Below are positions 1 through 64,000 of a stretch of 64,000 nucleotides of DNA, piece by piece. A model generated the notes under the pieces. That model saw only the letters and a program-made list of their open reading frames with translations, had not been told where the DNA came from and did not search any database. The position numbers were made by a program, and so were the translations under genes. The stretch covers positions 124,001 through 188,000 of the forward strand of contig JAUIFH010000008.1 in the NCBI GenBank assembly GCA_030429495.1. Reading direction: 5' to 3'. This stretch comes from Alphaproteobacteria bacterium. GTDB taxonomy: Bacteria; Pseudomonadota; Alphaproteobacteria; Rhodobacterales; Rhodobacteraceae. Within the stretch, counting starts at the first letter, position 1. Each line of letters opens with the position of its first letter.

Positions 1-1
1 G

Positions 2-127
2 GCCGCCGCCGCGCCGGTACAGGAACCGGCGCCTGCCGACGCATCGACGCCGACGACGGTCAGCGCCGAACAGGTCAGCGCATTGCCGCTGGCGGCACGC
101 CTTCCGTTCCTGCTGTTCCAGGACTGA
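2..127 (+). CDS. C-terminal end of an unidentified protein (partial)
   Basis: An open frame enters from the left edge and stops at TGA 125-127, leaving 41 residues. The visible tail is Ala/Pro-rich (residues such as PVQEPAPADAS) and ends in a hydrophobic stretch, LPFLLFQD. I do not recognise the protein from this fragment. A strong hairpin terminator follows 22 bases after the stop, which supports this being the true end of a transcription unit on the plus strand. Confidence 0.5.
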   Translation, partial: AAAAPVQEPAPADASTPTTVSAEQVSALPLAARLPFLLFQD

Positions 128-149
128 GGCGGCATCAGGATCGCGATCC

Positions 150-182
150 GACGGGCGGGGGATGACCGCGCCCGTCTTTTTT
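150..182 (+). terminator. Rho-independent terminator
   Basis: The arms GACGGGCG (150-157) and CGCCCGTC (169-176) are perfect complements and are followed by six T (177-182). It closes the plus-strand gene that ends at 127 and separates it from the tRNA gene. Confidence 0.85.
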
Positions 183-272
183 CGGGCAGACCGAAAATCC
201 CCCTTCACATCGCCGGAGCCTTTGGCTAAGTAACGCCCACCTCGCTTGGGGGCGCTTGTTCCTGAGCCCGGT

Positions 273-359
273 GCGGTTGTGGCGGAATTGGTAGACGCGC
301 AGCGTTGAGGTCGCTGTGGGCTAACCCCCGTGGAAGTTCGAGTCTTCTCAACCGCACCA
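273..359 (+). tRNA. tRNA-Leu(GAG)
   Basis: An 87-base class II tRNA with acceptor arms GCGGTTG (273-279) and CAACCGC (349-355), discriminator A356 and encoded CCA (357-359). The anticodon stem is CAGCG/CGCTG around the loop TTGAGGT, giving anticodon GAG for the leucine codons CUC and CUU. A long variable arm (GTGGGCTAACCCCCGT) and the T-loop GTTCGAGTC fit a leucine tRNA. It stands alone, with no neighbouring tRNA genes. Confidence 0.96.
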
Positions 360-370
360 CTTTCCCCCTC

Positions 371-787
371 TCAAAGCTTGTCGAGAAGTGCCAATAGCCG
401 CGAAAGTTCGCGCGGGTTGAGGTTGCGCGTCGTTCGGGCCGATATCCGCGCTGCAACCGGGATCGCGGCGCGAACCTGCGCCTCGCCCGCCTCCGTCAGC
501 GAAATCTCGACCCTCCGGCGATCGGTCGGGGACGGGCTGGCGGCGATGAAACCCTTGCGTGCCAGCCGATCGACGACGCCTTTGGTCGTCGCCGCATCCA
601 TGGCCACGAGCCGGCCAAGATGGTTCTGAGACAGCGTGCCCTCGTCGAGCAGTTTCGCCATCACCGCGAACTGCCGTGGCGTAAGCTCCGGCAACTCGGA
701 ATTGAATATTTCCAGGTGGCGCTGGTTGGCCAGTCGCAGCTTGAACCCGATCTGCTCCTCTAGGTGGTATTCCGTTTTTTCTGTCAC
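371..787 (-). CDS. MarR family transcriptional regulator
   Basis: A 138-residue protein of normal MarR length. The winged helix-turn-helix is visible: LTPRQFAVMAKLL around residues 35-47, a recognition helix around 62-78, and the wing DRRRVEISLT at 89-98, the usual DxRxxxxxLT signature. I chose the GTG at 787 because GAAGGG lies eight bases before it; the open frame continues upstream to 916 without a better start. The gene is divergent from the sulfotransferase-like gene. MarR proteins are dimeric repressors that usually respond to aromatic or phenolic ligands; the ligand here is unknown. It could control the heterocycle operon further right, but nothing in the sequence shows that. Confidence 0.88.
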   Translation of the reverse strand: MTEKTEYHLEEQIGFKLRLANQRHLEIFNSELPELTPRQFAVMAKLLDEGTLSQNHLGRLVAMDAATTKGVVDRLARKGFIAASPSPTDRRRVEISLTEAGEAQVRAAIPVAARISARTTRNLNPRELSRLLALLDKL

Positions 788-848
788 CTGTTTCCCTTCG
801 TCCGGCGTGGCGGATGCCACCCGTCGCCTCCGTTGAAAACTGTAAGGC

Positions 849-867
849 CTTGCCGCGCAAAGGCAAG
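849..867. promoter_or_regulatory. Inverted repeat, possible MarR operator
   Basis: CTTGCC (849-854) and GGCAAG (862-867) are perfect inverted arms with a 7-base spacer in the divergent region upstream of the MarR start at 787. MarR genes are often autoregulated through such palindromes. The arms are short, so this is only a candidate. Confidence 0.35.
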
Positions 868-963
868 CCGGACCCGAGACGGAGCCAGATCGAGGGGGTA
901 TCGCCATGCATTTCATGATGTTACGGTCCGGTGGGGGCCTGGCCGAACCGGAGCGAACAAACC

Positions 964-2244
964 ATGACGGCGCATCCGCGCACCGCCTGGGTCCATATCG
1001 GACCGCACAAGACCGGCACGACCGCGCTGCAATACGCGCTGGCCGATGCGCGGCCCGGTCTCAACGCCGCGGGCTACCGTTGCCTGACGCGGCCGGACCA
1101 GCCCGAGAATCTCCATATCTGCTTTTGCGCGGACCCCTTTTCCGCGCGCCTCGCCGAGAACCGGTGGAACGGCGAGCCAGCGCCGCTCGAAGCGCGCCGC
1201 GCCGCGCTTCTTTCCGAGCTTTCGGCAGAAGCCGAACAGTCTGCGCCACGTGACCTGATCCTCTCGGATGAAGGGCTTTCGCTCATGCAGGAGGACGAGG
1301 TGCGCCGCCTCGTTGATTTCCTGCTCGGCCATTGCGAGCGCATTCGGGTCATCGCCTACCTGCGAGAGCCGCAAAGCTGGATCAGCAGCTTCGCGCAGCA
1401 GGCGCTGAAATGGTCGGGCGCCACGCTTGACGAGGTCTTCGCCGCGCCGCGCCTGCCCGGTTATGCACTCCGCTTCGCGCCATGGCTCAAGGTTGTCGGG
1501 CGCGACAACATGGATTTCCGCATCTACCGCAAGGGCCGGTCGGGCGGCACGCTCGCCGATTTCGCGCGCGTCATCGGCTGCGATCCGGCCGTTTTTGTCC
1601 CTTCGAGCACGAATTGGGGCAACGAATCCGTCTCGCACCGCTCGGCAATCATGCTGTCGGCGATCAACGCTGCATGCCCTCCCTTCGTGAACAGCCGCTT
1701 CAACCCGGCGCGGCCCTACCGCCTGAACGGCCGCGACCTGCTTCCGGGCCGACGGTTCGCGCTGCCGCGCGAAACGGTTCTGGCCGCCCGGGACGCGCTG
1801 GCGGATGAGCGCGCGGTGATCGACGACCTAATCGGGCGCAAGGTCTTCGCCGCGCCCGCGGTTCCGAGGATGTCGCTCGCCAACTGGTTCGGCCGCGAGC
1901 GCGAGGCACTGGAAACCTTCGCATTGACCCATCTCGACAATTGCCGCATGGCCCAGAACGAGGCCGCTTTGCGCAATCATTTCCGCGCCTGCAAGCTGCG
2001 CGACACGGATCGCGATGCCGCGCGGACCGCGCTTTCGAACGCGATCCGGCAGGTGGCCTGTCACTGGGCGACCCATCCGATCGCGCAGGAAGCGGCCGAG
2101 ACCGATCATCCCGAACAGGCGCAGATCATCGCCAGGCGGCAGTTGCTGCGGCGGATCGAGTTGCCAAGGGCCGACGACGAACCCCTCATCTACGGCAATC
2201 CGTTCGACCGCTACGGGGTTGTCGGCGAACCCACCGGGGCCTGA
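964..2244 (+). CDS. Sulfotransferase-like P-loop protein
   Basis: A 426-residue protein whose N-terminus carries HIGPHKTGTTALQ (about residues 9-21), the phosphosulfate-binding loop of PAPS-dependent sulfotransferases and related hypothetical proteins (KTGTT core). Such enzymes move sulfate from PAPS to hydroxyl or amino groups; the acceptor cannot be told. I chose ATG 964 because the P-loop then lies close to the N-terminus as in the family; the frame extends upstream to 931 without support. No signal peptide is visible, so it is probably cytoplasmic. No sulfation or polysaccharide genes are adjacent, and it ends 98 bases before the next operon, which has its own promoter. Confidence 0.75.
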   Translation: MTAHPRTAWVHIGPHKTGTTALQYALADARPGLNAAGYRCLTRPDQPENLHICFCADPFSARLAENRWNGEPAPLEARRAALLSELSAEAEQSAPRDLILSDEGLSLMQEDEVRRLVDFLLGHCERIRVIAYLREPQSWISSFAQQALKWSGATLDEVFAAPRLPGYALRFAPWLKVVGRDNMDFRIYRKGRSGGTLADFARVIGCDPAVFVPSSTNWGNESVSHRSAIMLSAINAACPPFVNSRFNPARPYRLNGRDLLPGRRFALPRETVLAARDALADERAVIDDLIGRKVFAAPAVPRMSLANWFGREREALETFALTHLDNCRMAQNEAALRNHFRACKLRDTDRDAARTALSNAIRQVACHWATHPIAQEAAETDHPEQAQIIARRQLLRRIELPRADDEPLIYGNPFDRYGVVGEPTGA

Positions 2245-2274
2245 TTGCCGCCTCGGTGCGGCAAGGGCATGAGA

Positions 2275-2296
2275 ATTTGTTTGACAGCAAACAAAT
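2275..2296. promoter_or_regulatory. Perfect AT-rich palindrome, probable operator
   Basis: ATTTGTTTG (2275-2283) and CAAACAAAT (2288-2296) are perfect 9-base inverted arms around ACAG. The palindrome is very AT-rich in GC-rich surroundings and covers the TTGACA hexamer of the promoter for the operon beginning at 2343. This placement is typical of a repressor site. The cognate regulator is not obvious in the window. Confidence 0.7.
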
Positions 2297-2309
2297 CCGG
2301 GTCCGTAAT
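2281..2309 (+). promoter_or_regulatory. Sigma-70-type promoter of the heterocycle operon
   Basis: TTGACA (2281-2286) is followed after 17 bases by CGTAAT (2304-2309), which matches four of six -10 positions. It sits 34 bases before the first ATG of the operon at 2343, and its -35 lies inside the palindrome at 2275-2296. Confidence 0.55.
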
Positions 2310-2342
2310 TCCGGCACTGATCCGATCGGAGGAGAAGGCCCG

Positions 2343-3272
2343 ATGGCAAAGCGCCAGCCGGCTGAACCACTCGCCCGGACCGCCCCGCCGGCGGCCCGGC
2401 CCGGCGGACACGTCCCGTTTTTCGCACGGCTCGAATCCGGGCGATTGCGGCTGGTGCAGGGGCCGATCGACCTGGTTCTCGACATTGCCGGCCCGGGCGC
2501 GGCCGTCGCCCGGTCCGAGGCGATGGCAAGGGCTGCCTTCAAAGGCCTGCTCGCCTCTCTGGTGGCTGAGTTGCCGCTGCTGCGCAGCCCGGCCGGCCCC
2601 GGCGCCGCACGCCCCTCCGGGCCCGTAGCCCGCGCCATGGCCGACGCGGTCGCGCCGTTCGCACCGTGGTTCGTGACGCCGATGGCCGCCGTCGCCGGAG
2701 CTGTCGCCGATCACATCGCCCTTGCCGCGCGGTCGGTGCCGGGTCTTACACGTGTCGCAGTCAACAACGGCGGCGATATCGCCCTGCATCTGACTGAAGG
2801 GGCGCGTTGCCGGATCGGAATCTCCGACTATCACGTCCGCGCCGCCGTAGTGGAGATCGCGGCCGGGGACGGGATCGGCGGCGTTGCGACAAGCGGCTGG
2901 CATGGCCGCAGCCATTCGCTCGGCATCGCAGACGCGGTGACGGTTCTTACCGATACCGCCGCCGGGGCCGATGCCGCCGCGACCATGATTGCCAACGCTG
3001 TCGACCTGCCCGGATCCGCGAAGGTCGAGCGGCGAACCGCCAGGGACCTCGCGCCAGACAGCGACCTCGGCGACCGGCTGGTGACGGTGGGTGTTGGCGC
3101 GCTCGACCGGGTCGAGAAGACGGCGGCGCTGGACGCCGGAGAAGCACGGGCGCGCGAGGTGATCGCGATGGGCCGGGCGCGCGCGGTATTCCTCGCGCTC
3201 CAGGGCGAGTGCAGAAGCATCGGTGAAAGGGAGGGGACCGGATGGCACAGGCCAATATCCGCAAGATCGTGA
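2343..3272 (+). CDS. UPF0280 family protein (ApbE-like)
   Basis: A 309-residue protein that I place in UPF0280. ATG 2343 has GGAGGAGAAGG just upstream. Motifs recall ApbE flavin transferases: NNGGDIA at 141-147 (compare the N-x-GGD/N motif of ApbE), an ATSGWHGRSHS segment, and an Ala/Asp-rich helix after DAVTVLT. ApbE enzymes attach FMN from FAD to a Thr of a target protein; no such activity is established for UPF0280 to my knowledge. Its 3' end overlaps the next gene by 31 bases, implying translational coupling. I infer, and do not know, that it modifies a flavoprotein encoded in the same operon. Confidence 0.8.
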   Translation: MAKRQPAEPLARTAPPAARPGGHVPFFARLESGRLRLVQGPIDLVLDIAGPGAAVARSEAMARAAFKGLLASLVAELPLLRSPAGPGAARPSGPVARAMADAVAPFAPWFVTPMAAVAGAVADHIALAARSVPGLTRVAVNNGGDIALHLTEGARCRIGISDYHVRAAVVEIAAGDGIGGVATSGWHGRSHSLGIADAVTVLTDTAAGADAAATMIANAVDLPGSAKVERRTARDLAPDSDLGDRLVTVGVGALDRVEKTAALDAGEARAREVIAMGRARAVFLALQGECRSIGEREGTGWHRPISARS

Positions 3273-3829
3273 CCGTGGTGGAAGAGGTCAGAAGCGAGAT
3301 CGGCCGGGAGATCAGCCCGCCGACCCGCCGCGCCGCCGCCATCGCGGTGATCGCGAACCCATTCGCGGGCCGCTATGTCGAGGACATCGAGGACCTGATG
3401 GTGATCGGCGAGGAACTCGGCGGGCTTCTGGGGGACGCTGCCGTCCGTGCGCTCGGCATCCGGCCCGATCAGGCGCAAAGCTACGGCAAGGCCGCGCTCG
3501 TGGGCGAGAATGGCGAGCTGGAACATGCCGCTGCCATCCTCCACCCCCGCCTCGGAAAACCCCTGCGCGCGGCGGTGGAGAAGGGCGCGGCCCTTGTGCC
3601 GTCGAACAAGAAACGCGGGCCGATGGGCCATCCGCTCGACGTGCCACTGGGCCACAAGGACGCGGCCTATGTCCGGTCGCATTTCGACGGGATGGAGGTG
3701 CGGGTGAACGACGCGCCGCGCGCCGACGAGATTCTGGTCGCCGTCGCCGTGACCGATAGCGGGCGGCCCCTGCCGCGCGTCGGCGGACTGACGCATGAGG
3801 AAGCCGAGGGCAAGGACGGGCTGAGATAG
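3242..3829 (+). CDS. AA_synth (DUF1185) family protein
   Basis: A 195-residue protein matching the family called 'amino acid synthesis' (Pfam AA_synth, formerly DUF1185): an N-terminal IRKIVTVVEEVRSEIG, the segment VIANPFAGRYVEDIEDL, and PSNKKRGPMGHPLDVPLGHK around residues 120-139. The biochemical role of the family is unsettled. The start lies 31 bases inside the UPF0280 gene behind GGGAGGGG, and the stop is one base before the next ATG. Its fixed place between an ApbE-like protein and hydroxylase subunits suggests a step on the same heterocyclic substrate, which is inference. Confidence 0.8.
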   Translation: MAQANIRKIVTVVEEVRSEIGREISPPTRRAAAIAVIANPFAGRYVEDIEDLMVIGEELGGLLGDAAVRALGIRPDQAQSYGKAALVGENGELEHAAAILHPRLGKPLRAAVEKGAALVPSNKKRGPMGHPLDVPLGHKDAAYVRSHFDGMEVRVNDAPRADEILVAVAVTDSGRPLPRVGGLTHEEAEGKDGLR

Positions 3830-3830
3830 G

Positions 3831-4664
3831 ATGACGGTCTACCGACCCGAACGGCTGGAGGACGCGCTGGGCTTTCTTGCCGAGGCCCCGGCAATGGTGC
3901 TGGCGGGCGGGACGGATGTGTTCCCCGCGCTTGGCGACCGTCTCGCGCCGCCCCGGGTGCTGGACATGACCGGCGTGCCGGATCTTCGCGGCGTCGCGCG
4001 TGATCGGGACCATTGGCGGATCGGTGCGGGGGCAAGCTGGTCCCAGTTGATTCGCGCCGACCTGCCGGCACAGTTCGACGCCCTGAAGATCGCCGGGCGG
4101 CAGGTCGGATCGGTGCAGATCCAGAACACCGGGACCGTTGCGGGCAACATCTGCAACGCGTCCCCCGCGGCGGATGGCGTACCGGTCCTGTTGGCGCTGG
4201 ATGCGTCGGTGGAGCTGGCCTCGGCCGAGGGCAGGCGGGTCGTGCCGCTCGCCGCCTTCGTGACCGGCCCCCGCCGGACCGACCTGCGCGCGGGAGAGAT
4301 CGTGACCGCGATCCTCGTTCCGCATCTGGATGGTGCGGTCTGGTCGGGGTTCGAGAAGCTCGGCAGCCGCGCCTACCTCGTCATCTCGATCGTCTCGCTC
4401 GCCGCCGTGCTGCGGTTCGAAGGCGACCGGGTTGCGGAGGCTCGCGTGGCGGCTGGCGCCTGCTCGCCCGTGCCTTTACGTCTGCCGGAACTGGAGCGCG
4501 ATCTTGTGGGGCGCGCAAGGGGATCGCTGGGCGAGGCGGTGCGGCCGGACCACTTCGCCGCGCTCACACCCATCGACGACGTGCGGGCGACCGCCGCCTA
4601 CCGGCGCGACGCTGTAGCTACGCTTGTACTACGGATGCTTTACGGATGCGGGACGGAAGAATGA
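3831..4664 (+). CDS. FAD-binding subunit of a molybdenum hydroxylase (CoxM/XdhB-like)
   Basis: A 277-residue medium subunit of the xanthine dehydrogenase family. The FAD-binding motifs are clear: VLAGGTDVFP near residue 25 and TVAGNICNASPAAD near residue 105 (the TxGGN-type loop), followed by the C-terminal CO_deh_flav_C region. It would pass electrons from the Fe-S centres of the partner to an external acceptor. It begins one base after the AA_synth stop and overlaps the next gene by four bases (ATGA), so the two hydroxylase subunits are made together. Confidence 0.9.
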   Translation: MTVYRPERLEDALGFLAEAPAMVLAGGTDVFPALGDRLAPPRVLDMTGVPDLRGVARDRDHWRIGAGASWSQLIRADLPAQFDALKIAGRQVGSVQIQNTGTVAGNICNASPAADGVPVLLALDASVELASAEGRRVVPLAAFVTGPRRTDLRAGEIVTAILVPHLDGAVWSGFEKLGSRAYLVISIVSLAAVLRFEGDRVAEARVAAGACSPVPLRLPELERDLVGRARGSLGEAVRPDHFAALTPIDDVRATAAYRRDAVATLVLRMLYGCGTEE

Positions 4665-7366
4665 CGGACATTTCCTTCATCCTGAACGGGCAGGAGGTCC
4701 GCCACGAGGGCGGCTTCGACCGCCTGTCGCGAGTGCTGCGCGACGGCTTCGGCTGTCGCGACGTGAAGGTCGGCTGCGACGCGGGCGACTGCGGCGCCTG
4801 CACCGTTCTCGTTGACGGCGACCCGGTCTGTTCCTGCATCACCGCTGCCGGGCAGGCCGCCGGGAAACGGGTCGAGACCCTGGCAGGGCTCCGCGAAGAT
4901 GGCGCTGTCTTTTCAAGGCTTTCCGAGGCATTCCTTGCACATGGTGCAGCGCAGTGTGGCATCTGCACCCCCGGTATGATGGTCGCCGCCACGGCGCTTC
5001 TGCGGCGTGTGGCGCGGCCTTCTGAGGCCGAGGTCGAGGACGCGCTGGGCGGTGTCCTCTGCCGCTGCACCGGCTACCGAAAGATCATCGACGCGGTGAT
5101 GGGCGCTGCCCGGCCAGATATCAGCGGCATGGGTGTTGGCGCCGGGATCGTACGGGTGGACGGCGCCCGTAAGGTCGAGGGGCGCGAGGTTTTCGGCGAC
5201 GACGCATCGCCTTATAACGCATTGGTTATCAAGGTTATTCGTGCGCCGGATGACCACTGCCGGTTCACCTTCGGCGACCTGAATGGCTGGAGGGAAGCCC
5301 ATGGAATCGATCTGATCCTGACCGCACGCGACGTGCCGGGAAAGAACCTGTTCGGCACTATTCCCGGCTTCATCGACCAGCCGGTCTATGCCGACGGCAT
5401 CGCCCGCTTCCGGGGCGAGGCGGTGGCATCGGTCGTGGGGCAGGCCGAAGTGATGCGAACGCTGGATTTTTCAACCGTTCCCGTCACTTGGGAACCCGTC
5501 GCCGGCGCGCGGGAGCCGGACGCAGCGAAGGCGATGGAGCCATTCCACGCCGGCCGCGCTGAGAATGTCATGTGCGCCGGCTTCGTGCAAAAGGGCGACG
5601 CGGAGGCGGCGCTGGCGCGGTCTGATTTCAGGGCCGAGGGCACGTTTGAAACCCGCTTCATCGAGCATGCCTATATCGAGCCCGAGGCGGGCTATGCCGA
5701 TTGGGTCGATGGTCGGGTGGAAGTTCATGGCGGCACACAGGCACCGCATATGAACCGCGACTCGCTGGCCGAGATTCTTGCGCTGCCGGTCGACGCGATC
5801 CGGATCGTCCCGACGGCGGTGGGCGGGGGCTTCGGCTCCAAGCTCGACATCTCGTTCCAGCCGCATGTGGCACTCGCGGCGATGCGCCTGAAGCGGGCGG
5901 TTAGGGTTGCCTATACGCGTTCTGAATCAATGGCTTCCACGACGAAGCGACATCCCGGTAAGATGCGGGTGCGGGCCGGGGTGACAAAGGACGGTCGGCT
6001 CTCCGGCTTTGTTTTCGACGGCGTCTTCAACACCGGCGCCTATTCCTCCTGGGGGCCGACCGTCGCCAACCGGGTCCCGGTTCACGCCGGCGGGCCTTAT
6101 GCCCATGCCGACTACCGTGCGCGGGCCGAGGGTGTGCATACGAATTGCCCGCCCGCCGGTGCTTTTCGGGGTTTCGGCGTCCCTCAGGCAGCCATTGCGC
6201 AGGAAGCCGTCTTTGACGATCTGGCCGCAGCGGTCGGCATGGACCGGCTGGAATTCCGCCATCTCAACGCCCTCGACAACGGTATCCCGACGGCGACCGG
6301 GCAGATCTTCGACGGGGCGGTCGGGGTGAAACCTTGCCTCGAAGCTTTGCGCCCGGCATGGAAGAAGGCACAGGAAAGTGCGAGCGTTTTCAATGAGAAG
6401 GGTGGCGAAGTTCGCAAGGGTGTCGGGATCGCCTGCGGCTGGTATGGCTGCGGGAACACCTCGCTTCCGAACCCCTCGACGATACGCGCCGGGATCACCG
6501 CCGACGGCCGCATCGTGCTCCATCAGGGCGCGATGGATATCGGTCAAGGCGCCAACACCGTCGTCGCCCAGATCTTCGCCGAGGCGCTCGGCGTCGATGT
6601 GAGACAAGTGGAAATCGTTGGCCCCGATACGGATGTGACGCCGGATGCCGGCAAGACCTCCGCCTCGCGCCAGACCTATGTGTCGGGCAATGCGGCGCGG
6701 CTGACCGGGCTGGCGCTCAGGGCGGAACTGCTCCGGCTGACGAATGCATCAGATGGGGTCATTTCCGTTTCAGAAGGAGGGATTGCGGTTATATCTTCGA
6801 GCGGAACCATCCACCGCGCGCCGCTTCCCGAAGGCGAGGGCTATGTCATCGAGGCGGCGGAAAGTTACGACCCACCGACCAAACCGCTCGATGAAAACGG
6901 TCAGGGCGTACCCTATGCTGTCTACGGCTACACCGCTCAGATGGTCGAGCTGACCGTCGATACTGGCCTTGGCACCGTGACGCTCGACCATATTCACGCG
7001 GCCCACGATGTCGGGCGGGCGATCAACCCCGTGCTGGTCGAGGGGCAGATCCACGGCGGCGTGGCGCAGGGGATCGGGCTTGCCCTGATGGAGGAGTATA
7101 TCCCCGGTCGCACCGACAACCTGCATGACTACCTGATCCCGACGATCGGGGACGTGCCGCCGATCACCAGCCATATCGTCGAGGTCGCCGATCCGAACGG
7201 ACCCTATGGCGCGAAGGGGCTGGGCGAGCATGTGCTGATCCCGACCGCGCCCGCGATCCTGTCGGCGATCCGCCACGCGACGGGCGCGCGCGTCACCCGG
7301 CTTCCGGCGACGCCCGACCGGGTTCTGGCGGCGATCCGGGCCGCGAAGGGAGATGAGGATGGTTAG
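4661..7366 (+). CDS. Fused [2Fe-2S] and molybdopterin subunit of a xanthine dehydrogenase-family hydroxylase
   Basis: A 901-residue fusion of small (CoxS) and large (CoxL) subunits. Residues 1-160 carry both Fe-S sites: the plant-type ferredoxin set CDAGDCGACT plus a later Cys, then CGICTPGMM and CRCTGY. The rest is the molybdenum domain, with GGGFGSKLD, AFRGFG and the C-terminal GAKGLGEHV, whose Glu is the catalytic base in this family. These enzymes hydroxylate N-heterocycles or aldehydes with water. The start is fixed by the ATGA overlap with the FAD gene; the frame runs on upstream inside that gene as a shadow. The substrate cannot be read from sequence; the neighbouring 6-hydroxynicotinate-reductase-like gene points to a pyridine or similar ring. 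Confidence 0.92.
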   Translation: MTDISFILNGQEVRHEGGFDRLSRVLRDGFGCRDVKVGCDAGDCGACTVLVDGDPVCSCITAAGQAAGKRVETLAGLREDGAVFSRLSEAFLAHGAAQCGICTPGMMVAATALLRRVARPSEAEVEDALGGVLCRCTGYRKIIDAVMGAARPDISGMGVGAGIVRVDGARKVEGREVFGDDASPYNALVIKVIRAPDDHCRFTFGDLNGWREAHGIDLILTARDVPGKNLFGTIPGFIDQPVYADGIARFRGEAVASVVGQAEVMRTLDFSTVPVTWEPVAGAREPDAAKAMEPFHAGRAENVMCAGFVQKGDAEAALARSDFRAEGTFETRFIEHAYIEPEAGYADWVDGRVEVHGGTQAPHMNRDSLAEILALPVDAIRIVPTAVGGGFGSKLDISFQPHVALAAMRLKRAVRVAYTRSESMASTTKRHPGKMRVRAGVTKDGRLSGFVFDGVFNTGAYSSWGPTVANRVPVHAGGPYAHADYRARAEGVHTNCPPAGAFRGFGVPQAAIAQEAVFDDLAAAVGMDRLEFRHLNALDNGIPTATGQIFDGAVGVKPCLEALRPAWKKAQESASVFNEKGGEVRKGVGIACGWYGCGNTSLPNPSTIRAGITADGRIVLHQGAMDIGQGANTVVAQIFAEALGVDVRQVEIVGPDTDVTPDAGKTSASRQTYVSGNAARLTGLALRAELLRLTNASDGVISVSEGGIAVISSSGTIHRAPLPEGEGYVIEAAESYDPPTKPLDENGQGVPYAVYGYTAQMVELTVDTGLGTVTLDHIHAAHDVGRAINPVLVEGQIHGGVAQGIGLALMEEYIPGRTDNLHDYLIPTIGDVPPITSHIVEVADPNGPYGAKGLGEHVLIPTAPAILSAIRHATGARVTRLPATPDRVLAAIRAAKGDEDG

Positions 7367-8831
7367 ACAAGCCGTTGAATCTCGTGTGGAAGGCAAGATC
7401 CGCTGCGATGCCTGCCCGGTCATGTGCTACATCGCCGAGGGCCGCGCTGGGGCCTGCGACCGCTACGCGAATGAGGGTGGCGAACTGGTGCGGCTCGACC
7501 CGTTCACGGTGCTTGAGGCCGCGAAGGAAGGCGACGGGCAGGTTGTGCCGTTCCTTGAACGCGAGGCCGGCGAATGGGACGGCGACATTCTGAGGACCGA
7601 ACGGCCCTTCATCACCGCCATCGGCGCGGGAACCACCTATCCCGACTACAAGCCCGCCCCCTTCATCGTGGCGCAGGACCATGATGGGATCGACATGGTC
7701 ACCATCGTGACCGAGGGAATCTTTTCTTATTGCGGCGCCAAGGTGAAGGTCGACACCGACCGCTTCCTGGGGCCGGAGGCCGCGTCTGTCCGGGTCGATG
7801 GCGAGGCGATCGGTCATGTGATGACGGCCGAATACGGATCGCAGATGCTGTCGCTGGGGGGCGTTCATCACCTGACCGGCGGTTCGAAGAAGGAGGGGCG
7901 GGTGACATGCTCCTCCCTCCTGAAGCTCTGCAACAGGGAGCCGGTGACGGTTACCATCGACGGCGGGGCGGAGGTTGTTCTGGAGGCCGGCAAACCGCCC
8001 GTCGTGAACGGGGTGGAGGAGCACCTGATGCGCGTCGGCTGCGGCTCTGCCACCATCGGCATGTTCGCGCGGCAGTGGCACGGTCTGGTGGACGAGGTCG
8101 TCGTGGTCGACGATCACATCACCGGGGTGCTGAGCGAGCATCAGGCGGGGCGGCTTCTGGGGCTGGAGCCGTCGGGCATCAAGATCCTCGGCCACAAGTC
8201 GACGCCGGGGCGCTACTTCCGGGTGGCCGATCCGGGGACGGGCTGGGGCGGCACCAATATCGAGGATCCGCTGACCATCCTCGGGCCGTGGCGCGCACCG
8301 GCGGCTCCCGGTCTCAGGCTGTTGATTGTCTCAACCACCGGCGAGCAATGGGGCTACTATGTCCTTGATGATGAATTGCGGCCGGTGCAGTCGGAACTGC
8401 CCGAAAGCCTCCGGACCTCGGTCGAGAGGATCGCCGAGAACTGTGAGCCTTCGGTGACCTCGGTCCTCTTCATGGGCGGCGCGGGCGGTAGTCTGCGCGC
8501 CGGCGTGACGGAGAACCCGGTGCGCCTGACCCGGTCGGTGCGGCAGGCGGTGACGCAGGTCACCTGCGGCGGGGCGGAATGCTACATCTGGCCGGGAGGC
8601 GGCATCACCTTCATGGCGGATGTGACCGAGATGCCGTCGAACGCCTTCGGCTATGTGCCCACACCGGCGCTGGTCGCGCCGATCGAGTTCACAATGCGGC
8701 TTCGCGACTACGAGGCGCTTGGCGGTCACATGGATCAGGTCCGCCGGGTCGAGGATATCGGGCGCGACATCGAGCGGCGCGTCTCGACGACCCGCCCGAT
8801 ACCGGGGCGGGAGCGTAGCGGGCGGCCCTGA
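7359..8831 (+). CDS. 6-hydroxynicotinate reductase-like iron-sulfur flavoprotein
   Basis: A 490-residue protein that I recognise as the 6-hydroxynicotinate reductase (Hnr) type. Residues 16-33 form a CxxCxxxC-x9-C cluster (C16, C19, C23, C33), and further Cys occur in FSYCG, VTCSS, RVGCG and TCGGAEC. Hnr of Eubacterium barkeri was described as carrying a covalent flavin and several Fe-S clusters and reduces the hydroxylated pyridine ring. ATG 7359 overlaps the previous stop and has AAGGGAG six bases before it; ATG 7353 is possible but too close to that site. A conserved-looking PGTGWGGT stretch is a speculative flavin-attachment site. It ends the operon, four bases from the convergent DsbA gene. 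Confidence 0.8.
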   Translation: MVRQAVESRVEGKIRCDACPVMCYIAEGRAGACDRYANEGGELVRLDPFTVLEAAKEGDGQVVPFLEREAGEWDGDILRTERPFITAIGAGTTYPDYKPAPFIVAQDHDGIDMVTIVTEGIFSYCGAKVKVDTDRFLGPEAASVRVDGEAIGHVMTAEYGSQMLSLGGVHHLTGGSKKEGRVTCSSLLKLCNREPVTVTIDGGAEVVLEAGKPPVVNGVEEHLMRVGCGSATIGMFARQWHGLVDEVVVVDDHITGVLSEHQAGRLLGLEPSGIKILGHKSTPGRYFRVADPGTGWGGTNIEDPLTILGPWRAPAAPGLRLLIVSTTGEQWGYYVLDDELRPVQSELPESLRTSVERIAENCEPSVTSVLFMGGAGGSLRAGVTENPVRLTRSVRQAVTQVTCGGAECYIWPGGGITFMADVTEMPSNAFGYVPTPALVAPIEFTMRLRDYEALGGHMDQVRRVEDIGRDIERRVSTTRPIPGRERSGRP

Positions 8832-8834
8832 AGG

Positions 8835-9578
8835 TCAGCCGCGCTCGTCGGCGACGATCTCGCGCATTGTGTCGAGCGGCGCGTAGCCGCGCAGCATCTG
8901 CCCGCCCATGACGAAGGTGGGCGTGCCGGAAATCTGCATCCGTTGGGCCAGCAGATGGTTTTCCTCGATCACCTTGGTGACTTCCGGTGCGTCCATCTGC
9001 GCGATGATCGGCGCGGCGTCGATGCCGAGATCGGAGGCGAAAGCGGTCAGCGTCTCGGGGCTGACATCGCCGCGGAAGCTTTCGTAGAACCCGGAATTGA
9101 CCTTTTCATAGGCCGCGGTGCCCGCAACCTGAAGCGTCGCGATGGCGAAGCGCGCGGCGATCACCGACTGGTCGCCGAGGATCGGGAATTCCTTGACGAT
9201 GTAGCGGATGTCGCCGTCGCTCTCGACAAGCTCGGCCACCTCGGCATGGGCCTTGCGGCAATAGCCGCAGCGGTAGTCGATGAACTCGACGACGGTAATG
9301 CTGCCGTCGGGATTGCCGCCGACGAAGGAATGTCCGTCGCCGAACAGGTCGTTCGCATTGGCCTTGACGAGGTCAAGGTCCTGATTTGCGGCGGCCTCGG
9401 CCTGCCGCGTCTGAAGCACCTCGATCGCCTCGGACAGGACTTCGGGGTTTTCCAGCAGGTAGGCGCGGACCTCGGCACGGAACGCTTCGCGCTCGGCATC
9501 GGACATTGCGGAAAGGTCGAAGGCGGCGGCGGGTGTGGCAAGCATGGCTGCGGCAAGGGCGAGCGGGGCGAATTTCAT
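8835..9578 (-). CDS. Periplasmic DsbA-family thiol oxidoreductase
   Basis: A 247-residue secreted protein: an Ala-rich signal peptide (residues 1-19, ending AAA-F), an N-terminal helical extension, then a thioredoxin fold with the active site C104-G-Y-C107 and the cis-Pro loop SGTPTFVMGG. The extension before the thioredoxin fold resembles ScsC/Com1-like DsbA proteins, which act as periplasmic oxidases or isomerases. ATG 9578 has AGGGAA seven bases before it. It is convergent with the heterocycle operon and divergent from the aminotransferase gene; no DsbB partner is nearby. Confidence 0.88.
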   Translation of the reverse strand: MKFAPLALAAAMLATPAAAFDLSAMSDAEREAFRAEVRAYLLENPEVLSEAIEVLQTRQAEAAANQDLDLVKANANDLFGDGHSFVGGNPDGSITVVEFIDYRCGYCRKAHAEVAELVESDGDIRYIVKEFPILGDQSVIAARFAIATLQVAGTAAYEKVNSGFYESFRGDVSPETLTAFASDLGIDAAPIIAQMDAPEVTKVIEENHLLAQRMQISGTPTFVMGGQMLRGYAPLDTMREIVADERG

Positions 9579-9746
9579 CGGCGTTTCCCTGTCTGGCGGC
9601 GCGGCTTTGGCGCCGGAATCTCGGTTGCCCCTGTCATCGCAGATTGGGGGCGCGCCGTAAGGGCCACTTCTGTCGCAGCCATTGACCTTGCGCGCCCGGA
9701 CTGGAAAGAACGGGGCCGTCACGGGCGGCAGGATAGAGAGGGTCAG

Positions 9747-10889
9747 ATGCGCATATCAAGCCGCGGGGTGGTCGATCCCTTCATTGTGATGGACGTCATG
9801 GAAGCCGCCCGCGCCGCTGAGGCCGCGGGCCGGCACATCATCCACATGGAAGTGGGCCAGCCCTCGACACCGGCACCCGCAGGCGCCCGGGCCGCGCTGG
9901 CGCAGGCGATGGAGCGGGACGCGCTGGGCTATACCGTGGCGCTTGGCCTGCCGGAGCTGCGCAAGGGGATCGCGGGTCTTTACGCGCGCTGGTACGGGAT
10001 CGACCTCGACCCCTCGCGGGTCGTCGTGACGGCGGGATCGTCGGCGGCGTTCCTTTTGGCCTTCACGGCCCTCTTCGATGCGGGCGACAAGGTCGCACTG
10101 GGCGAGCCGGGCTATCCGTCCTACCGGCAGATACTGAAGGCGCTGTCGCTCATGCCCGTCGGCATCCCGACCCGGGCGGAGGACCGCTACCAGCCGCTGG
10201 CGGCGGACATTCCCGACGGTGTCGCGGGCCTTATCGTCGCGTCGCCGGCCAATCCGTCCGGCACCATGCTCGACCACAACGCCCTGTCCGCGCTGATCGG
10301 GGCCGCCGCGTCAAAGGGCGTCAGCTTCATCTCGGACGAGATCTATCACGGGCTGCACTACGAGGGGCGCGCGGTCTCGGCGCTGGAAGTGTCCGACGAG
10401 GTCTATGTCATCAACTCCTTCTCGAAATACTTCTCGATGACCGGCTGGCGGATCGGCTGGATGGTCGTGCCCGAGGCCCATATCCGCACGGTGGAGCGGC
10501 TGGCGCAGAACATGTTCATCTGCCCGCCCCATGCGAGCCAGATCGCCTCATTGGCTGCGCTTGACTGCGTTGATGAGTTGGAGGCGAACCGCACCGTCTA
10601 TGCCGAGAACCGGCGACTGATGCTGGAAGGGTTGCCGAAGGCCGGCTTCACCAAGATAGCGCCGCCGGATGGCGCGTTCTATATCTATGCCGATGTCTCC
10701 GGCCTGACCGATGACAGCCGCGCTTTCGCGGCGGAAATTCTCGACCGGGCCGGCGTCGCGGTGACGCCGGGTCTGGATTTCGACCCCCATCGCGGCGCGC
10801 AGACCCTGCGGTTTTCCTATGCGCGTTCGACCGCGGATATCCGCGAGGGGCTGGCGCGGCTCGCGGGGTTCATGGGCCGGCATGTGTAA
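9747..10889 (+). CDS. Pyridoxal-phosphate aminotransferase, class I/II
   Basis: A 380-residue fold-type I aminotransferase. The Schiff-base lysine is K227 in NSFSKYFSMTGWRIGW, with the SPANPSG loop near residue 170 and the C-terminal Arg of LRFSYARS for the substrate carboxylate. It transfers an amino group between an amino acid and a 2-oxo acid in the cytoplasm; the substrate is not evident. ATG 9747 follows GAGAGGG; the frame is open far upstream, antisense to dsbA, and that part is a shadow. Confidence 0.88.
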   Translation: MRISSRGVVDPFIVMDVMEAARAAEAAGRHIIHMEVGQPSTPAPAGARAALAQAMERDALGYTVALGLPELRKGIAGLYARWYGIDLDPSRVVVTAGSSAAFLLAFTALFDAGDKVALGEPGYPSYRQILKALSLMPVGIPTRAEDRYQPLAADIPDGVAGLIVASPANPSGTMLDHNALSALIGAAASKGVSFISDEIYHGLHYEGRAVSALEVSDEVYVINSFSKYFSMTGWRIGWMVVPEAHIRTVERLAQNMFICPPHASQIASLAALDCVDELEANRTVYAENRRLMLEGLPKAGFTKIAPPDGAFYIYADVSGLTDDSRAFAAEILDRAGVAVTPGLDFDPHRGAQTLRFSYARSTADIREGLARLAGFMGRHV

Positions 10890-10966
10890 CCTCTTGGTGA
10901 GGGGGAGTTCCGTCGCGCGGCGGCGTCGCCTATGATGCCGGAAAAAAGGGCGGCAGAGCGGGCACT

Positions 10967-12196
10967 ATGCGCATCCTACGATCCATCGCGGTTATCGCGG
11001 CGCTGATCTCTGCGCCGTTTGCCGTTGCTGCCGAAACCGGGATGACGGCGCTTGCCCATCTCGACCCGTCCACGTCGCGTGTGGCGGATGAAGGTGCGGG
11101 CATCGCAATGGACCTGTCGATCAGCCAGGGTGTGCCGTACCGGGCATTCCTGCTCTCCGATCCACCGCGGCTCGTGCTCGACTTCGCCGAAGTCGATTTC
11201 GGCCCGTCGCGTCCTGCGGCGCTCGACAAGTCGGACCGTGTCGCGGCGCTGGGCTGGGGGGTGATCCGCACTGGCTGGTCGCGGCTCGTGGCGGAACTGG
11301 ACGGGCCCTACCGGATCGCCAGCGCGGAGGCCCGCGTGGCTGAGGGCGGGGCCACGGAAATCCGCATCCGTCTGGCGCCAGAGACGGCGGAGGACTTCGT
11401 GGCGGCAACGGCCGCGGGCGCACCCGCCGGCGGGCGTTGGGCGATGCCGAAACCGGCCGAGGTCGACGCACCCAAGCGGCGCCAGGCGGGAGAAGCGCCG
11501 CTGGTCGTCGTGCTTGACCCCGGCCATGGCGGCATCGACCCAGGTGCCGAGGCCGGCGACGTGATCGAGGCCGAGGTGATGCTGCTTTTCGCCCGCGAAC
11601 TGGCCGATGTGCTTCGGCAAGGCGGGATGACACCGGTGTTGACGCGCGACGACGACGTCTTCGTGCCGCTGGAGACCCGCATCAGTATTGCCCGCGCCGC
11701 CGGCGCCGACGTGTTCCTGTCGCTCCACGCAGATGCCTTGGCCGAGGGCGAGGCCACCGGCGCGACAGTTTACCTGCTGGCCGATGAGGCAAGCGATTCG
11801 GCGTCGGCGCGGCTGGCGGAGCGGCATGACCGCGCCGACCTTCTGGCCGGTGTCGACCTTGCCGGGCAGGACGACATGGTCGCGCTGGTCATGATGGAAA
11901 TGGCGCGGGCGGAAACCCAGCCGCGCGCCGACCGTCTTGCCCGCGCGATCGTCGCGGCGGTCAAGGCGACGGGCGGAAAGATGCACCGCCATCCGATTCA
12001 GCAGGCGCATTTCTCGGTGCTGAAAGCGCCCGATATCCCTTCGGTCCTGCTGGAAATCGGCTTTCTATCCTCCCGGGCCGACCGCGTCAGGCTTGCCGAT
12101 CCGGTCTGGCGTGCGAAAATGCAGGAAGCGATTCTCGCTGCGTTGAAGGCGTGGGCGATCGCCGATGCGGAGGAAGCGCGGCTGATCCGGCAATAG
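10967..12196 (+). CDS. amiC: N-acetylmuramoyl-L-alanine amidase with AMIN domain
   Basis: A 409-residue periplasmic peptidoglycan amidase. It has a signal peptide (about residues 1-22), an AMIN domain (about 30-130) of the sort that targets the septum, a Pro/Lys linker, and an Amidase_3 domain from about 180. Zinc ligands and catalytic residues are seen in DPGHGG, VIEAEV, SLHADA and LLEIGF. It cleaves the bond between MurNAc and the stem peptide during daughter-cell separation. It lies directly before the PBP1A gene, so degradation and synthesis of the wall are encoded side by side. The symbol is by family resemblance. Confidence 0.93.
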   Translation: MRILRSIAVIAALISAPFAVAAETGMTALAHLDPSTSRVADEGAGIAMDLSISQGVPYRAFLLSDPPRLVLDFAEVDFGPSRPAALDKSDRVAALGWGVIRTGWSRLVAELDGPYRIASAEARVAEGGATEIRIRLAPETAEDFVAATAAGAPAGGRWAMPKPAEVDAPKRRQAGEAPLVVVLDPGHGGIDPGAEAGDVIEAEVMLLFARELADVLRQGGMTPVLTRDDDVFVPLETRISIARAAGADVFLSLHADALAEGEATGATVYLLADEASDSASARLAERHDRADLLAGVDLAGQDDMVALVMMEMARAETQPRADRLARAIVAAVKATGGKMHRHPIQQAHFSVLKAPDIPSVLLEIGFLSSRADRVRLADPVWRAKMQEAILAALKAWAIADAEEARLIRQ

Positions 12197-12321
12197 CGCC
12201 GGCAAGGCCGGTCCGCGATGAAAACGGCGATCTGCCGCCGGATGGGTTGGGGTCGCGTCAGTTCTTTTGACCGGCCCGCCCGGTCGCTGTATAGACGGCC
12301 CGTTCTGCTTGGAGTGTTCCT

Positions 12322-14877
12322 GTGATCCGTTTCATCCTGTCGTTCTTTGGTGGCTTTTTCAGCTGGATCGTCACCGGCGCGGTTTTCGCCGCGCTGACGA
12401 TCGGGGCCATCTTCTGGATGTATGGCCGCGACCTGCCGGACCACGAATACCTAGCGCAATACACGCCGAAGACGATCAGCCGGATCTATTCCGGCGAAGG
12501 CCAGCTGATGGACGAATTCGCGACCGAGCGGCGGATCTACGCGCCGATCGACGAAATCCCCGAGCTTGTGAAGGAAGCCTTCATCTCGGCCGAGGACAAG
12601 AACTTTTATTCGCACAAGGGGTTTGATGCGCGCGGCATGGCCGGGGCGCTTTGGGATGCGGTCCGCACCCGGGGCAAGACCTTGCGCGGCGCCTCGACGA
12701 TCCCGCAGCAGGTGGCGAAGAACTTCCTTCTGGGCGGCGACCGCACGGCCGAACGCAAGATCAAGGAACTGATCCTCGCCACGCGCCTTGTCGACACGCT
12801 GCCGAAGGACAAGATCCTCGAACTCTACCTCAACGAGATCGACCTTGGCTTTCTCTCGTTCGGCGTTGCCTCTGCCGCGCAGACCTACTTCAACAAGACG
12901 CTGGTCGAATTGCGGCCCGAGGAAGCGGCATACCTCGCAGCACTGCCCAAGGCGCCCTACAGCTACCACCCGGTCTACAACCGTGAGGCTGCGCTCGACC
13001 GGCGCAACTACGTCCTGCGCGAGATGTATCAGAACGGCTACCTGGATCAGGACCAGCTGAAGGAGGCGCAGGCGGCACCCCTCAAGACCGTGCAGAGCGG
13101 CGATTATCCGTCGTTCAAGAGCTCGCTTCCGCCGCGCGACTACTTCACTGACGAGATTCGCCGCCAGCTTTCCAAGAGCTTCGGCGAGGCCGAGTTCTTT
13201 GGCGGCGGTCTGACGATCCGCGCGACGGTCGACCCGGAGATGCAGACCCAGGCAGCAAGTGCGCTGCAGGAGGCGCTGGAGGACTACGACCGGAACCAGG
13301 GTGTCTGGCGTGGCACGCGCAAGGTGATCGAAGCCGCCGGGCTGGCGGATGAGGAAGCCTGGCGCAAGGCGTTGGCAGAGACCGACGTGCCGCGCGATGT
13401 CGCCGGCTGGCTTCCGGCTGTGGTGCTCGAGGTCGGTGAAAAGTCGGCGCGCATCGGGATCGAGGGCGTGTCCGACGACGAGGACGGCCACTGGATTCCG
13501 TCCGAAGACGTGACCTGGGCCCGCAAGCGTCAGGCTGACGGTCGCCTTGGCAAGAAGGCGACGGCCGCGGGCGATCTTGTCTCGGTCGGCGATGTGGTTC
13601 TCGTCGCGGCGCTGGCCAATGACGACGGCACGTTCAAGCGCTGGTCGCTGCGCCAGGTGCCGGAAGTGCAGGGCGGCTTCATGGCGATGGACGTCAATAC
13701 CGGTCGCGTGATCGCCATGCAGGGCGGGTTCTCCTACCAGTCGTCGGTGTTCAACCGTGCGACGCAGGCAATGCGCCAACCGGGTTCAGCCTTCAAGCCC
13801 TTCGTCTACGCAACGGCACTCGATTCCGGGTTCTCGCCGGCGACGATCGTCGTCGACGCGCCGATCGAGGTTGATACGCCGCAGGGCCTGTGGCGGCCGA
13901 AAAACGCGTCAAACCGCTTCTACGGCCCGACGCCGCTTCGGACCGGGATCGAACAGTCGCGGAACCTGATGACCGTGCGCGTCGCGCAGGAGATCGGGAT
14001 GCGGACGGTCGCGGGTTATGCCGAACGCTTTGGCGTCTACGACCGGCTGGAGCCCTACCTTGCCAACGCGCTGGGCGCGCAGGAGACGACGCTGTTCAAG
14101 ATGGTGGCAGCCTACGCGATGTTCGCTAATGGCGGCGAGCGGGTGGAACCGACGCTTGTCGACCGGGTGCAGGACCGTTGGGGCCGCACCGTCTACCGGC
14201 ACGACCAGCGTGATTGTGCGGACTGCAAGCTCGCGAGCCTCGATCCGGGTGCCGCGCCGCGCATCACGTCCGACCGGGAGCGGGTGATGGACGCCGTGAC
14301 CGCCTACCAGCTGACCTCGATGCTGCGCGGCGTGGTCGAACGCGGATCGGGGTCGGGGGTCAGGCTTCCGGTGCCTGTCGGCGGCAAGACCGGCACGTCG
14401 AACGACGCCAAGGACGTGTGGTTCATCGGCTTCACCTCGAACATCGTGGCGGGCTGCTACATGGGCTATGACCAGCCGCGCACGCTGGGGCGCGGCGCCT
14501 ATGGCGGCACGCTTTGCGTTCCGGTGTTCAATGCCTTCATGAAGGAAGCCGTGGCAAAGTACGGTGGCGGCGAGTTCAAGGTTCCACCCGGTGGTCATTT
14601 CATCCGGATCAACCGCTTCACCGGCGAACGGTTGCCCGACAACGCCACCGGCGACTATGTCCAGGCCGAGTTCTTCCGCGATGGCATGGTTCCGATCTTC
14701 GGCATCGGCGCGATGGTCGACGGTGGCTTTGCGATGGGACAGAACCTGCCGCTCTACGCCTATGGCGAACTCGGCGGGGATGAGGGGGGGACGACCGTCA
14801 CGACCTCGACCGGTCAGAAGAAAGTCATCCCGAAGAAGGCGGATTTCGGCACGCTGAGTTCCGGCGGTCTCTACTGA
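12322..14877 (+). CDS. mrcA: Bifunctional penicillin-binding protein 1A
   Basis: An 851-residue class A PBP. A transmembrane helix lies near residues 10-32, a GT51 glycosyltransferase domain follows (EDKNFYSHKGFD near 93-104), then an OB-like insert and the transpeptidase domain with SxxK (GSAFKPF, near 488), SxN (QSRNLM, near 543) and KTGT (GGKTGTSND, near 687). It polymerises glycan strands and cross-links peptides in the periplasm. The start is GTG 12322, nine bases after GGAG. The gene follows the amidase and precedes prfB. Confidence 0.97.
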   Translation: MIRFILSFFGGFFSWIVTGAVFAALTIGAIFWMYGRDLPDHEYLAQYTPKTISRIYSGEGQLMDEFATERRIYAPIDEIPELVKEAFISAEDKNFYSHKGFDARGMAGALWDAVRTRGKTLRGASTIPQQVAKNFLLGGDRTAERKIKELILATRLVDTLPKDKILELYLNEIDLGFLSFGVASAAQTYFNKTLVELRPEEAAYLAALPKAPYSYHPVYNREAALDRRNYVLREMYQNGYLDQDQLKEAQAAPLKTVQSGDYPSFKSSLPPRDYFTDEIRRQLSKSFGEAEFFGGGLTIRATVDPEMQTQAASALQEALEDYDRNQGVWRGTRKVIEAAGLADEEAWRKALAETDVPRDVAGWLPAVVLEVGEKSARIGIEGVSDDEDGHWIPSEDVTWARKRQADGRLGKKATAAGDLVSVGDVVLVAALANDDGTFKRWSLRQVPEVQGGFMAMDVNTGRVIAMQGGFSYQSSVFNRATQAMRQPGSAFKPFVYATALDSGFSPATIVVDAPIEVDTPQGLWRPKNASNRFYGPTPLRTGIEQSRNLMTVRVAQEIGMRTVAGYAERFGVYDRLEPYLANALGAQETTLFKMVAAYAMFANGGERVEPTLVDRVQDRWGRTVYRHDQRDCADCKLASLDPGAAPRITSDRERVMDAVTAYQLTSMLRGVVERGSGSGVRLPVPVGGKTGTSNDAKDVWFIGFTSNIVAGCYMGYDQPRTLGRGAYGGTLCVPVFNAFMKEAVAKYGGGEFKVPPGGHFIRINRFTGERLPDNATGDYVQAEFFRDGMVPIFGIGAMVDGGFAMGQNLPLYAYGELGGDEGGTTVTTSTGQKKVIPKKADFGTLSSGGLY

Positions 14878-15012
14878 CGGCAAAAAGTCGCCCCGGGGCC
14901 GGATTCGCGGTCGCCGCCTGCGGCTCGGCCCGCGGCCGGGGCGGGCCAGTCTCTTGCCGGGGCGCAGAGGCTCGGCTATCACCCCGAACGAACTATTGGA
15001 AGGACGACGGCC

Positions 15013-16137
15013 ATGCGCGCCGAGATGGAAAACATCGCCGACTCCGTGGGCAAGTCGCTGAAGCTACTTGGGCAGCGGATGGACTGGGAAACGGCACCGC
15101 ACCGGCTTGAAGAAATGAACGCCATGATCGAGGACGGCGATCTGTGGTCTGACCCGGCGCGCGCGCAGAAGCTGATGCGCGACCGCCAGATGCTGATCGA
15201 CCGGATCGAGATCTACAAGCGCATTGATCGTGAGCTGAAGGACAATGTCGACCTGATCGAACTCGGCGAGATGGAGGGCGACGCCGACATTGTCGCCGAT
15301 GCCGAGAAAAGCCTGAAAGCGTTGAAAGACTTCGCCGACCAGAAGGAGCTTGAGGCGCTTCTGGACGGTGAGGCAGATGGCAACGATACGTTCCTTGAAA
15401 TCAACGCCGGCGCCGGCGGTACCGAGGCGAACGACTGGGCACAGATGCTGCAGCGAATGTATGTGCGCTGGGCCGAAAAGCGCGGCTTCACGGTTGAATT
15501 GCAGTCCGAGGAACCTGGGACCGAGGCCGGGATCAAGTCCTGCGCCTATAAGATTTCCGGCCCCAACGCCTATGGCTGGCTGAAATCCGAAAGCGGCGTG
15601 CACCGGCTGGTGCGGATTTCGCCTTTCGGCAAGGGCACGCGGGAAACCTCGTTCGCCTCGGTCTGGGTCTATCCCGTCGTCGACGACAATATCGAGATCG
15701 AGGTCGCGCCCAACGACATCCGCATCGACACCTATCGCTCCTCCGGTGCGGGCGGGCAGCACGTGAATACGACCGACTCGGCGGTGCGGATCACCCACAT
15801 CCCGACCGGGATCGTCGTCACGAGTTCCGAGAAGTCGCAGCACCAGAACCGCGACATCGCGATGAAGGCGCTGAAATCGCGCCTTTACCAGATGGAGCTC
15901 GACAGGCGGAACGCCGCGATCAACGCCCAGCATGAGGCCAAGGGTTCGGCCGGCTGGGGCAACCAGATCCGTTCCTACGTCCTGCAGCCCTACCAGATGG
16001 TCAAGGACCTGCGCACGGGGCACGAGACGTCCGACACCCAGGGGGTGCTCGATGGTGATCTGGACGCGTTCATGGCCGCGACGCTCGCCATGGATGTCGC
16101 CGGCAAGAGCCGGGCAGAGGCCCAGGCCGACGAATAA
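15013..16137 (+). CDS. prfB: Peptide chain release factor 2
   Basis: A 374-residue RF2. The peptidyl-hydrolase motif GGQ is at residues 247-249 (SSGAGGQHVN) and the stop-codon recognition motif SPF is in RISPFGKGTRE, which selects UGA and UAA. The frame is continuous from ATG 15013 (preceded by GGAAGGACG), so the programmed frameshift of the enterobacterial gene is absent. It acts on the ribosome at termination and sits between PBP1A and a DUF2189 membrane protein. Confidence 0.97.
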   Translation: MRAEMENIADSVGKSLKLLGQRMDWETAPHRLEEMNAMIEDGDLWSDPARAQKLMRDRQMLIDRIEIYKRIDRELKDNVDLIELGEMEGDADIVADAEKSLKALKDFADQKELEALLDGEADGNDTFLEINAGAGGTEANDWAQMLQRMYVRWAEKRGFTVELQSEEPGTEAGIKSCAYKISGPNAYGWLKSESGVHRLVRISPFGKGTRETSFASVWVYPVVDDNIEIEVAPNDIRIDTYRSSGAGGQHVNTTDSAVRITHIPTGIVVTSSEKSQHQNRDIAMKALKSRLYQMELDRRNAAINAQHEAKGSAGWGNQIRSYVLQPYQMVKDLRTGHETSDTQGVLDGDLDAFMAATLAMDVAGKSRAEAQADE

Positions 16138-16278
16138 GGCCGCGGCATCGCGCCGGAAATTGTGCCGGCCGCCAAGAGGGTTATCCCTGAACGCAAAGCG
16201 CGGAAGACGCGCACAGGCTGCTTGTCAGCCCGCCCGCTCTTGCCCTAGCCTTGCCCTGCGCGCGAGGGAGGAGGAGAG

Positions 16279-17055
16279 ATGACAGAAGTTGATCGGGGTC
16301 CCGATCCGCTCCCCGAGATAGGGGAGGTATCGAGGTCGGATATCGCGACCGTTCTACGGCTGGGCCTTCAGGATTTCCTGCGCGCACCGCTTTACGGCAT
16401 TTTCTTCAGTGCGGTCTACGTCGCGGGCGGGTTGTTGCTCTGGTACGTCTATGGCAAGGCCGGCCAGCAATGGTGGCTGGCCCCGGTCGTGGTCGGTTTC
16501 CCGCTGCTCGCGCCCTTCGCGGCGGTCGGCCTTTACGAGGTCAGCCGGCGGATCGAGGCCGGCGAACCCCTGCGCTGGGGTGAGGTTCTGGGCGTAGTCT
16601 TCGCGCAGAAGGACAGGCAGATTCCGGCGATGGCGGCCGTCATCATCGTCATCTTCCTGTTCTGGGTCTTTGTCGCCCATGCGCTTTTCGCGCTGTTCAT
16701 GGGGCTGCGCGCCTTCACGAGCGGTCTGGATTTCGTGAGCCTGTTCCTCGAAGGAAACGGCCCGCTCATGCTGCTGGTGGGCGGCGCCATCGGTGCGGCC
16801 TTCGCATTCGTCCTGTTCGGGATCACCGTGGCCGGACTGCCGCTTCTTCTCGACCGGGAGGTCGACTTCGTGTCTGCGATGATCCGCTCGATGCAGGCGG
16901 TGGTGGCGAATCTCGGCGTGATGATCGTCTGGGGCGCAGTGATCGCGGCATTGCTGTTTCTGGGCATGGCACCGCTTTTCGTTGGCCTGTTCGTTGCGCT
17001 GCCGGTGCTTGGCCATGCGACGTGGCACATGTATCGACGGCTTCTGAAGGCCTGA
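16279..17055 (+). CDS. DUF2189 domain integral membrane protein
   Basis: A 258-residue protein with about six hydrophobic segments. The opening (SDIATVLRLGLQDFLRAPLYG) and the following VYVAGGLLLWYV helix are characteristic of the DUF2189 family, whose function is not known to me. It starts behind GAGGGAGGAGAG. It is convergent with the bactofilin gene, and a hairpin lies between the two stops. Confidence 0.85.
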   Translation: MTEVDRGPDPLPEIGEVSRSDIATVLRLGLQDFLRAPLYGIFFSAVYVAGGLLLWYVYGKAGQQWWLAPVVVGFPLLAPFAAVGLYEVSRRIEAGEPLRWGEVLGVVFAQKDRQIPAMAAVIIVIFLFWVFVAHALFALFMGLRAFTSGLDFVSLFLEGNGPLMLLVGGAIGAAFAFVLFGITVAGLPLLLDREVDFVSAMIRSMQAVVANLGVMIVWGAVIAALLFLGMAPLFVGLFVALPVLGHATWHMYRRLLKA

Positions 17056-17067
17056 CCGCAAAGCGAA

Positions 17068-17089
17068 AGGGGCGCCCAAAGGCGCCCCT
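17068..17089. terminator. Hairpin between convergent genes
   Basis: AGGGGCGCC (17068-17076) and GGCGCCCCT (17081-17089) form a perfect 9-bp stem with loop CAAA. On the minus strand it is followed by TTTCGCTTT, so it most likely terminates the bactofilin transcript; on the plus strand no clear T-run follows. Confidence 0.65.
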
Positions 17090-17112
17090 GCATTCCCTGA
17101 AACCGTACCTGA

Positions 17113-17628
17113 TTACTTGACCGGGCTCGGGGCGGCTTTCGCCGCGCCACCGACGGCATTCGCTGTGCCAAGCGTAAGCGGGTCTTCCTGCCTCTGCACG
17201 GACCCCTCGAAATGCGCACCGGATTCAATCGCGATGGTCTTGTGAATGATGTCGCCCTCGACCCGCGCGGTAGAGGTCAGCCGGACCTTCAGCCCGCGAA
17301 CGCGGCCGATCACCCGACCATTGACGACCACGTCGTCGGCAACGATCTCGCCCCGGATGGTGGCGGTTTCGCCGATCGTGAGGAGATGGGCGCGGATGTC
17401 GCCCTCGACCGTCCCCTCGACCTGGATATCGCCAGAGGTCTTGAGGTTGCCGGTGACCGTCAGGTCTGACGACAGAACCGATGCCGGCGGCTTGGCTTTC
17501 GGCGAGCTCGACGCATAGTCGAATGCGGGTTTCGCCGTTGCCGCCGCAGGTTCGCTTGCCGTCTTCGGCTGGTCGGTTTCCGAGCCCGATTTCGGACCGG
17601 GCTCGTTGATCCTGCTTTTAGAAAACAT
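17113..17628 (-). CDS. bacA: Bactofilin (polymer-forming cytoskeletal protein)
   Basis: A 171-residue protein with a disordered Ser/Ala/Pro/Lys N-terminus (about 1-50), then the bactofilin (DUF583) beta-helix core from LTVTGNLKTSGDIQVEGTV, with repeated G-x-I/V turns, and a disordered C-terminus. Bactofilins assemble into nucleotide-independent filaments on the membrane and organise wall enzymes. Its ATG lies 11 bases inside the 3' end of the M23 peptidase gene (AAGG eight bases before), so the pair is translationally coupled. Bactofilin and M23 endopeptidase pairs are common, and the enzyme is often the filament's client. Confidence 0.93.
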   Translation of the reverse strand: MFSKSRINEPGPKSGSETDQPKTASEPAAATAKPAFDYASSSPKAKPPASVLSSDLTVTGNLKTSGDIQVEGTVEGDIRAHLLTIGETATIRGEIVADDVVVNGRVIGRVRGLKVRLTSTARVEGDIIHKTIAIESGAHFEGSVQRQEDPLTLGTANAVGGAAKAAPSPVK

Positions 17629-18964
17629 TGTTGGCTGCCTTGATAAAGGTCATCGGATTGACTGCTGCACCATTCACGCGCACCTCGTAGTGAAGATGAG
17701 TGCCCGTCGAACGTCCAGTGTTCCCCATATCACCGATCCGATCCCCGCGCGAGACCTTTTGGCCGACTTCAACCCTGACTTTAGACATATGGCCGTAGCG
17801 CGTTTCGATACCGAAATCGTGGCGGATTTTCACAAGGTTGCCGTAGCCTGATTCCCATCCGGCATGAACGATGGTGCCGTCGGCCGTGGCATAGATCGGC
17901 GAGCCATGCGCGCCGGCAAGGTCAGTGCCCTCGTGCATCCGGCCCCAGCGCGGGCCGAACCCGGACGTGTAGCGGAACGAGGACTTGAGCGGCATCGCGA
18001 ATGGCGCCTTTTCGACCGCCATGCGATACGCGTTCATCCGGTCGAGACCTTCGAGAATTCGCTGCGCGCGCTCGGCGCCGTCATCATTGCCCGGAAGCGC
18101 CGAAGGAAGCAGGGGGCCGAGCGGGCCGCCCTGGCCGGAATAACCGCGGCGCACCTGGCTGATGAGGTTGTCCGGGTCGAGGCCAGCGGAGGTGAACATC
18201 TTGTCCAGAGGCGCCATCGAGATCGTCACCGCTTCTTCAAGCTGGGTGAAGATTTCGTTGTGACGCTCCTCCAGAAGGCGCATTTCGTAGGCGACCTCAT
18301 CTGCGTCTGCGGTAGCATCAAGCGCCTTGCGCTCCATCGCGTCGCGTTCGGCCGCAGTGCGGTCGAGCGCGGCAGCCACGAATTCAAGCGTGACGGCGGC
18401 GTCGTGACCCGCGGCGGCCCCGCCATCGGCGAGCTTCGGGCCCTCGGACACGGAGGCGGACAGGTCCGCCAGTTGGGTGCGCGCGTCGTCGCGTTCGGTC
18501 ATGGTCCGGCGAAGCGTGGCCTGAATGACGCCGATACCGGTTTCGAGTTCCTTGCGTCGCTCCTCGGAGGCGAGCAGCGCCGACTGCATCGAGGAGACCT
18601 GTTCAAGCGCGAGCGCGAACCGCTCCTGTGCTGCCACAGCTTCCTCGGCCCGCTTGTCGCGTTCCACCGACAGCGCGTCCAGCCGCGTTTCGTAGTTGGC
18701 CTGCTCGCGGCGGGCCTGTTCGCGGGCGCTGCCGGAACCGATCGAGTCCATCAGAAGGATCGCGGTCGCCACGATCGACCAGGCCATCACGAGCGCTGAG
18801 CCGCCAAGCGCCACCGCCTGGGTTACGGGCCGCAGCCGGACGAAGCGGGTTTCGGTGTCGGAGCGGAGGAACAGCCGCTGTTCCGGCAGACGGCGTTCGA
18901 TCGCTGTGTGAATACGGTGCATCAGACGTGCAGGCAAACTTGTCCCCGTTGCGTTTGTTTGCAT
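17618..18964 (-). CDS. Membrane-anchored M23 (LytM) peptidoglycan endopeptidase
   Basis: A protein of about 448 residues with one N-terminal transmembrane helix (VTQAVALGGSALVMAWSIVA), a long coiled coil rich in Glu/Arg/Ala, and a C-terminal M23 domain with the zinc signatures HEGTDLAG and HLHYEV. It cuts peptide cross-links in the periplasm. The start is uncertain: ATG 18964 and ATG 18922 (beginning MHRIHTAIERR, which looks more like relatives) both lack a good Shine-Dalgarno, and the frame reaches a TTG at 19015. It overlaps the bactofilin gene by 11 bases. Confidence 0.88.
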   Translation of the reverse strand: MQTNATGTSLPARLMHRIHTAIERRLPEQRLFLRSDTETRFVRLRPVTQAVALGGSALVMAWSIVATAILLMDSIGSGSAREQARREQANYETRLDALSVERDKRAEEAVAAQERFALALEQVSSMQSALLASEERRKELETGIGVIQATLRRTMTERDDARTQLADLSASVSEGPKLADGGAAAGHDAAVTLEFVAAALDRTAAERDAMERKALDATADADEVAYEMRLLEERHNEIFTQLEEAVTISMAPLDKMFTSAGLDPDNLISQVRRGYSGQGGPLGPLLPSALPGNDDGAERAQRILEGLDRMNAYRMAVEKAPFAMPLKSSFRYTSGFGPRWGRMHEGTDLAGAHGSPIYATADGTIVHAGWESGYGNLVKIRHDFGIETRYGHMSKVRVEVGQKVSRGDRIGDMGNTGRSTGTHLHYEVRVNGAAVNPMTFIKAANNVF

Positions 18965-19133
18965 TTGAAACGCGAGGCCTAATCCCCAATAGACCTTCGC
19001 TGTCGGGCTTAACAATCCCGTGCTGTGGTCGCAACAACTTTGACCGGCAGGCCGCGCCGGGGCGCCGGATCGGGCCCCGATCGGCAGAATCCCGCCGATC
19101 GGAAGCGTGATTTTGGTCGAGAAATCCGATGCT

Positions 19134-19976
19134 TCAGCGGAAGCCGGCGGTGCCCGGTGCGTTCTCGACCTCCTCGGCTAGCGGCCAGTAGAAGTCCGGC
19201 GGCAGGCCCGCCTCGGCGCGCTTCTCATCGTTGAATGGCGGCTTCAGAGTGCCATGGAAATACTTGCGGACAAGGCCGTGGAAGACCTCCTTGGGGTCGA
19301 CGCCGTCACGTCCGCAGAGCCAGTTGAACCATTTCACGCCGTAGGCGACATGGCCCACTTCCTCGGCATAGATCACCTTCAGGGCTGCCGTCGCCGCGGC
19401 CTCGCTGGCCTTCCCGAAGAGGTCGATCATTCCCGGTGTCACGTCGAGGCCGCGCGCCTCCAGAACCATCGGTACGACGGCCAGCCTGCCGAGCAGGTCG
19501 GTAGCGGTATCCTCGGCTGCGCGCCACATGAAGGCATGGGCGGGCAGGGCGCCATAGTGGCTGCCAAGCGCTTCCAGGCAGTCGCAGAGAAGGTTGAAAT
19601 GTTTGGATTCCTCGTCGGCGGCTTTCACCCAGTCGTCGTAGAAGCCAAGCGGCATTGCCACGTCGGTGAACCGCGCGATGATGTCCCAGTGCAGGTCGAC
19701 GGCATTGAGTTCGATATGCGCGAGCGAGTGCAGCAGGGCAATCCGTCCGGCGGGAGAGCCGGGCCGGCGACGCGGCACGTCGCGCGGGGGCAGCAGTTCC
19801 GGCCGGTCAGGGCGCGAAGGCCGAAGCGGCGGGTCCGCCCGCCCTATCGCCAAGGGCGCGCCGGCGGCACGTGCGGCGCGCCAATTGTCGGCGTGCTGGT
19901 GCGAAAGGGCCGTCTTCGCCCGGCCATCGGCGGTCGTCAGCACCTCTACCGCCATTTCCGCGAGCGTCTTGGTCAC
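19134..19976 (-). CDS. DUF455 ferritin-like protein
   Basis: A 280-residue protein of the DUF455 family. The ferritin-like metal-binding pattern shows as AHIELNAVDLHWD, a second helix with ADEESKHFNLL, and later EEVGHVAYG, that is Glu plus ExxH pairs on a four-helix bundle that would hold a di-iron centre. A physiological substrate is not known to me. The start is GTG 19976, whose GTGA overlaps the stop of the peroxiredoxin gene, so the two are cotranslated. This pairing hints at a role in oxidative or iron stress, which is inference. Confidence 0.85.
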   Translation of the reverse strand: MTKTLAEMAVEVLTTADGRAKTALSHQHADNWRAARAAGAPLAIGRADPPLRPSRPDRPELLPPRDVPRRRPGSPAGRIALLHSLAHIELNAVDLHWDIIARFTDVAMPLGFYDDWVKAADEESKHFNLLCDCLEALGSHYGALPAHAFMWRAAEDTATDLLGRLAVVPMVLEARGLDVTPGMIDLFGKASEAAATAALKVIYAEEVGHVAYGVKWFNWLCGRDGVDPKEVFHGLVRKYFHGTLKPPFNDEKRAEAGLPPDFYWPLAEEVENAPGTAGFR

Positions 19977-20437
19977 AGTGCGCGCGCCGCGTCGAGAACC
20001 TCGGCGGCGTGGCCGTTCACCTTCACCTTGCGCCAGACCCGCGCGATCCGTCCCGCCCCGTCGATGAGGAACGTGGTCCGCTCGATCCCCATGTAGGTGC
20101 GGCCGTACATCCGCTTCTCCTGCCAGGTGCCGTAGCGTTCGGCGGTGTCGCCTTCGGCATCGGAGACGAGGATGACGCCCAGCCCGTGCTTGGCGCAGAA
20201 CTTGTCATGGGCCTTGGCGCTGTCCTTCGATATCCCGACGACGACGGTTCCCGCCGCAGTGAACTCATCCTTCAGGCGGGTGAAATCCAGCGCCTCGGTC
20301 GTGCAGCCGGGCGTGTCGTCCTTCGGGTAGAAGTAAAGCACGACCTTTCGCGGCGCGAGCGCGCCAAGCGACAGGGTGCCGCCACCATCGCGCGGTAGGG
20401 TGAAATCGGGGGCCATGTCGTTGGGTTCTGGCATCAT
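19973..20437 (-). CDS. bcp: Thioredoxin-dependent peroxiredoxin, BCP/PrxQ type
   Basis: A 154-residue peroxiredoxin. The peroxidatic cysteine is C45 in DDTPGCTTEA. The resolving cysteine usual at position 50 in the Escherichia coli enzyme is Leu here, and a cysteine occurs instead at 81 (KFCAKHG), where PrxQ enzymes of the alpha-3 type have theirs. It reduces hydrogen peroxide and organic peroxides in the cytoplasm using thioredoxin. The next gene starts inside its stop codon. Confidence 0.93.
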   Translation of the reverse strand: MMPEPNDMAPDFTLPRDGGGTLSLGALAPRKVVLYFYPKDDTPGCTTEALDFTRLKDEFTAAGTVVVGISKDSAKAHDKFCAKHGLGVILVSDAEGDTAERYGTWQEKRMYGRTYMGIERTTFLIDGAGRIARVWRKVKVNGHAAEVLDAARAL

Positions 20438-20552
20438 GTCGTTCCTCCGCCGATCGCATCCACTTTGTGTTTTAATTCCGTTTCCGCAAAGATAAAGGGA
20501 GCATCGGCCGCGCCGTTACGGACTGCGGCGCTTCGGGGACAATGACGTTTGC

Positions 20553-23500
20553 ATGAGCCAGCGTGGCGATGAGACGATCCGGAAGCCGGGTGCCGTGCAT
20601 CCGGCGCACCGCGCCGGGCGTTGGTTCGTGGCGGCTACGGCAATTGTCGCTGTGGTCCTCCTTGTCGTCGGCCTCGGGCTTACGGGGCGCGTGATCCCGG
20701 CTCCGGGCTGGGTTGTGGAACGGATCGAGGCACGCGCGAACGCGGCACTGGCCGGAGAGGTGTCGGCGCGGATCGGCGGGCTTGAACTGACGGTCGATGA
20801 GCGGTTCGTGCCGCATGTCCGCATGAGCGACGTGGAACTTTTCTCCAAGTCCGGCACGCAATTGGCCCTGCTGCCCGATATCAGGACGACGCTGAAGGCG
20901 GCACCGGTCCTGAAAGGAAGGCTGGAGCCGCGATCGCTCAGGATAAAGGGCGCGCGGATCGCGCTTCGCCGACTTGAGGACGGCCGTTTCGATATCGCGG
21001 TCGGGGTTCCCGGCATGGCGGATGATGCGGCGGCAAATGTGCCCGCCGCGGCACTCAGCCCCTCGGACCTGCTGCAGGCGGTCGACGACGCATTCACGCT
21101 GCCCGTCCTGAAGGACATCGAACGGATCGAGATCGACCAGTTGAACTTCAGCCTCGACGATCAGCGTACGAAGCGGGTCTGGACCACAGTCGGCGGTTGG
21201 CTGACCCTGACGCAGACGGCCGACCTGATCGAGATCGAGATCGGCACCGAACTGGCGAATGCCGGACGCGCGCCCGCACGCGCCGAGGCCCGCTTCCGCT
21301 CGGTCAAGCGGTCGCCCGAGGCGTCGCTGGCGATCACGGTAAACGACGTTCCCTCGCGCGATCTTGCCGCGCAGTCGCCCGCGCTTACCTTCCTTGCGGC
21401 GCTCGACGCGCCGATTTCGGGTTCCGTCGAAACCGGGGTCGCGGCAGACGGACATTACGAGGGGATGTCGGCCGTGCTGGAGATTGGCGCCGGCGCGATC
21501 CGGCCCACCGCAGATATCAGGCCGGTGCGGTTCGATCATGTGCGGCTTGCGATGTCCTACGATCCGGACGCCGCGCGGCTGGATTTCTCCGATATCGCCG
21601 TCGAGAGCAGGGCGCTGCGTATCACTGCCGGTGCGACCGCGCTGCTGAAGGACTTCGACGGGGCCTGGCCCGAGACCCTGCTGGCGCAGGTGGCAATCCG
21701 GGACCTCAAGGCCGATCCCGAAGGCGTCTTTGCCGATCCGGTCACGTTTTCGCAAGGTGCGCTGGACTTCCGGCTGCGCCTCGATCCGTTCCGGCTCGAT
21801 ATCGGGCAGTTCGTCCTGGTCGACGGGCCGCAGCGGATTGCCGCCCGGGGCGAAGTCCGGGCGGAGCCGGACGGCTGGGACGTGGCCGTCGACGTTGCCG
21901 TGAACGAGATCACGTCAAGCCGTTTGCTGGCGCTTTGGCCGGTGGTGGCGGTGCCCCGCACACGGGAATGGCTTGAGGAGAATGTTGCAACGAGCGGGCT
22001 GTTCGACGTGACCTCTGCATTCCGGCTGCGCCCGGGTGGGGAACCGCATTTCTCGCTTGGCTGGGAATACCGTGATACCGAGGTGCGCGTCCTGAAGACG
22101 CTGCCGCCGATCCAGGACGGCGCCGGCTACGCGACGATCAATGACTACAGCTACACACTCGTCGTCGACCGCGGACATGTCGTGTCGCCCGTGGGCGGGG
22201 ACATCGATGTGGCCGGCAGCGTCATGGCGATTGCCGATCTGCGCATCGTTCCCGCTCCGGCGCGGTTCACGTTGCGCACGGACAGCACGATCACCGCGGC
22301 TTTGTCGCTTCTCGACCAGCCGCCGTTCGAGTTCCTTTCCAAATCCGGCAAGCCCGTCGATCTGGCCGAGGGGCGGGCGCAGGTGGAGGCGGTGCTCGAC
22401 CTTCGGCTGGCGCAGAAGATCGGTGTCGACGATGTCGGCTACAACGTGACGGGTGTCCTGCTGGATGTGCGATCCGACCGCATCGCGCCGGGCCGCGACC
22501 TGACCGCCGGCCGGCTGGACCTTGTCGCCACGCGCGAGGGTATCGAGATCTCCGGGCCAGCGACCTTTTCCGGCGTTCCGGTCGATGCGGTCTGGCGTCA
22601 GCGGTTCGGGCCGGAAGGGCGCGGCAAGAGCGAGGTCGAGGGCACCGTCGAACTGTCGCAACGTTTCTTGGACGCGTTCTCCATCGGTCTCCCCCCCGGA
22701 AGCCTGTCCGGCAGCGGGCGTGGCAGGATCGTGCTGCGGATCGAGGAGGGGCGGCCGGTAGAATTCCGCCTCGGGTCCGATCTGGCCGGGTTGGGTCTGT
22801 CGATCCCCGAGATCGGCTGGACGAAGCCGACAGGTTCGACCGGACGGCTGTCCGTTGCCGGACGTCTTGGCGAGCCTCCCGAGGTCGATCTGCTTGAGAT
22901 TGACGCGCCGGGCCTGTCGGTGTCGGGAACCGTCAAGCTTGCCCCGGACGGCGCGCTTGAGGCCGTGCGGCTGCCGGCAGCCCGTGCTGGCGACTGGTTT
23001 GACGGCAGCGTGGAGCTTCGTGGCCGCGGCAAGGGTCTTCCGGTTGCGGTCGTCGTCACCGGCGGCAGCGCCGATCTGCGGCGGGCAAACTTTGGTGCCG
23101 GGCGGCAGTCTTCCGCCGGCGCGCCGTTGTCGATCGCACTTGACCGGCTGCAAGTGTCGCGCACGATCGCGGTCGAGGGGTTCCGGGGCGATTTCACCAC
23201 CGGCGGCGGTTTGAGCGGCAGCTTTACCGGCCGGATCAATGGCGCCGCTCCGGTTACGGGGCAGGTCTCGCCACTCGGGTCGCGCTCCGGCTTCCGTATC
23301 CGGTCGGATGATGCGGGCGGCGCCCTTCGCGCGGCCGGCATTTTTACACGCGGCGTCGGCGGCGCGCTCGACCTCACGCTCAGTCCGCGGCAGGGGAGCG
23401 GCCAGTACGACGGAACGGTTACGATCAACGATATTCGCGTCGTCAACGCACCGGCGCTGGCTGCGCTTCTCGATGCCGTATCCGTCGTCGGACTGCTCAG

Positions 23501-23858
23501 CCAGCTGAACGGGCCGGGGATTCTCTTCGCGCGTGTCTCGGGCGAGTTCCGTCTGACTCCCGACGCCGTCGAAATCCGCCGAGGCTCCGCCGTCGGTCCG
23601 TCGCTCGGCATCTCGGCCGAGGGCGTCTACCAGACTTCGTCGGAACGCATCGACCTTCAGGGGACGATTTCGCCGGTCTACCTCCTCAACAGCATCGGAC
23701 AGGTCGTCTCGCGTGAGGGCGAGGGGCTGTTCGGTTTCAACTACCGTCTGTCCGGGCCAAGCGGTTCGCCGCGTGTTACGGTCAATCCGCTGTCGATCCT
23801 GACGCCCGGCATGTTCCGCGAAATCTTCCGATCCCGACCACCGAAACTGTCCCAATGA
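20553..23858 (+). CDS. YhdP/AsmA-like envelope protein
   Basis: A 1101-residue protein with one N-terminal membrane helix ([20 protein letters not shown]) followed by a very long beta-rich periplasmic region with DUF3971 and AsmA-like C-terminal character (repeats of the kind LxIxxGxxR). Large AsmA-clan proteins form grooved bridges that move phospholipid between inner and outer membranes; this is the family view, not shown here. It ends [17 protein letters not shown] and overlaps queA by four bases (ATGA). Confidence 0.85.
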
Positions 23859-24943
23859 AACTGTCCGATTTCGATTTCGACCTGCCCGAAGGGCTGATCG
23901 CCACGCGCCCCGTGCGCCCGCGCACCGCCGCGCGCCTCCTGGTGGCGGAGGGCAATGATATCCGCGATTTTCACGTGCGCGACCTCGTCGATCTTCTCGG
24001 CCCGGGCGACCGCCTTGTTCTGAACGACACGAAGGTGATCCCGGCGCGGCTTTCGGGCACGCGGCGGCGCGAGACCGGGCAGGGTACTGTCGAGGCGAAG
24101 ATCGAGGTGACATTGCTGGAACCACGTCCCGGCGGTCTTTGGGCGGCGCTCGCGAAACCCCTGCGCAAGCTGAAGGCGGGCGAGACGGTGCGCTTCTCCG
24201 ACCGGTTTGCCGCGCGGGCAGTGGCCGTCGCCGAGGGGCAGACATTGCTTGACTTCAATCTCGACGGTGCCGATTTCGACGCGGCTCTGGCAGAGGCGGG
24301 CACCATGCCTCTACCGCCCTATATCGCCGCGCTCCGCGTCCCGGACGACCGCGACCGCGAGGACTACCAGACTGTCTTTGCCCGCAACTCCGGCGCCGTC
24401 GCCGCGCCGACGGCATCGCTGCATTTCGACGAAGGGCTTCTCGCAGCCCTTGCCGCGAAGGGCGTCGCGTTTACGCATGTGACGCTTCACGTCGGCGCAG
24501 GCACATTTCTGCCCGTTAAGGTCGAGGATGTGACAACCCACCGGATGCATGCCGAATGGGGTGAAGTCACAGCGGCGGCAGCGGATGAAATCAACGCGAC
24601 CCGGGCCGCCGGCGGGCGGGTGATCCCGGTGGGCACGACCGCGCTCAGGCTGATCGAGAGCGCCGCCAACGAGGCGGGACAAATGCACTCCTGGCGCGGG
24701 CCCACGGACATCTTCATCTATCCCGGCTACAGGTTCCGTGTGACCGACGGGCTGATGACCAACTTTCATCTGCCGAAATCGACGCTGCTGATGCTCGTTT
24801 CCGCGCTGATGGGACACGATCGCATCCGCCGCATCTATGCCCACGCCGTGGGGGCGGAATACCGCTTCTTTTCCTACGGTGACGGCTCGCTTCTTCTGCC
24901 CGAACGGCGTAATCCAGCCGCGCTGAGTCGCAGCGGGACCTGA
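23855..24943 (+). CDS. queA: S-adenosylmethionine:tRNA ribosyltransferase-isomerase
   Basis: A 362-residue QueA of normal length. It begins [19 protein letters not shown] and contains [13 protein letters not shown] and FITNFH-type sequence near the C-terminus ([18 protein letters not shown]), all hallmarks of the family. It transfers the ribosyl part of SAM to 7-aminomethyl-7-deazaguanine in tRNA, giving epoxyqueuosine. The start overlaps the upstream gene's stop. No other queuosine gene is in the window. Confidence 0.97.
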
Positions 24944-24998
24944 CAACGCCGCTGCCCTTCAGCACACTCCCCTGGACCCGACACGAAAGACCCCTGCA

Positions 24999-26276
24999 AT
25001 GCTGACCGTACTGCGCAATTCCTGGCCCCTTCTCCTGGGCATGATGCTCCTGATGATCGGCAACGGGGTGCAGGGCACACTTCTCGGTATCCGGGGCGCG
25101 ATCGAAGGGTTTTCGACCACACAGATGTCGGTCGTCATGTCCGCCTATTTCCTTGGCTTCCTTTTCGGCAGCCGGATGACGCCGGGCATGATCCGGTCGG
25201 TCGGCCATGTGCGGGTCTTCGCCGCGCTCGGCTCTATGATTTCGGCGGTGCTGGTGGCCTATGCCGCGGCGCCCGACTGGATCGCGTGGTCGCTGATGCG
25301 GGTCCTGATCGGATTTTCCTTCTCCGGCGTCTACATCACCGCCGAAAGCTGGCTGAACAACGCGTCGACGAACGAGACGCGCGGCCAGGCCCTATCGCTC
25401 TACATGATCATGCAGATGCTCGGAATCATCTCGGCGCAGGCGCTGCTCAATACTGGCGATCCGTCGGGATACTTTCTGTTCGTGATCCCCTCGGTCCTCG
25501 TCTCCATCGCCTTCACGCCGATCCTCCTCACGGCGAGCCCGGCACCGGCCTTCGAACTGACCAAGCCGCTTAGTTTCCTGCGGCTTTTCCAGATTTCACC
25601 GCTGGGCTGTGTCGGCATCTTCCTGCTCGGCGGCGTGTTCTCGGCCCAGTTCGGCATGGCGTCGGTCTGGGGCTCGGCAGTCGGTCTCAGCGTTCGCGAC
25701 CTGTCGATCTTCGTTGCCGCGATCTATGTCGGCGGCCTTGTCCTGCAATATCCGATCGGATGGCTGTCCGACCGGATGGATCGCCGCAAACTGGTGCTCG
25801 CGCTGGCCGCCGGCGGGGCGATGGCGACGGCGATCCCCGTGCTGGTCGACGCCAACTTCTATCTGCTGGTTGCCGTCGGTGCGCTGATGGGCGGGGTTTC
25901 CAACCCGCTCTATTCCCTGCTGGTCGCCTACACCAACGACTTCATGGATGGCGCCGACATGCCGGCGGCGTCCGCCGGCCTGATCTTCATAAACGGCGTC
26001 GGAGCGATCGGCGGCCCGCTGATGACCGGCTGGATCATGGCCCAGATGGGACCGTCGGGCTTCTTCCTGTTCATTGCGGTCCTGTTCGCGGTGATGGCCG
26101 GCTATGCCGGCTGGCGGATGACGCGTCGCCCAGCACCCTCGGCGGACCAGACGGGTTCCTACACGCCGTTGGCACCGACAGGCGGCCTTGTCGCTGTCGA
26201 GGCGGCCGCGGAAATCGCCGCCGAGGCGCAGCACGCCGATGGTCAGGAAGCGCCCGCGCGCAACGCCACCGAATAG
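24999..26276 (+). CDS. Major facilitator superfamily transporter
   Basis: A 425-residue protein with about twelve hydrophobic segments. The loop GWLSDRMDRRKLVL between helices 8 and 9 is the MFS signature of the second half. The opening (LLLGMMLLMIGNGVQGTLLGIR) resembles the YcaD group of carriers. The C-terminus is a charged Ala/Glu tail. The substrate is unknown. It follows queA by 55 bases. Confidence 0.88.
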   Translation: MLTVLRNSWPLLLGMMLLMIGNGVQGTLLGIRGAIEGFSTTQMSVVMSAYFLGFLFGSRMTPGMIRSVGHVRVFAALGSMISAVLVAYAAAPDWIAWSLMRVLIGFSFSGVYITAESWLNNASTNETRGQALSLYMIMQMLGIISAQALLNTGDPSGYFLFVIPSVLVSIAFTPILLTASPAPAFELTKPLSFLRLFQISPLGCVGIFLLGGVFSAQFGMASVWGSAVGLSVRDLSIFVAAIYVGGLVLQYPIGWLSDRMDRRKLVLALAAGGAMATAIPVLVDANFYLLVAVGALMGGVSNPLYSLLVAYTNDFMDGADMPAASAGLIFINGVGAIGGPLMTGWIMAQMGPSGFFLFIAVLFAVMAGYAGWRMTRRPAPSADQTGSYTPLAPTGGLVAVEAAAEIAAEAQHADGQEAPARNATE

Positions 26277-26377
26277 GTGGGGTCGGACGGGCCCGGCGCT
26301 GTACATCGTCGTTTGGCTGGAAATCCGGTCCGCTTCCTGTAACTCTGGGCGAAAGCGCGGAACCGGGGAGGTGAGCC

Positions 26378-26956
26378 ATGTCCGAACCTGAAGCGGTCGT
26401 TCATTTCTGGCTTGGCGAGGTCGGCCAGAAGGGCTGGTACGTCGCTGCCGACGAGGTGGACGAGGAAATCCGCCAGAGATTTGGTAAGGAATGGCACGCC
26501 GCCCATGCCGGCGAACGCGAATTCTGGCGCAACGGTCCGCGCGGGGCGCTGGCCTATCTGATCCTGACCGACCAGTTTCCACGCAACATGTTCCGCGGGC
26601 AGGCCGAGGCATTTGCCACGGACGCCCGCGCGCTTTCAGCGGCGAACGATGCGATCGCACACGGATTCGACCTGCTGATCCCCGAACCGCAGCGCGTGTT
26701 CTTCTACATGCCGTTCGAGCATTCCGAGGACATGGGTGATCAGGACCGCTCGGTAGACCTCGTTGATCGCAACATGCACGAGACGCGGGCCGGCTACCTG
26801 CTCCATGCCCGTGCCCACCGCGAGGTGATCCGCCGCTTCGGCCGGTTTCCGTTCCGAAACGTGGCGCTCGGGCGGAACTCGACGGCGGAGGAAACCGCGT
26901 TCCTAAATGACGGCGGATACGGCGCAATCGTGCGCGAGCTTGAAAAACAGGGCTGA
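26378..26956 (+). CDS. DUF924 family protein
   Basis: A 192-residue all-helical protein. The features LTDQFPRNMFRG, FFYMPFEHSEDM and GRFPFRN are the conserved blocks of DUF924, a cytoplasmic family with TPR-like helices and no settled function. The start is supported by GGGGAGG six bases upstream. Confidence 0.88.
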   Translation: MSEPEAVVHFWLGEVGQKGWYVAADEVDEEIRQRFGKEWHAAHAGEREFWRNGPRGALAYLILTDQFPRNMFRGQAEAFATDARALSAANDAIAHGFDLLIPEPQRVFFYMPFEHSEDMGDQDRSVDLVDRNMHETRAGYLLHARAHREVIRRFGRFPFRNVALGRNSTAEETAFLNDGGYGAIVRELEKQG

Positions 26957-27018
26957 GCGGAGCCATGCAGCCTGTGCAACGGGGTACGGCGCTGATCGCA
27001 TTGTGTTGCGAGAGGAAA

Positions 27019-27036
27019 TAGTTTAATACCAAACTA
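27019..27036. promoter_or_regulatory. AT-rich inverted repeat upstream of lpdA
   Basis: TAGTTT (27019-27024) and AAACTA (27031-27036) are perfect inverted arms with a 6-base spacer, followed by five T (27038-27042). It lies 22 bases before the lpdA ATG. It could be an operator (MarR-type operators have this look) or a weak terminator after the DUF924 gene. Confidence 0.4.
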
Positions 27037-27057
27037 CTTTTTCTGAGGGAGGATGAG

Positions 27058-28452
27058 ATGGCTGCCAAGAGTTTCGACATGATCGTGATCGGCGCGGGTC
27101 CGGGTGGCTATGTCGCCGCGATCCGGGGCGCACAACTGGGCTTGAGCGTCGCGATTGTCGAGCGCGAGCATATGGGCGGCATCTGCCTCAACTGGGGCTG
27201 CATCCCGACGAAGGCGCTGTTGCGGTCCGCCGAAGTCTTCCACCTCATGCACCGCGCCAAGGAATTCGGGCTGAAGGCCGACGGGATCGGCTATGACCTC
27301 GACGCGGTCGTGCAGCGATCGCGTGGTGTCGCCAAGCAACTGTCGGGCGGCATCGGCCACCTGATGAAGAAGAACAAGATCACCGTCTTCATGGGTGAGG
27401 CCACGCTGCCCAAGAAGGGTACGGTCAGCATCAAGACCGACAAGGGGACCGAGGAACTGAGTTCGAAAGCCATCGTGCTCGCGACCGGCGCGCGGGCCCG
27501 CGAACTGCCGGGGCTGGAGGCCGACGGCGATCTCGTCTGGACCTACAAGCACGCTTTGATGCCGAAACGGATGCCGAAGAAGCTGCTCGTCATCGGCTCG
27601 GGCGCCATCGGCATCGAATTCGCGTCGTTCTTCAACACGCTCGGCGCGGATACGACCGTGGTCGAGGTGATGGACCGCGTGCTGCCGGTCGAGGACGCTG
27701 AGATTTCAGCTTTCGCGAAGAAGGCTTTCGTCAAGCAGGGCATGAAGATCATGGAGAAGTCCACGGTCAAGAAGCTCGACCGCGCGGCGGGCAAGGTCAC
27801 GGCTCATATCGAAGCGGGCGGCAAGACCGAGACGTTGGACTTCGACACGGTCATTTCCGCCGTCGGCATCGTCGGCAATGTCGAAAACCTCGGGCTTGAG
27901 GCTCTGGGCGTCAAGATCGACCGCACGCATGTCGTCACGGATGAATACTGCCGCACCGGGGTCGACGGGCTCTATGCCATCGGCGATATCGCCGGCGCGC
28001 CCTGGCTTGCCCACAAGGCCAGCCATGAAGGTGTCATGGTCGCCGAACTGATCGCGGGCAAGCATCCGCATCCGATCAAACCGAACTCCATCGCGGGCTG
28101 CACCTATTGCCATCCGCAGGTCGCAAGCGTGGGTCTGACCGAGGCGAAGGCGAAAGAGGCAGGCTATGACATCAGGGTCGGGCGCTTCCCCTTCATCGGC
28201 AATGGCAAGGCGATCGCTTTGGGCGAGTCCGAAGGCCTCATCAAGACCGTCTTCGACGCCAAGACCGGCGAACTGCTTGGTGCTCACATGGTCGGGGCCG
28301 AGGTCACGGAGTTGATCCAGGGCTATGTCGTCGGCCGCAGCCTCGAGACGACCGAGGGCGAGTTGATGGAAACCGTCTTCCCGCATCCGACGCTCAGCGA
28401 AATGATGCACGAAGCGGTGCTGGACGCCTACGGCCGCGCGCTGCATATGTGA
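27058..28452 (+). CDS. lpdA: Dihydrolipoamide dehydrogenase
   Basis: A 464-residue E3 flavoenzyme. FAD binding is at IGAGPGGYVAA (residues 11-21), the redox disulfide is C43/C48 in GGICLNWGCIPTK, the NAD site is VIGSGAIGIEFAS, and the C-terminal HPTLSEMMHEAV holds the catalytic His-Glu pair. It reoxidises lipoyl groups of 2-oxoacid dehydrogenases or the glycine cleavage system. It stands apart from any E1 or E2 gene, so its complex is not given by context. GGGAGG lies just before ATG 27058. Confidence 0.95.
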   Translation: MAAKSFDMIVIGAGPGGYVAAIRGAQLGLSVAIVEREHMGGICLNWGCIPTKALLRSAEVFHLMHRAKEFGLKADGIGYDLDAVVQRSRGVAKQLSGGIGHLMKKNKITVFMGEATLPKKGTVSIKTDKGTEELSSKAIVLATGARARELPGLEADGDLVWTYKHALMPKRMPKKLLVIGSGAIGIEFASFFNTLGADTTVVEVMDRVLPVEDAEISAFAKKAFVKQGMKIMEKSTVKKLDRAAGKVTAHIEAGGKTETLDFDTVISAVGIVGNVENLGLEALGVKIDRTHVVTDEYCRTGVDGLYAIGDIAGAPWLAHKASHEGVMVAELIAGKHPHPIKPNSIAGCTYCHPQVASVGLTEAKAKEAGYDIRVGRFPFIGNGKAIALGESEGLIKTVFDAKTGELLGAHMVGAEVTELIQGYVVGRSLETTEGELMETVFPHPTLSEMMHEAVLDAYGRALHM

Positions 28453-28500
28453 TCCGGTCGCCGGGCGCGCTGCCCGGCCGGCCTGACCCGAGGGAGCGCG

Positions 28501-29670
28501 ATGCAGGAAACCCGCTGGGGATTGATCGCGGCCCTCTGGTTCGCCGGGCTGACCGCGGCGATGCAATTCGCCAAGGTCGGTGTGATCTTCGACCTTCTGC
28601 GACCTGTCTGGCCGGGGGCGGGGATTTGGCTTGGCCTTGTCGTGTCGGTTGTGGGTTTTGTCGGCATCGTCTTCGGCACGACCGCCGGGATCGCCGTCGC
28701 CCGGATCGGGCCGCGGCGCATGCTGCTGACGGCGCTGCTCGCGGGGGCTGTGCTTTCGCTTGCCGAAAGCCTGATCCCGCCTCTGCCGGCGATGATCGCC
28801 CTCCGCGTTCTTGAGGGGATGAGCCATCTTGCCATCGTCGTCGCCGCCCCGGTCCTGATCGCTGCTACTGCGGGGCCGAAGGATCAGCCCGCCGCGATGA
28901 CGATCTGGTCGACCTTCTTCGGCATTGCCTTCGCGATCACCGCTTTCCTCGGGCGGCCTCTGGTCGCCGCGCATGGGCCTCAGGCGCTATTCGTCACTCA
29001 TGCCGCGCTGATGGCCTTGGCGGCGCTCCTCCTCTGGACCCTGATCCCGAAAGAAGTTGCGGCCCGGCCCAACGCCATCGCCCGCGCGGGCCTGATCGAG
29101 GCGCACCGGCGCATCTACGCCTCGCCCCGCATCGCCGCCCCGGCGATGGGCTTCGTCTTCTATACGCTGATGTTCGTGGCCTTCCTGACCCTCTTGCCCG
29201 ATCTTGTCGCGCCGGAGTGGCGATACCTGACGGCGACGGTGATGCCGTTGATTTCCATTGCTATTTCGTTGGTCTTTGGCGTGCCCCTGACCCGTGCCAA
29301 AGGGGCGGTTCTGACGGTTCAGGTGGGCCTTGCCGCCGGGGCGCTGGCCATCGTCGCCTTCGTCCTCAGCGGCGGCCAGGGTGTCCTGGCACTTGTCGCG
29401 GTCATGGCGATATCCGGTTCGCTGGGGTTGGTGCAGGGCGGAAGCTTCGCCGCGATTTCCGAGCTGAATTCCGACGGGTCGGCGCGAGCCGAGGCGGCAG
29501 GCGCGATCGCGCAGCTTGGTAATGTCGGCACCACGCTCGGCACCCCCATACTCCTGAAAATGACAGAGATATGGGGGCTGCCCGCCGTTCTCTGGTTCGG
29601 CCTGCCACTTTGCGTCGGCGGTATCCTCACCCATGCGTGGCTGGCCAGGCGGCGGAGCCTTGGCGTCTAG
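28501..29670 (+). CDS. Major facilitator superfamily transporter
   Basis: A 389-residue protein with about twelve hydrophobic segments, including an Arg-containing loop AVARIGPRRMLLTALL between helices 2 and 3 and AHRRIYASPRIAAPAM in the central loop. It looks like an MFS carrier of the CynX type, with substrate unknown. GAGGGAG lies just before ATG 28501. It shares four bases with the convergent rhodanese gene. Confidence 0.85.
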   Translation: MQETRWGLIAALWFAGLTAAMQFAKVGVIFDLLRPVWPGAGIWLGLVVSVVGFVGIVFGTTAGIAVARIGPRRMLLTALLAGAVLSLAESLIPPLPAMIALRVLEGMSHLAIVVAAPVLIAATAGPKDQPAAMTIWSTFFGIAFAITAFLGRPLVAAHGPQALFVTHAALMALAALLLWTLIPKEVAARPNAIARAGLIEAHRRIYASPRIAAPAMGFVFYTLMFVAFLTLLPDLVAPEWRYLTATVMPLISIAISLVFGVPLTRAKGAVLTVQVGLAAGALAIVAFVLSGGQGVLALVAVMAISGSLGLVQGGSFAAISELNSDGSARAEAAGAIAQLGNVGTTLGTPILLKMTEIWGLPAVLWFGLPLCVGGILTHAWLARRRSLGV

Positions 29671-30032
29671 CGCGCCACGGCGCCGCCCGCGCTGATCCAG
29701 TCACCCAGCCCGCCGATATTGTAGACCTCGCGGTAACCCATTCCGGCCAGCATCTGCCCGGCCATATGGCTTCTGCCGCCCGACGCGCAGTAAAGCGCGA
29801 CCGGACGGTCGCAGGAGAGTTCGGCCAGGCATTCCGGGCTCGACGGATCGCATCGCATCCTCAGGGCCGCGAGCGGGACATGCAGCGCGCCCGCCGCCTT
29901 GCCCGTTGCGGCGACTTCGGCGCCTTCGCGCACGTCGATCACGACCAGATCGCCGAGAGAGCAGCGCGAAACCGCGTCACGTGCCGCGATCTTCGATACA
30001 CCGCCGGACTTGGAGGACAGGAAGGAGGGCAT
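29667..30032 (-). CDS. Rhodanese-like sulfurtransferase
   Basis: A 121-residue single rhodanese domain. The catalytic cysteine is C82 in LYCASGGRSHMA; the DVRE motif at residues 33-36 and the closing GGLGDWISAGG are typical. It would move sulfane sulfur from persulfides or thiosulfate to a thiol acceptor. ATG 30032 is chosen because AAAGG lies eight bases before it; a GTG at 30041 is the upstream alternative. An ATTC-N8-GAAT box 81 bases upstream suggests control by a persulfide sensor. Confidence 0.9.
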   Translation of the reverse strand: MPSFLSSKSGGVSKIAARDAVSRCSLGDLVVIDVREGAEVAATGKAAGALHVPLAALRMRCDPSSPECLAELSCDRPVALYCASGGRSHMAGQMLAGMGYREVYNIGGLGDWISAGGAVAR

Positions 30033-30110
30033 CGACAACACCTTTCACAAAAGCGGTTACCGTCCGATCTGCGGCGCGCGGGGCCTACCGTTCAAGAGCG
30101 TGCCCAAAAT

Positions 30111-30130
30111 AAATTCAAAAAAGTGAATTT
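30111..30130. promoter_or_regulatory. SqrR/BigR-type operator (ATTC-N8-GAAT)
   Basis: AAATTCA (30111-30117) and TGAATTT (30124-30130) are perfect 7-base inverted arms around AAAAAG. Inside them ATTC (30113-30116) and GAAT (30125-30128) have exactly eight bases between, the spacing reported for the persulfide-responsive ArsR-family repressors SqrR and BigR. It lies upstream of the rhodanese gene on the minus strand, a fitting target. Confidence 0.6.
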
Positions 30131-30174
30131 GAAATGTGTAAGAATGTAGCAGGACGTGTCAGCAGTTGGCATTT

Positions 30175-30189
30175 GTTCGCATTGTGTTC
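30175..30189. promoter_or_regulatory. LexA (SOS) box, GTTC-N7-GTTC
   Basis: GTTC (30175-30178) and GTTC (30186-30189) are separated by exactly seven bases, the alphaproteobacterial LexA operator. It lies 66 bases before the uvrA start, a classical SOS gene. Confidence 0.88.
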
Positions 30190-30254
30190 TCTTTTTCGGG
30201 TTGGAGACTCGGGCGCCATACACTATCTGTTAACTCCTGATCCCCGGGGGCAGC

Positions 30255-33113
<2,859 letters not shown>

Positions 33114-33149
33114 CTCGGTCGCGCTGCGCGGCAGCGCGGCGCTGACGGA

Positions 33150-33356
33150 TCAGCTTTTCTTCATCGGGCAGGTGCTGACGCCGAGGATCGAGTAGAGCGG
33201 GCAGGAACGCATCAGCCCGGTCGCGAGCGGCACGATACCGATCAGATAGGCCCAGCGGTAGGTCGCGTCAGCATTCATGAAGAAGCCGGCCAGCAGGGCG
33301 AGGCCAAGGACGATGCGCAGAATGCGGTCGATGTTTCCGACATTGGTCTTGAACAT
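33150..33356 (-). CDS. DUF2892 (YgaP-type) small membrane protein
   Basis: A 68-residue protein with two hydrophobic helices (RILRIVLGLALLAGFF and YLIGIVPLATGLM) and two cysteines in the SCPLYSILGVSTCP ending, matching the YgaP transmembrane domain. That domain is fused to rhodanese in some proteins, and such stand-alone proteins often sit with sulfur-handling genes; here a rhodanese lies 3 kb away. GGAG lies seven bases before ATG 33356. A palindrome upstream is a likely site for the neighbouring Crp/Fnr regulator. Confidence 0.9.
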   Translation of the reverse strand: MFKTNVGNIDRILRIVLGLALLAGFFMNADATYRWAYLIGIVPLATGLMRSCPLYSILGVSTCPMKKS

Positions 33357-33433
33357 GGGGAGTCTCCGTTTCCCGCCCTCCGAGTCGTTCGGAGGTCTAT
33401 GCGGCCAGAATGCCGCGATCCGGCGGTTCTGTC

Positions 33434-33448
33434 TGTGACCATGTCACA
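33434..33448. promoter_or_regulatory. Crp/Fnr-like palindrome
   Basis: TGTGAC (33434-33439) and GTCACA (33443-33448) are perfect inverted arms around CAT. It resembles the TGTGA/TCACA half-sites of Crp-family regulators but with five rather than six bases between them. It lies in the 110-bp gap between the Crp/Fnr gene and the DUF2892 gene, 78 bases before the latter's start. Confidence 0.55.
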
Positions 33449-33466
33449 AAGCGCACGCCCGGCCCG

Positions 33467-34123
33467 TCAGTCCTGCACCGCGGCGAGCCGGGCGAGTGCC
33501 GCCCGGTCGCGGATCAGAACCACACCGCGTTCCGTCACAACGAGGCCCGATCGCGCCAGCGCGTCGAGACGGCGCGACACGACCTCGCGTGCGGACCCGA
33601 TCGCGGTGGCGAGTTCCTGATGCGTCGCGCGCACGGCATCGCCGTCTGCGCGATCGATCAGTGCCGCGGCAAGCCGGCTTTCGACGCGCTGGAAGGCGAC
33701 GCGTTCCAGAAGATGCAGCATTCCCTGCATCCTGAGCGCGAATGCCGAGAACACGAACCCCCGGAACGCGGGCGACGTGTCCATCAGGGACAGGAACAGC
33801 GTCCGCGGGATCAGTGCGGCGCGGACGTCAGTCGCCGTCACGGCTTCGCCCGAATAGTCCTCTCCGCCGAGAAGGCCGAGCGTGGTCTGCACGCATGACC
33901 CGCCTGGCTCGACCGCGTAGAGAAGGATGTCGCGGCCCGACGGCCCCGTCAGGAAGACCTCGATCCGGCCTTCGAGGACGACGACGAACCCCTTGGCGCT
34001 GTCGCCGGGATGGAAGACAGGGGTGCCGGAAGGCAGGGTAATCGGCGAAAGCGCGTCGAGCCGCGCACGGGTTTCCGGCTCAAGCCGGTCAAGCCCGGCC
34101 GCACGCTCCGACCAGCCGCTCAT
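33467..34123 (-). CDS. Crp/Fnr family transcriptional regulator
   Basis: A 218-residue regulator: a cyclic-nucleotide-type beta-roll (about 30-120, with GTPVFHPGDSAKGFVVVLEGRIEVF), a dimerisation helix, and a C-terminal HTH around 165-195 (THQELATAIGSAREVVSRRLDAL). The N-terminal Cys set of Fnr is absent, so it is not an oxygen-sensing Fe-S Fnr; the one Cys in GSCVQTT lies in the sensor domain. The effector is unknown. I chose ATG 34123, where the family's N-terminus would fall, although no clear ribosome-binding site precedes it. It probably controls the DUF2892 gene downstream. Confidence 0.88.
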   Translation of the reverse strand: MSGWSERAAGLDRLEPETRARLDALSPITLPSGTPVFHPGDSAKGFVVVLEGRIEVFLTGPSGRDILLYAVEPGGSCVQTTLGLLGGEDYSGEAVTATDVRAALIPRTLFLSLMDTSPAFRGFVFSAFALRMQGMLHLLERVAFQRVESRLAAALIDRADGDAVRATHQELATAIGSAREVVSRRLDALARSGLVVTERGVVLIRDRAALARLAAVQD

Positions 34124-34255
34124 GCACAGGGGCCGCGTGATGCGGCGGCGTCGGAACGGTCGAGGGCGGTCATCGCGAGGGCCAAGGAATATCGCCAATC
34201 GTGTCGGGGTCGGCAGAGGCCGGATAGCTGCGACGGGATATAGCCGTTCCGACGC

Positions 34256-35128
34256 TCAGGTGCGATGGCGTTTTTCGAACCGCGGCAACATGGCCGAGAA
34301 GTCCATGCCCTTGCCGCCTTCGCTTTCGACAAAATGTTCGTAGAGCAGCGCCGCAAGCTGTCCCATCGGGGTATCGGCGTCTGCCGCTTCGGCCGCCTGC
34401 TGCGACAGCCGCAGATCCTTCAGCATGAGCTCAGCCGCGAATCCGGGCTTATAGCCGTTGTCGGACGGCGATTTGGGACCGACGCCGGGGGCAGGGCAGT
34501 AGGCGTTCATTGTCCAGGAATAGCCCGAAGAAGTGGAGACGACGTCGAACATCTTCTGCCGGTCGAGGCCGAGCTTGTCGGCAAGCGCGAAGGCCTCGCA
34601 GGTGGCGATCATGGTGACGCCGAGGATCATGTTGTTGCAGATCTTGGCGGCCTGTCCGGCACCGGACGTGCCGCAATGCACCGCCTTCTGGCCCATGATG
34701 GCGAATAGCGGTTCCACGATCGCGAAAGCCTCGTCCGAGCCGCCCGCCATGAAGGTGAGCGTACCCGCCGCCGCGCCGCCGACTCCGCCGGAAACCGGCG
34801 CATCCACCGCCAGGATGCCGGCCTTGGCTGCCTGATCGGCCACCGCCCGGGCACTTTCGACATCGACTGTCGAGGAATCGCACAGGACGGCCCCCGGTTT
34901 CATCGCGGGGATAAGCTGGTCGGCGACCGCGCGCAGGATGGCCCCGTTCGGCAGCATCGTGATGACGACATCGGCGTTCTTCGCGGCGCCGGTCGCGCTG
35001 ATCGCGCCGTGAACGCCTTCCGGCATCGGCGCGTGCGGGTCATGGCCCGTTACGTCATGTCCGGCCGCGACGAGGTTCGCGGCCATCGGCGCCCCCATAT
35101 TGCCAAGCCCGATGAATCCGATCTTCAT
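34256..35128 (-). CDS. mmsB: 3-hydroxyisobutyrate dehydrogenase
   Basis: A 290-residue NAD-dependent dehydrogenase. The dinucleotide loop is GFIGLGNMGAPMAANL at the N-terminus, the substrate segment is DAPVSGGVGGAAAGTL, and a catalytic Lys lies in GQAAKICNNM. It oxidises 3-hydroxyisobutyrate to methylmalonate semialdehyde in valine breakdown. ATG 35128 overlaps the stop of the preceding hydrolase gene by four bases, with GAGGAACTT upstream. Last gene of the acyl-CoA dehydrogenase operon. Confidence 0.95.
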   Translation of the reverse strand: MKIGFIGLGNMGAPMAANLVAAGHDVTGHDPHAPMPEGVHGAISATGAAKNADVVITMLPNGAILRAVADQLIPAMKPGAVLCDSSTVDVESARAVADQAAKAGILAVDAPVSGGVGGAAAGTLTFMAGGSDEAFAIVEPLFAIMGQKAVHCGTSGAGQAAKICNNMILGVTMIATCEAFALADKLGLDRQKMFDVVSTSSGYSWTMNAYCPAPGVGPKSPSDNGYKPGFAAELMLKDLRLSQQAAEAADADTPMGQLAALLYEHFVESEGGKGMDFSAMLPRFEKRHRT

Positions 35129-36171
35129 GCAAGTTCCTCCTCGAATGTCAGGGCATTTTCCCCAAGTGGCATCAGCATCCGCGATACGTCCACCGCAGGC
35201 ACGGCATCGGCGCCGGAATGGCGCCATTTCGGCGTGCGGTCCTTGTCGATGATCGCGGCGCGGATGCCTTCAAGGAAATCCGCGTGTTCCATCGAACGAT
35301 AGGTGAAACGATATTCCAGTTCCAGCGCCCGGCGCATGTCCGTGCCGCCACGCAGCCGGTGCATCATTTCGACCGTGCAGGCGGCCGACAAAGGCGCGGC
35401 GCGCGAGAATGTCTTCATTGCCGTGGCCGCGAATTCGCCCTCTGCGTGGCGCAGGGTGCGCAGGATATCGCCGGCGGTTTCGCCGGCAAAAAGCGCGTCG
35501 ATCTCATCGCGGTGCCGGTCGAGTGTGCCGTCCGGGGCGGGGGTGGTACGCGCACCGATCTGGCCGGCGTCGCCCGCTTCGACAAGGGCCGATTTCAGGG
35601 CGGGCCAGTCAGCCTCGGGTACGAATGTATCGGCGAAACCGGCAAGGATCGCGTCCGCCGGTCCCATCCGGGCGCCCGTCGTGCCAAGGTATTCACCCAG
35701 CCGCCCCGGCGCGCGCGCAAGCAGGAACGACCCGCCCACATCCGGGACAAGGCCGATGCCGCATTCCGGCATCGCGATCTGAGAGGTTTCGCCCACGATC
35801 CGATGGCTTCCGTGGCAACCGACACCGACGCCGCCGCCCATCGTGAACCCTTGCAGGAAGCTGACCACGGGCTTGCCGTAATCGGCGATCCGCGCGTTCA
35901 TCCGGTATTCGTCGAACCAGAACTTGCGGCCGTAGGAATAGTCGCCGCTCGTACCCGTCGCGTACATCTCGGCGATGTCACCGCCCGCGCAAAAGGCGCG
36001 ATCACCCTCGGCGTCGATCAGGACCAGCGCGACCTCCGGGTCGTCCCGCCAGTCCCGGAGCGCATCGTCGATGGCAAGGCACATGCCGTAGGTAAGGGCG
36101 TTCAGTGCCTTCGGGCGGTTCAGCGTGATCCGCCCGGCGCGACCGTCCTTGCGTATATTCAGTTCGGCCAT
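35125..36171 (-). CDS. 3-hydroxyisobutyryl-CoA hydrolase
   Basis: A 348-residue crotonase-fold enzyme of the HIBCH type: FCAGGDIAEMY (oxyanion loop), GFTMGGGVGVGCHGSHRI, MPECGIGLVPDVGGSFLL with the catalytic Glu and Asp, and the C-terminal KDRTPKWRH that separates hydrolases from ordinary enoyl-CoA hydratases. It releases free 3-hydroxyisobutyrate from its CoA ester. It shares one base with the upstream dehydrogenase stop and four with mmsB, so all three are translationally linked. Confidence 0.94.
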   Translation of the reverse strand: MAELNIRKDGRAGRITLNRPKALNALTYGMCLAIDDALRDWRDDPEVALVLIDAEGDRAFCAGGDIAEMYATGTSGDYSYGRKFWFDEYRMNARIADYGKPVVSFLQGFTMGGGVGVGCHGSHRIVGETSQIAMPECGIGLVPDVGGSFLLARAPGRLGEYLGTTGARMGPADAILAGFADTFVPEADWPALKSALVEAGDAGQIGARTTPAPDGTLDRHRDEIDALFAGETAGDILRTLRHAEGEFAATAMKTFSRAAPLSAACTVEMMHRLRGGTDMRRALELEYRFTYRSMEHADFLEGIRAAIIDKDRTPKWRHSGADAVPAVDVSRMLMPLGENALTFEEELA

Positions 36172-37316
36172 CAGTTCCTCTCGGCCAAGAGCGCGCGGCC
36201 GATGATCAGCCGCATGATTTCATTGGTGCCTTCGAGTATCTGGTGCACCCGCAGGTCACGGACGATCTTCTCGACCCCGTAGTCGGCAAGGTAGCCATAG
36301 CCGCCGTGCAGTTGCAGGCATTCGTTAGCGACCTCGAAGGCATTGTCGGTGACCAGAAGCTTGGCCATCGCGCAGAACTTGGCCGCATCCGGCGCCTTGT
36401 TGTCCAGTTTCCATGCCGCCTGGCGAAGGAAGGTCCGCGCCGATTGCAGCTTCACCTCCAGCTCGGCGAGCCGGAACTGCAAGGCCTGAAACTGGTCGAG
36501 CGTTCGCCCGAAAGCCTTGCGTTCGCCCATATAGGCCAGGGTCGCGTCGAATGCCGCCTGTGCGCCGCCAAGCGCGGAGGCGGCGATGTTCAGACGTCCG
36601 CCGTCGAGGCCCGCCATGGCGTAGACGAAGCCCTTTCCTTCCTCACCCACGAGGTTGCTGTGGGGGATCGTGCAATCGTCGAACTGCACCTGCGCGGTGG
36701 GCTGGGCCCGCCAGCCCATCTTGTCCTCTAGCGCCCCGAAGCTCAGGCCAGGCGTGCCAGCGGCCACGATCACGGTCGAGATTCCGGCGGGTCCGTCGCC
36801 GCCGGTGCGGACCATCGTCAGATAGGCGTCGGAATAGCTGCCGCCTGAGATGAAGGCCTTGCTTCCGTTCAGCTTCCAGCCCTCATTGGTCCGTTCCGCA
36901 CGGGTCCGCAATGCGGCAGCATCGGAACCCGAACCTGGCTCGGTAAGGCAATAGGAGAACACCTTTTCCATCGAGCAGAGGCCGGGAAGCCATGCCGCCT
37001 TGGTTTCCTCCGATCCGAACTTGTCGATCATGCCGCCGCACATGTTGTGGATCGACAGGAATGAGCCGACGGCCGGGCACGACATGGCGAGCGCTTCGAA
37101 AACCAGCGTCGCATCCAGCCGTGACAGGCCGGAACCGCCATATTCCTCGCTGACATAGACGCCGCCAAGGCCAAGCTCGGCCACTTTCGGCCAGAGCGCC
37201 TTCGGAATCGTCCCCTCGGCCTCCCAGCTGCGTGCGAAGGGTGCGATATGGTCCGCGCCGAAGGCTCGGGCCATGTCGAAAATCGCCTGTTGTTCCTCGC
37301 TCAGAGCGAAATCCAT
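36171..37316 (-). CDS. Acyl-CoA dehydrogenase, probably isobutyryl-CoA dehydrogenase
   Basis: A 381-residue FAD enzyme of the acyl-CoA dehydrogenase family, with CLTEPGSGSDAAALRT (flavin and substrate loop), GGRLNIAASALGGAQAA and the C-terminal HQILEGTNEIMR. The specificity is inferred from the two downstream genes, which carry out the next valine steps; isobutyryl-CoA to methacrylyl-CoA would fit. ATG 37316 follows GGGAGG. The enoyl-CoA hydratase between them is not in this operon. Confidence 0.92.
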   Translation of the reverse strand: MDFALSEEQQAIFDMARAFGADHIAPFARSWEAEGTIPKALWPKVAELGLGGVYVSEEYGGSGLSRLDATLVFEALAMSCPAVGSFLSIHNMCGGMIDKFGSEETKAAWLPGLCSMEKVFSYCLTEPGSGSDAAALRTRAERTNEGWKLNGSKAFISGGSYSDAYLTMVRTGGDGPAGISTVIVAAGTPGLSFGALEDKMGWRAQPTAQVQFDDCTIPHSNLVGEEGKGFVYAMAGLDGGRLNIAASALGGAQAAFDATLAYMGERKAFGRTLDQFQALQFRLAELEVKLQSARTFLRQAAWKLDNKAPDAAKFCAMAKLLVTDNAFEVANECLQLHGGYGYLADYGVEKIVRDLRVHQILEGTNEIMRLIIGRALLAERN

Positions 37317-37663
37317 GAATGCCTCCCTGACGCTCGAATTGAACAAGTGTTAAATTCCAATTGTTGCAGTAGTTTTGCAAGGGTGAATTTCTGTACCGGT
37401 GATTCTGCGCAGGTATGGGGAGGGCGGTTCACATTCGCTGAGAATCAATCAGCCTTACCAGCCGATAGCCGGGAAAGATTGCGGGCGGATTGATCCTTTC
37501 CCGGACACGATGGGACTTGATTACCCGCAAGTGTTGAAAGGAAGGAGGGGTTGTCACATCCGCTAGTTGAAACGGTACGTTAGCGGCGTTTCTTCACTGG
37601 TTTCTTACGAATAATGTGCCAAAGATGTGGCGCTCGGTCAGAGTTCTTGGTGGGGTGGGTACC
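37317..37663. other. Divergent intergenic region with candidate regulatory repeats
   Basis: This 347-base gap lies between the valine operon (minus) and the VPLPA-CTERM gene (plus). It holds TTGCA (37364-37368) and TTTTGCAA (37373-37380), similar to repeats before mmsA, and an inverted repeat CGCTA/TAGCG (37561-37565 and 37581-37585). I see no convincing coding sequence; short frames here do not resemble known proteins. Confidence 0.5.
37364..37380. promoter_or_regulatory. TTGCAA-type motif upstream of the valine operon
   Basis: TTGCA (37364-37368) and TTTTGCAA (37373-37380) have their TGCA cores 11 bases apart, about one helical turn, 48 bases before the acyl-CoA dehydrogenase start. Nearly the same words occur before mmsA. 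TTTGCAAA pairs are the reported target of the short-chain acyl-CoA regulator PccR of Rhodobacter sphaeroides. Confidence 0.45.
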
Positions 37664-38329
37664 ATGTGTTTGCAAGTGAGCTTCAAGGCAGTGGCTATTG
37701 CCGCCGTGCTCGGTCTTTCGACGGTTGCCGCGCAGGCCGCGACATATAATTTCGATGCGGTCACATCCAATTCGACGACAGATACCGCAACCGGAATGTC
37801 GCAGTTGTCCGTCGACGTTCTGGACAGCGGGTCGAACACCGTATCGTTCACGTTCAACAATTCCGGTCCGCTGGCGTCGTCGATCACCGATGTCTACTGG
37901 GACGACCAAGCCTCCCTCCTTGGTTCGATGGGCCTAATCACATCCTCTGCCGGCGTCGATTTCTCCGCCGGCGCTAAGCCCGGAAACCTGCCGGGCGGGA
38001 ACACGATCGGATTCAATGCGAATCCGAAGGGCGCGTCGGCGGACAGCAATGCGCCGGTGCAGCCGAACGGGGTCAATCCGGGCGAGTGGCTGACGATCGT
38101 CTGGAACCTCGTGGCCGGCGCGAGCTTTGCGGATGTGATTACCGCGCTTGACCTCGGGGGTGATCAGACCGGGTCACTGCGCGTTGGCATCCATGTTCAG
38201 GGTTTCGCGGGCGGAGGATCTGAATCCTTCGTCAACGCGCCCGCACCCGTGCCGCTTCCGGGGGCTGCGTTGTCCTTGCTTGCCGGCCTCGGCGCGCTTG
38301 GTTTCGTGCGCCGCCGCCGCGCGGCCTGA
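37664..38329 (+). CDS. VPLPA-CTERM sorting-domain protein
   Basis: A 221-residue secreted protein with a signal peptide (AIAAVLGLSTVAAQA), a beta-rich Asn/Gly/Ser/Thr-rich body and the C-terminal sorting signal VPLPGAALSLLAGLGALGF followed by RRRRA. This signal (VPLPA-CTERM) is recognised by an exosortase of the XrtD kind, which is not in the window. Mature proteins are usually surface or matrix components. ATG 37664 places the signal peptide at the N-terminus; the frame is open back to 37616. A hairpin terminator follows. Confidence 0.85.
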   Translation: MCLQVSFKAVAIAAVLGLSTVAAQAATYNFDAVTSNSTTDTATGMSQLSVDVLDSGSNTVSFTFNNSGPLASSITDVYWDDQASLLGSMGLITSSAGVDFSAGAKPGNLPGGNTIGFNANPKGASADSNAPVQPNGVNPGEWLTIVWNLVAGASFADVITALDLGGDQTGSLRVGIHVQGFAGGGSESFVNAPAPVPLPGAALSLLAGLGALGFVRRRRAA

Positions 38330-38352
38330 CAGCCTCGGATCATCGGATACGC

Positions 38353-38376
38353 GCGGGCCGTTCGGCCCGCCGTTTC
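38353..38376 (+). terminator. Hairpin terminator after the VPLPA-CTERM gene
   Basis: GCGGGCCG (38353-38360) and CGGCCCGC (38363-38370) pair with a TT loop and are followed by CGTTTC. The T-run is short, so termination may be modest. Confidence 0.6.
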
Positions 38377-38390
38377 ATAGCCGGCTTCGC

Positions 38391-39518
38391 CTAGAGATCG
38401 GCGTGGAATTCCTCGACGAGATGGGCGGTCACGGCGCGCATGGCCGCCGCCTCATCGTCGCTCGCCTCAAGTGAATCGACCCTCACCGCCCGTTGGCGAT
38501 CCGCGCTCGTGCCGGTTTCCGTGATCTGCCGAAGCGCTTCAATCTCGGCGGCGCAGCCGAGCGCCTCGGCGTCCTCCGCGACAAGCGCGATCATCTCGTC
38601 CAGGAGCGTGGCGAAATCCACCACCTCCAGCCGTCCAAAGTCGATCAGCCCGCCGGAAACGCCGTATCGCTGTGCCCGCCAACGGTTTTCTCCGATCAGG
38701 AAGTTGTCATAGAGCCTCCAGCGCTGGTTCGCGCGCGCAAGACGCCAGAGCATTCGCGTCAGGCATTGCGTCATTGCGGCCAGAGAGAGTGTCATTTCCA
38801 ATCGCGGGGAGACGTCGCAGATTCGGCTCTCGATCGTGGGAAACCGCGCGGATGGCCGCAGATCCCACCAGATTTTCGTCGAATCCTCGATCAGCCCCAT
38901 CTTGACCAGCGCCGACACGGCCCGCTGAAACTCTGCCCAACTGGTGAATTTCGGCGGCAGCCCGGTGCGGGGTAGATTGTCGAAGACGGTCAGCCGGTAG
39001 CTGGCAAGGCCCGTATCCTCGCCCTGCCAGAAGGGTGAAGAGGTCGACATCGCCAGAAGATGCGGCAGGAAATACGAGAGCTGGTTGACAACGTCGATGC
39101 GCATGTCCTCGGCCGGGATGCCGACATGGACATGCATGCCGCAGATCAGCATCCGCCGCGCCACCCCGCCAAGATCGCGGCGCAAATCGTTGTAGCGGTC
39201 CCTGTCGGTATGGTGCTGGTCCTTCCAGTCCGCAAAAGGGTGGCAGGCGGCCGCGATCGGCACCAGACCGTAGTCGGCCGCATTGCGGGAAACGCAGGCA
39301 CGGAGTTTTCGCAACTCGTCCCGCGCCTGCGCAACGTCCTTGCAGACGCGGGTTCCGATCTCGATCTGGCATTGCAGGAATTCCGGGCTGACCTGATCGG
39401 CCATCTCGGCCTTGCAGGCGGCCATCAGCCCCTTTGGCGCGACAGCAAGTGCAAGCGTGTCGCGGTCGACGAGGAGGTATTCCTCCTCTACCCCGATAGT
39501 GAAATCCGGCTCCGACAT
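38391..39518 (-). CDS. YbdK-type carboxylate-amine ligase (glutamate-cysteine ligase-like)
   Basis: A 375-residue protein of the GCS2 family: [11 protein letters not shown] at the N-terminus, CGMHVHVGI near residue 125 and [16 protein letters not shown] near 165 with ATP/metal-binding acidic residues. YbdK-like enzymes have weak gamma-glutamate:cysteine ligase activity; the true substrate is unsettled. ATG 39518 is preceded by GGGGGGCG; an upstream ATG at 39533 lacks a ribosome-binding site. It is transcribed towards the VPLPA-CTERM gene. Confidence 0.9.
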
Positions 39519-39696
39519 CGCCGCGCCCCCCATGGTTTTTGTCAGTTGAACAGAGGCGGATGATTTGGGCAAGTTTCAGGGTCTGCGCCATCCGGCGCCC
39601 GTTAACCCCGGAAATCGAAGGGCCGGAGGCAGAACTGCCCCCGGCCCGTTTTGTCGCGTCGTTGCCCATGGGGCGGATGACGCCCCGGCGTGACGA

Positions 39697-41196
39697 TCAG
39701 TCCATCGCCTTGAAGTGGAACTCGCCGCCTTCCTTCAGACCCGACGGCCAGCGCGAGGTCACCGTCTTGGTCCGGGTGTAGAACTTGAACGAATCCGGCC
39801 CGTGCTGGTTCAGGTCGCCGAACATGGATTTCTTCCAGCCGCCGAACGTGTGATAGGCCAGCGGAACCGGGATCGGCACGTTGATGCCCACCATGCCGAT
39901 ATTGATCCGGTGCGCGAAGTCGCGCGCGGTATCGCCGTCGCGGGTGAAGATCGCGGTGCCGTTGCCGTATTCGTGGTCCATCGCCATGCCGATTGCCTCT
40001 TCGTAGGTCTTGGCGCGGACGACCGACAGGACCGGCCCGAAGATCTCGGTCTTGTAGATGTCCATATCGGTCGTGACATGGTCAAAGAGGTGCGGGCCGA
40101 CGAAGAAGCCGTTCTCGTACCCCTGAAGCGAGAAGTTACGGTTGTCGATGACGAGCTTCGCGCCCTGCTCGACACCCGAATTGATCAGGCCGAGGATACG
40201 TTCTTTCGCCTCGCGGGTGACGACCGGGCCGAAATCCACGTCGTCGCCGTCTGTATAGGGCGCGACGCGCAGCTTTTCGACGCGTGGCACCAGCTTTTCG
40301 ATCAGGCGGTCGGCAGTCTCATTGCCTACGGGCACGGCGACCGAGACAGCCATGCAGCGTTCGCCCGCGGCACCGAAGCCCGCGCCGATCAGCGCATCGG
40401 CGGCTTGGTCCATGTCGGCATCCGGCATGATGATCATGTGGTTTTTGGCGCCGCCGAAGCACTGCGCGCGCTTCCCGTTCGCGGTGGCGCGGCTATAGAT
40501 GTAGTGCGCGATCGGGGTCGAACCGACGAACGACACACCCTGGATGGTTTCGCTGTCGAGCAGCGTGTCCACCGCTTCCTTGTCGCCGTTGACGACCTGG
40601 AAGACGCCCTTCGGCAGACCGGCCTCGACGAAAAGCTCGGCCAGCATCATCGGCACCGAGGGGTCGCGCTCGGACGGTTTCAGCACCACGGCGTTGCCGC
40701 AGGCCAGTGCCGGGCCGACGTGCCAGAGCGGCATCATGGCGGGGAAGTTGAACGGCATGATCGAGGCGACGACGCCGAGCGGTTGGCGCATCGAATACAT
40801 GTCGATGCCGGGGCCCGCATCATCGGTGAACTCACCCTTCAGCATCTGCGGCGCGCCAATGCAGTATTCGATCACTTCCAGACCGCGCTGAAGGTCGCCC
40901 TTCGCGTCGGGGATGGTCTTGCCGTGCTCGCGCGAAAGCGCCTCGGCCAGCTTGTCCATGTCGCGGTTCATCAGGCCGACCATGGCCATCATGACGCGGG
41001 CGCGCTTCTGCGGGTTGGTGGCGCCCCAAGCCGGCTGGGCAGCGGCGGCATTGGCGATCGCGGCTTCGGTTTCGGCCGCCGATGCCATCGGGCATTTCGC
41101 CTGCACTTCGCCGGTGGCGGGGTTGAAGACGTCAGCGAAACGGCCCGAAGTGCCCTTCACGTTTTCGCCGTTGATCCAGTGTGACAGTTCTTTCAT
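39697..41196 (-). CDS. mmsA: Methylmalonate-semialdehyde dehydrogenase (CoA-acylating)
   Basis: A 499-residue aldehyde dehydrogenase of the MmsA type. The catalytic Cys is in GERCMAVSVAV, the cofactor segment is VASIMPFNFPAMMPLW, and the N-terminus (HWINGENVKG) and C-terminus fit MmsA rather than other ALDHs. It turns methylmalonate semialdehyde into propionyl-CoA at the end of valine breakdown. ATG 41196 follows GGGAGG. It is divergent from a LysR gene with a 100-base shared region. Confidence 0.96.
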   Translation of the reverse strand: MKELSHWINGENVKGTSGRFADVFNPATGEVQAKCPMASAAETEAAIANAAAAQPAWGATNPQKRARVMMAMVGLMNRDMDKLAEALSREHGKTIPDAKGDLQRGLEVIEYCIGAPQMLKGEFTDDAGPGIDMYSMRQPLGVVASIMPFNFPAMMPLWHVGPALACGNAVVLKPSERDPSVPMMLAELFVEAGLPKGVFQVVNGDKEAVDTLLDSETIQGVSFVGSTPIAHYIYSRATANGKRAQCFGGAKNHMIIMPDADMDQAADALIGAGFGAAGERCMAVSVAVPVGNETADRLIEKLVPRVEKLRVAPYTDGDDVDFGPVVTREAKERILGLINSGVEQGAKLVIDNRNFSLQGYENGFFVGPHLFDHVTTDMDIYKTEIFGPVLSVVRAKTYEEAIGMAMDHEYGNGTAIFTRDGDTARDFAHRINIGMVGINVPIPVPLAYHTFGGWKKSMFGDLNQHGPDSFKFYTRTKTVTSRWPSGLKEGGEFHFKAMD

Positions 41197-41270
41197 GGAA
41201 GCCTCCCGTAAGGTCGCACGCAGAATAGCCTTGCAGAATTGCCGGGAAAAGGGGCAGTTTCCCAAATAGG

Positions 41271-41286
41271 TTTTGCAATTTTGCAA
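41271..41286. promoter_or_regulatory. Tandem TTTTGCAA repeats between mmsA and its LysR
   Basis: Two copies of TTTTGCAA lie back to back (41271-41278 and 41279-41286), just before the LysR ATG at 41297 and 75 bases before mmsA. A related TTGCAGAATTGC is at 41231-41242. They may be sites for the LysR protein or for a PccR-like regulator. Confidence 0.5.
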
Positions 41287-41296
41287 AGGTATCAGC

Positions 41297-42190
41297 ATGG
41301 CCGACTGGGATGATCTGCGTATTTTCCTTGCCGTTGCGCGGGCCGAAAGCCTGTCGGGCGCGGGCAAGCAACTCAAGCTCGATCCGGCGACGGTCGGCCG
41401 CCGGGTCGCGCGGCTGGAAGAGGCTATGTCGGTCCGGCTGTTCGTGAGATCGCCGCAGGGCTACGGGCTGACGGCAGAGGGGCAGCGGCTGCTGTCCCAC
41501 GCTGTCCGGGCTGAACAGGCAGTTGCCGGCGCAATGGACGAGGTCGGTGCCGAGGGATCGGGGCTGACCGGGCAGATACGGCTTGGCGCGCCGGACGGCA
41601 GTGCGAATTTCCTTCTGCCGCAGATCATCGCCCAGATCTGCGACGACCACCCGGGGCTTGAGGTTCAGCTCGTCGCGCTGCCGCGGGTGTTCAACCTTTC
41701 GAAGCGTGAGGCGGACATGGCCATCGCGGTCAGCCAGCCGGCCTCGGGAAGGCTCACGGTGCAGAAACTGACCGACTACAAGCTCCATCTGGCGGCCTCG
41801 CGGGCATATCTGGACCGTCATCCCCCAATCCGCAGCATTGCGGATCTTCGGCACCACAGGACGATCGGCTACATCCAGGACCTCGTCTTCGACAAGGAGC
41901 TCGACTACCAGAGCGAGGCGCAGATGGACGCGGTTACGCTGGCCTCGAACTCCGTCTCGGTCCAGTTCAACTGGGTCCGCAACGGCGCGGGCATCGCCGT
42001 CGTGCACGATTTTGCGCTGCCCGCCGCACCAGATCTCGTCCGGGTACTGACCGACCAGGTGTCGCTGACCCGCACCTTCTATCTGATCCGTCATCCCGAC
42101 GACCGCCGGGTCGACCGCCTCAACCGCTTTGCCGGCTTGCTGGCGCAGGGAGTGCGGCGCGAGGTGGCACGGCTCGAAGCCTTGGCTTGA
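41297..42190 (+). CDS. LysR family transcriptional regulator, probable mmsA regulator
   Basis: A 297-residue LysR protein: N-terminal HTH (about 1-60, WDDLRIFLAVARAESLSGAGKQL cut here to its start), linker helix, and a substrate-binding domain from about 90 (IRLGAPDGSANFLLPQII). Its gene is divergent from mmsA with 100 bases between, the standard LysR arrangement, so it probably regulates mmsA in response to a valine-pathway metabolite. AAAGGT lies eight bases before ATG 41297. In Pseudomonas the mms regulator is AraC-type, so this would be a different solution. Confidence 0.88.
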   Translation: MADWDDLRIFLAVARAESLSGAGKQLKLDPATVGRRVARLEEAMSVRLFVRSPQGYGLTAEGQRLLSHAVRAEQAVAGAMDEVGAEGSGLTGQIRLGAPDGSANFLLPQIIAQICDDHPGLEVQLVALPRVFNLSKREADMAIAVSQPASGRLTVQKLTDYKLHLAASRAYLDRHPPIRSIADLRHHRTIGYIQDLVFDKELDYQSEAQMDAVTLASNSVSVQFNWVRNGAGIAVVHDFALPAAPDLVRVLTDQVSLTRTFYLIRHPDDRRVDRLNRFAGLLAQGVRREVARLEALA

Positions 42191-42249
42191 CAGACAGGGA
42201 GAGAGGCGCGACGCTTCGGGAAAGTCTTTTTCTCGTCAGGAGGTTGCCC

Positions 42250-42684
42250 ATGCAGGTTCACCAGATTCTGCGCGCCAAACCGAAGCAGAGCATCATCACC
42301 GTGAAACCGGGGTCGAGCATTGCGGATGCAGCGCGGCTTTTGGCGGAACGGCGGATCGGTGCGGTTGTCGTCTCGGAAGACGGCACGACGCCGCTTGGCA
42401 TCCTCTCGGAGCGCGACATCGTGCGTGACCTTGGCCGGCGCGGTGCGATCTGCCTTTCGGATCAGGTCGATGCGCTGATGACGCGGAACCTGATCTCCTG
42501 CACGCCGACCGACAAGGCCGATACGGTGCTTGAGAAGATGACCGCAGGCCGCTTCCGCCACATGCCGGTGATGGATGGGGCCGAAATGATCGGGATCATC
42601 TCGATTGGCGATGTCGTGGCCGCGCGCATGTCCGAACTCTCGATGGAGAAGGATGCGCTCGAAGGCATGATCATGGGCAACTGA
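42250..42684 (+). CDS. CBS-domain protein
   Basis: A 144-residue protein made of two CBS domains (about 8-65 and 75-135) with the phrases TPLGILSERDIVRDL and MIGIISIGDVV. CBS pairs bind adenosine nucleotides and act as energy sensors; the partner is unknown. ATG 42250 follows AGGAGG by six bases. It lies between a LysR gene and coaD. Confidence 0.92.
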   Translation: MQVHQILRAKPKQSIITVKPGSSIADAARLLAERRIGAVVVSEDGTTPLGILSERDIVRDLGRRGAICLSDQVDALMTRNLISCTPTDKADTVLEKMTAGRFRHMPVMDGAEMIGIISIGDVVAARMSELSMEKDALEGMIMGN

Positions 42685-42771
42685 CGGCAGGCGACCCTTC
42701 GGGAAGGCTTGCATTTCAGCGCGCAATATTGTTGCGTCGCCGCGACGGACGTCCAAGAGGGGCATTGACGT

Positions 42772-43263
42772 ATGCGCATCGGCCTGTATCCCGGCACCTT
42801 CGACCCGATCACGCTGGGCCATACCGACATCATCCGGCGCGCGATGGCGCTGGTCGACCGGTTGGTCATCGGCGTCGCGATCAACCGGGACAAGGGGCCG
42901 CTCTTCACGCTTGAAGAGCGGGTCGCGATGGTAGAGGCCGAATGCCGCGCTATCACCGCCGAGACCGGCGGCGAGATCGTCGTCCATCCATTTGAAAACC
43001 TGCTGATCGACTGCGCCCGCGATGTGGGCGCGTCCGTCATCGTGCGCGGCCTGCGCGCGGTCGCGGATTTCGAGTATGAATTCCAGATGGTTGGAATGAA
43101 CCGCGCGCTCGACGCGACGGTGGAGACGGTGTTCCTCATGGCCGACGCGCGGCGGCAGGCGATTGCCTCCAAGCTGGTCAAGGAAATCGCCCGGCTGGGC
43201 GGCGACGTGTCCAAGTTCGTCACTCCGTCCGTGAAGCTGGCCCTAGACACGAAATTTTCCTGA
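42772..43263 (+). CDS. coaD: Phosphopantetheine adenylyltransferase
   Basis: A 163-residue CoaD of normal length. The nucleotidyltransferase motif is in YPGTFDPITLGHTDII (T/HxGH), with the conserved VRGLRAVADFEYEFQM and a C-terminal SSK-like SKLVKEIA helix. It makes dephospho-CoA from ATP and 4'-phosphopantetheine. GAGGGG lies before ATG 42772. Confidence 0.97.
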   Translation: MRIGLYPGTFDPITLGHTDIIRRAMALVDRLVIGVAINRDKGPLFTLEERVAMVEAECRAITAETGGEIVVHPFENLLIDCARDVGASVIVRGLRAVADFEYEFQMVGMNRALDATVETVFLMADARRQAIASKLVKEIARLGGDVSKFVTPSVKLALDTKFS

Positions 43264-43407
43264 TCCGGGTCACGACCGACCGCCACGGAACGCCCGCGCG
43301 ATTTTTCGTTGCATGTGCTACCATCGCGGGAATTGTTGACGCCATTCTACGTTGACCCCGGCGACGTCGTGACTTTTCCAATGCCGCCGGACAGGGGGGA
43401 CATTGAG

Positions 43408-45633
43408 ATGAAATCTTTCTTTTTCAGGCTCTTCATTCTTCTGTGGGCGGCCTATATCCGGGCCGACCGTTTCCTCGCGGCGGTTCTCGCCCCACTCTGG
43501 CGGCCGTTTCAGAACATCTGGCGCATCATTCGTCCGACGCGGTTCTCGGTCTTCACCCTGCTCGCCGGCGGCATCCTTCTGACGCTGACGGCGCAGGGGC
43601 GCGAGCTTGCCGTGCGGCTTGGCGATTCCGGCGGGCCGTTCAGCGGCGGGATGATCGTTTTCCTGGCAGCTGTTGGCTGGTTTGCCTTCCAGGCGTGGTA
43701 TTGGGCGCGGATTTCGTTCTACTTCGATGTCGGTCTCGACCACCGGTATAAGGACTGGCGGATCGCCTGGGCGCCAAGGTTCTACGCCGGGGCGGCCTTC
43801 GTCTTCGCGGCGGTATCGCTGTATCTTGCGGGGCTCGGCGGACACGCCATCACCGCTTTGGCCGTGGGCGCGGTCTTCGTCGTGATCCTTGTCATCCGGA
43901 TGCCTCTCGTCCGGGCACTGGGTGGAGGCCGGGCCGGGGCGGGGGCCACGCAACCGACCGGCTTCCATGACCTGCCGATCGCTTCCCGGATCACACTCGG
44001 CGTTTCGGTTGCCTCATCCCTCGTCACGCTTTTCGCCGTGAATTTCTGGCCGGTTCCGATCGGTCAGGCGCTCGGCGCGGCTGCGGTCGCGTTTCTTGCC
44101 TTCGGCCACATCGTCCCGGTCGGCAGTGCCGCCGTGATCCGTTCCCGAGAAACCGGATTCCCGGTCATCGTGACTACGCTGATCCTGGCCGTTCTTGTCA
44201 GCCCGATTGCCGACAACCACCTGGTTCGGCCGGTCTCTGAAGAAGGCGCGCCGGCCGCCGATCTGCGCCCGACCGTGCAGGAAGCGGCCGATGCCTGGCT
44301 TGACGCCACGACGGCGGACGGGGGCGGGCAGGCGCGGCCGGTGATCTTCCTTTCGACAGCCGGGGGCGGGCTGCGCGCGGCCTACTGGACGGCGACGGTT
44401 CTCGGTGCGTTGCAGGATCGCTGCCCCGGCGTCGAGACGCGCATCTTCTCGATCAGCGGCGTGTCGGGCGGCAGCGTTGGCGCCGCGATCTATTCGACCG
44501 GGCTGCACAATGCGACAGGGCCGGACCCTGTCGCGCCGACCGGTGCCTGTGCCGGTGAAGGTGCCGCGATGACCGATCTCACCCTTGACGTGCTGGACGA
44601 GGATTTCCTCGGCCCGACGGTCGCCGCGATGCTCTATCCCGATCTTGTCCAGCGTTTCGTGCCGTTGGGTTTCCGTGACCGTGGCGCGGCGCTTACCGCA
44701 TCCTGGAACGCGGCTTGGCACGATGCCTGTGCGGCTGCCGGTGATTGCGACCTGGCGAGGGGGGATCTCGATTCGGCCTTCCTTCGCGTCGCGGGCACGG
44801 CAGCGCGTGGTGCGCCATGGCGGCCGATCCTGCTTCTTAACGGCACCCATCAGGAAACCGGGAAGCGGCTGATCGCAAGCAATGTCGTGGTCGCGCCGGA
44901 CGTGTTTCTTGACGCGTACGACCTTCACGCGCTGGTCGGGCACGACGTCTCGATGGGCACGGCTGCGCTCAACAGTGCGCGTTTTACCTATGTCAGCCCC
45001 GCCGGACGGCTCGAACGGACGGCGGACGGGCGCGGCATGGGCCATGTGCTCGATGGCGGCTATTTCGAGAATTACGGCGCCGTGACCGGGGCGGAGATCG
45101 CTCGCGCCGCGATCGAGGCCTTCGAGGCCAGCGGCGTCGCCGTGCGGCCGATCCTGATCCAGATTTCGAGCGATCCGGAACTGGAGGGTGGCGATCTGCC
45201 CGGTCCGGCGACTGATTTCGGCTCTGACGGGACCGGGGTGGAACCCGCCAAATGGGTGAACGAGGTGCTTGGCCCGGTTCTCGGCATCCTCAATACTCGG
45301 ACCGCGCGCGGCGTGCTCGCCAACAAGACGATCGCCGATGTGGTTGCCGATTTCGACACGTCCGCCCACCGGTTCCCGACGGTGGTCAAGCCAGTCTTCG
45401 TCCATTTCCGGATGTGCGGGGACGGGGAGGGGGGACGTCTGCCGCCCCTTGGCTGGGCGATGTCGAAGATGTCGCGCGACCATATTCGGCACCTGATCGG
45501 GGCCGGCTGTGACGAGGCACGGAGCGACAATGCCGAAGCGCTGGCGAAGGTGATCTCGGCCTTGTCGGAACCGGTCCCCGTCAGCTGCGCCCCGGTCGAG
45601 GCGCTTGGGGTGACACATTGCCGGGCGAACTGA
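43408..45633 (+). CDS. Membrane protein with C-terminal patatin-like phospholipase domain
   Basis: A 741-residue protein. Residues 1-275 hold about seven hydrophobic segments; the rest is a patatin-like domain with the oxyanion loop STAGGGLRAAYW, the nucleophile S353 in SISGVSGGSVG (GxSxG) and the catalytic Asp D549 in LDGGYFENYG (DGG). Patatin proteins are lipid acyl hydrolases; here the enzyme would be held at the inner membrane. ATG 43408 puts the first helix at the N-terminus; the frame extends upstream to 43309. Neighbours give no pathway. Confidence 0.85.
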   Translation: MKSFFFRLFILLWAAYIRADRFLAAVLAPLWRPFQNIWRIIRPTRFSVFTLLAGGILLTLTAQGRELAVRLGDSGGPFSGGMIVFLAAVGWFAFQAWYWARISFYFDVGLDHRYKDWRIAWAPRFYAGAAFVFAAVSLYLAGLGGHAITALAVGAVFVVILVIRMPLVRALGGGRAGAGATQPTGFHDLPIASRITLGVSVASSLVTLFAVNFWPVPIGQALGAAAVAFLAFGHIVPVGSAAVIRSRETGFPVIVTTLILAVLVSPIADNHLVRPVSEEGAPAADLRPTVQEAADAWLDATTADGGGQARPVIFLSTAGGGLRAAYWTATVLGALQDRCPGVETRIFSISGVSGGSVGAAIYSTGLHNATGPDPVAPTGACAGEGAAMTDLTLDVLDEDFLGPTVAAMLYPDLVQRFVPLGFRDRGAALTASWNAAWHDACAAAGDCDLARGDLDSAFLRVAGTAARGAPWRPILLLNGTHQETGKRLIASNVVVAPDVFLDAYDLHALVGHDVSMGTAALNSARFTYVSPAGRLERTADGRGMGHVLDGGYFENYGAVTGAEIARAAIEAFEASGVAVRPILIQISSDPELEGGDLPGPATDFGSDGTGVEPAKWVNEVLGPVLGILNTRTARGVLANKTIADVVADFDTSAHRFPTVVKPVFVHFRMCGDGEGGRLPPLGWAMSKMSRDHIRHLIGAGCDEARSDNAEALAKVISALSEPVPVSCAPVEALGVTHCRAN

Positions 45634-45734
45634 GACGCCCCAGGTTCAATTCAGCCGACTAGCGGATGAATTCGAACGGAAAAGCTTTGGATCCTGATCC
45701 TCGGTAAACCCCGAACGCTGTCACGCCGGTGTCC

Positions 45735-46736
45735 TCAGATGAGTTTCCCCATTTCGACGGCGGTATCTGCCATTCTGTTTGAGAAGCCCCATTCGTTGTC
45801 GTACCAGGTGAGGATACGGACCATTTTCCGGTCCATGACCTTTGTCTGGTCGATGTGGAAGATCGAGGAGCGCGGGTCGTGGTTGAAGTCGGCGGAGACG
45901 TTGGGGGCTTCGGTGAAGCCGAGGATGCCGTTGAGCGGGCCCTGCGCGGCGGCGCGGATGGCGGCGTTGATCTCCTCGGGGGTTGTGTCGCGGGCGGCCT
46001 CGAAGACGAGGTCGACGACCGAGACGTTGGGGGTGGGCACGCGGATGGCGACGCCGTCGAGCTTGCCGTTGAGTTCGGGCAGGACCAGGCCGACGGCCTT
46101 GGCCGCGCCGGTCGAGGTCGGGATCATCGAGAGCGCGGCGGCGCGGGCGCGGTAGAGGTCCTTGTGCATCGTGTCGAGCGTCGGCTGGTCGCCGGTATAG
46201 GAATGGATCGTGGTCATGAAGCCCTTCACGATGCCGACCGCCTGGTTCAGCACGTGGGCGACGGGGCTGAGACAGTTGGTGGTGCAGGAGGCGTTCGAGA
46301 CGACGAGGTCGTCGCTTGTCAGGGTCTTGTGGTTGACGCCGTAGACGATGGTCTTGTCGGCGCCCTTGGAGGGGGCGGAGACGAGGACGCGGGAGGCGCC
46401 GTTTTCGAGATGGATGGCGGCCTTGTCGCGGTCGGTGAAGATGCCGGTGCATTCCATGACGACGTCGACATGGGCCCAGGGCAGTTCGGCGGGGTTGCGG
46501 ATGGCGGTGACCTCGATCGGCCCGCGGCCGACATCGATGGTGGTCTCGGAGGTGGTGACTTCTGCGGGGAAGCGTCCGTGGACGCTGTCGAAGCGCAGCA
46601 GATGGGCGTTGGTCTCGACCGGTCCGAGATCGTTGATGGCGACGACCTCGATATCCCTGCGCCCCGATTCAACGATCGCACGCAACACGTTGCGCCCGAT
46701 CCGACCAAAACCGTTGATGGCAACCTTGACCGGCAT
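45735..46736 (-). CDS. gap: Glyceraldehyde-3-phosphate dehydrogenase, type I (first copy)
   Basis: A 333-residue GAPDH. NAD binding shows as INGFGRIGRN and the catalytic Cys is in SNASCTTNCLSP. D36 in VAINDLGPVETN is the acidic residue that selects NAD over NADP, so this copy is probably the glycolytic form. ATG 46736 follows GGGAGG; an ATG six bases earlier is too close to it. A LacI-type palindrome lies 43-56 bases upstream. Confidence 0.96.
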   Translation of the reverse strand: MPVKVAINGFGRIGRNVLRAIVESGRRDIEVVAINDLGPVETNAHLLRFDSVHGRFPAEVTTSETTIDVGRGPIEVTAIRNPAELPWAHVDVVMECTGIFTDRDKAAIHLENGASRVLVSAPSKGADKTIVYGVNHKTLTSDDLVVSNASCTTNCLSPVAHVLNQAVGIVKGFMTTIHSYTGDQPTLDTMHKDLYRARAAALSMIPTSTGAAKAVGLVLPELNGKLDGVAIRVPTPNVSVVDLVFEAARDTTPEEINAAIRAAAQGPLNGILGFTEAPNVSADFNHDPRSSIFHIDQTKVMDRKMVRILTWYDNEWGFSNRMADTAVEMGKLI

Positions 46737-46778
46737 TCCCATTCCTCCCTGTGCGTGGATCGGGCGTCTCCGTCCGCC

Positions 46779-46792
46779 CGTTACCGCTAACA
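46779..46792. promoter_or_regulatory. LacI-type palindrome before the first gap gene
   Basis: CGTTACCGCTAACA matches the palindrome TGTTA-C-CG-C-TAACA with one changed base, the form used by LacI-family regulators such as CceR of Rhodobacter sphaeroides. It overlaps the expected promoter region of the gap gene that starts at 46736. Confidence 0.6.
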
Positions 46793-46831
46793 TCAAATTT
46801 CGTCGAAGCCGTCAACCGAAGACTAGCGGCC

Positions 46832-46975
46832 TCAGCGCCAGAAGGCGAGGTATTCGACGAGATCGAGGAGTTTGCGGGCGAGAAAGAGCGGCGCGCCGAG
46901 CTGGAACCAGAAATGGTCGGCCACGAAGAAGGCCAAGATCAGCGCCGCGAGGGTGAAGGCGATCCGGTTCGTCAT
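46832..46975 (-). CDS. 47-residue membrane protein between two gap genes
   Basis: A short frame of 47 residues: a hydrophobic helix (IAFTLAALILAFFVADHFW) followed by an amphipathic, positively charged end (LARKLLDLVEYLAFWR). I have a sense that a similar small protein accompanies gap genes in Rhodobacterales, but cannot confirm it. It lies 28 bases after the second gap stop in the same direction. No clear Shine-Dalgarno precedes ATG 46975 (the stretch is C-rich), which lowers confidence. Confidence 0.6.
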   Translation of the reverse strand: MTNRIAFTLAALILAFFVADHFWFQLGAPLFLARKLLDLVEYLAFWR

Positions 46976-47003
46976 GGGCGGGGGGAGGCCCCCCTGAAGC
47001 TCC

Positions 47004-48008
47004 TTATTGCAGGAGCCGCCCCATCGCACCGGCCACGTCGGCCATCCGGCAGGAGAAGCCCCATTCGTTGTCGTACCACGCCAGCACCCGAACCGTGCGC
47101 TTGCCAACGACCTTGGTCTGGTCCGGCGCGAAGATAGAGGAGAAGGGGGTGTGGTTGAAGTCGATCGAGACCTTGGGCTCCGGGTCATAGGAAAGAACCA
47201 TGCCCATATAGCCTGCCGCAGCTTCCCTTACGATTTCGTTGACATCCGCCACGCTCACGTCCTTGCCCGCCTGGAAGGTCAGGTCGACGGCCGAGACGTT
47301 CGGCGTCGGAACGCGGATAGCGGTGCCGTCGAGCTTGCCCGACAGTTCCGGCAGCACTTCACCCAGCGCCTTTGCGGCGCCGGTCGATGTCGGGATCATC
47401 GCCATCGCGGCGGCCCGTGCGCGGTAAAGGTCGCTGTGGCGACGGTCGAGCGTCGGCTGATCGCCCGTATAGCTGTGGATCGTCGTCATGATGCCCGATT
47501 CGATGCCGATCGCGTCGTTCAGCACCTTGGCGAGCGGCGCGAGGCAGTTCGTCGTGCAGGAACCGTTCGAGACGACAAGATGATCGGCCTTCAGTTCCCG
47601 GTGGTTCACGCCATAGACAACCGTCTTGTCGGCGCGCTTGGCCGGGGCCGAGACCAGCACCCGCTTGGCGCCCCTCGTCAGGTGAACGGCCGCCTTGTCG
47701 CGGTCGTTGAACTTGCCGGTGCATTCAAGGACGACGTCGACGCCGTCCCAGTCCAGCTCGTCCGGGTTGTAGGTCGACATCACCTCGATCGGGCCGCGGC
47801 CGAGGTCGATCGTGTTTCCCGAGACCTTCACCGGGCCGGCAAAGCGGCCGTGGACGGAGTCGTATTTCAGGAGATGGGCATTCGTTTCGATCGGGCCGGT
47901 CGCGTTGATCTTCACGACCTGGACGTCGTTGCGTGCGGCTTCGGCGATATGGGCCAGCGTGCAGCGGCCGATGCGCCCGAATCCGTTGATGCCGATCGTG
48001 ACCGTCAT
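47004..48008 (-). CDS. gap: Glyceraldehyde-3-phosphate dehydrogenase, type I (second copy)
   Basis: A 334-residue GAPDH closely similar to the first copy, with INGFGRIGRC and catalytic SNGSCTTNCLAP. At position 36 it has Ala (VKINATGPIETN) where the other copy has the NAD-selective Asp, so it may accept NADP and work in the gluconeogenic or Calvin direction. GGAGAAAACGAC precedes ATG 48008. Two direct TGTTAGCGAAAACAGG repeats lie about 100-130 bases upstream. The copies share an operon-like order with the 47-residue ORF between. Confidence 0.95.
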   Translation of the reverse strand: MTVTIGINGFGRIGRCTLAHIAEAARNDVQVVKINATGPIETNAHLLKYDSVHGRFAGPVKVSGNTIDLGRGPIEVMSTYNPDELDWDGVDVVLECTGKFNDRDKAAVHLTRGAKRVLVSAPAKRADKTVVYGVNHRELKADHLVVSNGSCTTNCLAPLAKVLNDAIGIESGIMTTIHSYTGDQPTLDRRHSDLYRARAAAMAMIPTSTGAAKALGEVLPELSGKLDGTAIRVPTPNVSAVDLTFQAGKDVSVADVNEIVREAAAGYMGMVLSYDPEPKVSIDFNHTPFSSIFAPDQTKVVGKRTVRVLAWYDNEWGFSCRMADVAGAMGRLLQ

Positions 48009-48103
48009 GTCGTTTTCTCCTGTCCGCCGGGCGCGGGCGCCAGACCCCGCCGCATGTTCCGCATAGCAAAGGATAGGCCGCCGGAAAACCCGGAGTTTCA
48101 ACA

Positions 48104-48139
48104 TGTTAGCGAAAACAGGGCGGTGTTAGCGAAAACAGG
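48104..48139. repeat. Two direct 16-base repeats, LacI/CceR-like half-sites, before the second gap gene
   Basis: TGTTAGCGAAAACAGG occurs at 48104-48119 and 48124-48139, a 20-base period that puts both on about the same helix face. Each contains TGTTAGCG, the left half of a TGTTAGCGCTAACA palindrome, with a degenerate right half AAAACA. They lie 96-131 bases before the gap start at 48008. Confidence 0.65.
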
Positions 48140-48246
48140 TTCGACAATGGTCAGGCCGCGACGGAACTGTGCGCGAATCCGTCATGCGCTTGCCACGCCG
48201 CCGTGATCGTTTAGGTTGCGTCCGGCAAGATCGGTAAGGGGTGGTG

Positions 48247-49218
48247 ATGAGCGGACTACTTGCGCTTCTGGATGATGTGGCGGCGATCGCGAAGGTAGCC
48301 GCCGCGAGCGTTGACGACGTCGCGGGCATGGCTGCCAAGGCGGGGTCGAAGGCGGCCGGGGTCGTGATCGACGACGCTGCGGTGACGCCGAAATACGTCC
48401 ACGGCTTCGAGGCCAAGCGCGAACTTCCGATCATCTGGAAAATCACCAAGGGATCGCTCTTCAACAAGCTCGTGATCCTCCTCCCGGCGGCGATGCTGAT
48501 GAACGCGTTCGCACCGTGGCTCGTCACGCCGCTTCTGATGTTGGGCGGCGCCTATCTCTGTTTCGAAGGCGCCGAAAAGATCTTCCACAAACTCTTTCCC
48601 CACGGTGATGCCGAGGTTCAGGCGGACATGGAGGTGGGCGATCCGGTGCATCTCGAGGAGAAGCGCGTGAAGGGCGCGATCAAGACCGATTTCATCCTGT
48701 CGGCCGAGATCATGACCATCTCGCTTGCCGCGATACCCGACAGCGCGCTCTGGATGGAGGCGCTGACGCTCGCGGTGGTCGCGGTCGGGATCACGATCGC
48801 CGTCTACGGCACGGTCGCGCTGATCGTGAAGATGGACGACATCGGACTTTTCATGGCGGCGACTGCGCGCACCGGGCTTGGCCGCGGCATCGGGACCGGG
48901 CTGGTGAAGGGGATGCCGAAGCTCATGGCGCTGTTGTCGACGGTCGGAACGGCAGCGATGCTCTGGGTTGGCGGCTCGATCATCATTCATGGCCTCGACG
49001 TGCTTGGCTGGCCGGTCCTCTATGACTGGATTCACCACGTGGCTGAGGGTGCGGTGCACGGGATTTCCGGTCCCGCGATCGGATTCCTGGAATGGCTGAT
49101 CATTGCCGGGCTGGACGGGATTTTCGGCCTCGCGCTCGGCATGGTGCTGATCCCGTTGGTGACACGGGTGATCGGGCCTGTCATCGGCGCGTTGACGGGC
49201 AAGCGAGACGCCCACTGA
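48247..49218 (+). CDS. DUF808 (YedI-like) inner-membrane protein
   Basis: A 323-residue protein of the DUF808 family. It begins SGLLALLDDVAAIAKVAA with Ala/Asp-rich repeats, then GGAYLCFEGAEKIFHKL and several hydrophobic helices to the C-terminus. The function of the family is unknown. The ATG at 48247 follows AAGGGGTGG; a GTG at 48241 is an alternative. It is convergent with tkt, and a hairpin lies between. Confidence 0.9.
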   Translation: MSGLLALLDDVAAIAKVAAASVDDVAGMAAKAGSKAAGVVIDDAAVTPKYVHGFEAKRELPIIWKITKGSLFNKLVILLPAAMLMNAFAPWLVTPLLMLGGAYLCFEGAEKIFHKLFPHGDAEVQADMEVGDPVHLEEKRVKGAIKTDFILSAEIMTISLAAIPDSALWMEALTLAVVAVGITIAVYGTVALIVKMDDIGLFMAATARTGLGRGIGTGLVKGMPKLMALLSTVGTAAMLWVGGSIIIHGLDVLGWPVLYDWIHHVAEGAVHGISGPAIGFLEWLIIAGLDGIFGLALGMVLIPLVTRVIGPVIGALTGKRDAH

Positions 49219-49226
49219 ACGCGAGA

Positions 49227-49248
49227 AAGGGGACCGCGCGGCCCCCTT
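49227..49248. terminator. Hairpin between DUF808 gene and tkt
   Basis: AAGGGG-A-CCG (49227-49236) pairs with CGG-C-CCCCTT (49239-49248), one mismatch, in the gap between the convergent stops. T-runs on either side are poor, so it is a weak bidirectional candidate. Confidence 0.45.
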
Positions 49249-49277
49249 CCATGATCTTCCAGTGCTGAAGTGATTTC

Positions 49278-51305
49278 TCAGAGCAGCGATTTGACCCGCT
49301 CTGCCACAGCCTCGGCGGTGATGCCGAACTCCTTATAGAGCCTGTCGGCGGGGGCGGATGCGCCGAAGCTTTCCATGCCGACGAAGGCGGCCTTGGCCTC
49401 GCGTCCGCGGTTGCCGAGAAGGAACTGGTCCCAGGGTTGGCGTACCGCGGCCTCGATCGCGACGCGGACGGGGCCGGCCGGAAGTACCTTCTTGCGGTAG
49501 TCCTCGGGCTGTGCCGCGAACAGTTCCATGCAGGGCATGGAGACGACGCGCGTCCCGATCCCATCCGCCTGAAGCAGGTCGCGCGCCTTGAGTGCGATCT
49601 CGACTTCCGAGCCGCTGGCCATCAGGACCGCGCCCCGCTTGCCCTCGGCTTCGCGCAGCACATAGCCGCCAAGGGCGGTCAGGTTCCGGCCCGTATGCTT
49701 GGTCCGAACCGTCGGCAGGTTCTGTCGCGACAGCGCGAGGACCGAAGGCGTCTTTTCCGCGGTCAGCGCCAGCTCCCAGGCCTCCGCCGTCTCGATCAGG
49801 TCGGCGGGGCGGAAGGTCCAAGTGTTCGGTGTCGCGCGGCAGATGGCAAGGTGTTCGACCGGCTGGTGTGTCGGGCCATCTTCGCCAAGGCCGATCGAGT
49901 CATGCGTCATGACATAGACCGTGGGCACGCCCATCAGCGCCGACAGGCGCATCGCGCCGCGCGCGTAATCGGTGAAGCACAGGAACGTGCCGCCATAGGG
50001 TCGGACGCCGCCATGCAGCACCATCCCGTTCATGGCCGCGGCCATACCGTGTTCGCGGATGCCGTAGTGGACATAGCGACCCTTGCGGTTCTCGGGGTCG
50101 AAGACGCCGAGATCGCCGGTCCGCGTGTTGTTCGAGCCGGTCAGGTCGGCCGAACCGCCGATCGTTTCCGGCATGACCGGGTTCACGACTTCAAGAACCA
50201 TTTCAGAGGCCTTGCGCGTCGCGACCTTCGGCTGGGCGTCGGAGTTCTGGCGCTTCAGTGCGCGGATGACGGAGGCCAGCCGCTTCGGCGTGCCTCCAGT
50301 CATCTGACGCGTGAATTCCTCGCGCCGGGCGTCCGACAGCCCCGCAAGACGGCTTTCCCATTCCGACCGCGCCTCGCCGCCGCGCGCGCCGATCTGCGCC
50401 CAGGCGTCCCGGATGTCGGCCGGGATGTCGAATGCCGCGTGTTTCCAGCCATAGATCGCCTTCGTCGCCTCGATCTCGTCCGAGCCGAGGGGCGACCCAT
50501 GGGCGCCGGCCGTGTCCTGCTTCTTCGGGCTGCCGAAGCCGATATGGGTCTTGCAATCCACCAGCACCGGGCGGTCGGACCGCTTCGCCTTGGTCAGCGC
50601 GCGGTCGATGTCGGCCGGATCGTGGCCGTCGCAGGACAGGACCGTCCATCCGGCAGCCGCGAAGCGCGCGCGCTGGTCGGTCACGTCCGAAAGGCTGATC
50701 TTGCCGTCGATCGAGATGTCGTTGTTGTCCCAAAGCACGATAAGCCGGTTGAGCTTCTGCATCCCTGCCAGGCCGATCGCCTCGTGGCTGATGCCCTCCA
50801 TCAGGCAGCCGTCGCCGGCGATGACATAGGTGTAGTGATCGACGATCCGTTTGCCGAACCGCGCGCGCAGCGACTCCTCGGCCATGGCGAACCCGACGGC
50901 GTTCGAGATGCCCTGACCCAGCGGGCCGGTCGTCGTCTCCACCCCCCGGACATGGCCGTATTCGGGATGGCCGGCCGTGATCGCGCCCCATTGGCGGAAG
51001 TTGCGGATCTGGTCGAGCGTCATGTCCGCATAGCCGGTCAGATGCAGCAGCGCATAGATCAGCATGGAGCCGTGTCCGGCCGAGAGGATGAAGCGGTCGC
51101 GGTCCGCCCAATCCGGTGCGGAGGCGTCGAACTTGAGGTGCTTTTCGAAAAGGACGGTGGCGACGTCGGCCATCCCCATCGGCATCCCGGGATGGCCGGA
51201 ATTCGCGGCCTGGACGGCATCCATCGCGAGCGCCCGCAGGGCGCAGGCTTTCATCCAGTGGTCGGCGTGCTGTTCGCGGAGCGTGGCAATATCCAAGTGG
51301 CTCAT
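49278..51305 (-). CDS. tkt: Transketolase
   Basis: A protein of about 675 residues with the thiamine-pyrophosphate motif GDGCLMEG...NDISIDG, the N-terminal [19 protein letters not shown] and the pyrimidine-domain [18 protein letters not shown]-type sequence ([14 protein letters not shown]). It exchanges two-carbon units in the pentose phosphate and Calvin pathways. The start is unsure: ATG 51305 has AGAAGG directly abutting it, while TTG 51296 has the same AGAAGG nine bases before; ATG 51320 has no site. It shares the region with two gap genes. Confidence 0.95.
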
Positions 51306-51526
51306 CCTTCTGTCGGGCATGGCAGGCGCGCGGGTTTGATAGCAGGCTCTAGGGCAAGATCAAGCGCACCGGCGGCAAATGATGCGAATGGGGGAGAAAT
51401 CGGCAGCACCTTTGGTCTAAGATTAGTCTCCATCAGGCTTCGGTCGATTCGCTTGGGTGGCGGATCGGCAGTTTCTGTTTCCGAGGCCTGTCTGACTATG
51501 GGTGTAAGGGTAGGGGGCATACGATC

Positions 51527-52000
51527 ATGAACGACATGACAGATCTGGCGCGGAGGCTTTCCGCAGCCCTTGAACGGATCAGCATTGGCGTGGACGAGGC
51601 GGGCGATGCCGCCCCGCGCGGCGATGAAGGCGAGGTCGCGCTTCGCGAGGCGCTGGATGCCGAACGGACGACCAATGCACAGTTGACCGAGCGCGTGCGC
51701 GCGATCAAGGAAAAGCAGGAAACGATGGTGAGCGCGCTTGAGACGAAGGTTGCGCGGCTGACGGAGCAGTTGAATACCGCGGGTGCGGAACTTCAACGCC
51801 AGAAACGCCTGAACGGCGAGCTTGCCGATGCGAACCGGGCGCTGAGCGACGCCGCGAAAGCGGGCGTATCGGAGCCGCATCTTATCAACCGCTCCATGAT
51901 GACGGAGCTTGAGGCGCTGCGCGCCGCGCGGGCCGCCGAGATGGCGGAGATGGAAGAGATCCTGTCGGAACTCAAGCCGCTGATCGGCGAGGTGGCCTGA
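51527..52000 (+). CDS. Coiled-coil protein coupled to zapA
   Basis: A 157-residue protein, almost entirely helical and heptad-like (about residues 50-155), Ala/Glu/Arg-rich, with no membrane segment or known domain that I can name. Its stop shares one base with the zapA start, so the two are cotranslated. A role in cell division or Z-ring attachment is suggested only by that coupling. A TACGAT hexamer lies close before the start. Confidence 0.8.
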   Translation: MNDMTDLARRLSAALERISIGVDEAGDAAPRGDEGEVALREALDAERTTNAQLTERVRAIKEKQETMVSALETKVARLTEQLNTAGAELQRQKRLNGELADANRALSDAAKAGVSEPHLINRSMMTELEALRAARAAEMAEMEEILSELKPLIGEVA

Positions 52001-52383
52001 TGCCGGAAATGAAGATCACGATCGGCGGACGCGATTTCGAGGTTGCTTGCCAGGAGGGCGAAGAACAGTTCCTGCGTGCCGCGTCGCGGATGCTCGACAA
52101 CGAGGCGACAGCGTTGATCGGCCAGATCGGCCGGATGCCGGAGGCGCGGATGCTGCTGATGGCGGGGCTGATGCTGGCCGACAAGGCCGCCGGCCTTGAG
52201 GATCAGCTCCGCTCGCTCGAGGAGCGCGCGGTGGTGGCAGAGCGCGTCGCGGCGGATGCCCGCGCCAATCCGGCCAAGGTCGAGGTGCCGGTGATCCCCG
52301 ATATCGTCATCGACAGCTTCGCCGAGATCGCCGCGCAGGCCGAGGCGCTGGCCGACCGGATCGAGGAGCGCAAGGCGGGCTGA
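52000..52383 (+). CDS. zapA: Cell division protein ZapA
   Basis: A 127-residue ZapA: N-terminal MKITIGGRDFEVACQEGEE strand-helix region and a long C-terminal coiled coil. It binds FtsZ and promotes bundling of the Z ring. Its start overlaps the upstream coiled-coil gene by one base, and a strong terminator follows. In many bacteria 6S RNA lies after zapA; there is no room for it here. Confidence 0.92.
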   Translation: MPEMKITIGGRDFEVACQEGEEQFLRAASRMLDNEATALIGQIGRMPEARMLLMAGLMLADKAAGLEDQLRSLEERAVVAERVAADARANPAKVEVPVIPDIVIDSFAEIAAQAEALADRIEERKAG

Positions 52384-52406
52384 CGAAGCGTTGCCCGCGC
52401 GAACGC

Positions 52407-52433
52407 AAAGGGCGCCCGTTGGGCGCCCTTTTT
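52407..52433 (+). terminator. Strong terminator after zapA, also facing grxD
   Basis: AAAGGGCGCCC (52407-52417) and GGGCGCCCTTT (52421-52431) form an 11-bp stem with loop GTT, ending in five T (52429-52433). By symmetry it can also stop the minus-strand grxD transcript, whose stop is at 52458. Confidence 0.9.
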
Positions 52434-52457
52434 CGTCCGGCCGTGAGTGTCGTCCGA

Positions 52458-52820
52458 TCAGGAATTCGCGGCGCGGATTTGGTCGGCGGCGTCCTTATTG
52501 TAGGCCACGCCCTTGTCCTCGAATAGCTGGTCCAGTTCGCCCGACAGCGTCATCTCGGTGATGATGTCGCAGCCGCCGACGAACTCGCCCTTCACATAAA
52601 GCTGCGGGATGGTCGGCCAGTCGGAGTAATCCTTGATCCCCTGACGGATCTCGGCGTCCTCCAGCACGTTCACATCGGCATAGTCGACGCCCATGAAGTT
52701 CAGGACGCCGGCGACTCGGGACGAGAACCCGCATTGCGGCATGGTCTTGGTGCCCTTCATGTAAAGGACGACATCGTTCTTGGTGACGGTTTCGCTAATG
52801 CGGGTCTTTGCGTCGGTCAT
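52458..52820 (-). CDS. grxD: Monothiol glutaredoxin (Grx4 type)
   Basis: A 120-residue CGFS glutaredoxin with the active site C30-G-F-S33 ([10 protein letters not shown]), the TVP-like [11 protein letters not shown] and GGCDIITEM glutathione site. Such proteins bind [2Fe-2S] clusters and partner BolA proteins in Fe-S delivery and iron sensing. Its ATG overlaps by four bases the stop of a 59-residue ORF, which in turn overlaps bolA, so the three form one translational unit. Confidence 0.95.
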
Positions 52821-52996
52821 TCTGCCGTTTTCCTTTGTGCTTCGGAGAATGCGACGGTCTGTTCTGAACTTTCAGCGCCGTCCGCCTCTTCCTTGTGTCG
52901 CTTGAAATCCTCTTGAGTGAATACAAGCGAACTGACAACCTCGCTTATCCACCCCACCGCGCCTTTGGCGGCAGCCTCGCAAGCATCCTCTATCAT
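52817..52996 (-). CDS. 59-residue protein coupled to bolA and grxD
   Basis: Reading the minus strand gives an uninterrupted frame from ATG 52996 to TGA 52817. The protein starts [16 protein letters not shown], has a short hydrophobic stretch ([10 protein letters not shown]) and a polar Glu/Lys-rich tail ([12 protein letters not shown]) ending KTAE. The start overlaps the bolA stop by four bases (ATGA) and the stop overlaps the grxD start by four bases. About half its third codon positions are A or T, much more than its neighbours. I do not recognise the protein. Its place suggests a role in BolA-glutaredoxin Fe-S handling. Confidence 0.7.
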
Positions 52997-53235
52997 TCCG
53001 GTGCCTTCGTGGTCAGTGCGAGCGCGTGCAGTTCGCCCTGCGCCCCGTCCATCTTTCCCTTGAGCGCGGCATAGACCGCACGCTGCTGCTGGACGCGGTT
53101 CATGCCGCGGAAGCTTTCGTCGATGACCTCGGCGGCATAGTGGTTTCCGTCGCCCGCGAGATCGGTGATCGTGATCTTCGCGTCCGGGAACGTGGCCCGG
53201 ATGAGGTTTTCGATATCCTGCGCTTCCATCGCCAT
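52993..53235 (-). CDS. bolA: BolA family protein
   Basis: An 80-residue BolA domain with HYAAEVIDESFRGMNRVQQQR and the C-terminal GELHALALTT motif, the conserved His-containing strand-helix core. BolA proteins pair with CGFS glutaredoxins around a shared [2Fe-2S] cluster. ATG 53235 follows AAGG by seven bases; ATG 53229 is the alternative. The grxD gene lies downstream in the same unit, which supports the pairing. Confidence 0.95.
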   Translation of the reverse strand: MAMEAQDIENLIRATFPDAKITITDLAGDGNHYAAEVIDESFRGMNRVQQQRAVYAALKGKMDGAQGELHALALTTKAPE

Positions 53236-53310
53236 GGGGCGTCCTTCCCTTCTCGTCTTGTGCAATACTTAAGCCGCGCGCCGATGCGCCGCAAGGTCAC
53301 GCGCGCGTCG

Positions 53311-53352
53311 GGGGCGGATGCCTCCGGCGGGAATATTTCGGCCAAGAAGAAG
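53311..53352. repeat. Dispersed Rhodobacterales intergenic repeat
   Basis: The sequence around GGATGCCTCCGGCGGGAA and GCCAAGAAGAAG (53317-53352) lies in the gap between bolA and purL. I recognise it from memory as a short element present in many intergenic gaps of Rhodobacterales genomes. Only one copy is in this window. Confidence 0.45.
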
Positions 53353-53366
53353 TCGGAGACGGTCCC

Positions 53367-55526
<2,160 letters not shown>

Positions 55527-55680
55527 CGGTCTGTCTCCCTCGTGTCGGCTGCGCCGCTAATAGGCCAAGCCCAGCCCGAGGGGAAGGCCCGGCGGGCCGC
55601 TTCCGGGGTGTTGTGCCGATTCACCCCGGCCGGGATGCCGCCGGGGTGGTCCATCTGGTCCCGGAGGATGCGTGCAGGAC

Positions 55681-55707
55681 AAAAAAAAGGCCGAGACAAG
55701 CTCGGCC
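55681..55707 (-). terminator. Rho-independent terminator of the sRNA candidate
   Basis: On the minus strand GGCCGAG and CTCGGCC form a 7-bp stem (8 with the flanking A-T pair), loop CTTGT, followed by a run of eight or nine T (55688-55681). It lies 150 bases after the LysR stop and 155 bases before purL. Confidence 0.88.
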
Positions 55708-55760
55708 TAAGTCCAACAGGGAGGTAGAAGGCAGCGAGAGTTTCCTCAACCACCGCCTTC
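55681..55760 (-). ncRNA. Candidate trans-acting small RNA of about 80 nt
   Basis: On the minus strand a first hairpin pairs GAAGGC (55760-55755) with GCCTTC (55732-55727), with an inner GAG-GAAA-CTC hairpin (55747-55738). A C-rich single strand CTACCTCCCTG follows, able to pair with Shine-Dalgarno sequences, and then a terminator: GGCCGAG/CTCGGCC (55707-55701 and 55695-55689) with eight T. A promoter at 55795-55767 predicts a start at about 55760. No frame of note lies here. This has the architecture of an sRNA, possibly of the StsR/CcsR kind known in Rhodobacter; expression is not shown. Confidence 0.55.
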
Positions 55761-55766
55761 CATTCC

Positions 55767-55795
55767 CATCTAGGCGCTGGGCCGGGGCCGATCAA
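55767..55795 (-). promoter_or_regulatory. Promoter of the sRNA candidate
   Basis: Minus strand TTGATC (55795-55790) and TAGATG (55772-55767) are separated by 17 bases. Read as TTG-N19-CTA it also fits the spacing I recall for RpoHI/RpoHII promoters of Rhodobacter. The -10 matches only three or four positions of the sigma-70 consensus. Confidence 0.45.
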
Positions 55796-55857
55796 GGGAA
55801 ATCATGCCGCAGCTGCAACATGGCCGCCATGCGTTGCCATCATGCCTCACTGCAATC

Positions 55858-56763
55858 TCAGGTTGAGGACTCAGTCTGCCGGCTTTTGCGGTAAATGATG
55901 ATCTCTTCCATGACGAAATCGCGGAACGCGGCGACGCGCTTGGACTGCCGGAGCTCTTCCGGATAGGCGAGGAACACCGGGACCTCGCCTGATTCCACGT
56001 CCGGCAACACGCGCACAAGATCAGGGAAATCCTCCGTCAGGTAGTCCGGCAGAACGCCGATGCCGAGATGGTAGAGCACCGATTGCAGGACGCCGTAGTA
56101 GTTGTTCACGGTCAGGGTAGAGCGGATGTCCTGCGCGAGGAGCGTCTGAACCAGCGAGGCGCCCGCCGCCACCTGCGGCGCGGTCGGGCTTTGACTGACA
56201 AGCCGGTGGCTCGACAGGTCGCTCAGCACCTCCGGCAGTCCCGCCATCTCGAGGTATTCCGGCGTCGCGTAGAGGCGCATCCTGATATTCATCAGCCGCC
56301 GTCGGATCAGATCGGCCTGGGACGGCTCCTTCATGCGGATCGCGACGTCCGCCTCACGCATCGGCAAGTCCAGAACCCGCTCCTCAAGCATCAGCTCGAT
56401 CTTCAGGTCGGGGTATTTCTCGTACAGCTTGCCGAGGCGGGGGGCGAGCCAGAGCGTGCCGAAGCCGGTTGTCGTGGTCACACGCAATTCGCCGAAGACC
56501 TCGTCTTCACTGTCGCGGATGCGCGCCTCGGCGGTCTCCAGACGCTTGTTCATCGCCGAGGTGGCGTCAAACAGCAACTCGCCCTGTTCAGTGAGAATCA
56601 GCCCCCGGGCGTGCCGATGGAACAGCGTGGTGTTGAGGCTGTCTTCCAGTGCACGAATCTGCCGGCTGACTGCCGATTGCGACAGGTTCAGCGTCTCACC
56701 CGCATGGGTGAGACTTCCAGCGTCGGCAACGGCGTGGAAGATTCTGAGTTTGTCCCAATCCAT
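55858..56763 (-). CDS. LysR family regulator of the LsrB/VtlR type
   Basis: A 301-residue LysR protein. Its start, MDWDKLRIFHAVADAGSLTH, and FHRHARGLILTEQGELL closely match LsrB of Sinorhizobium and VtlR of Brucella/Agrobacterium, which control sRNA (abcR) and envelope or oxidative-stress genes. LsrB senses oxidants with cysteines, whereas this protein has no Cys, so its signal must differ. ATG 56763 is chosen for the family N-terminus. A candidate sRNA lies just downstream. Confidence 0.88.
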   Translation of the reverse strand: MDWDKLRIFHAVADAGSLTHAGETLNLSQSAVSRQIRALEDSLNTTLFHRHARGLILTEQGELLFDATSAMNKRLETAEARIRDSEDEVFGELRVTTTTGFGTLWLAPRLGKLYEKYPDLKIELMLEERVLDLPMREADVAIRMKEPSQADLIRRRLMNIRMRLYATPEYLEMAGLPEVLSDLSSHRLVSQSPTAPQVAAGASLVQTLLAQDIRSTLTVNNYYGVLQSVLYHLGIGVLPDYLTEDFPDLVRVLPDVESGEVPVFLAYPEELRQSKRVAAFRDFVMEEIIIYRKSRQTESST

Positions 56764-56880
56764 ATGGTAACTTTCTGTCACTCCACGGGCACCGATGAAC
56801 GCCGAAACTACATAGGAGAAAATTGGCGTCAGAAAAAGCACTCATTGGTAAAGCCGTCCAATCGGTCAGGAAAAAGTCGC

Positions 56881-56909
56881 TTGGTAGGTCAGAAGATTTG
56901 ACCTATAAT
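56881..56909 (+). promoter_or_regulatory. Promoter of the indolepyruvate oxidoreductase gene
   Basis: TTGGTA (56881-56886) is followed after 17 bases by a perfect TATAAT (56904-56909), 31 bases before the ATG at 56940. The start of transcription would be near 56916. Confidence 0.7.
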
Positions 56910-56939
56910 GCATCCACGCGCCGACCAGGGGAGGACCAG

Positions 56940-59900
56940 ATGTCGAAGCCGGAAATCACGCTTACTGACCGCTACGATCTTTCGAAGACGCCGGTGCTCC
57001 TGAACGGCACGCAGGCCCTGGTGCGGCTCATGCTGATGCAGAAAGAACGCGACCGGAAGGCGGGCCTGAACACGGCCGGCTACGTCTCGGGGTATCGCGG
57101 TTCGCCGCTGGGTGGTGTCGACCTGAACATGGCCCGGGCGAAGAAGGTGCTAGAGACAAGTGACATCCGTTTCGAGCCGGGCCTGAACGAAGACCTTGCC
57201 GCGACCGCTGTCTGGGGCACCCAGCAGGCCGAGATGTATGGCGAGGGCAAGTATGACGGCGTCTTCTCGCTCTGGTACGGCAAGGGGCCGGGGGTGGACC
57301 GTACCGGCGACGTGATGCGGCACGCGAACCTCGCGGGGACATCGAAGCACGGCGGCGTGCTGATGGCGATGGGCGACGATCATACCGGCGAAAGCTCCCT
57401 CACGCTGCATCAGTCGGACTGGGCGCTCGTCGATGTCTACATGCCGGTCGTCAGCCCGGCGGGCGTGCAGGAGGTGCTGGACTACGGCATCTACGGATGG
57501 GCCCTGTCGCGTTTCGCCGGCGTCTGGGTCGGGCTCAAGACGATGAAGGATACAGCCGAGGCGACGGCGGTCGTCGATGGCGACCCGTTCAGGATGTCCT
57601 TTGTAACCCCGGATTTCCAGATGCCCGACGGCGGTCTGAACATCCAGCTTGGCGACACGCCGGTCACCCAGGAAACCCGGATGATCGACTTCAAGCGCCA
57701 TGCCGCGGAGATGTTTGCACGGGCGAACCGGATCGACAAACGCGTGTGGGGCAAACCCGGTGCCAGGATCGGCTTCGTCTCGGCCGGAAAGAACTGGCTC
57801 GACCTCATGCACGCCTTCGAGATGCTCGGCATCGATGCGGCCGAGGCGGAGCGGCTTGGCATCACCACCTACAAGGTCGGCCAGACCTTCCCGCTCGACA
57901 TGGTGAGCTTCCATGACTGGGCCGAGGGCCTCGACCTGATCGTCGTCGTGGAAGAGAAGCGCAAGCTCATGGAAGTCCAGATCAAGGAGGCGATCTTTGA
58001 CGACCGTCAGGGGCGGCGAGTCTACGGCTGGTACAAGGGCGGCGCCGGCGGGATGCACCGCGAGGAGCTGTTCCCGGTGCGTTACGCTCTCGATCCGGCG
58101 ATGATCGCGGAAAAGATCGGCGATATCCTGATTGAGGAGGGCCGGGCGACCGACGAGATGCGCGCGAGCCTGACCGAGGTTCGCGAGGCGCGGCGCGCCG
58201 ACAACGTGCCCGAACTGGCGCAGCGCACACCCTATTTCTGCTCTGGCTGCCCGCACAATACCTCGACGAAGGTGCCGGACGGATCGGTCGCCTATTCGGG
58301 CATCGGCTGTCACTTCATGACGGTCTGGATGGATCGCGACACCCGCTGGGCCACGCAGATGGGCGGTGAGGGTGTGAACTGGGTCGGGCAGGCGCCGTTC
58401 TCCAAGCGCGGGCATGTTTTCCAGAACCTCGGTGACGGCACCTACAACCATTCCGGTATTCTGGCGATCCGCGCGGCGCTCGCCGCCAAGACGAACATCA
58501 CCTACAAGATCCTCTTCAACGATGCCGTGGCGATGACCGGCGGCCAGCCGAACGAAGGCGACCTGACCGCGCCGCAGATCGCCCGTGAGGTCCTCGCGAT
58601 GGGGGTGAAGCACGTCGCGCTCGTCTATGACGAGAAAGAGGATGTGGACCTGTCCCAATTCCCGTCGGGCATCGAAAAACACGAACGCGGCAAGATGCCA
58701 GAGGTCCAGAGCAAGTTCAGGGATATCAAGGGTGTATCGGTCATCCTTTACGTTCAGACTTGCGCCGCGGAAAAGCGCCGCCGCCGCAAGCGCGGCACGT
58801 TCCCCGACATCGACAAGCGGGTCTTCATCAATACCGACGTGTGCGAAGGCTGTGGCGATTGCGGCGTTCAGTCCAACTGCGTCTCGATCGTGCCGGTCGA
58901 GACCGAGCTTGGCCGCAAGCGCGCGATCGACCAGTCGTCCTGCAACAAGGACTTCTCCTGCCTCGACGGGTTCTGTCCGTCCTTCGTGACCTTGAAAGGG
59001 GCGGAAGTCCGTAAGGCCGCGCCGACGGGATTTACCCTGCCGGACCTGCCCGAACCCACGCTTCCCGCGATTTCGGGCACGTACAACGTGCTCATCACCG
59101 GTGTGGGTGGCACCGGCGTCGTCACGATCGGCGCGGTTCTGGCGCAGGCCGCGCAGTTTGACGGCAAGGGTGCCGGGATGATGGAGATGGCCGGCCTCGC
59201 CCAGAAGGGAGGCGCGGTCAACATCCACCTTCGACTGGCCGAAAAGCCCGAGGACATCAACGCGATCCGTGTCGCCGCAGGCGAGGCGGATTGCGTGATC
59301 GGTGGCGATCTTGTCGTCACGGGCGGTGCGAAGACGCTGGGTCTGATGAAAACCGGCCGCACCGGCGCGGTCGTCAACGCGCACGAGATCATCACGGGCC
59401 GCTTCACACGGGATCGGGATTTCCACTTGCCTGTCGAGGGTTTGCGCCTTTCTCTTGAAGCGCGCCTGAAGGAACGTGTGCGCTTCTTCGATGCGTCCGA
59501 CCTTGCGCGGAAGCTTCTTGGCGACTCGATCTTCTCCAACATGCTGATGCTGGGCGCGGCTTGGCAGGCCGGTCTGGTTCCGCTGTCTGCCGGTGCCATC
59601 CGGCAGGCGGTCGAGCTGAACGGCGCGGCGGTCAAGGGGAACCTGCGCGCGTTCGAGATCGGGCGCTGGGCCATCGCATTTCCGGAAGATGCCGCGAGGA
59701 TGTTGGAGGATGCCGCCCCTGCGGTCCGGACCGTGGACGAGAAGATCGCCTTCCGGGAAGCACATCTGTCCGCCTACCAGAATGCGGCCTACGCCGCACG
59801 GTTCCGGTACCTGGTCGACAGCGCGCCCGCAGAGATGCGGGCGGCGGTGGCCGAGGGGTATCACAAGCTCCTGGCCTACAAGGATGAATACGAGGTCGCG

Positions 59901-60353
59901 CGGCTGCATCTGGAGACGGCCAAAAAGGCGCGGGCGGAATTCGGCGGTGATTTCCGCATGAGCTTCCACCTCGCGCCGCCGGTCCTTGCGAAGAAGGCGT
60001 CCAACGGCCGGCCGGCAAAACGGGAGTTCGGGTCGTGGATTCTGCCTGTCTTCCGGCTGCTGGCGCGGATGAAGGGCCTGCGGGGGACCGCTTTCGATCC
60101 GTTCGGGCGCACTGCCGAACGGCGGATGGAGCGCGCGCTGATCGCCCAGTACGAGGGCGACATGGCCGAAGTGTTGCCGAAGGTCACGCCGGCGACGCGG
60201 GATGCGGCCATTGCGCTTGCGGAATTGCCCATGCATATCCGTGGTTTCGGACCCGTGAAGGAAGCATCCGAACAGGCCGCGGCCAAACGGCGCGAGGAAT
60301 TGCTTGCGGTGATCCGCGCGGGCGGGACACCCGCAAAGGCGGCGGCGGAATAG
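56940..60353 (+). CDS. Indolepyruvate:ferredoxin oxidoreductase, fused three-domain form
   Basis: A 1137-residue fused protein. An N-terminal pyruvate:ferredoxin-type alpha domain (GYRGSPLGGVD) is followed by a TPP domain, a CSGCPHN site near residue 434, a Cys cluster CEGCGDCGVQSNC near residue 635, and a C-terminal gamma-like domain beginning ITGVGGTGVVTIG near residue 718. It oxidatively decarboxylates aryl 2-oxo acids, giving CoA esters and reduced ferredoxin; in aerobes it serves aromatic amino-acid breakdown. ATG 56940 follows GGGGAGG. It is one chain where archaea have two. Confidence 0.93.
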   Translation: MSKPEITLTDRYDLSKTPVLLNGTQALVRLMLMQKERDRKAGLNTAGYVSGYRGSPLGGVDLNMARAKKVLETSDIRFEPGLNEDLAATAVWGTQQAEMYGEGKYDGVFSLWYGKGPGVDRTGDVMRHANLAGTSKHGGVLMAMGDDHTGESSLTLHQSDWALVDVYMPVVSPAGVQEVLDYGIYGWALSRFAGVWVGLKTMKDTAEATAVVDGDPFRMSFVTPDFQMPDGGLNIQLGDTPVTQETRMIDFKRHAAEMFARANRIDKRVWGKPGARIGFVSAGKNWLDLMHAFEMLGIDAAEAERLGITTYKVGQTFPLDMVSFHDWAEGLDLIVVVEEKRKLMEVQIKEAIFDDRQGRRVYGWYKGGAGGMHREELFPVRYALDPAMIAEKIGDILIEEGRATDEMRASLTEVREARRADNVPELAQRTPYFCSGCPHNTSTKVPDGSVAYSGIGCHFMTVWMDRDTRWATQMGGEGVNWVGQAPFSKRGHVFQNLGDGTYNHSGILAIRAALAAKTNITYKILFNDAVAMTGGQPNEGDLTAPQIAREVLAMGVKHVALVYDEKEDVDLSQFPSGIEKHERGKMPEVQSKFRDIKGVSVILYVQTCAAEKRRRRKRGTFPDIDKRVFINTDVCEGCGDCGVQSNCVSIVPVETELGRKRAIDQSSCNKDFSCLDGFCPSFVTLKGAEVRKAAPTGFTLPDLPEPTLPAISGTYNVLITGVGGTGVVTIGAVLAQAAQFDGKGAGMMEMAGLAQKGGAVNIHLRLAEKPEDINAIRVAAGEADCVIGGDLVVTGGAKTLGLMKTGRTGAVVNAHEIITGRFTRDRDFHLPVEGLRLSLEARLKERVRFFDASDLARKLLGDSIFSNMLMLGAAWQAGLVPLSAGAIRQAVELNGAAVKGNLRAFEIGRWAIAFPEDAARMLEDAAPAVRTVDEKIAFREAHLSAYQNAAYAARFRYLVDSAPAEMRAAVAEGYHKLLAYKDEYEVARLHLETAKKARAEFGGDFRMSFHLAPPVLAKKASNGRPAKREFGSWILPVFRLLARMKGLRGTAFDPFGRTAERRMERALIAQYEGDMAEVLPKVTPATRDAAIALAELPMHIRGFGPVKEASEQAAAKRREELLAVIRAGGTPAKAAAE

Positions 60354-60430
60354 GCACCCGCATACGCGGGACGGATCGTCATTGCGGCGGCGGGATTTGG
60401 AAGGCAGTCTGCGGCACGAAGGAGACCTCC

Positions 60431-61657
60431 ATGCTGCTTGATCTTGATTTCGTTCGCGCCCAGTTCCCCGCTTTCGCGGTCCCCGACCTTCGGGACCGCG
60501 CCTTTTTCGAGAATGCCGGTGGCTCCTATGCCTGCCGGCAGGTCATTGACCGGCTGACCCGGTTCTATCGTGAGCGCAAGGTCCAGCCGTATGGGCCTTA
60601 CGCCGCCTCTTCAGCCGGGGGTGCGGAGATGGACGAGGCGCGCGCGCGGCTCGCGGCGATGATGGGCGTGAAGACCCATGAACTCAGCTTCGGCCCGTCG
60701 ACGACCCAGAACACCTATGTGCTCGCCCAGGCATTCCGCCGGCATCTCAAACCGGGCCACGCGATCGTCGTCACCGATCAGGATCACGAGGCCAATTCCG
60801 GCCCGTGGCGGCGGCTAGGCGACGAGGGGATCGAGATTCGCGAATGGGCAATTGATCCGGCAAGTGGCCATCTCGACCCCGCGCGGCTGGCGCCGCTGCT
60901 TGCCGACGGGAAGGTGCGGCTGGTCTGCTTCCCGCATTGCTCGAACGTTGTGGCCGAGATCAATCCCGTGGCGGAAATCACCGCCTTGGCGCGCGAGGCC
61001 GGTGCTGCCACCTGCGTCGATGGCGTCAGCTATGCCCCGCACGGCGTCCCGAACGTCTCGGCGCTTGGCGCGGATATCTACCTGTTCTCCGCCTACAAGG
61101 TCTACGGGCCGCATCAGGGGATCATGGCGATCCGCGAAGACCTTGGAATGCGCCTGCCGAACCAGGGGCATTTCTTCAACGGCGACACGCTCTACAAGCG
61201 TTTTACGCCCGCCGGGCCTGATCACGCCCAGATTGCCGCCTCGGCCGGGATCGCGGATTATTTCGACGCGCTCCATGCCCATCATTTCGCGCCCGAGCCT
61301 GACGCCGCACAGCGGGCGTCTGCGGTGCATGATCTGATGCGGGCGCATGAGGTTGCAGTCTGCCAGCCACTGCTCGACTACCTCGCCGGGCGCAATGATG
61401 TCCGGCTGATCGGCCCGCACGATGCCGCGTCGCGCGCGCCGACGGTTGCCGTCGCGCTTGACCGCGAGGCGGAGCCGGTCTCAGCCGCGCTGGCCGAAGA
61501 AGGGATCAACTGCTGGGCCGGCGATTTCTATGCCGTGCGTCCGCTCAAGGCGATAGGCGTTCCGCTGGAGCAGGGGGTGCTGCGCCTGTCCATGGTGCAC
61601 TACACGAGCGCCGATGACGTGACCCGCCTGATCCGGGCGCTTGACTCGGCGCTGTGA
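60431..61657 (+). CDS. Class V aminotransferase/cysteine desulfurase-like protein
   Basis: A 408-residue PLP enzyme of the class V fold. The Schiff-base lysine is K223 in SAYKVYGPHQGIM, with TDQDHEANSGPWR and SNVVAEINPVAEI typical of cysteine desulfurase/isopenicillin epimerase-like proteins. The substrate is unknown. GGAGACCTCC precedes ATG 60431. It is followed by the photolyase gene after 36 bases, so they may be cotranscribed. Confidence 0.87.
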   Translation: MLLDLDFVRAQFPAFAVPDLRDRAFFENAGGSYACRQVIDRLTRFYRERKVQPYGPYAASSAGGAEMDEARARLAAMMGVKTHELSFGPSTTQNTYVLAQAFRRHLKPGHAIVVTDQDHEANSGPWRRLGDEGIEIREWAIDPASGHLDPARLAPLLADGKVRLVCFPHCSNVVAEINPVAEITALAREAGAATCVDGVSYAPHGVPNVSALGADIYLFSAYKVYGPHQGIMAIREDLGMRLPNQGHFFNGDTLYKRFTPAGPDHAQIAASAGIADYFDALHAHHFAPEPDAAQRASAVHDLMRAHEVAVCQPLLDYLAGRNDVRLIGPHDAASRAPTVAVALDREAEPVSAALAEEGINCWAGDFYAVRPLKAIGVPLEQGVLRLSMVHYTSADDVTRLIRALDSAL

Positions 61658-61693
61658 GCCGGAGGCAGGGCGGGACAACGGGTGAAAGGAAGC

Positions 61694-63118
61694 ATGGCTC
61701 AGAAACCCGTAATCGTCTGGTTCCGCCGCGACCTGAGGCTTGCGGACAATGCAGCGTTGCGCGACGCGTCCGAAAGCGGACAGCCGGTGATCCCGGTATT
61801 CATCCATGACGAGACGGTCGAGGCGCTGGGCGCGGCGGCACGCTGGCGGATCGGCGAGGGTGTATCGGCCCTTTCGGACTCGTTCAGCGCATTGGACTCG
61901 CGGCTGGTCCTTCGGCGGGGTCGGGCACTTGAAGTCTTACAAGGTCTGATCCGTGAAACAGGCGCGCAATCTGTCCTTTGGAACCGTGTCTATGACCCGG
62001 CGGGGATCGCCCGCGATCGCGAGGTCAAGGCGGAACTACGCTCCGGCGCGACCGAGGCCCGGAGCTGCCCCGGCGCGATCCTGTTCGAGCCTTGGGGCGT
62101 AGCGACGCGCGACGGCAAGCCCTATTCCGTCTTCTCGCCGTTCTGGCGAACGATCCGCGCGCTTGATCCCGGCACCACAATCGCCCCGCCGGTCCGGTTG
62201 CAGCCGCTGTCGGAATGGCCGCAGTCAGAACGGCTTTCGGAATGGGACATGGGTGCGGCGATGCAATGTGGCCGCGATGTCATCGCGCGCTGCGCCTGCG
62301 TCGGGGAAAAAGCTGCGCAGAAGCGATTGGAAGATTTCCTGTCCGATCGGCTCGACCGTTACGCAGAGGGGCGGGATTTCCCGGCACTCCCGGCGACATC
62401 GGGCCTGTCGGAGAACCTCGCCTGGGGGGAAATCTCACCCCGGACCGTGTGGCGGGCCGCGATCGCGGCATGGGAGGCGGGCAGGCCGGGGGCGGAGAAG
62501 TTCCTGTCGGAGCTTGGCTGGCGCGAATTCGCCTGGCACCTTCTCTACCACAATCCCGGCATGGAGCGCGCGAACTGGCGGCCTGCTTGGGACGCCTTTC
62601 CCTGGCGCGACGACAACGCCGATGCGGAGCGCTGGCGCAGGGGGATGACCGGCGAGCCCTTCGTCGACGCGGCGATGCGCGAGATGTACGTCACCGGACG
62701 GATGCACAACCGCGCCCGGATGGTTGCGGCCTCCTACCTTACCAAGCACCTGCTCACGCATTGGCGGGTGGGAATGGACTGGTTCGCGGATTGCCTGATC
62801 GACTGGGACCCGGCGGCAAATGCGCTCGGTTGGCAGTGGGTGGCCGGGTCGGGGCCGGATGCGGCGCCGTACTTCCGGGTGTTCAACCCCGGCACGCAGG
62901 CCGTGAAGTTCGATCCCGACGGAGCCTACCGCGCGCGTTTCATCGCCGAGGGGCAGAGCGACCCGCCACGAAGCGCGCTGGCCTATTTCGATGCCGTCCC
63001 GCGGCGCTGGGGGCTTTCACCCGACTGTGACTATCCCGATCCGGTGATCGCCCATGTCGACGGGCGGGTGCGTGCGCTCGCAGTCTACGGAACCACGATT
63101 TCTGCACGCGCGAAATGA
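61694..63118 (+). CDS. phrB: Deoxyribodipyrimidine photolyase
   Basis: A 474-residue cryptochrome/photolyase-family protein. It starts KPVIVWFRRDLRLADN (antenna domain) and has the FAD-binding helices with TGRMHNRARM and a Trp-rich WDPAANALGWQWVAGSGPDAAPYFR. It uses blue light to repair cyclobutane pyrimidine dimers. ATG 61694 is close behind AAAGGA; GTG 61682 is an alternative. A cyclopropane-fatty-acid synthase gene follows, as in the singlet-oxygen regulon of Rhodobacter sphaeroides. Confidence 0.95.
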   Translation: MAQKPVIVWFRRDLRLADNAALRDASESGQPVIPVFIHDETVEALGAAARWRIGEGVSALSDSFSALDSRLVLRRGRALEVLQGLIRETGAQSVLWNRVYDPAGIARDREVKAELRSGATEARSCPGAILFEPWGVATRDGKPYSVFSPFWRTIRALDPGTTIAPPVRLQPLSEWPQSERLSEWDMGAAMQCGRDVIARCACVGEKAAQKRLEDFLSDRLDRYAEGRDFPALPATSGLSENLAWGEISPRTVWRAAIAAWEAGRPGAEKFLSELGWREFAWHLLYHNPGMERANWRPAWDAFPWRDDNADAERWRRGMTGEPFVDAAMREMYVTGRMHNRARMVAASYLTKHLLTHWRVGMDWFADCLIDWDPAANALGWQWVAGSGPDAAPYFRVFNPGTQAVKFDPDGAYRARFIAEGQSDPPRSALAYFDAVPRRWGLSPDCDYPDPVIAHVDGRVRALAVYGTTISARAK

Positions 63119-63138
63119 CCACCTTGCCGCAAGTGTCG

Positions 63139-63174
63139 CCGGGGAGGTATTCATAGCCGGGGAGGTTCTCATGC
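63139..63174 (+). repeat. Tandem 18-base duplication of a translation start region
   Basis: CCGGGGAGGTATTCATAG (63139-63156) and CCGGGGAGGTTCTCATGC (63157-63174) are adjacent near-copies. Each has GGGGAGG; the first has ATA where the second has the ATG start codon of the fatty-acid synthase. It looks like a duplicated ribosome-binding site in which only the second copy keeps a start. Confidence 0.75.
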
Positions 63175-64000
63175 AAGTGCTGACGACCACCGACGGCCAG
63201 ACCGGCCTGCCGCGTTACTTCGCACAGGTATTCCGCGTGGCACAGACACTCCGGCATGGCCGTCTTGATTTCGTCCTGCGCGACGGCCGCCGTTTCCGCG
63301 CCCAGGGCGCCGGGGCCGGCCCCGTGGCAGAGATCCATGTCGAGGACGACGACATTTTCGCGCGGCTGATCCGCGAAGGGGATCTGGGTTTCTCTGACGC
63401 CTATCTGGATGGCGGGTGGACGACACCGGACCTTCAGGCATTCATGGACCTCGTCCACACCGACAACGAGGGCCTGTATGACGGGTTTCCCGGCATGATC
63501 TTCCTGCGCGCGTTCGAGCGGCTCCGCCACCTGATGCGGTCGAATTCGCGCCATCAAGCCAAGCGCAACATCGCCTATCACTACGATCTGGGAAACGAGT
63601 TCTACGCGAAGTGGCTGGACCGCAGCATGACCTATTCCTCGGCCCTGTTCAAAACCGGACAGGAAAGCCTGGAGGCGGCGCAGCGCGCGAAATATGCCTC
63701 TCTGGCGGACCGGATGGGCGTCAGTCCCGGCGACCATATCCTTGAAATCGGCTGTGGCTGGGGCGGATTCGCCGAATATGCGGCCAAGGAACGCGGCCTG
63801 AAGGTGACCGGACTGACAATTTCGCGCGAGCAGCTCGATTATGCGCGTGCAAGAATTTATCGCGCCGGCCTGAACGACAGGGTTGACCTGAGGCTTCAGG
63901 ACTACAGGGACGAACGTGGCATTTACGACGGCATCGCCTCTATCGAAATGTTCGAGGCGGTCGGCGAGAAATACTGGCCGGTCTATTTCGACACGCTGCG
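63171..64000 (+). CDS. cfa: Cyclopropane-fatty-acyl-phospholipid synthase (partial, runs off the window)
   Basis: The first 276 codons of a CFA-synthase-like SAM methyltransferase; the frame is open to the right edge. An N-terminal domain is followed by AYHYDLGNEFYAKWLDRSMTYSSA and the SAM-binding LEIGCGWGGF (residues 191-200), then TGLTISREQLDYA and IEMFEAVGEKYW. It methylates double bonds of membrane lipid acyl chains, a change protective against oxidants. GGGGAGG lies five bases before ATG 63171, within a tandem duplication. It follows phrB by 52 bases. Confidence 0.92.
   Translation, partial: MQVLTTTDGQTGLPRYFAQVFRVAQTLRHGRLDFVLRDGRRFRAQGAGAGPVAEIHVEDDDIFARLIREGDLGFSDAYLDGGWTTPDLQAFMDLVHTDNEGLYDGFPGMIFLRAFERLRHLMRSNSRHQAKRNIAYHYDLGNEFYAKWLDRSMTYSSALFKTGQESLEAAQRAKYASLADRMGVSPGDHILEIGCGWGGFAEYAAKERGLKVTGLTISREQLDYARARIYRAGLNDRVDLRLQDYRDERGIYDGIASIEMFEAVGEKYWPVYFDTL

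Follow-up and report, generated by a model that had tools for sequence, protein, structure and literature searches.

The Hnr protein of Eubacterium barkeri reportedly carries a covalent flavin. The nicotinate cluster of this organism shares an HNR-like reductase with Fe-S cysteines, a molybdenum hydroxylase and an enamidase (2vun) with the genome analysed here, whose operon lies in the window, the whole 64,000-nucleotide stretch of DNA. The lineage of the window is proteobacterial and largely aerobic, unlike E. barkeri. The molybdopterin protein is split into two subunits in E. barkeri (3hrd A, B), while in the window a single polypeptide carries it together with the FeS domain.

For aerobic alphaproteobacteria, the partial text of PMC3511419 describes a route from nicotinate to 1,4,5,6-tetrahydro-6-oxonicotinate (THON) and a conserved cluster in Bradyrhizobiaceae SG-6C and Azorhizobium caulinodans ORS571. 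Besides the genes for the initial three steps, this cluster encodes a transporter as well as two proteins of unknown function; its HNR homologue in SG-6C and the E. barkeri Hnr share 42% identity. The Azorhizobium route is likewise covered in a part of PMC9304392. By analogy with related Bradyrhizobium loci, the two proteins of unknown function were taken to be UPF0280 and AA_synth. The original prediction, which held that the module would be newly defined, was therefore anticipated by these publications. The catabolic module itself was previously described, and the pairing of HNR with UPF0280 is what stands out.

A cytosolic flavin transferase for a soluble reductase also has a described counterpart, the cytosolic ApbE of Klebsiella that acts with a soluble fumarate reductase (PMC12052999, in part). 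According to the same partial text, the Klebsiella enzyme is a true ApbE working on the canonical motif. UPF0280 forms a separate family.

Layout of the operon and its probable substrate

The operon occupies positions 2343-8831 on the plus strand and consists of UPF0280, AA_synth, the FAD subunit, the fused FeS-Mo subunit and HNR. These genes and the divergent regulator are as follows:

371..916, minus strand: MarR-family regulator (PF01047, 45 bits), divergent from the operon
2343..3272, plus strand: UPF0280 family protein of the ApbE superfamily (NF003322), 309 aa
3242..3829, plus strand: AA_synth (PF06684, formerly DUF1185)
3831..4664, plus strand: molybdenum hydroxylase, FAD subunit (above the cut-offs of PF00941 and PF03450)
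4661..7366, plus strand: molybdenum hydroxylase, 2Fe-2S and molybdopterin parts fused in one subunit (above the cut-offs of PF01799, PF02738 and PF20256)
7353..8831, plus strand: HNR, 6-hydroxynicotinate-reductase-like, named from relatives in plasmid records

All five operon ORFs were uninterrupted, on the plus strand, and overlapping or 1 bp apart. UPF0280 and AA_synth overlap by 31 bp, the FAD and fused FeS-Mo subunits by 4 bp, and the fused subunit and HNR by 14 bp; 1 bp separates AA_synth from the FAD subunit. The tight five-gene operon that had been predicted was thus confirmed. The predicted gene identities also stood, through PF06684 for AA_synth, NF003322 for UPF0280, domains over cut-off for the hydroxylase and named relatives for HNR.

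Gene neighbourhoods were compared at the best 80 of 593 confirmed HNR loci, a sample biased to close relatives (many Bradyrhizobium), with several loci on short contigs and each kind of gene assigned by comparison with a single reference protein. UPF0280 was on the strand of HNR within the fetched stretch in 76 of these 80 loci, so the operon arrangement is not due to chance; in 72 of the 76 it lay no more than 1.5 kb downstream of HNR. The gene order of the window recurred in two relatives, L034 and L035, both with a matching MarR gene immediately upstream of UPF0280. A MarR gene similar to that of locus L031 was present at 58 of the best 80 loci. The MarR-family gene at 371..916 is probably the regulator of the operon.

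The fused FeS-Mo subunit contains Fer2_2, MoCoBD_1 and MoCoBD_2 domains and reached no NCBIfam cut-off. Its best single solved chain was aldehyde oxidoreductase 1sij (360 bits), and it matched both molybdopterin subunits of nicotinate dehydrogenase 3hrd (259 and 205 bits), which we take to be the E. barkeri enzyme. An enamidase homologue (E 1.6e-110 to 2vun) was found on another contig of the window genome (G000:C17:474924-476120); it shares 95% identity with the enamidase encoded next to HNR in L034. Homologues of molybdenum hydroxylase, HNR and enamidase are therefore present together in this genome. The window differs from the SG-6C/Azorhizobium-type cluster in its order UPF0280-AA_synth-hydroxylase-HNR and in the enamidase lying on another contig. 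The related Bradyrhizobium loci have nicB/nicA, while the window has an XDH-type hydroxylase instead.

The operon probably serves the degradation of vitamin B3-type ring compounds, in which oxygen is added and the ring is then reduced. The molybdenum hydroxylase (3831-7366) would oxygenate C6 to give 6-hydroxynicotinate. HNR (7353-8831), as a cytosolic Fe-S flavoprotein, would reduce the ring to THON, and the enamidase encoded elsewhere in the genome would open it.

The module may instead act on another azaarene, such as a pyridine carboxylate that is not nicotinate; this would be compatible with every reading of UPF0280. The hydroxylase of the window belongs to the XDH type and not to the nicA/nicB type, and XDH-type loci were as common as nicB-type loci among the best 80 of 593 (37 XDH-type only, 36 nicB-type only, 2 with both, 5 with neither). 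The aldehyde oxidoreductase as the best solved chain, the failure to reach an NCBIfam cut-off and the lack of a transporter among the tested genes beside the window operon fit this alternative as well. Against it stand the enamidase homologue within the genome, the presence of both molybdopterin subunits of E. barkeri nicotinate dehydrogenase among the solved relatives of the hydroxylase, and the strong conservation of HNR, whichever type of hydroxylase a locus has. We regard a substrate other than nicotinate as unlikely. For homarine, no homarine-operon paper was found by title among the three papers containing "homarine" and "operon".

Pairing of HNR with UPF0280

The presence and absence of HNR and UPF0280 were surveyed within Pseudomonadota. 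The two genes marked the identical 21 of 299 Pseudomonadota genomes, one of which (G016) has HNR in two adjacent pieces, and the identical 3 of 229 genomes in another class. In 295 genomes of the taxonomic family, representing 294 genera, HNR was present in 103, UPF0280 in 103 and both in 102 (phi 0.985); both misfits were genes cut by contig ends. Because the genomes are related, the P values of this pairing overstate independence. UPF0280 was also present in 26 of 26 plasmid records with HNR. Conversely, 26 of 27 plasmids with UPF0280 had HNR, and the remaining one had an adjoining C-terminal HNR stump. The predicted link between HNR and UPF0280 was thus upheld by genomes and plasmids alike.

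The pairing is not only a matter of operon inheritance, since two genomes keep both genes on different contigs. In G481, the two genes are well inside separate contigs of 70.6 and 17.8 kb. At L087, there was no UPF0280 within 10 kb of HNR, and an intact UPF0280 was found on another contig of the genome; the TAG in its match is the gene's own end. At L037, UPF0280 lay just past the edge of the fetched stretch, the contigs of HNR and UPF0280 both having a length of 107195. In favour of the pairing, several stops were found in both genes of G557. On the other side, a single TGA occurred in one gene of the pair in five further family genomes, within the HNR match of G609 and G703 and within the UPF0280 match of G588, G722 and G752.

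The ring-opening gene varied at the best 80 of 593 loci: it was enamidase-like, meaning similar to the L032 amidohydrolase, in 45, HyuAB in 8 and neither in 27. Of the enamidase-like proteins, those of L032 and the window genome were compared with the PDB. The persistence of the pair while the hydroxylase and ring-opening genes vary suggests that HNR is the partner of UPF0280. The near-perfect pairing gives UPF0280 one defined client, and its function is addressable by co-expression of two genes.

AA_synth did not follow the pair. It scored 246 bits on PF06684 (cut-off 27), and its solved relatives were 2qtp (SPO0826; E 3e-95) and 3byq (BB2672; E 3e-32), AA_synth/DUF1185 proteins of the same Pfam family. 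Of the 299 genomes, 41 had AA_synth; HNR was missing from 21 of these 41, and one genome with HNR had no AA_synth. The original prediction had joined UPF0280, AA_synth and HNR as one co-occurring unit; the 299-genome distribution bears out HNR with UPF0280 and rules out AA_synth. The claim that AA_synth had no assigned function also needs qualification: according to the partial text of PMC7913881, a homologue, TgnF of trigonelline degradation, stimulates TgnE-dependent succinic semialdehyde oxidation. The same partial text states that HcdD, the protein of that study, showed no such stimulation. In a part of PMC2954203, amino-acid metabolism is offered as a guess for AA_synth/DUF1185. AA_synth would be an accessory of this and other clusters, dispensable for HNR maturation.

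UPF0280 could also act on a metabolite of the route, as a pathway enzyme or a regulator, and be tied to HNR by the shared pathway alone. Its position inside catabolic operons is consistent with this, and no use of the UPF0280 name was found among the open-licence papers listed (30 of 253 and 20 of 30) or in two papers on ApbE. However, UPF0280 is retained whichever of two hydroxylase types and of two ring-opening types a locus has, its tie to HNR is far closer than that of AA_synth, which belongs to these operons too, and its fold is that of flavin transferases. Such a role is improbable.

UPF0280 and the ApbE family

UPF0280 scored 311 bits on NCBIfam NF003322, above the curated cut-off of 290 bits. 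The family already has a solved structure (2o34) as well as this curated NCBI model. The three-dimensional structure of the window protein was predicted with a pLDDT of 90.5. Its nearest fold was 2o34, and Foldseek ranks 3-36 were exclusively ApbE, FmnB or Ftp, with E values of 8e-5 to 4e-2. Against a reading as an ApbE transferase, the TM-scores to ApbE were just 0.26-0.41, and Pfam ApbE (PF02424) gave 16.6 bits, below its cut-off of 25.6. The model suggested that UPF0280 has the ApbE flavin-transferase fold. The ApbE kinship that had been predicted was supported for the fold by Foldseek and for the profile by hhalign, which located three motifs:

2769..2777, plus strand: GGD motif, residues 143-145, aligned with ApbE GG[DE]
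2886..2897, plus strand: ATSG motif, residues 182-185
2967..2984, plus strand: ADAAAT motif, residues 209-214

The motifs were followed in 39 UPF0280 proteins: that of the window and 38 of the 76 encoded at the best 80 of 593 loci. GGD, S184 and D210 were present in 39/39 and T214 in 38/39. The Ser of ATSG is read as the equivalent of the ApbE catalytic Ser, whose catalytic role is described in a part of PMC12052999, and D210 is taken as the putative equivalent of the triad Asp. The position of the ApbE general-base His, assigned by motif because the hhalign alignment is gapped in that loop, was His in 7 of the 39 proteins, including that of the window; the other 32 had L (20), F (10), Q (1) or M (1).

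UPF0280 shares the fold and the GGD, ATSG and AD..AT motifs with ApbE, FmnB and Ftp (PF02424). It differs from them in the Pfam score below cut-off, in the absence of His in 32/39 proteins from the best 80 of 593 loci, and in the secretion signal, none being seen by eye. UPF0280 is probably a dedicated maturation factor of HNR, with predicted flavin transferase activity. Relatives in Methanocaldococcus and Methanosarcina that score under the cut-off of NF003322 may weigh against a role dedicated to HNR.

HNR and possible flavin attachment

HNR matched no Pfam or NCBIfam model, and no solved structure was credibly similar to it in sequence (best E 0.89). Its predicted model, of middling confidence (pLDDT 73), matched no solved fold at E 0.001. 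HNR was 64-72% identical to its matches in the 26 plasmid records, and to relatives named 6-hydroxynicotinate reductase in plasmid records the identity was 65-72%. Two segments of HNR were of interest:

7404..7457, plus strand: N-terminal Cys cluster of conserved cysteines, C18 to C35
8109..8141, plus strand: candidate flavinylation segment, residues 253-263 (DDHITGVLSEH), with T257

Conservation was assessed in 41 HNR proteins, 40 from the best 80 of 593 loci and that of the window. C18, C21, C25 and C35 were invariant in 10 sequences and present in at least 90% of the 41, and C127, C186, C230 and C364 were likewise invariant or at least 90% conserved. The C18-C35 cluster is a probable Fe-S site. 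Of 6 short matches to HNR in other genomes, considered as distant HNRs, the 4 tested were all AmmeMemoRadiSam radical SAM enzymes, in which the weakly matching stretch corresponds to the N-terminal Cys cluster. The remaining 2 of the 6 in the 299-genome set and 17 in the 229-genome set were not counted as HNR.

T257 was invariant in 41/41 HNR proteins from the best 80 of 593 loci, and its sequence context, which loosely resembles the ApbE motif, makes it a candidate flavin attachment residue. The motif D-x-x-[ST]-G-A-[ST], canonical for targets of ApbE, occurred in 0/41 of the same proteins. This excludes T257 as a canonical ApbE site, leaving it as a candidate only, and sets HNR, the partner of UPF0280, apart from ApbE targets.

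The reading we lean to, by a little over even, is that the operon supplies the enzymes for the first two steps in the degradation of nicotinate, or of a close pyridine carboxylate, together with UPF0280-dependent maturation of HNR, most likely by FMN transfer. It was built on the gene families, the HNR-UPF0280 pairing, the ApbE fold with a partial active site and the enamidase gene; the substrate, the cellular location, the flavin transfer and the attachment site are what we infer. UPF0280 (2343-3272), as a cytosolic ApbE relative, would bind FAD with Mg2+ and most likely transfer the FMN portion to a Thr or Ser residue in HNR, with T257 as a candidate. The product would be a covalent flavin like that reported for E. 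barkeri Hnr. If so, this would explain how Hnr acquires its covalent flavin, and a catabolic ring reductase modified at a non-canonical site would join the targets of protein flavinylation. The loss of His in 32/39 UPF0280 proteins and the absence of the motif from 41/41 HNR proteins, all from the best 80 of 593 loci, count against transfer. The window genome also has two ordinary ApbE genes and thus an alternative source of flavin transferase besides UPF0280.

More tentatively, and with less than even confidence, UPF0280 may form a class of its own among the protein flavin transferases, the second after ApbE: cytosolic, mostly lacking the catalytic His, specific for HNR as its obligate partner, and modifying a site outside the canonical motif, for instance T257 in VDDHITGVLSEH. 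The UPF0280 proteins of methanogens and Desulfovibrio would then serve other covalent flavoproteins.

Alternatively, UPF0280 could be a maturation factor without transferase activity: it would bind FAD or FMN and insert it, help to assemble the Fe-S/flavin centre or be a stable subunit of HNR, and HNR would itself form any covalent bond, as in self-catalytic 8-alpha linkages. The HNR-UPF0280 pairing fits this equally. The ApbE fold with Ser, Asp and GGD kept, yet with His gone in 32/39 proteins from the best 80 of 593 loci, and an HNR without the ApbE motif are also consistent with it, and the invariant C127, C186, C230, C364, H155, H173, H255 and H263 of HNR could bear an 8-alpha linkage. We consider it rather doubtful. 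Against it, the Asp, Thr and Ser of UPF0280 that match the ApbE active site are nearly invariant. In addition, the H257G variant of Vibrio cholerae ApbE, for which a Km for FAD is also given, had lowered activity according to a part of PMC12052999, so the loss of His need not abolish transfer.

Gene content of the operon and its catabolic setting

The features of the operon and its upstream region were as follows.

371-916, minus strand: MarR gene, set apart from the operon by the ORF at 931-2244
931-2244: intervening ORF, sulfotransferase-like in our reading, with no Pfam or NCBIfam match
2343-8831, plus strand: operon of five genes (UPF0280, AA_synth, FAD subunit, fused FeS-Mo subunit, HNR), neighbours overlapping or 1 bp apart
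Within 2343-8831, plus strand: UPF0280 (NF003322, above cut-off)
Within 2343-8831, plus strand: AA_synth (PF06684)
Within 2343-8831, plus strand: molybdenum hydroxylase genes (FAD_binding_5, CO_deh_flav_C, Fer2_2, MoCoBD_1, MoCoBD_2)

HNR, the 6-hydroxynicotinate-reductase-like protein, matched no Pfam or NCBIfam model. It shared 64–72% identity with its matches in 26 plasmid records, and the plasmid relatives annotated as 6-hydroxynicotinate reductase were 65–72% identical to it. In the related loci L034 (Defluviimonas salinarum) and L035, a matching MarR gene lay directly upstream of UPF0280, and the interval, unlike that of the window, had no room for the 931-2244 ORF.

The window hydroxylase was XDH-type, not nicB-type. 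Its top solved single chain was aldehyde oxidoreductase 1sij (360 bits), followed by 4-hydroxybenzoyl-CoA reductase (289 bits); the two molybdopterin subunits of nicotinate dehydrogenase 3hrd scored 259 and 205 bits. The hydroxylase reached none of the NCBIfam equivalog cut-offs. Sequence comparison identified the amidohydrolase of the related locus L032 as an enamidase (E 2.4e-111 to 2vun), and genes similar to it were present at 45 HNR loci (of the best 80 of 593). The enamidase gene of the window genome was located on a separate contig (G000:C17:474924-476120; E 1.6e-110 to 2vun) and had 95% identity to the gene adjoining HNR in L034. Ring hydroxylation, reduction and opening can therefore all be encoded by the window genome, through the operon and this enamidase gene. 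Near the latter (L177, G000:C17:466000-485000) were also genes for an LtrA protein, a corrinoid-activating (RACo-like) protein, a class III CoA-transferase, a histidine kinase and a sigma-54 response regulator.

We infer that the substrate of the module is nicotinate or a close pyridine carboxylate. Nicotinate supports growth of Bradyrhizobiaceae strain SG-6C, according to PMC3511419, and this strain has an HNR homologue with 42% identity to Hnr of Eubacterium barkeri. The cluster, conserved between SG-6C and Azorhizobium caulinodans ORS571, comprises genes for the initial three steps, a transporter gene and genes for two proteins of unknown function. The gene content of related Bradyrhizobium loci suggests that the latter two are UPF0280 and AA_synth. 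In the original prediction the operon would define a complete hydroxylate-then-reduce module; the pathway was already described in PMC3511419.

Co-occurrence and linkage of HNR and UPF0280

The first sample consisted of 299 genomes drawn evenly from Pseudomonadota. HNR matches were found in 27: 20 near full-length, one as two adjacent pieces (G016) and six over about 35 residues only. UPF0280 (NF003322) was above cut-off in 21 of the 299, the same 21 with near full-length or two-piece HNR; one additional genome gave a UPF0280 match of 22 bits. Among 229 genomes from the class of G207, near full-length HNR occurred in three and UPF0280 in the same three, and 17 more had the short HNR stretch only. 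The N-terminal Cys stretch of HNR (window 7404-7457) had weak matches in many genomes (41–53% identity over about 35 residues), and all four short matches tested were AmmeMemoRadiSam radical SAM enzymes. Two control genomes, Methanocaldococcus jannaschii and Methanosarcina acetivorans, had UPF0280 relatives below cut-off.

In the window's family (295 genomes, 294 genera), HNR and UPF0280 were each found in 103 genomes and were common to 102 when genome handles were compared (phi = 0.985). Eight of the 103 UPF0280 matches were below cut-off: partial, split or stop-interrupted. HNR was cut by a contig end in the sole HNR-only genome (G551), and UPF0280 began at contig base 1 in the sole UPF0280-only genome (G693). 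Several stops were present in both genes of G557, and five further family genomes had a single TGA within the match of one pair member. The draws overlapped (G207 in the 299- and 229-genome sets; the window genome G000 and G277 in the 299-genome and family sets). Because of the relatedness of the genomes, the P values must be read with caution. Since about one third of 294 genera in one family were positive, many gains or losses of HNR and UPF0280 must have been joint.

UPF0280 was on the same strand as HNR in 76 of 80 loci (best 80 of 593), within 1.5 kb downstream in 72 and upstream in four. The fetched stretches of L037, L057, L064 and L087 lacked UPF0280; all four genomes had it above cut-off, just past the edge of the stretch in L037 and, in the other three, on contigs that differ in length from that of HNR. 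In the L087 genome UPF0280 was intact, with none within 10 kb of HNR, and in genome G481 the two genes were well inside separate contigs (70.6 and 17.8 kb). The pair therefore persists without linkage.

Among 72,556 plasmid records, HNR was found in 26. These 26 accessions all had UPF0280 as well, and Hydrogenophaga sp. BPS33 brought the UPF0280 total to 27. There UPF0280 adjoined IS1071, and a stump of the HNR C-terminus lay directly upstream (36–42 aligned residues, E 1e-4 to 4e-6); stump and gene are a cut-down HNR-UPF0280 pair. This plasmid (pBPS33-1, L171) had UPF0280 matches at four places and a repeated unit of UPF0280, Rieske oxygenase, PDR/VanB reductase and transporter binding proteins by IS1071. 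HNR and UPF0280 are very probably a near-obligate pair in Pseudomonadota.

HNR as the probable partner of UPF0280

Of the same best 80 of 593 loci, 37 carried only an XDH-type hydroxylase and 36 only a nicB-type one; two had both types and five had neither. Ring-opening genes were enamidase-like in 45, HyuAB in eight and neither in 27. UPF0280 stayed with HNR while these genes changed, which argues against a role with either and points to HNR as its partner. UPF0280 probably serves HNR maturation.

The AlphaFold2 model of UPF0280 (pLDDT 90.5, pTM 0.89) retrieved the UPF0280 structure 2o34 first in Foldseek (E 2e-9). Ranks 3–36 were ApbE, FmnB and Ftp flavin transferases only (E 8e-5 to 4e-2), with low TM-scores of 0.26–0.41, and no other fold was found below E 1. 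Profile comparison with 13 ApbE sequences gave a probability of 93.9 (E 1.6e-7, 94 columns) and aligned the motifs GGD, ATSG and SVTV...AD..AT. G143, G144, D145, S184, R189, S190 and D210 were invariant in 39 UPF0280 members, and T214 was conserved in 38.

PMC12052999 gives the triad of V. cholerae ApbE as Asp285-Ser241-His257, with His as general base, and reports reduced activity of H257G. The position matching this His, placed by motif in the 39 UPF0280 members, was H in seven (including the window protein), L in 20, F in 10, Q in one and M in one. The ApbE target motif given there, D-x-x-[ST]-G-A-[ST], was present in none of 41 HNR proteins. With the His mostly replaced and the target motif missing, UPF0280 is not an ApbE proper. 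Two ordinary ApbE genes were present in the window genome, both outside the operon.

The Hnr of Eubacterium barkeri reportedly carries a covalent flavin, with Fe-S clusters. Flavin transfer is proposed as the action of UPF0280 on HNR, and we lean slightly towards it. HNR residues 253-263 (DDHITGVLSEH), of which D253-G258, E262 and H263 were invariant in the 41 proteins, loosely recall the ApbE motif, and T257 or S/T261 would be candidate flavin residues. Invariant Cys and His of HNR could alternatively bear an 8-alpha flavin bond. None of the solved folds matched the HNR model (pLDDT 73) at an E value of 0.001 or lower.

The name UPF0280 was not found among the matches listed from open-licence literature or in the ApbE papers searched, and "6-hydroxynicotinate" together with "flavinylation" retrieved only a liver-cell study from open-licence literature. 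The catabolic module itself is known; new here is that HNR is named as probable client of the uncharacterised UPF0280 family, whose function can be put to a test.

Distribution of AA_synth

AA_synth was found in 41 of the 299 Pseudomonadota genomes, including 20 of the 21 HNR genomes (exception G139), and in 388 plasmid records, a distribution unlike the tie of UPF0280 to HNR. Co-occurrence of all three families, as considered in the original prediction, thus held for HNR and UPF0280 (the same 21 genomes) and did not extend to AA_synth, with HNR in only 20 of its 41 genomes. At least 37 loci (of the best 80 of 593) had two AA_synth genes, scoring about 300 and 150 bits to the window protein where both scored; the two proteins of one locus might assemble into a mixed hexamer. 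The window genome had a second AA_synth gene (L176, G000:C2:98000-117000), whose neighbours were genes for an AraC-type regulator and for an ABC transporter of branched-chain type; the only HNR match of this genome was on another contig.
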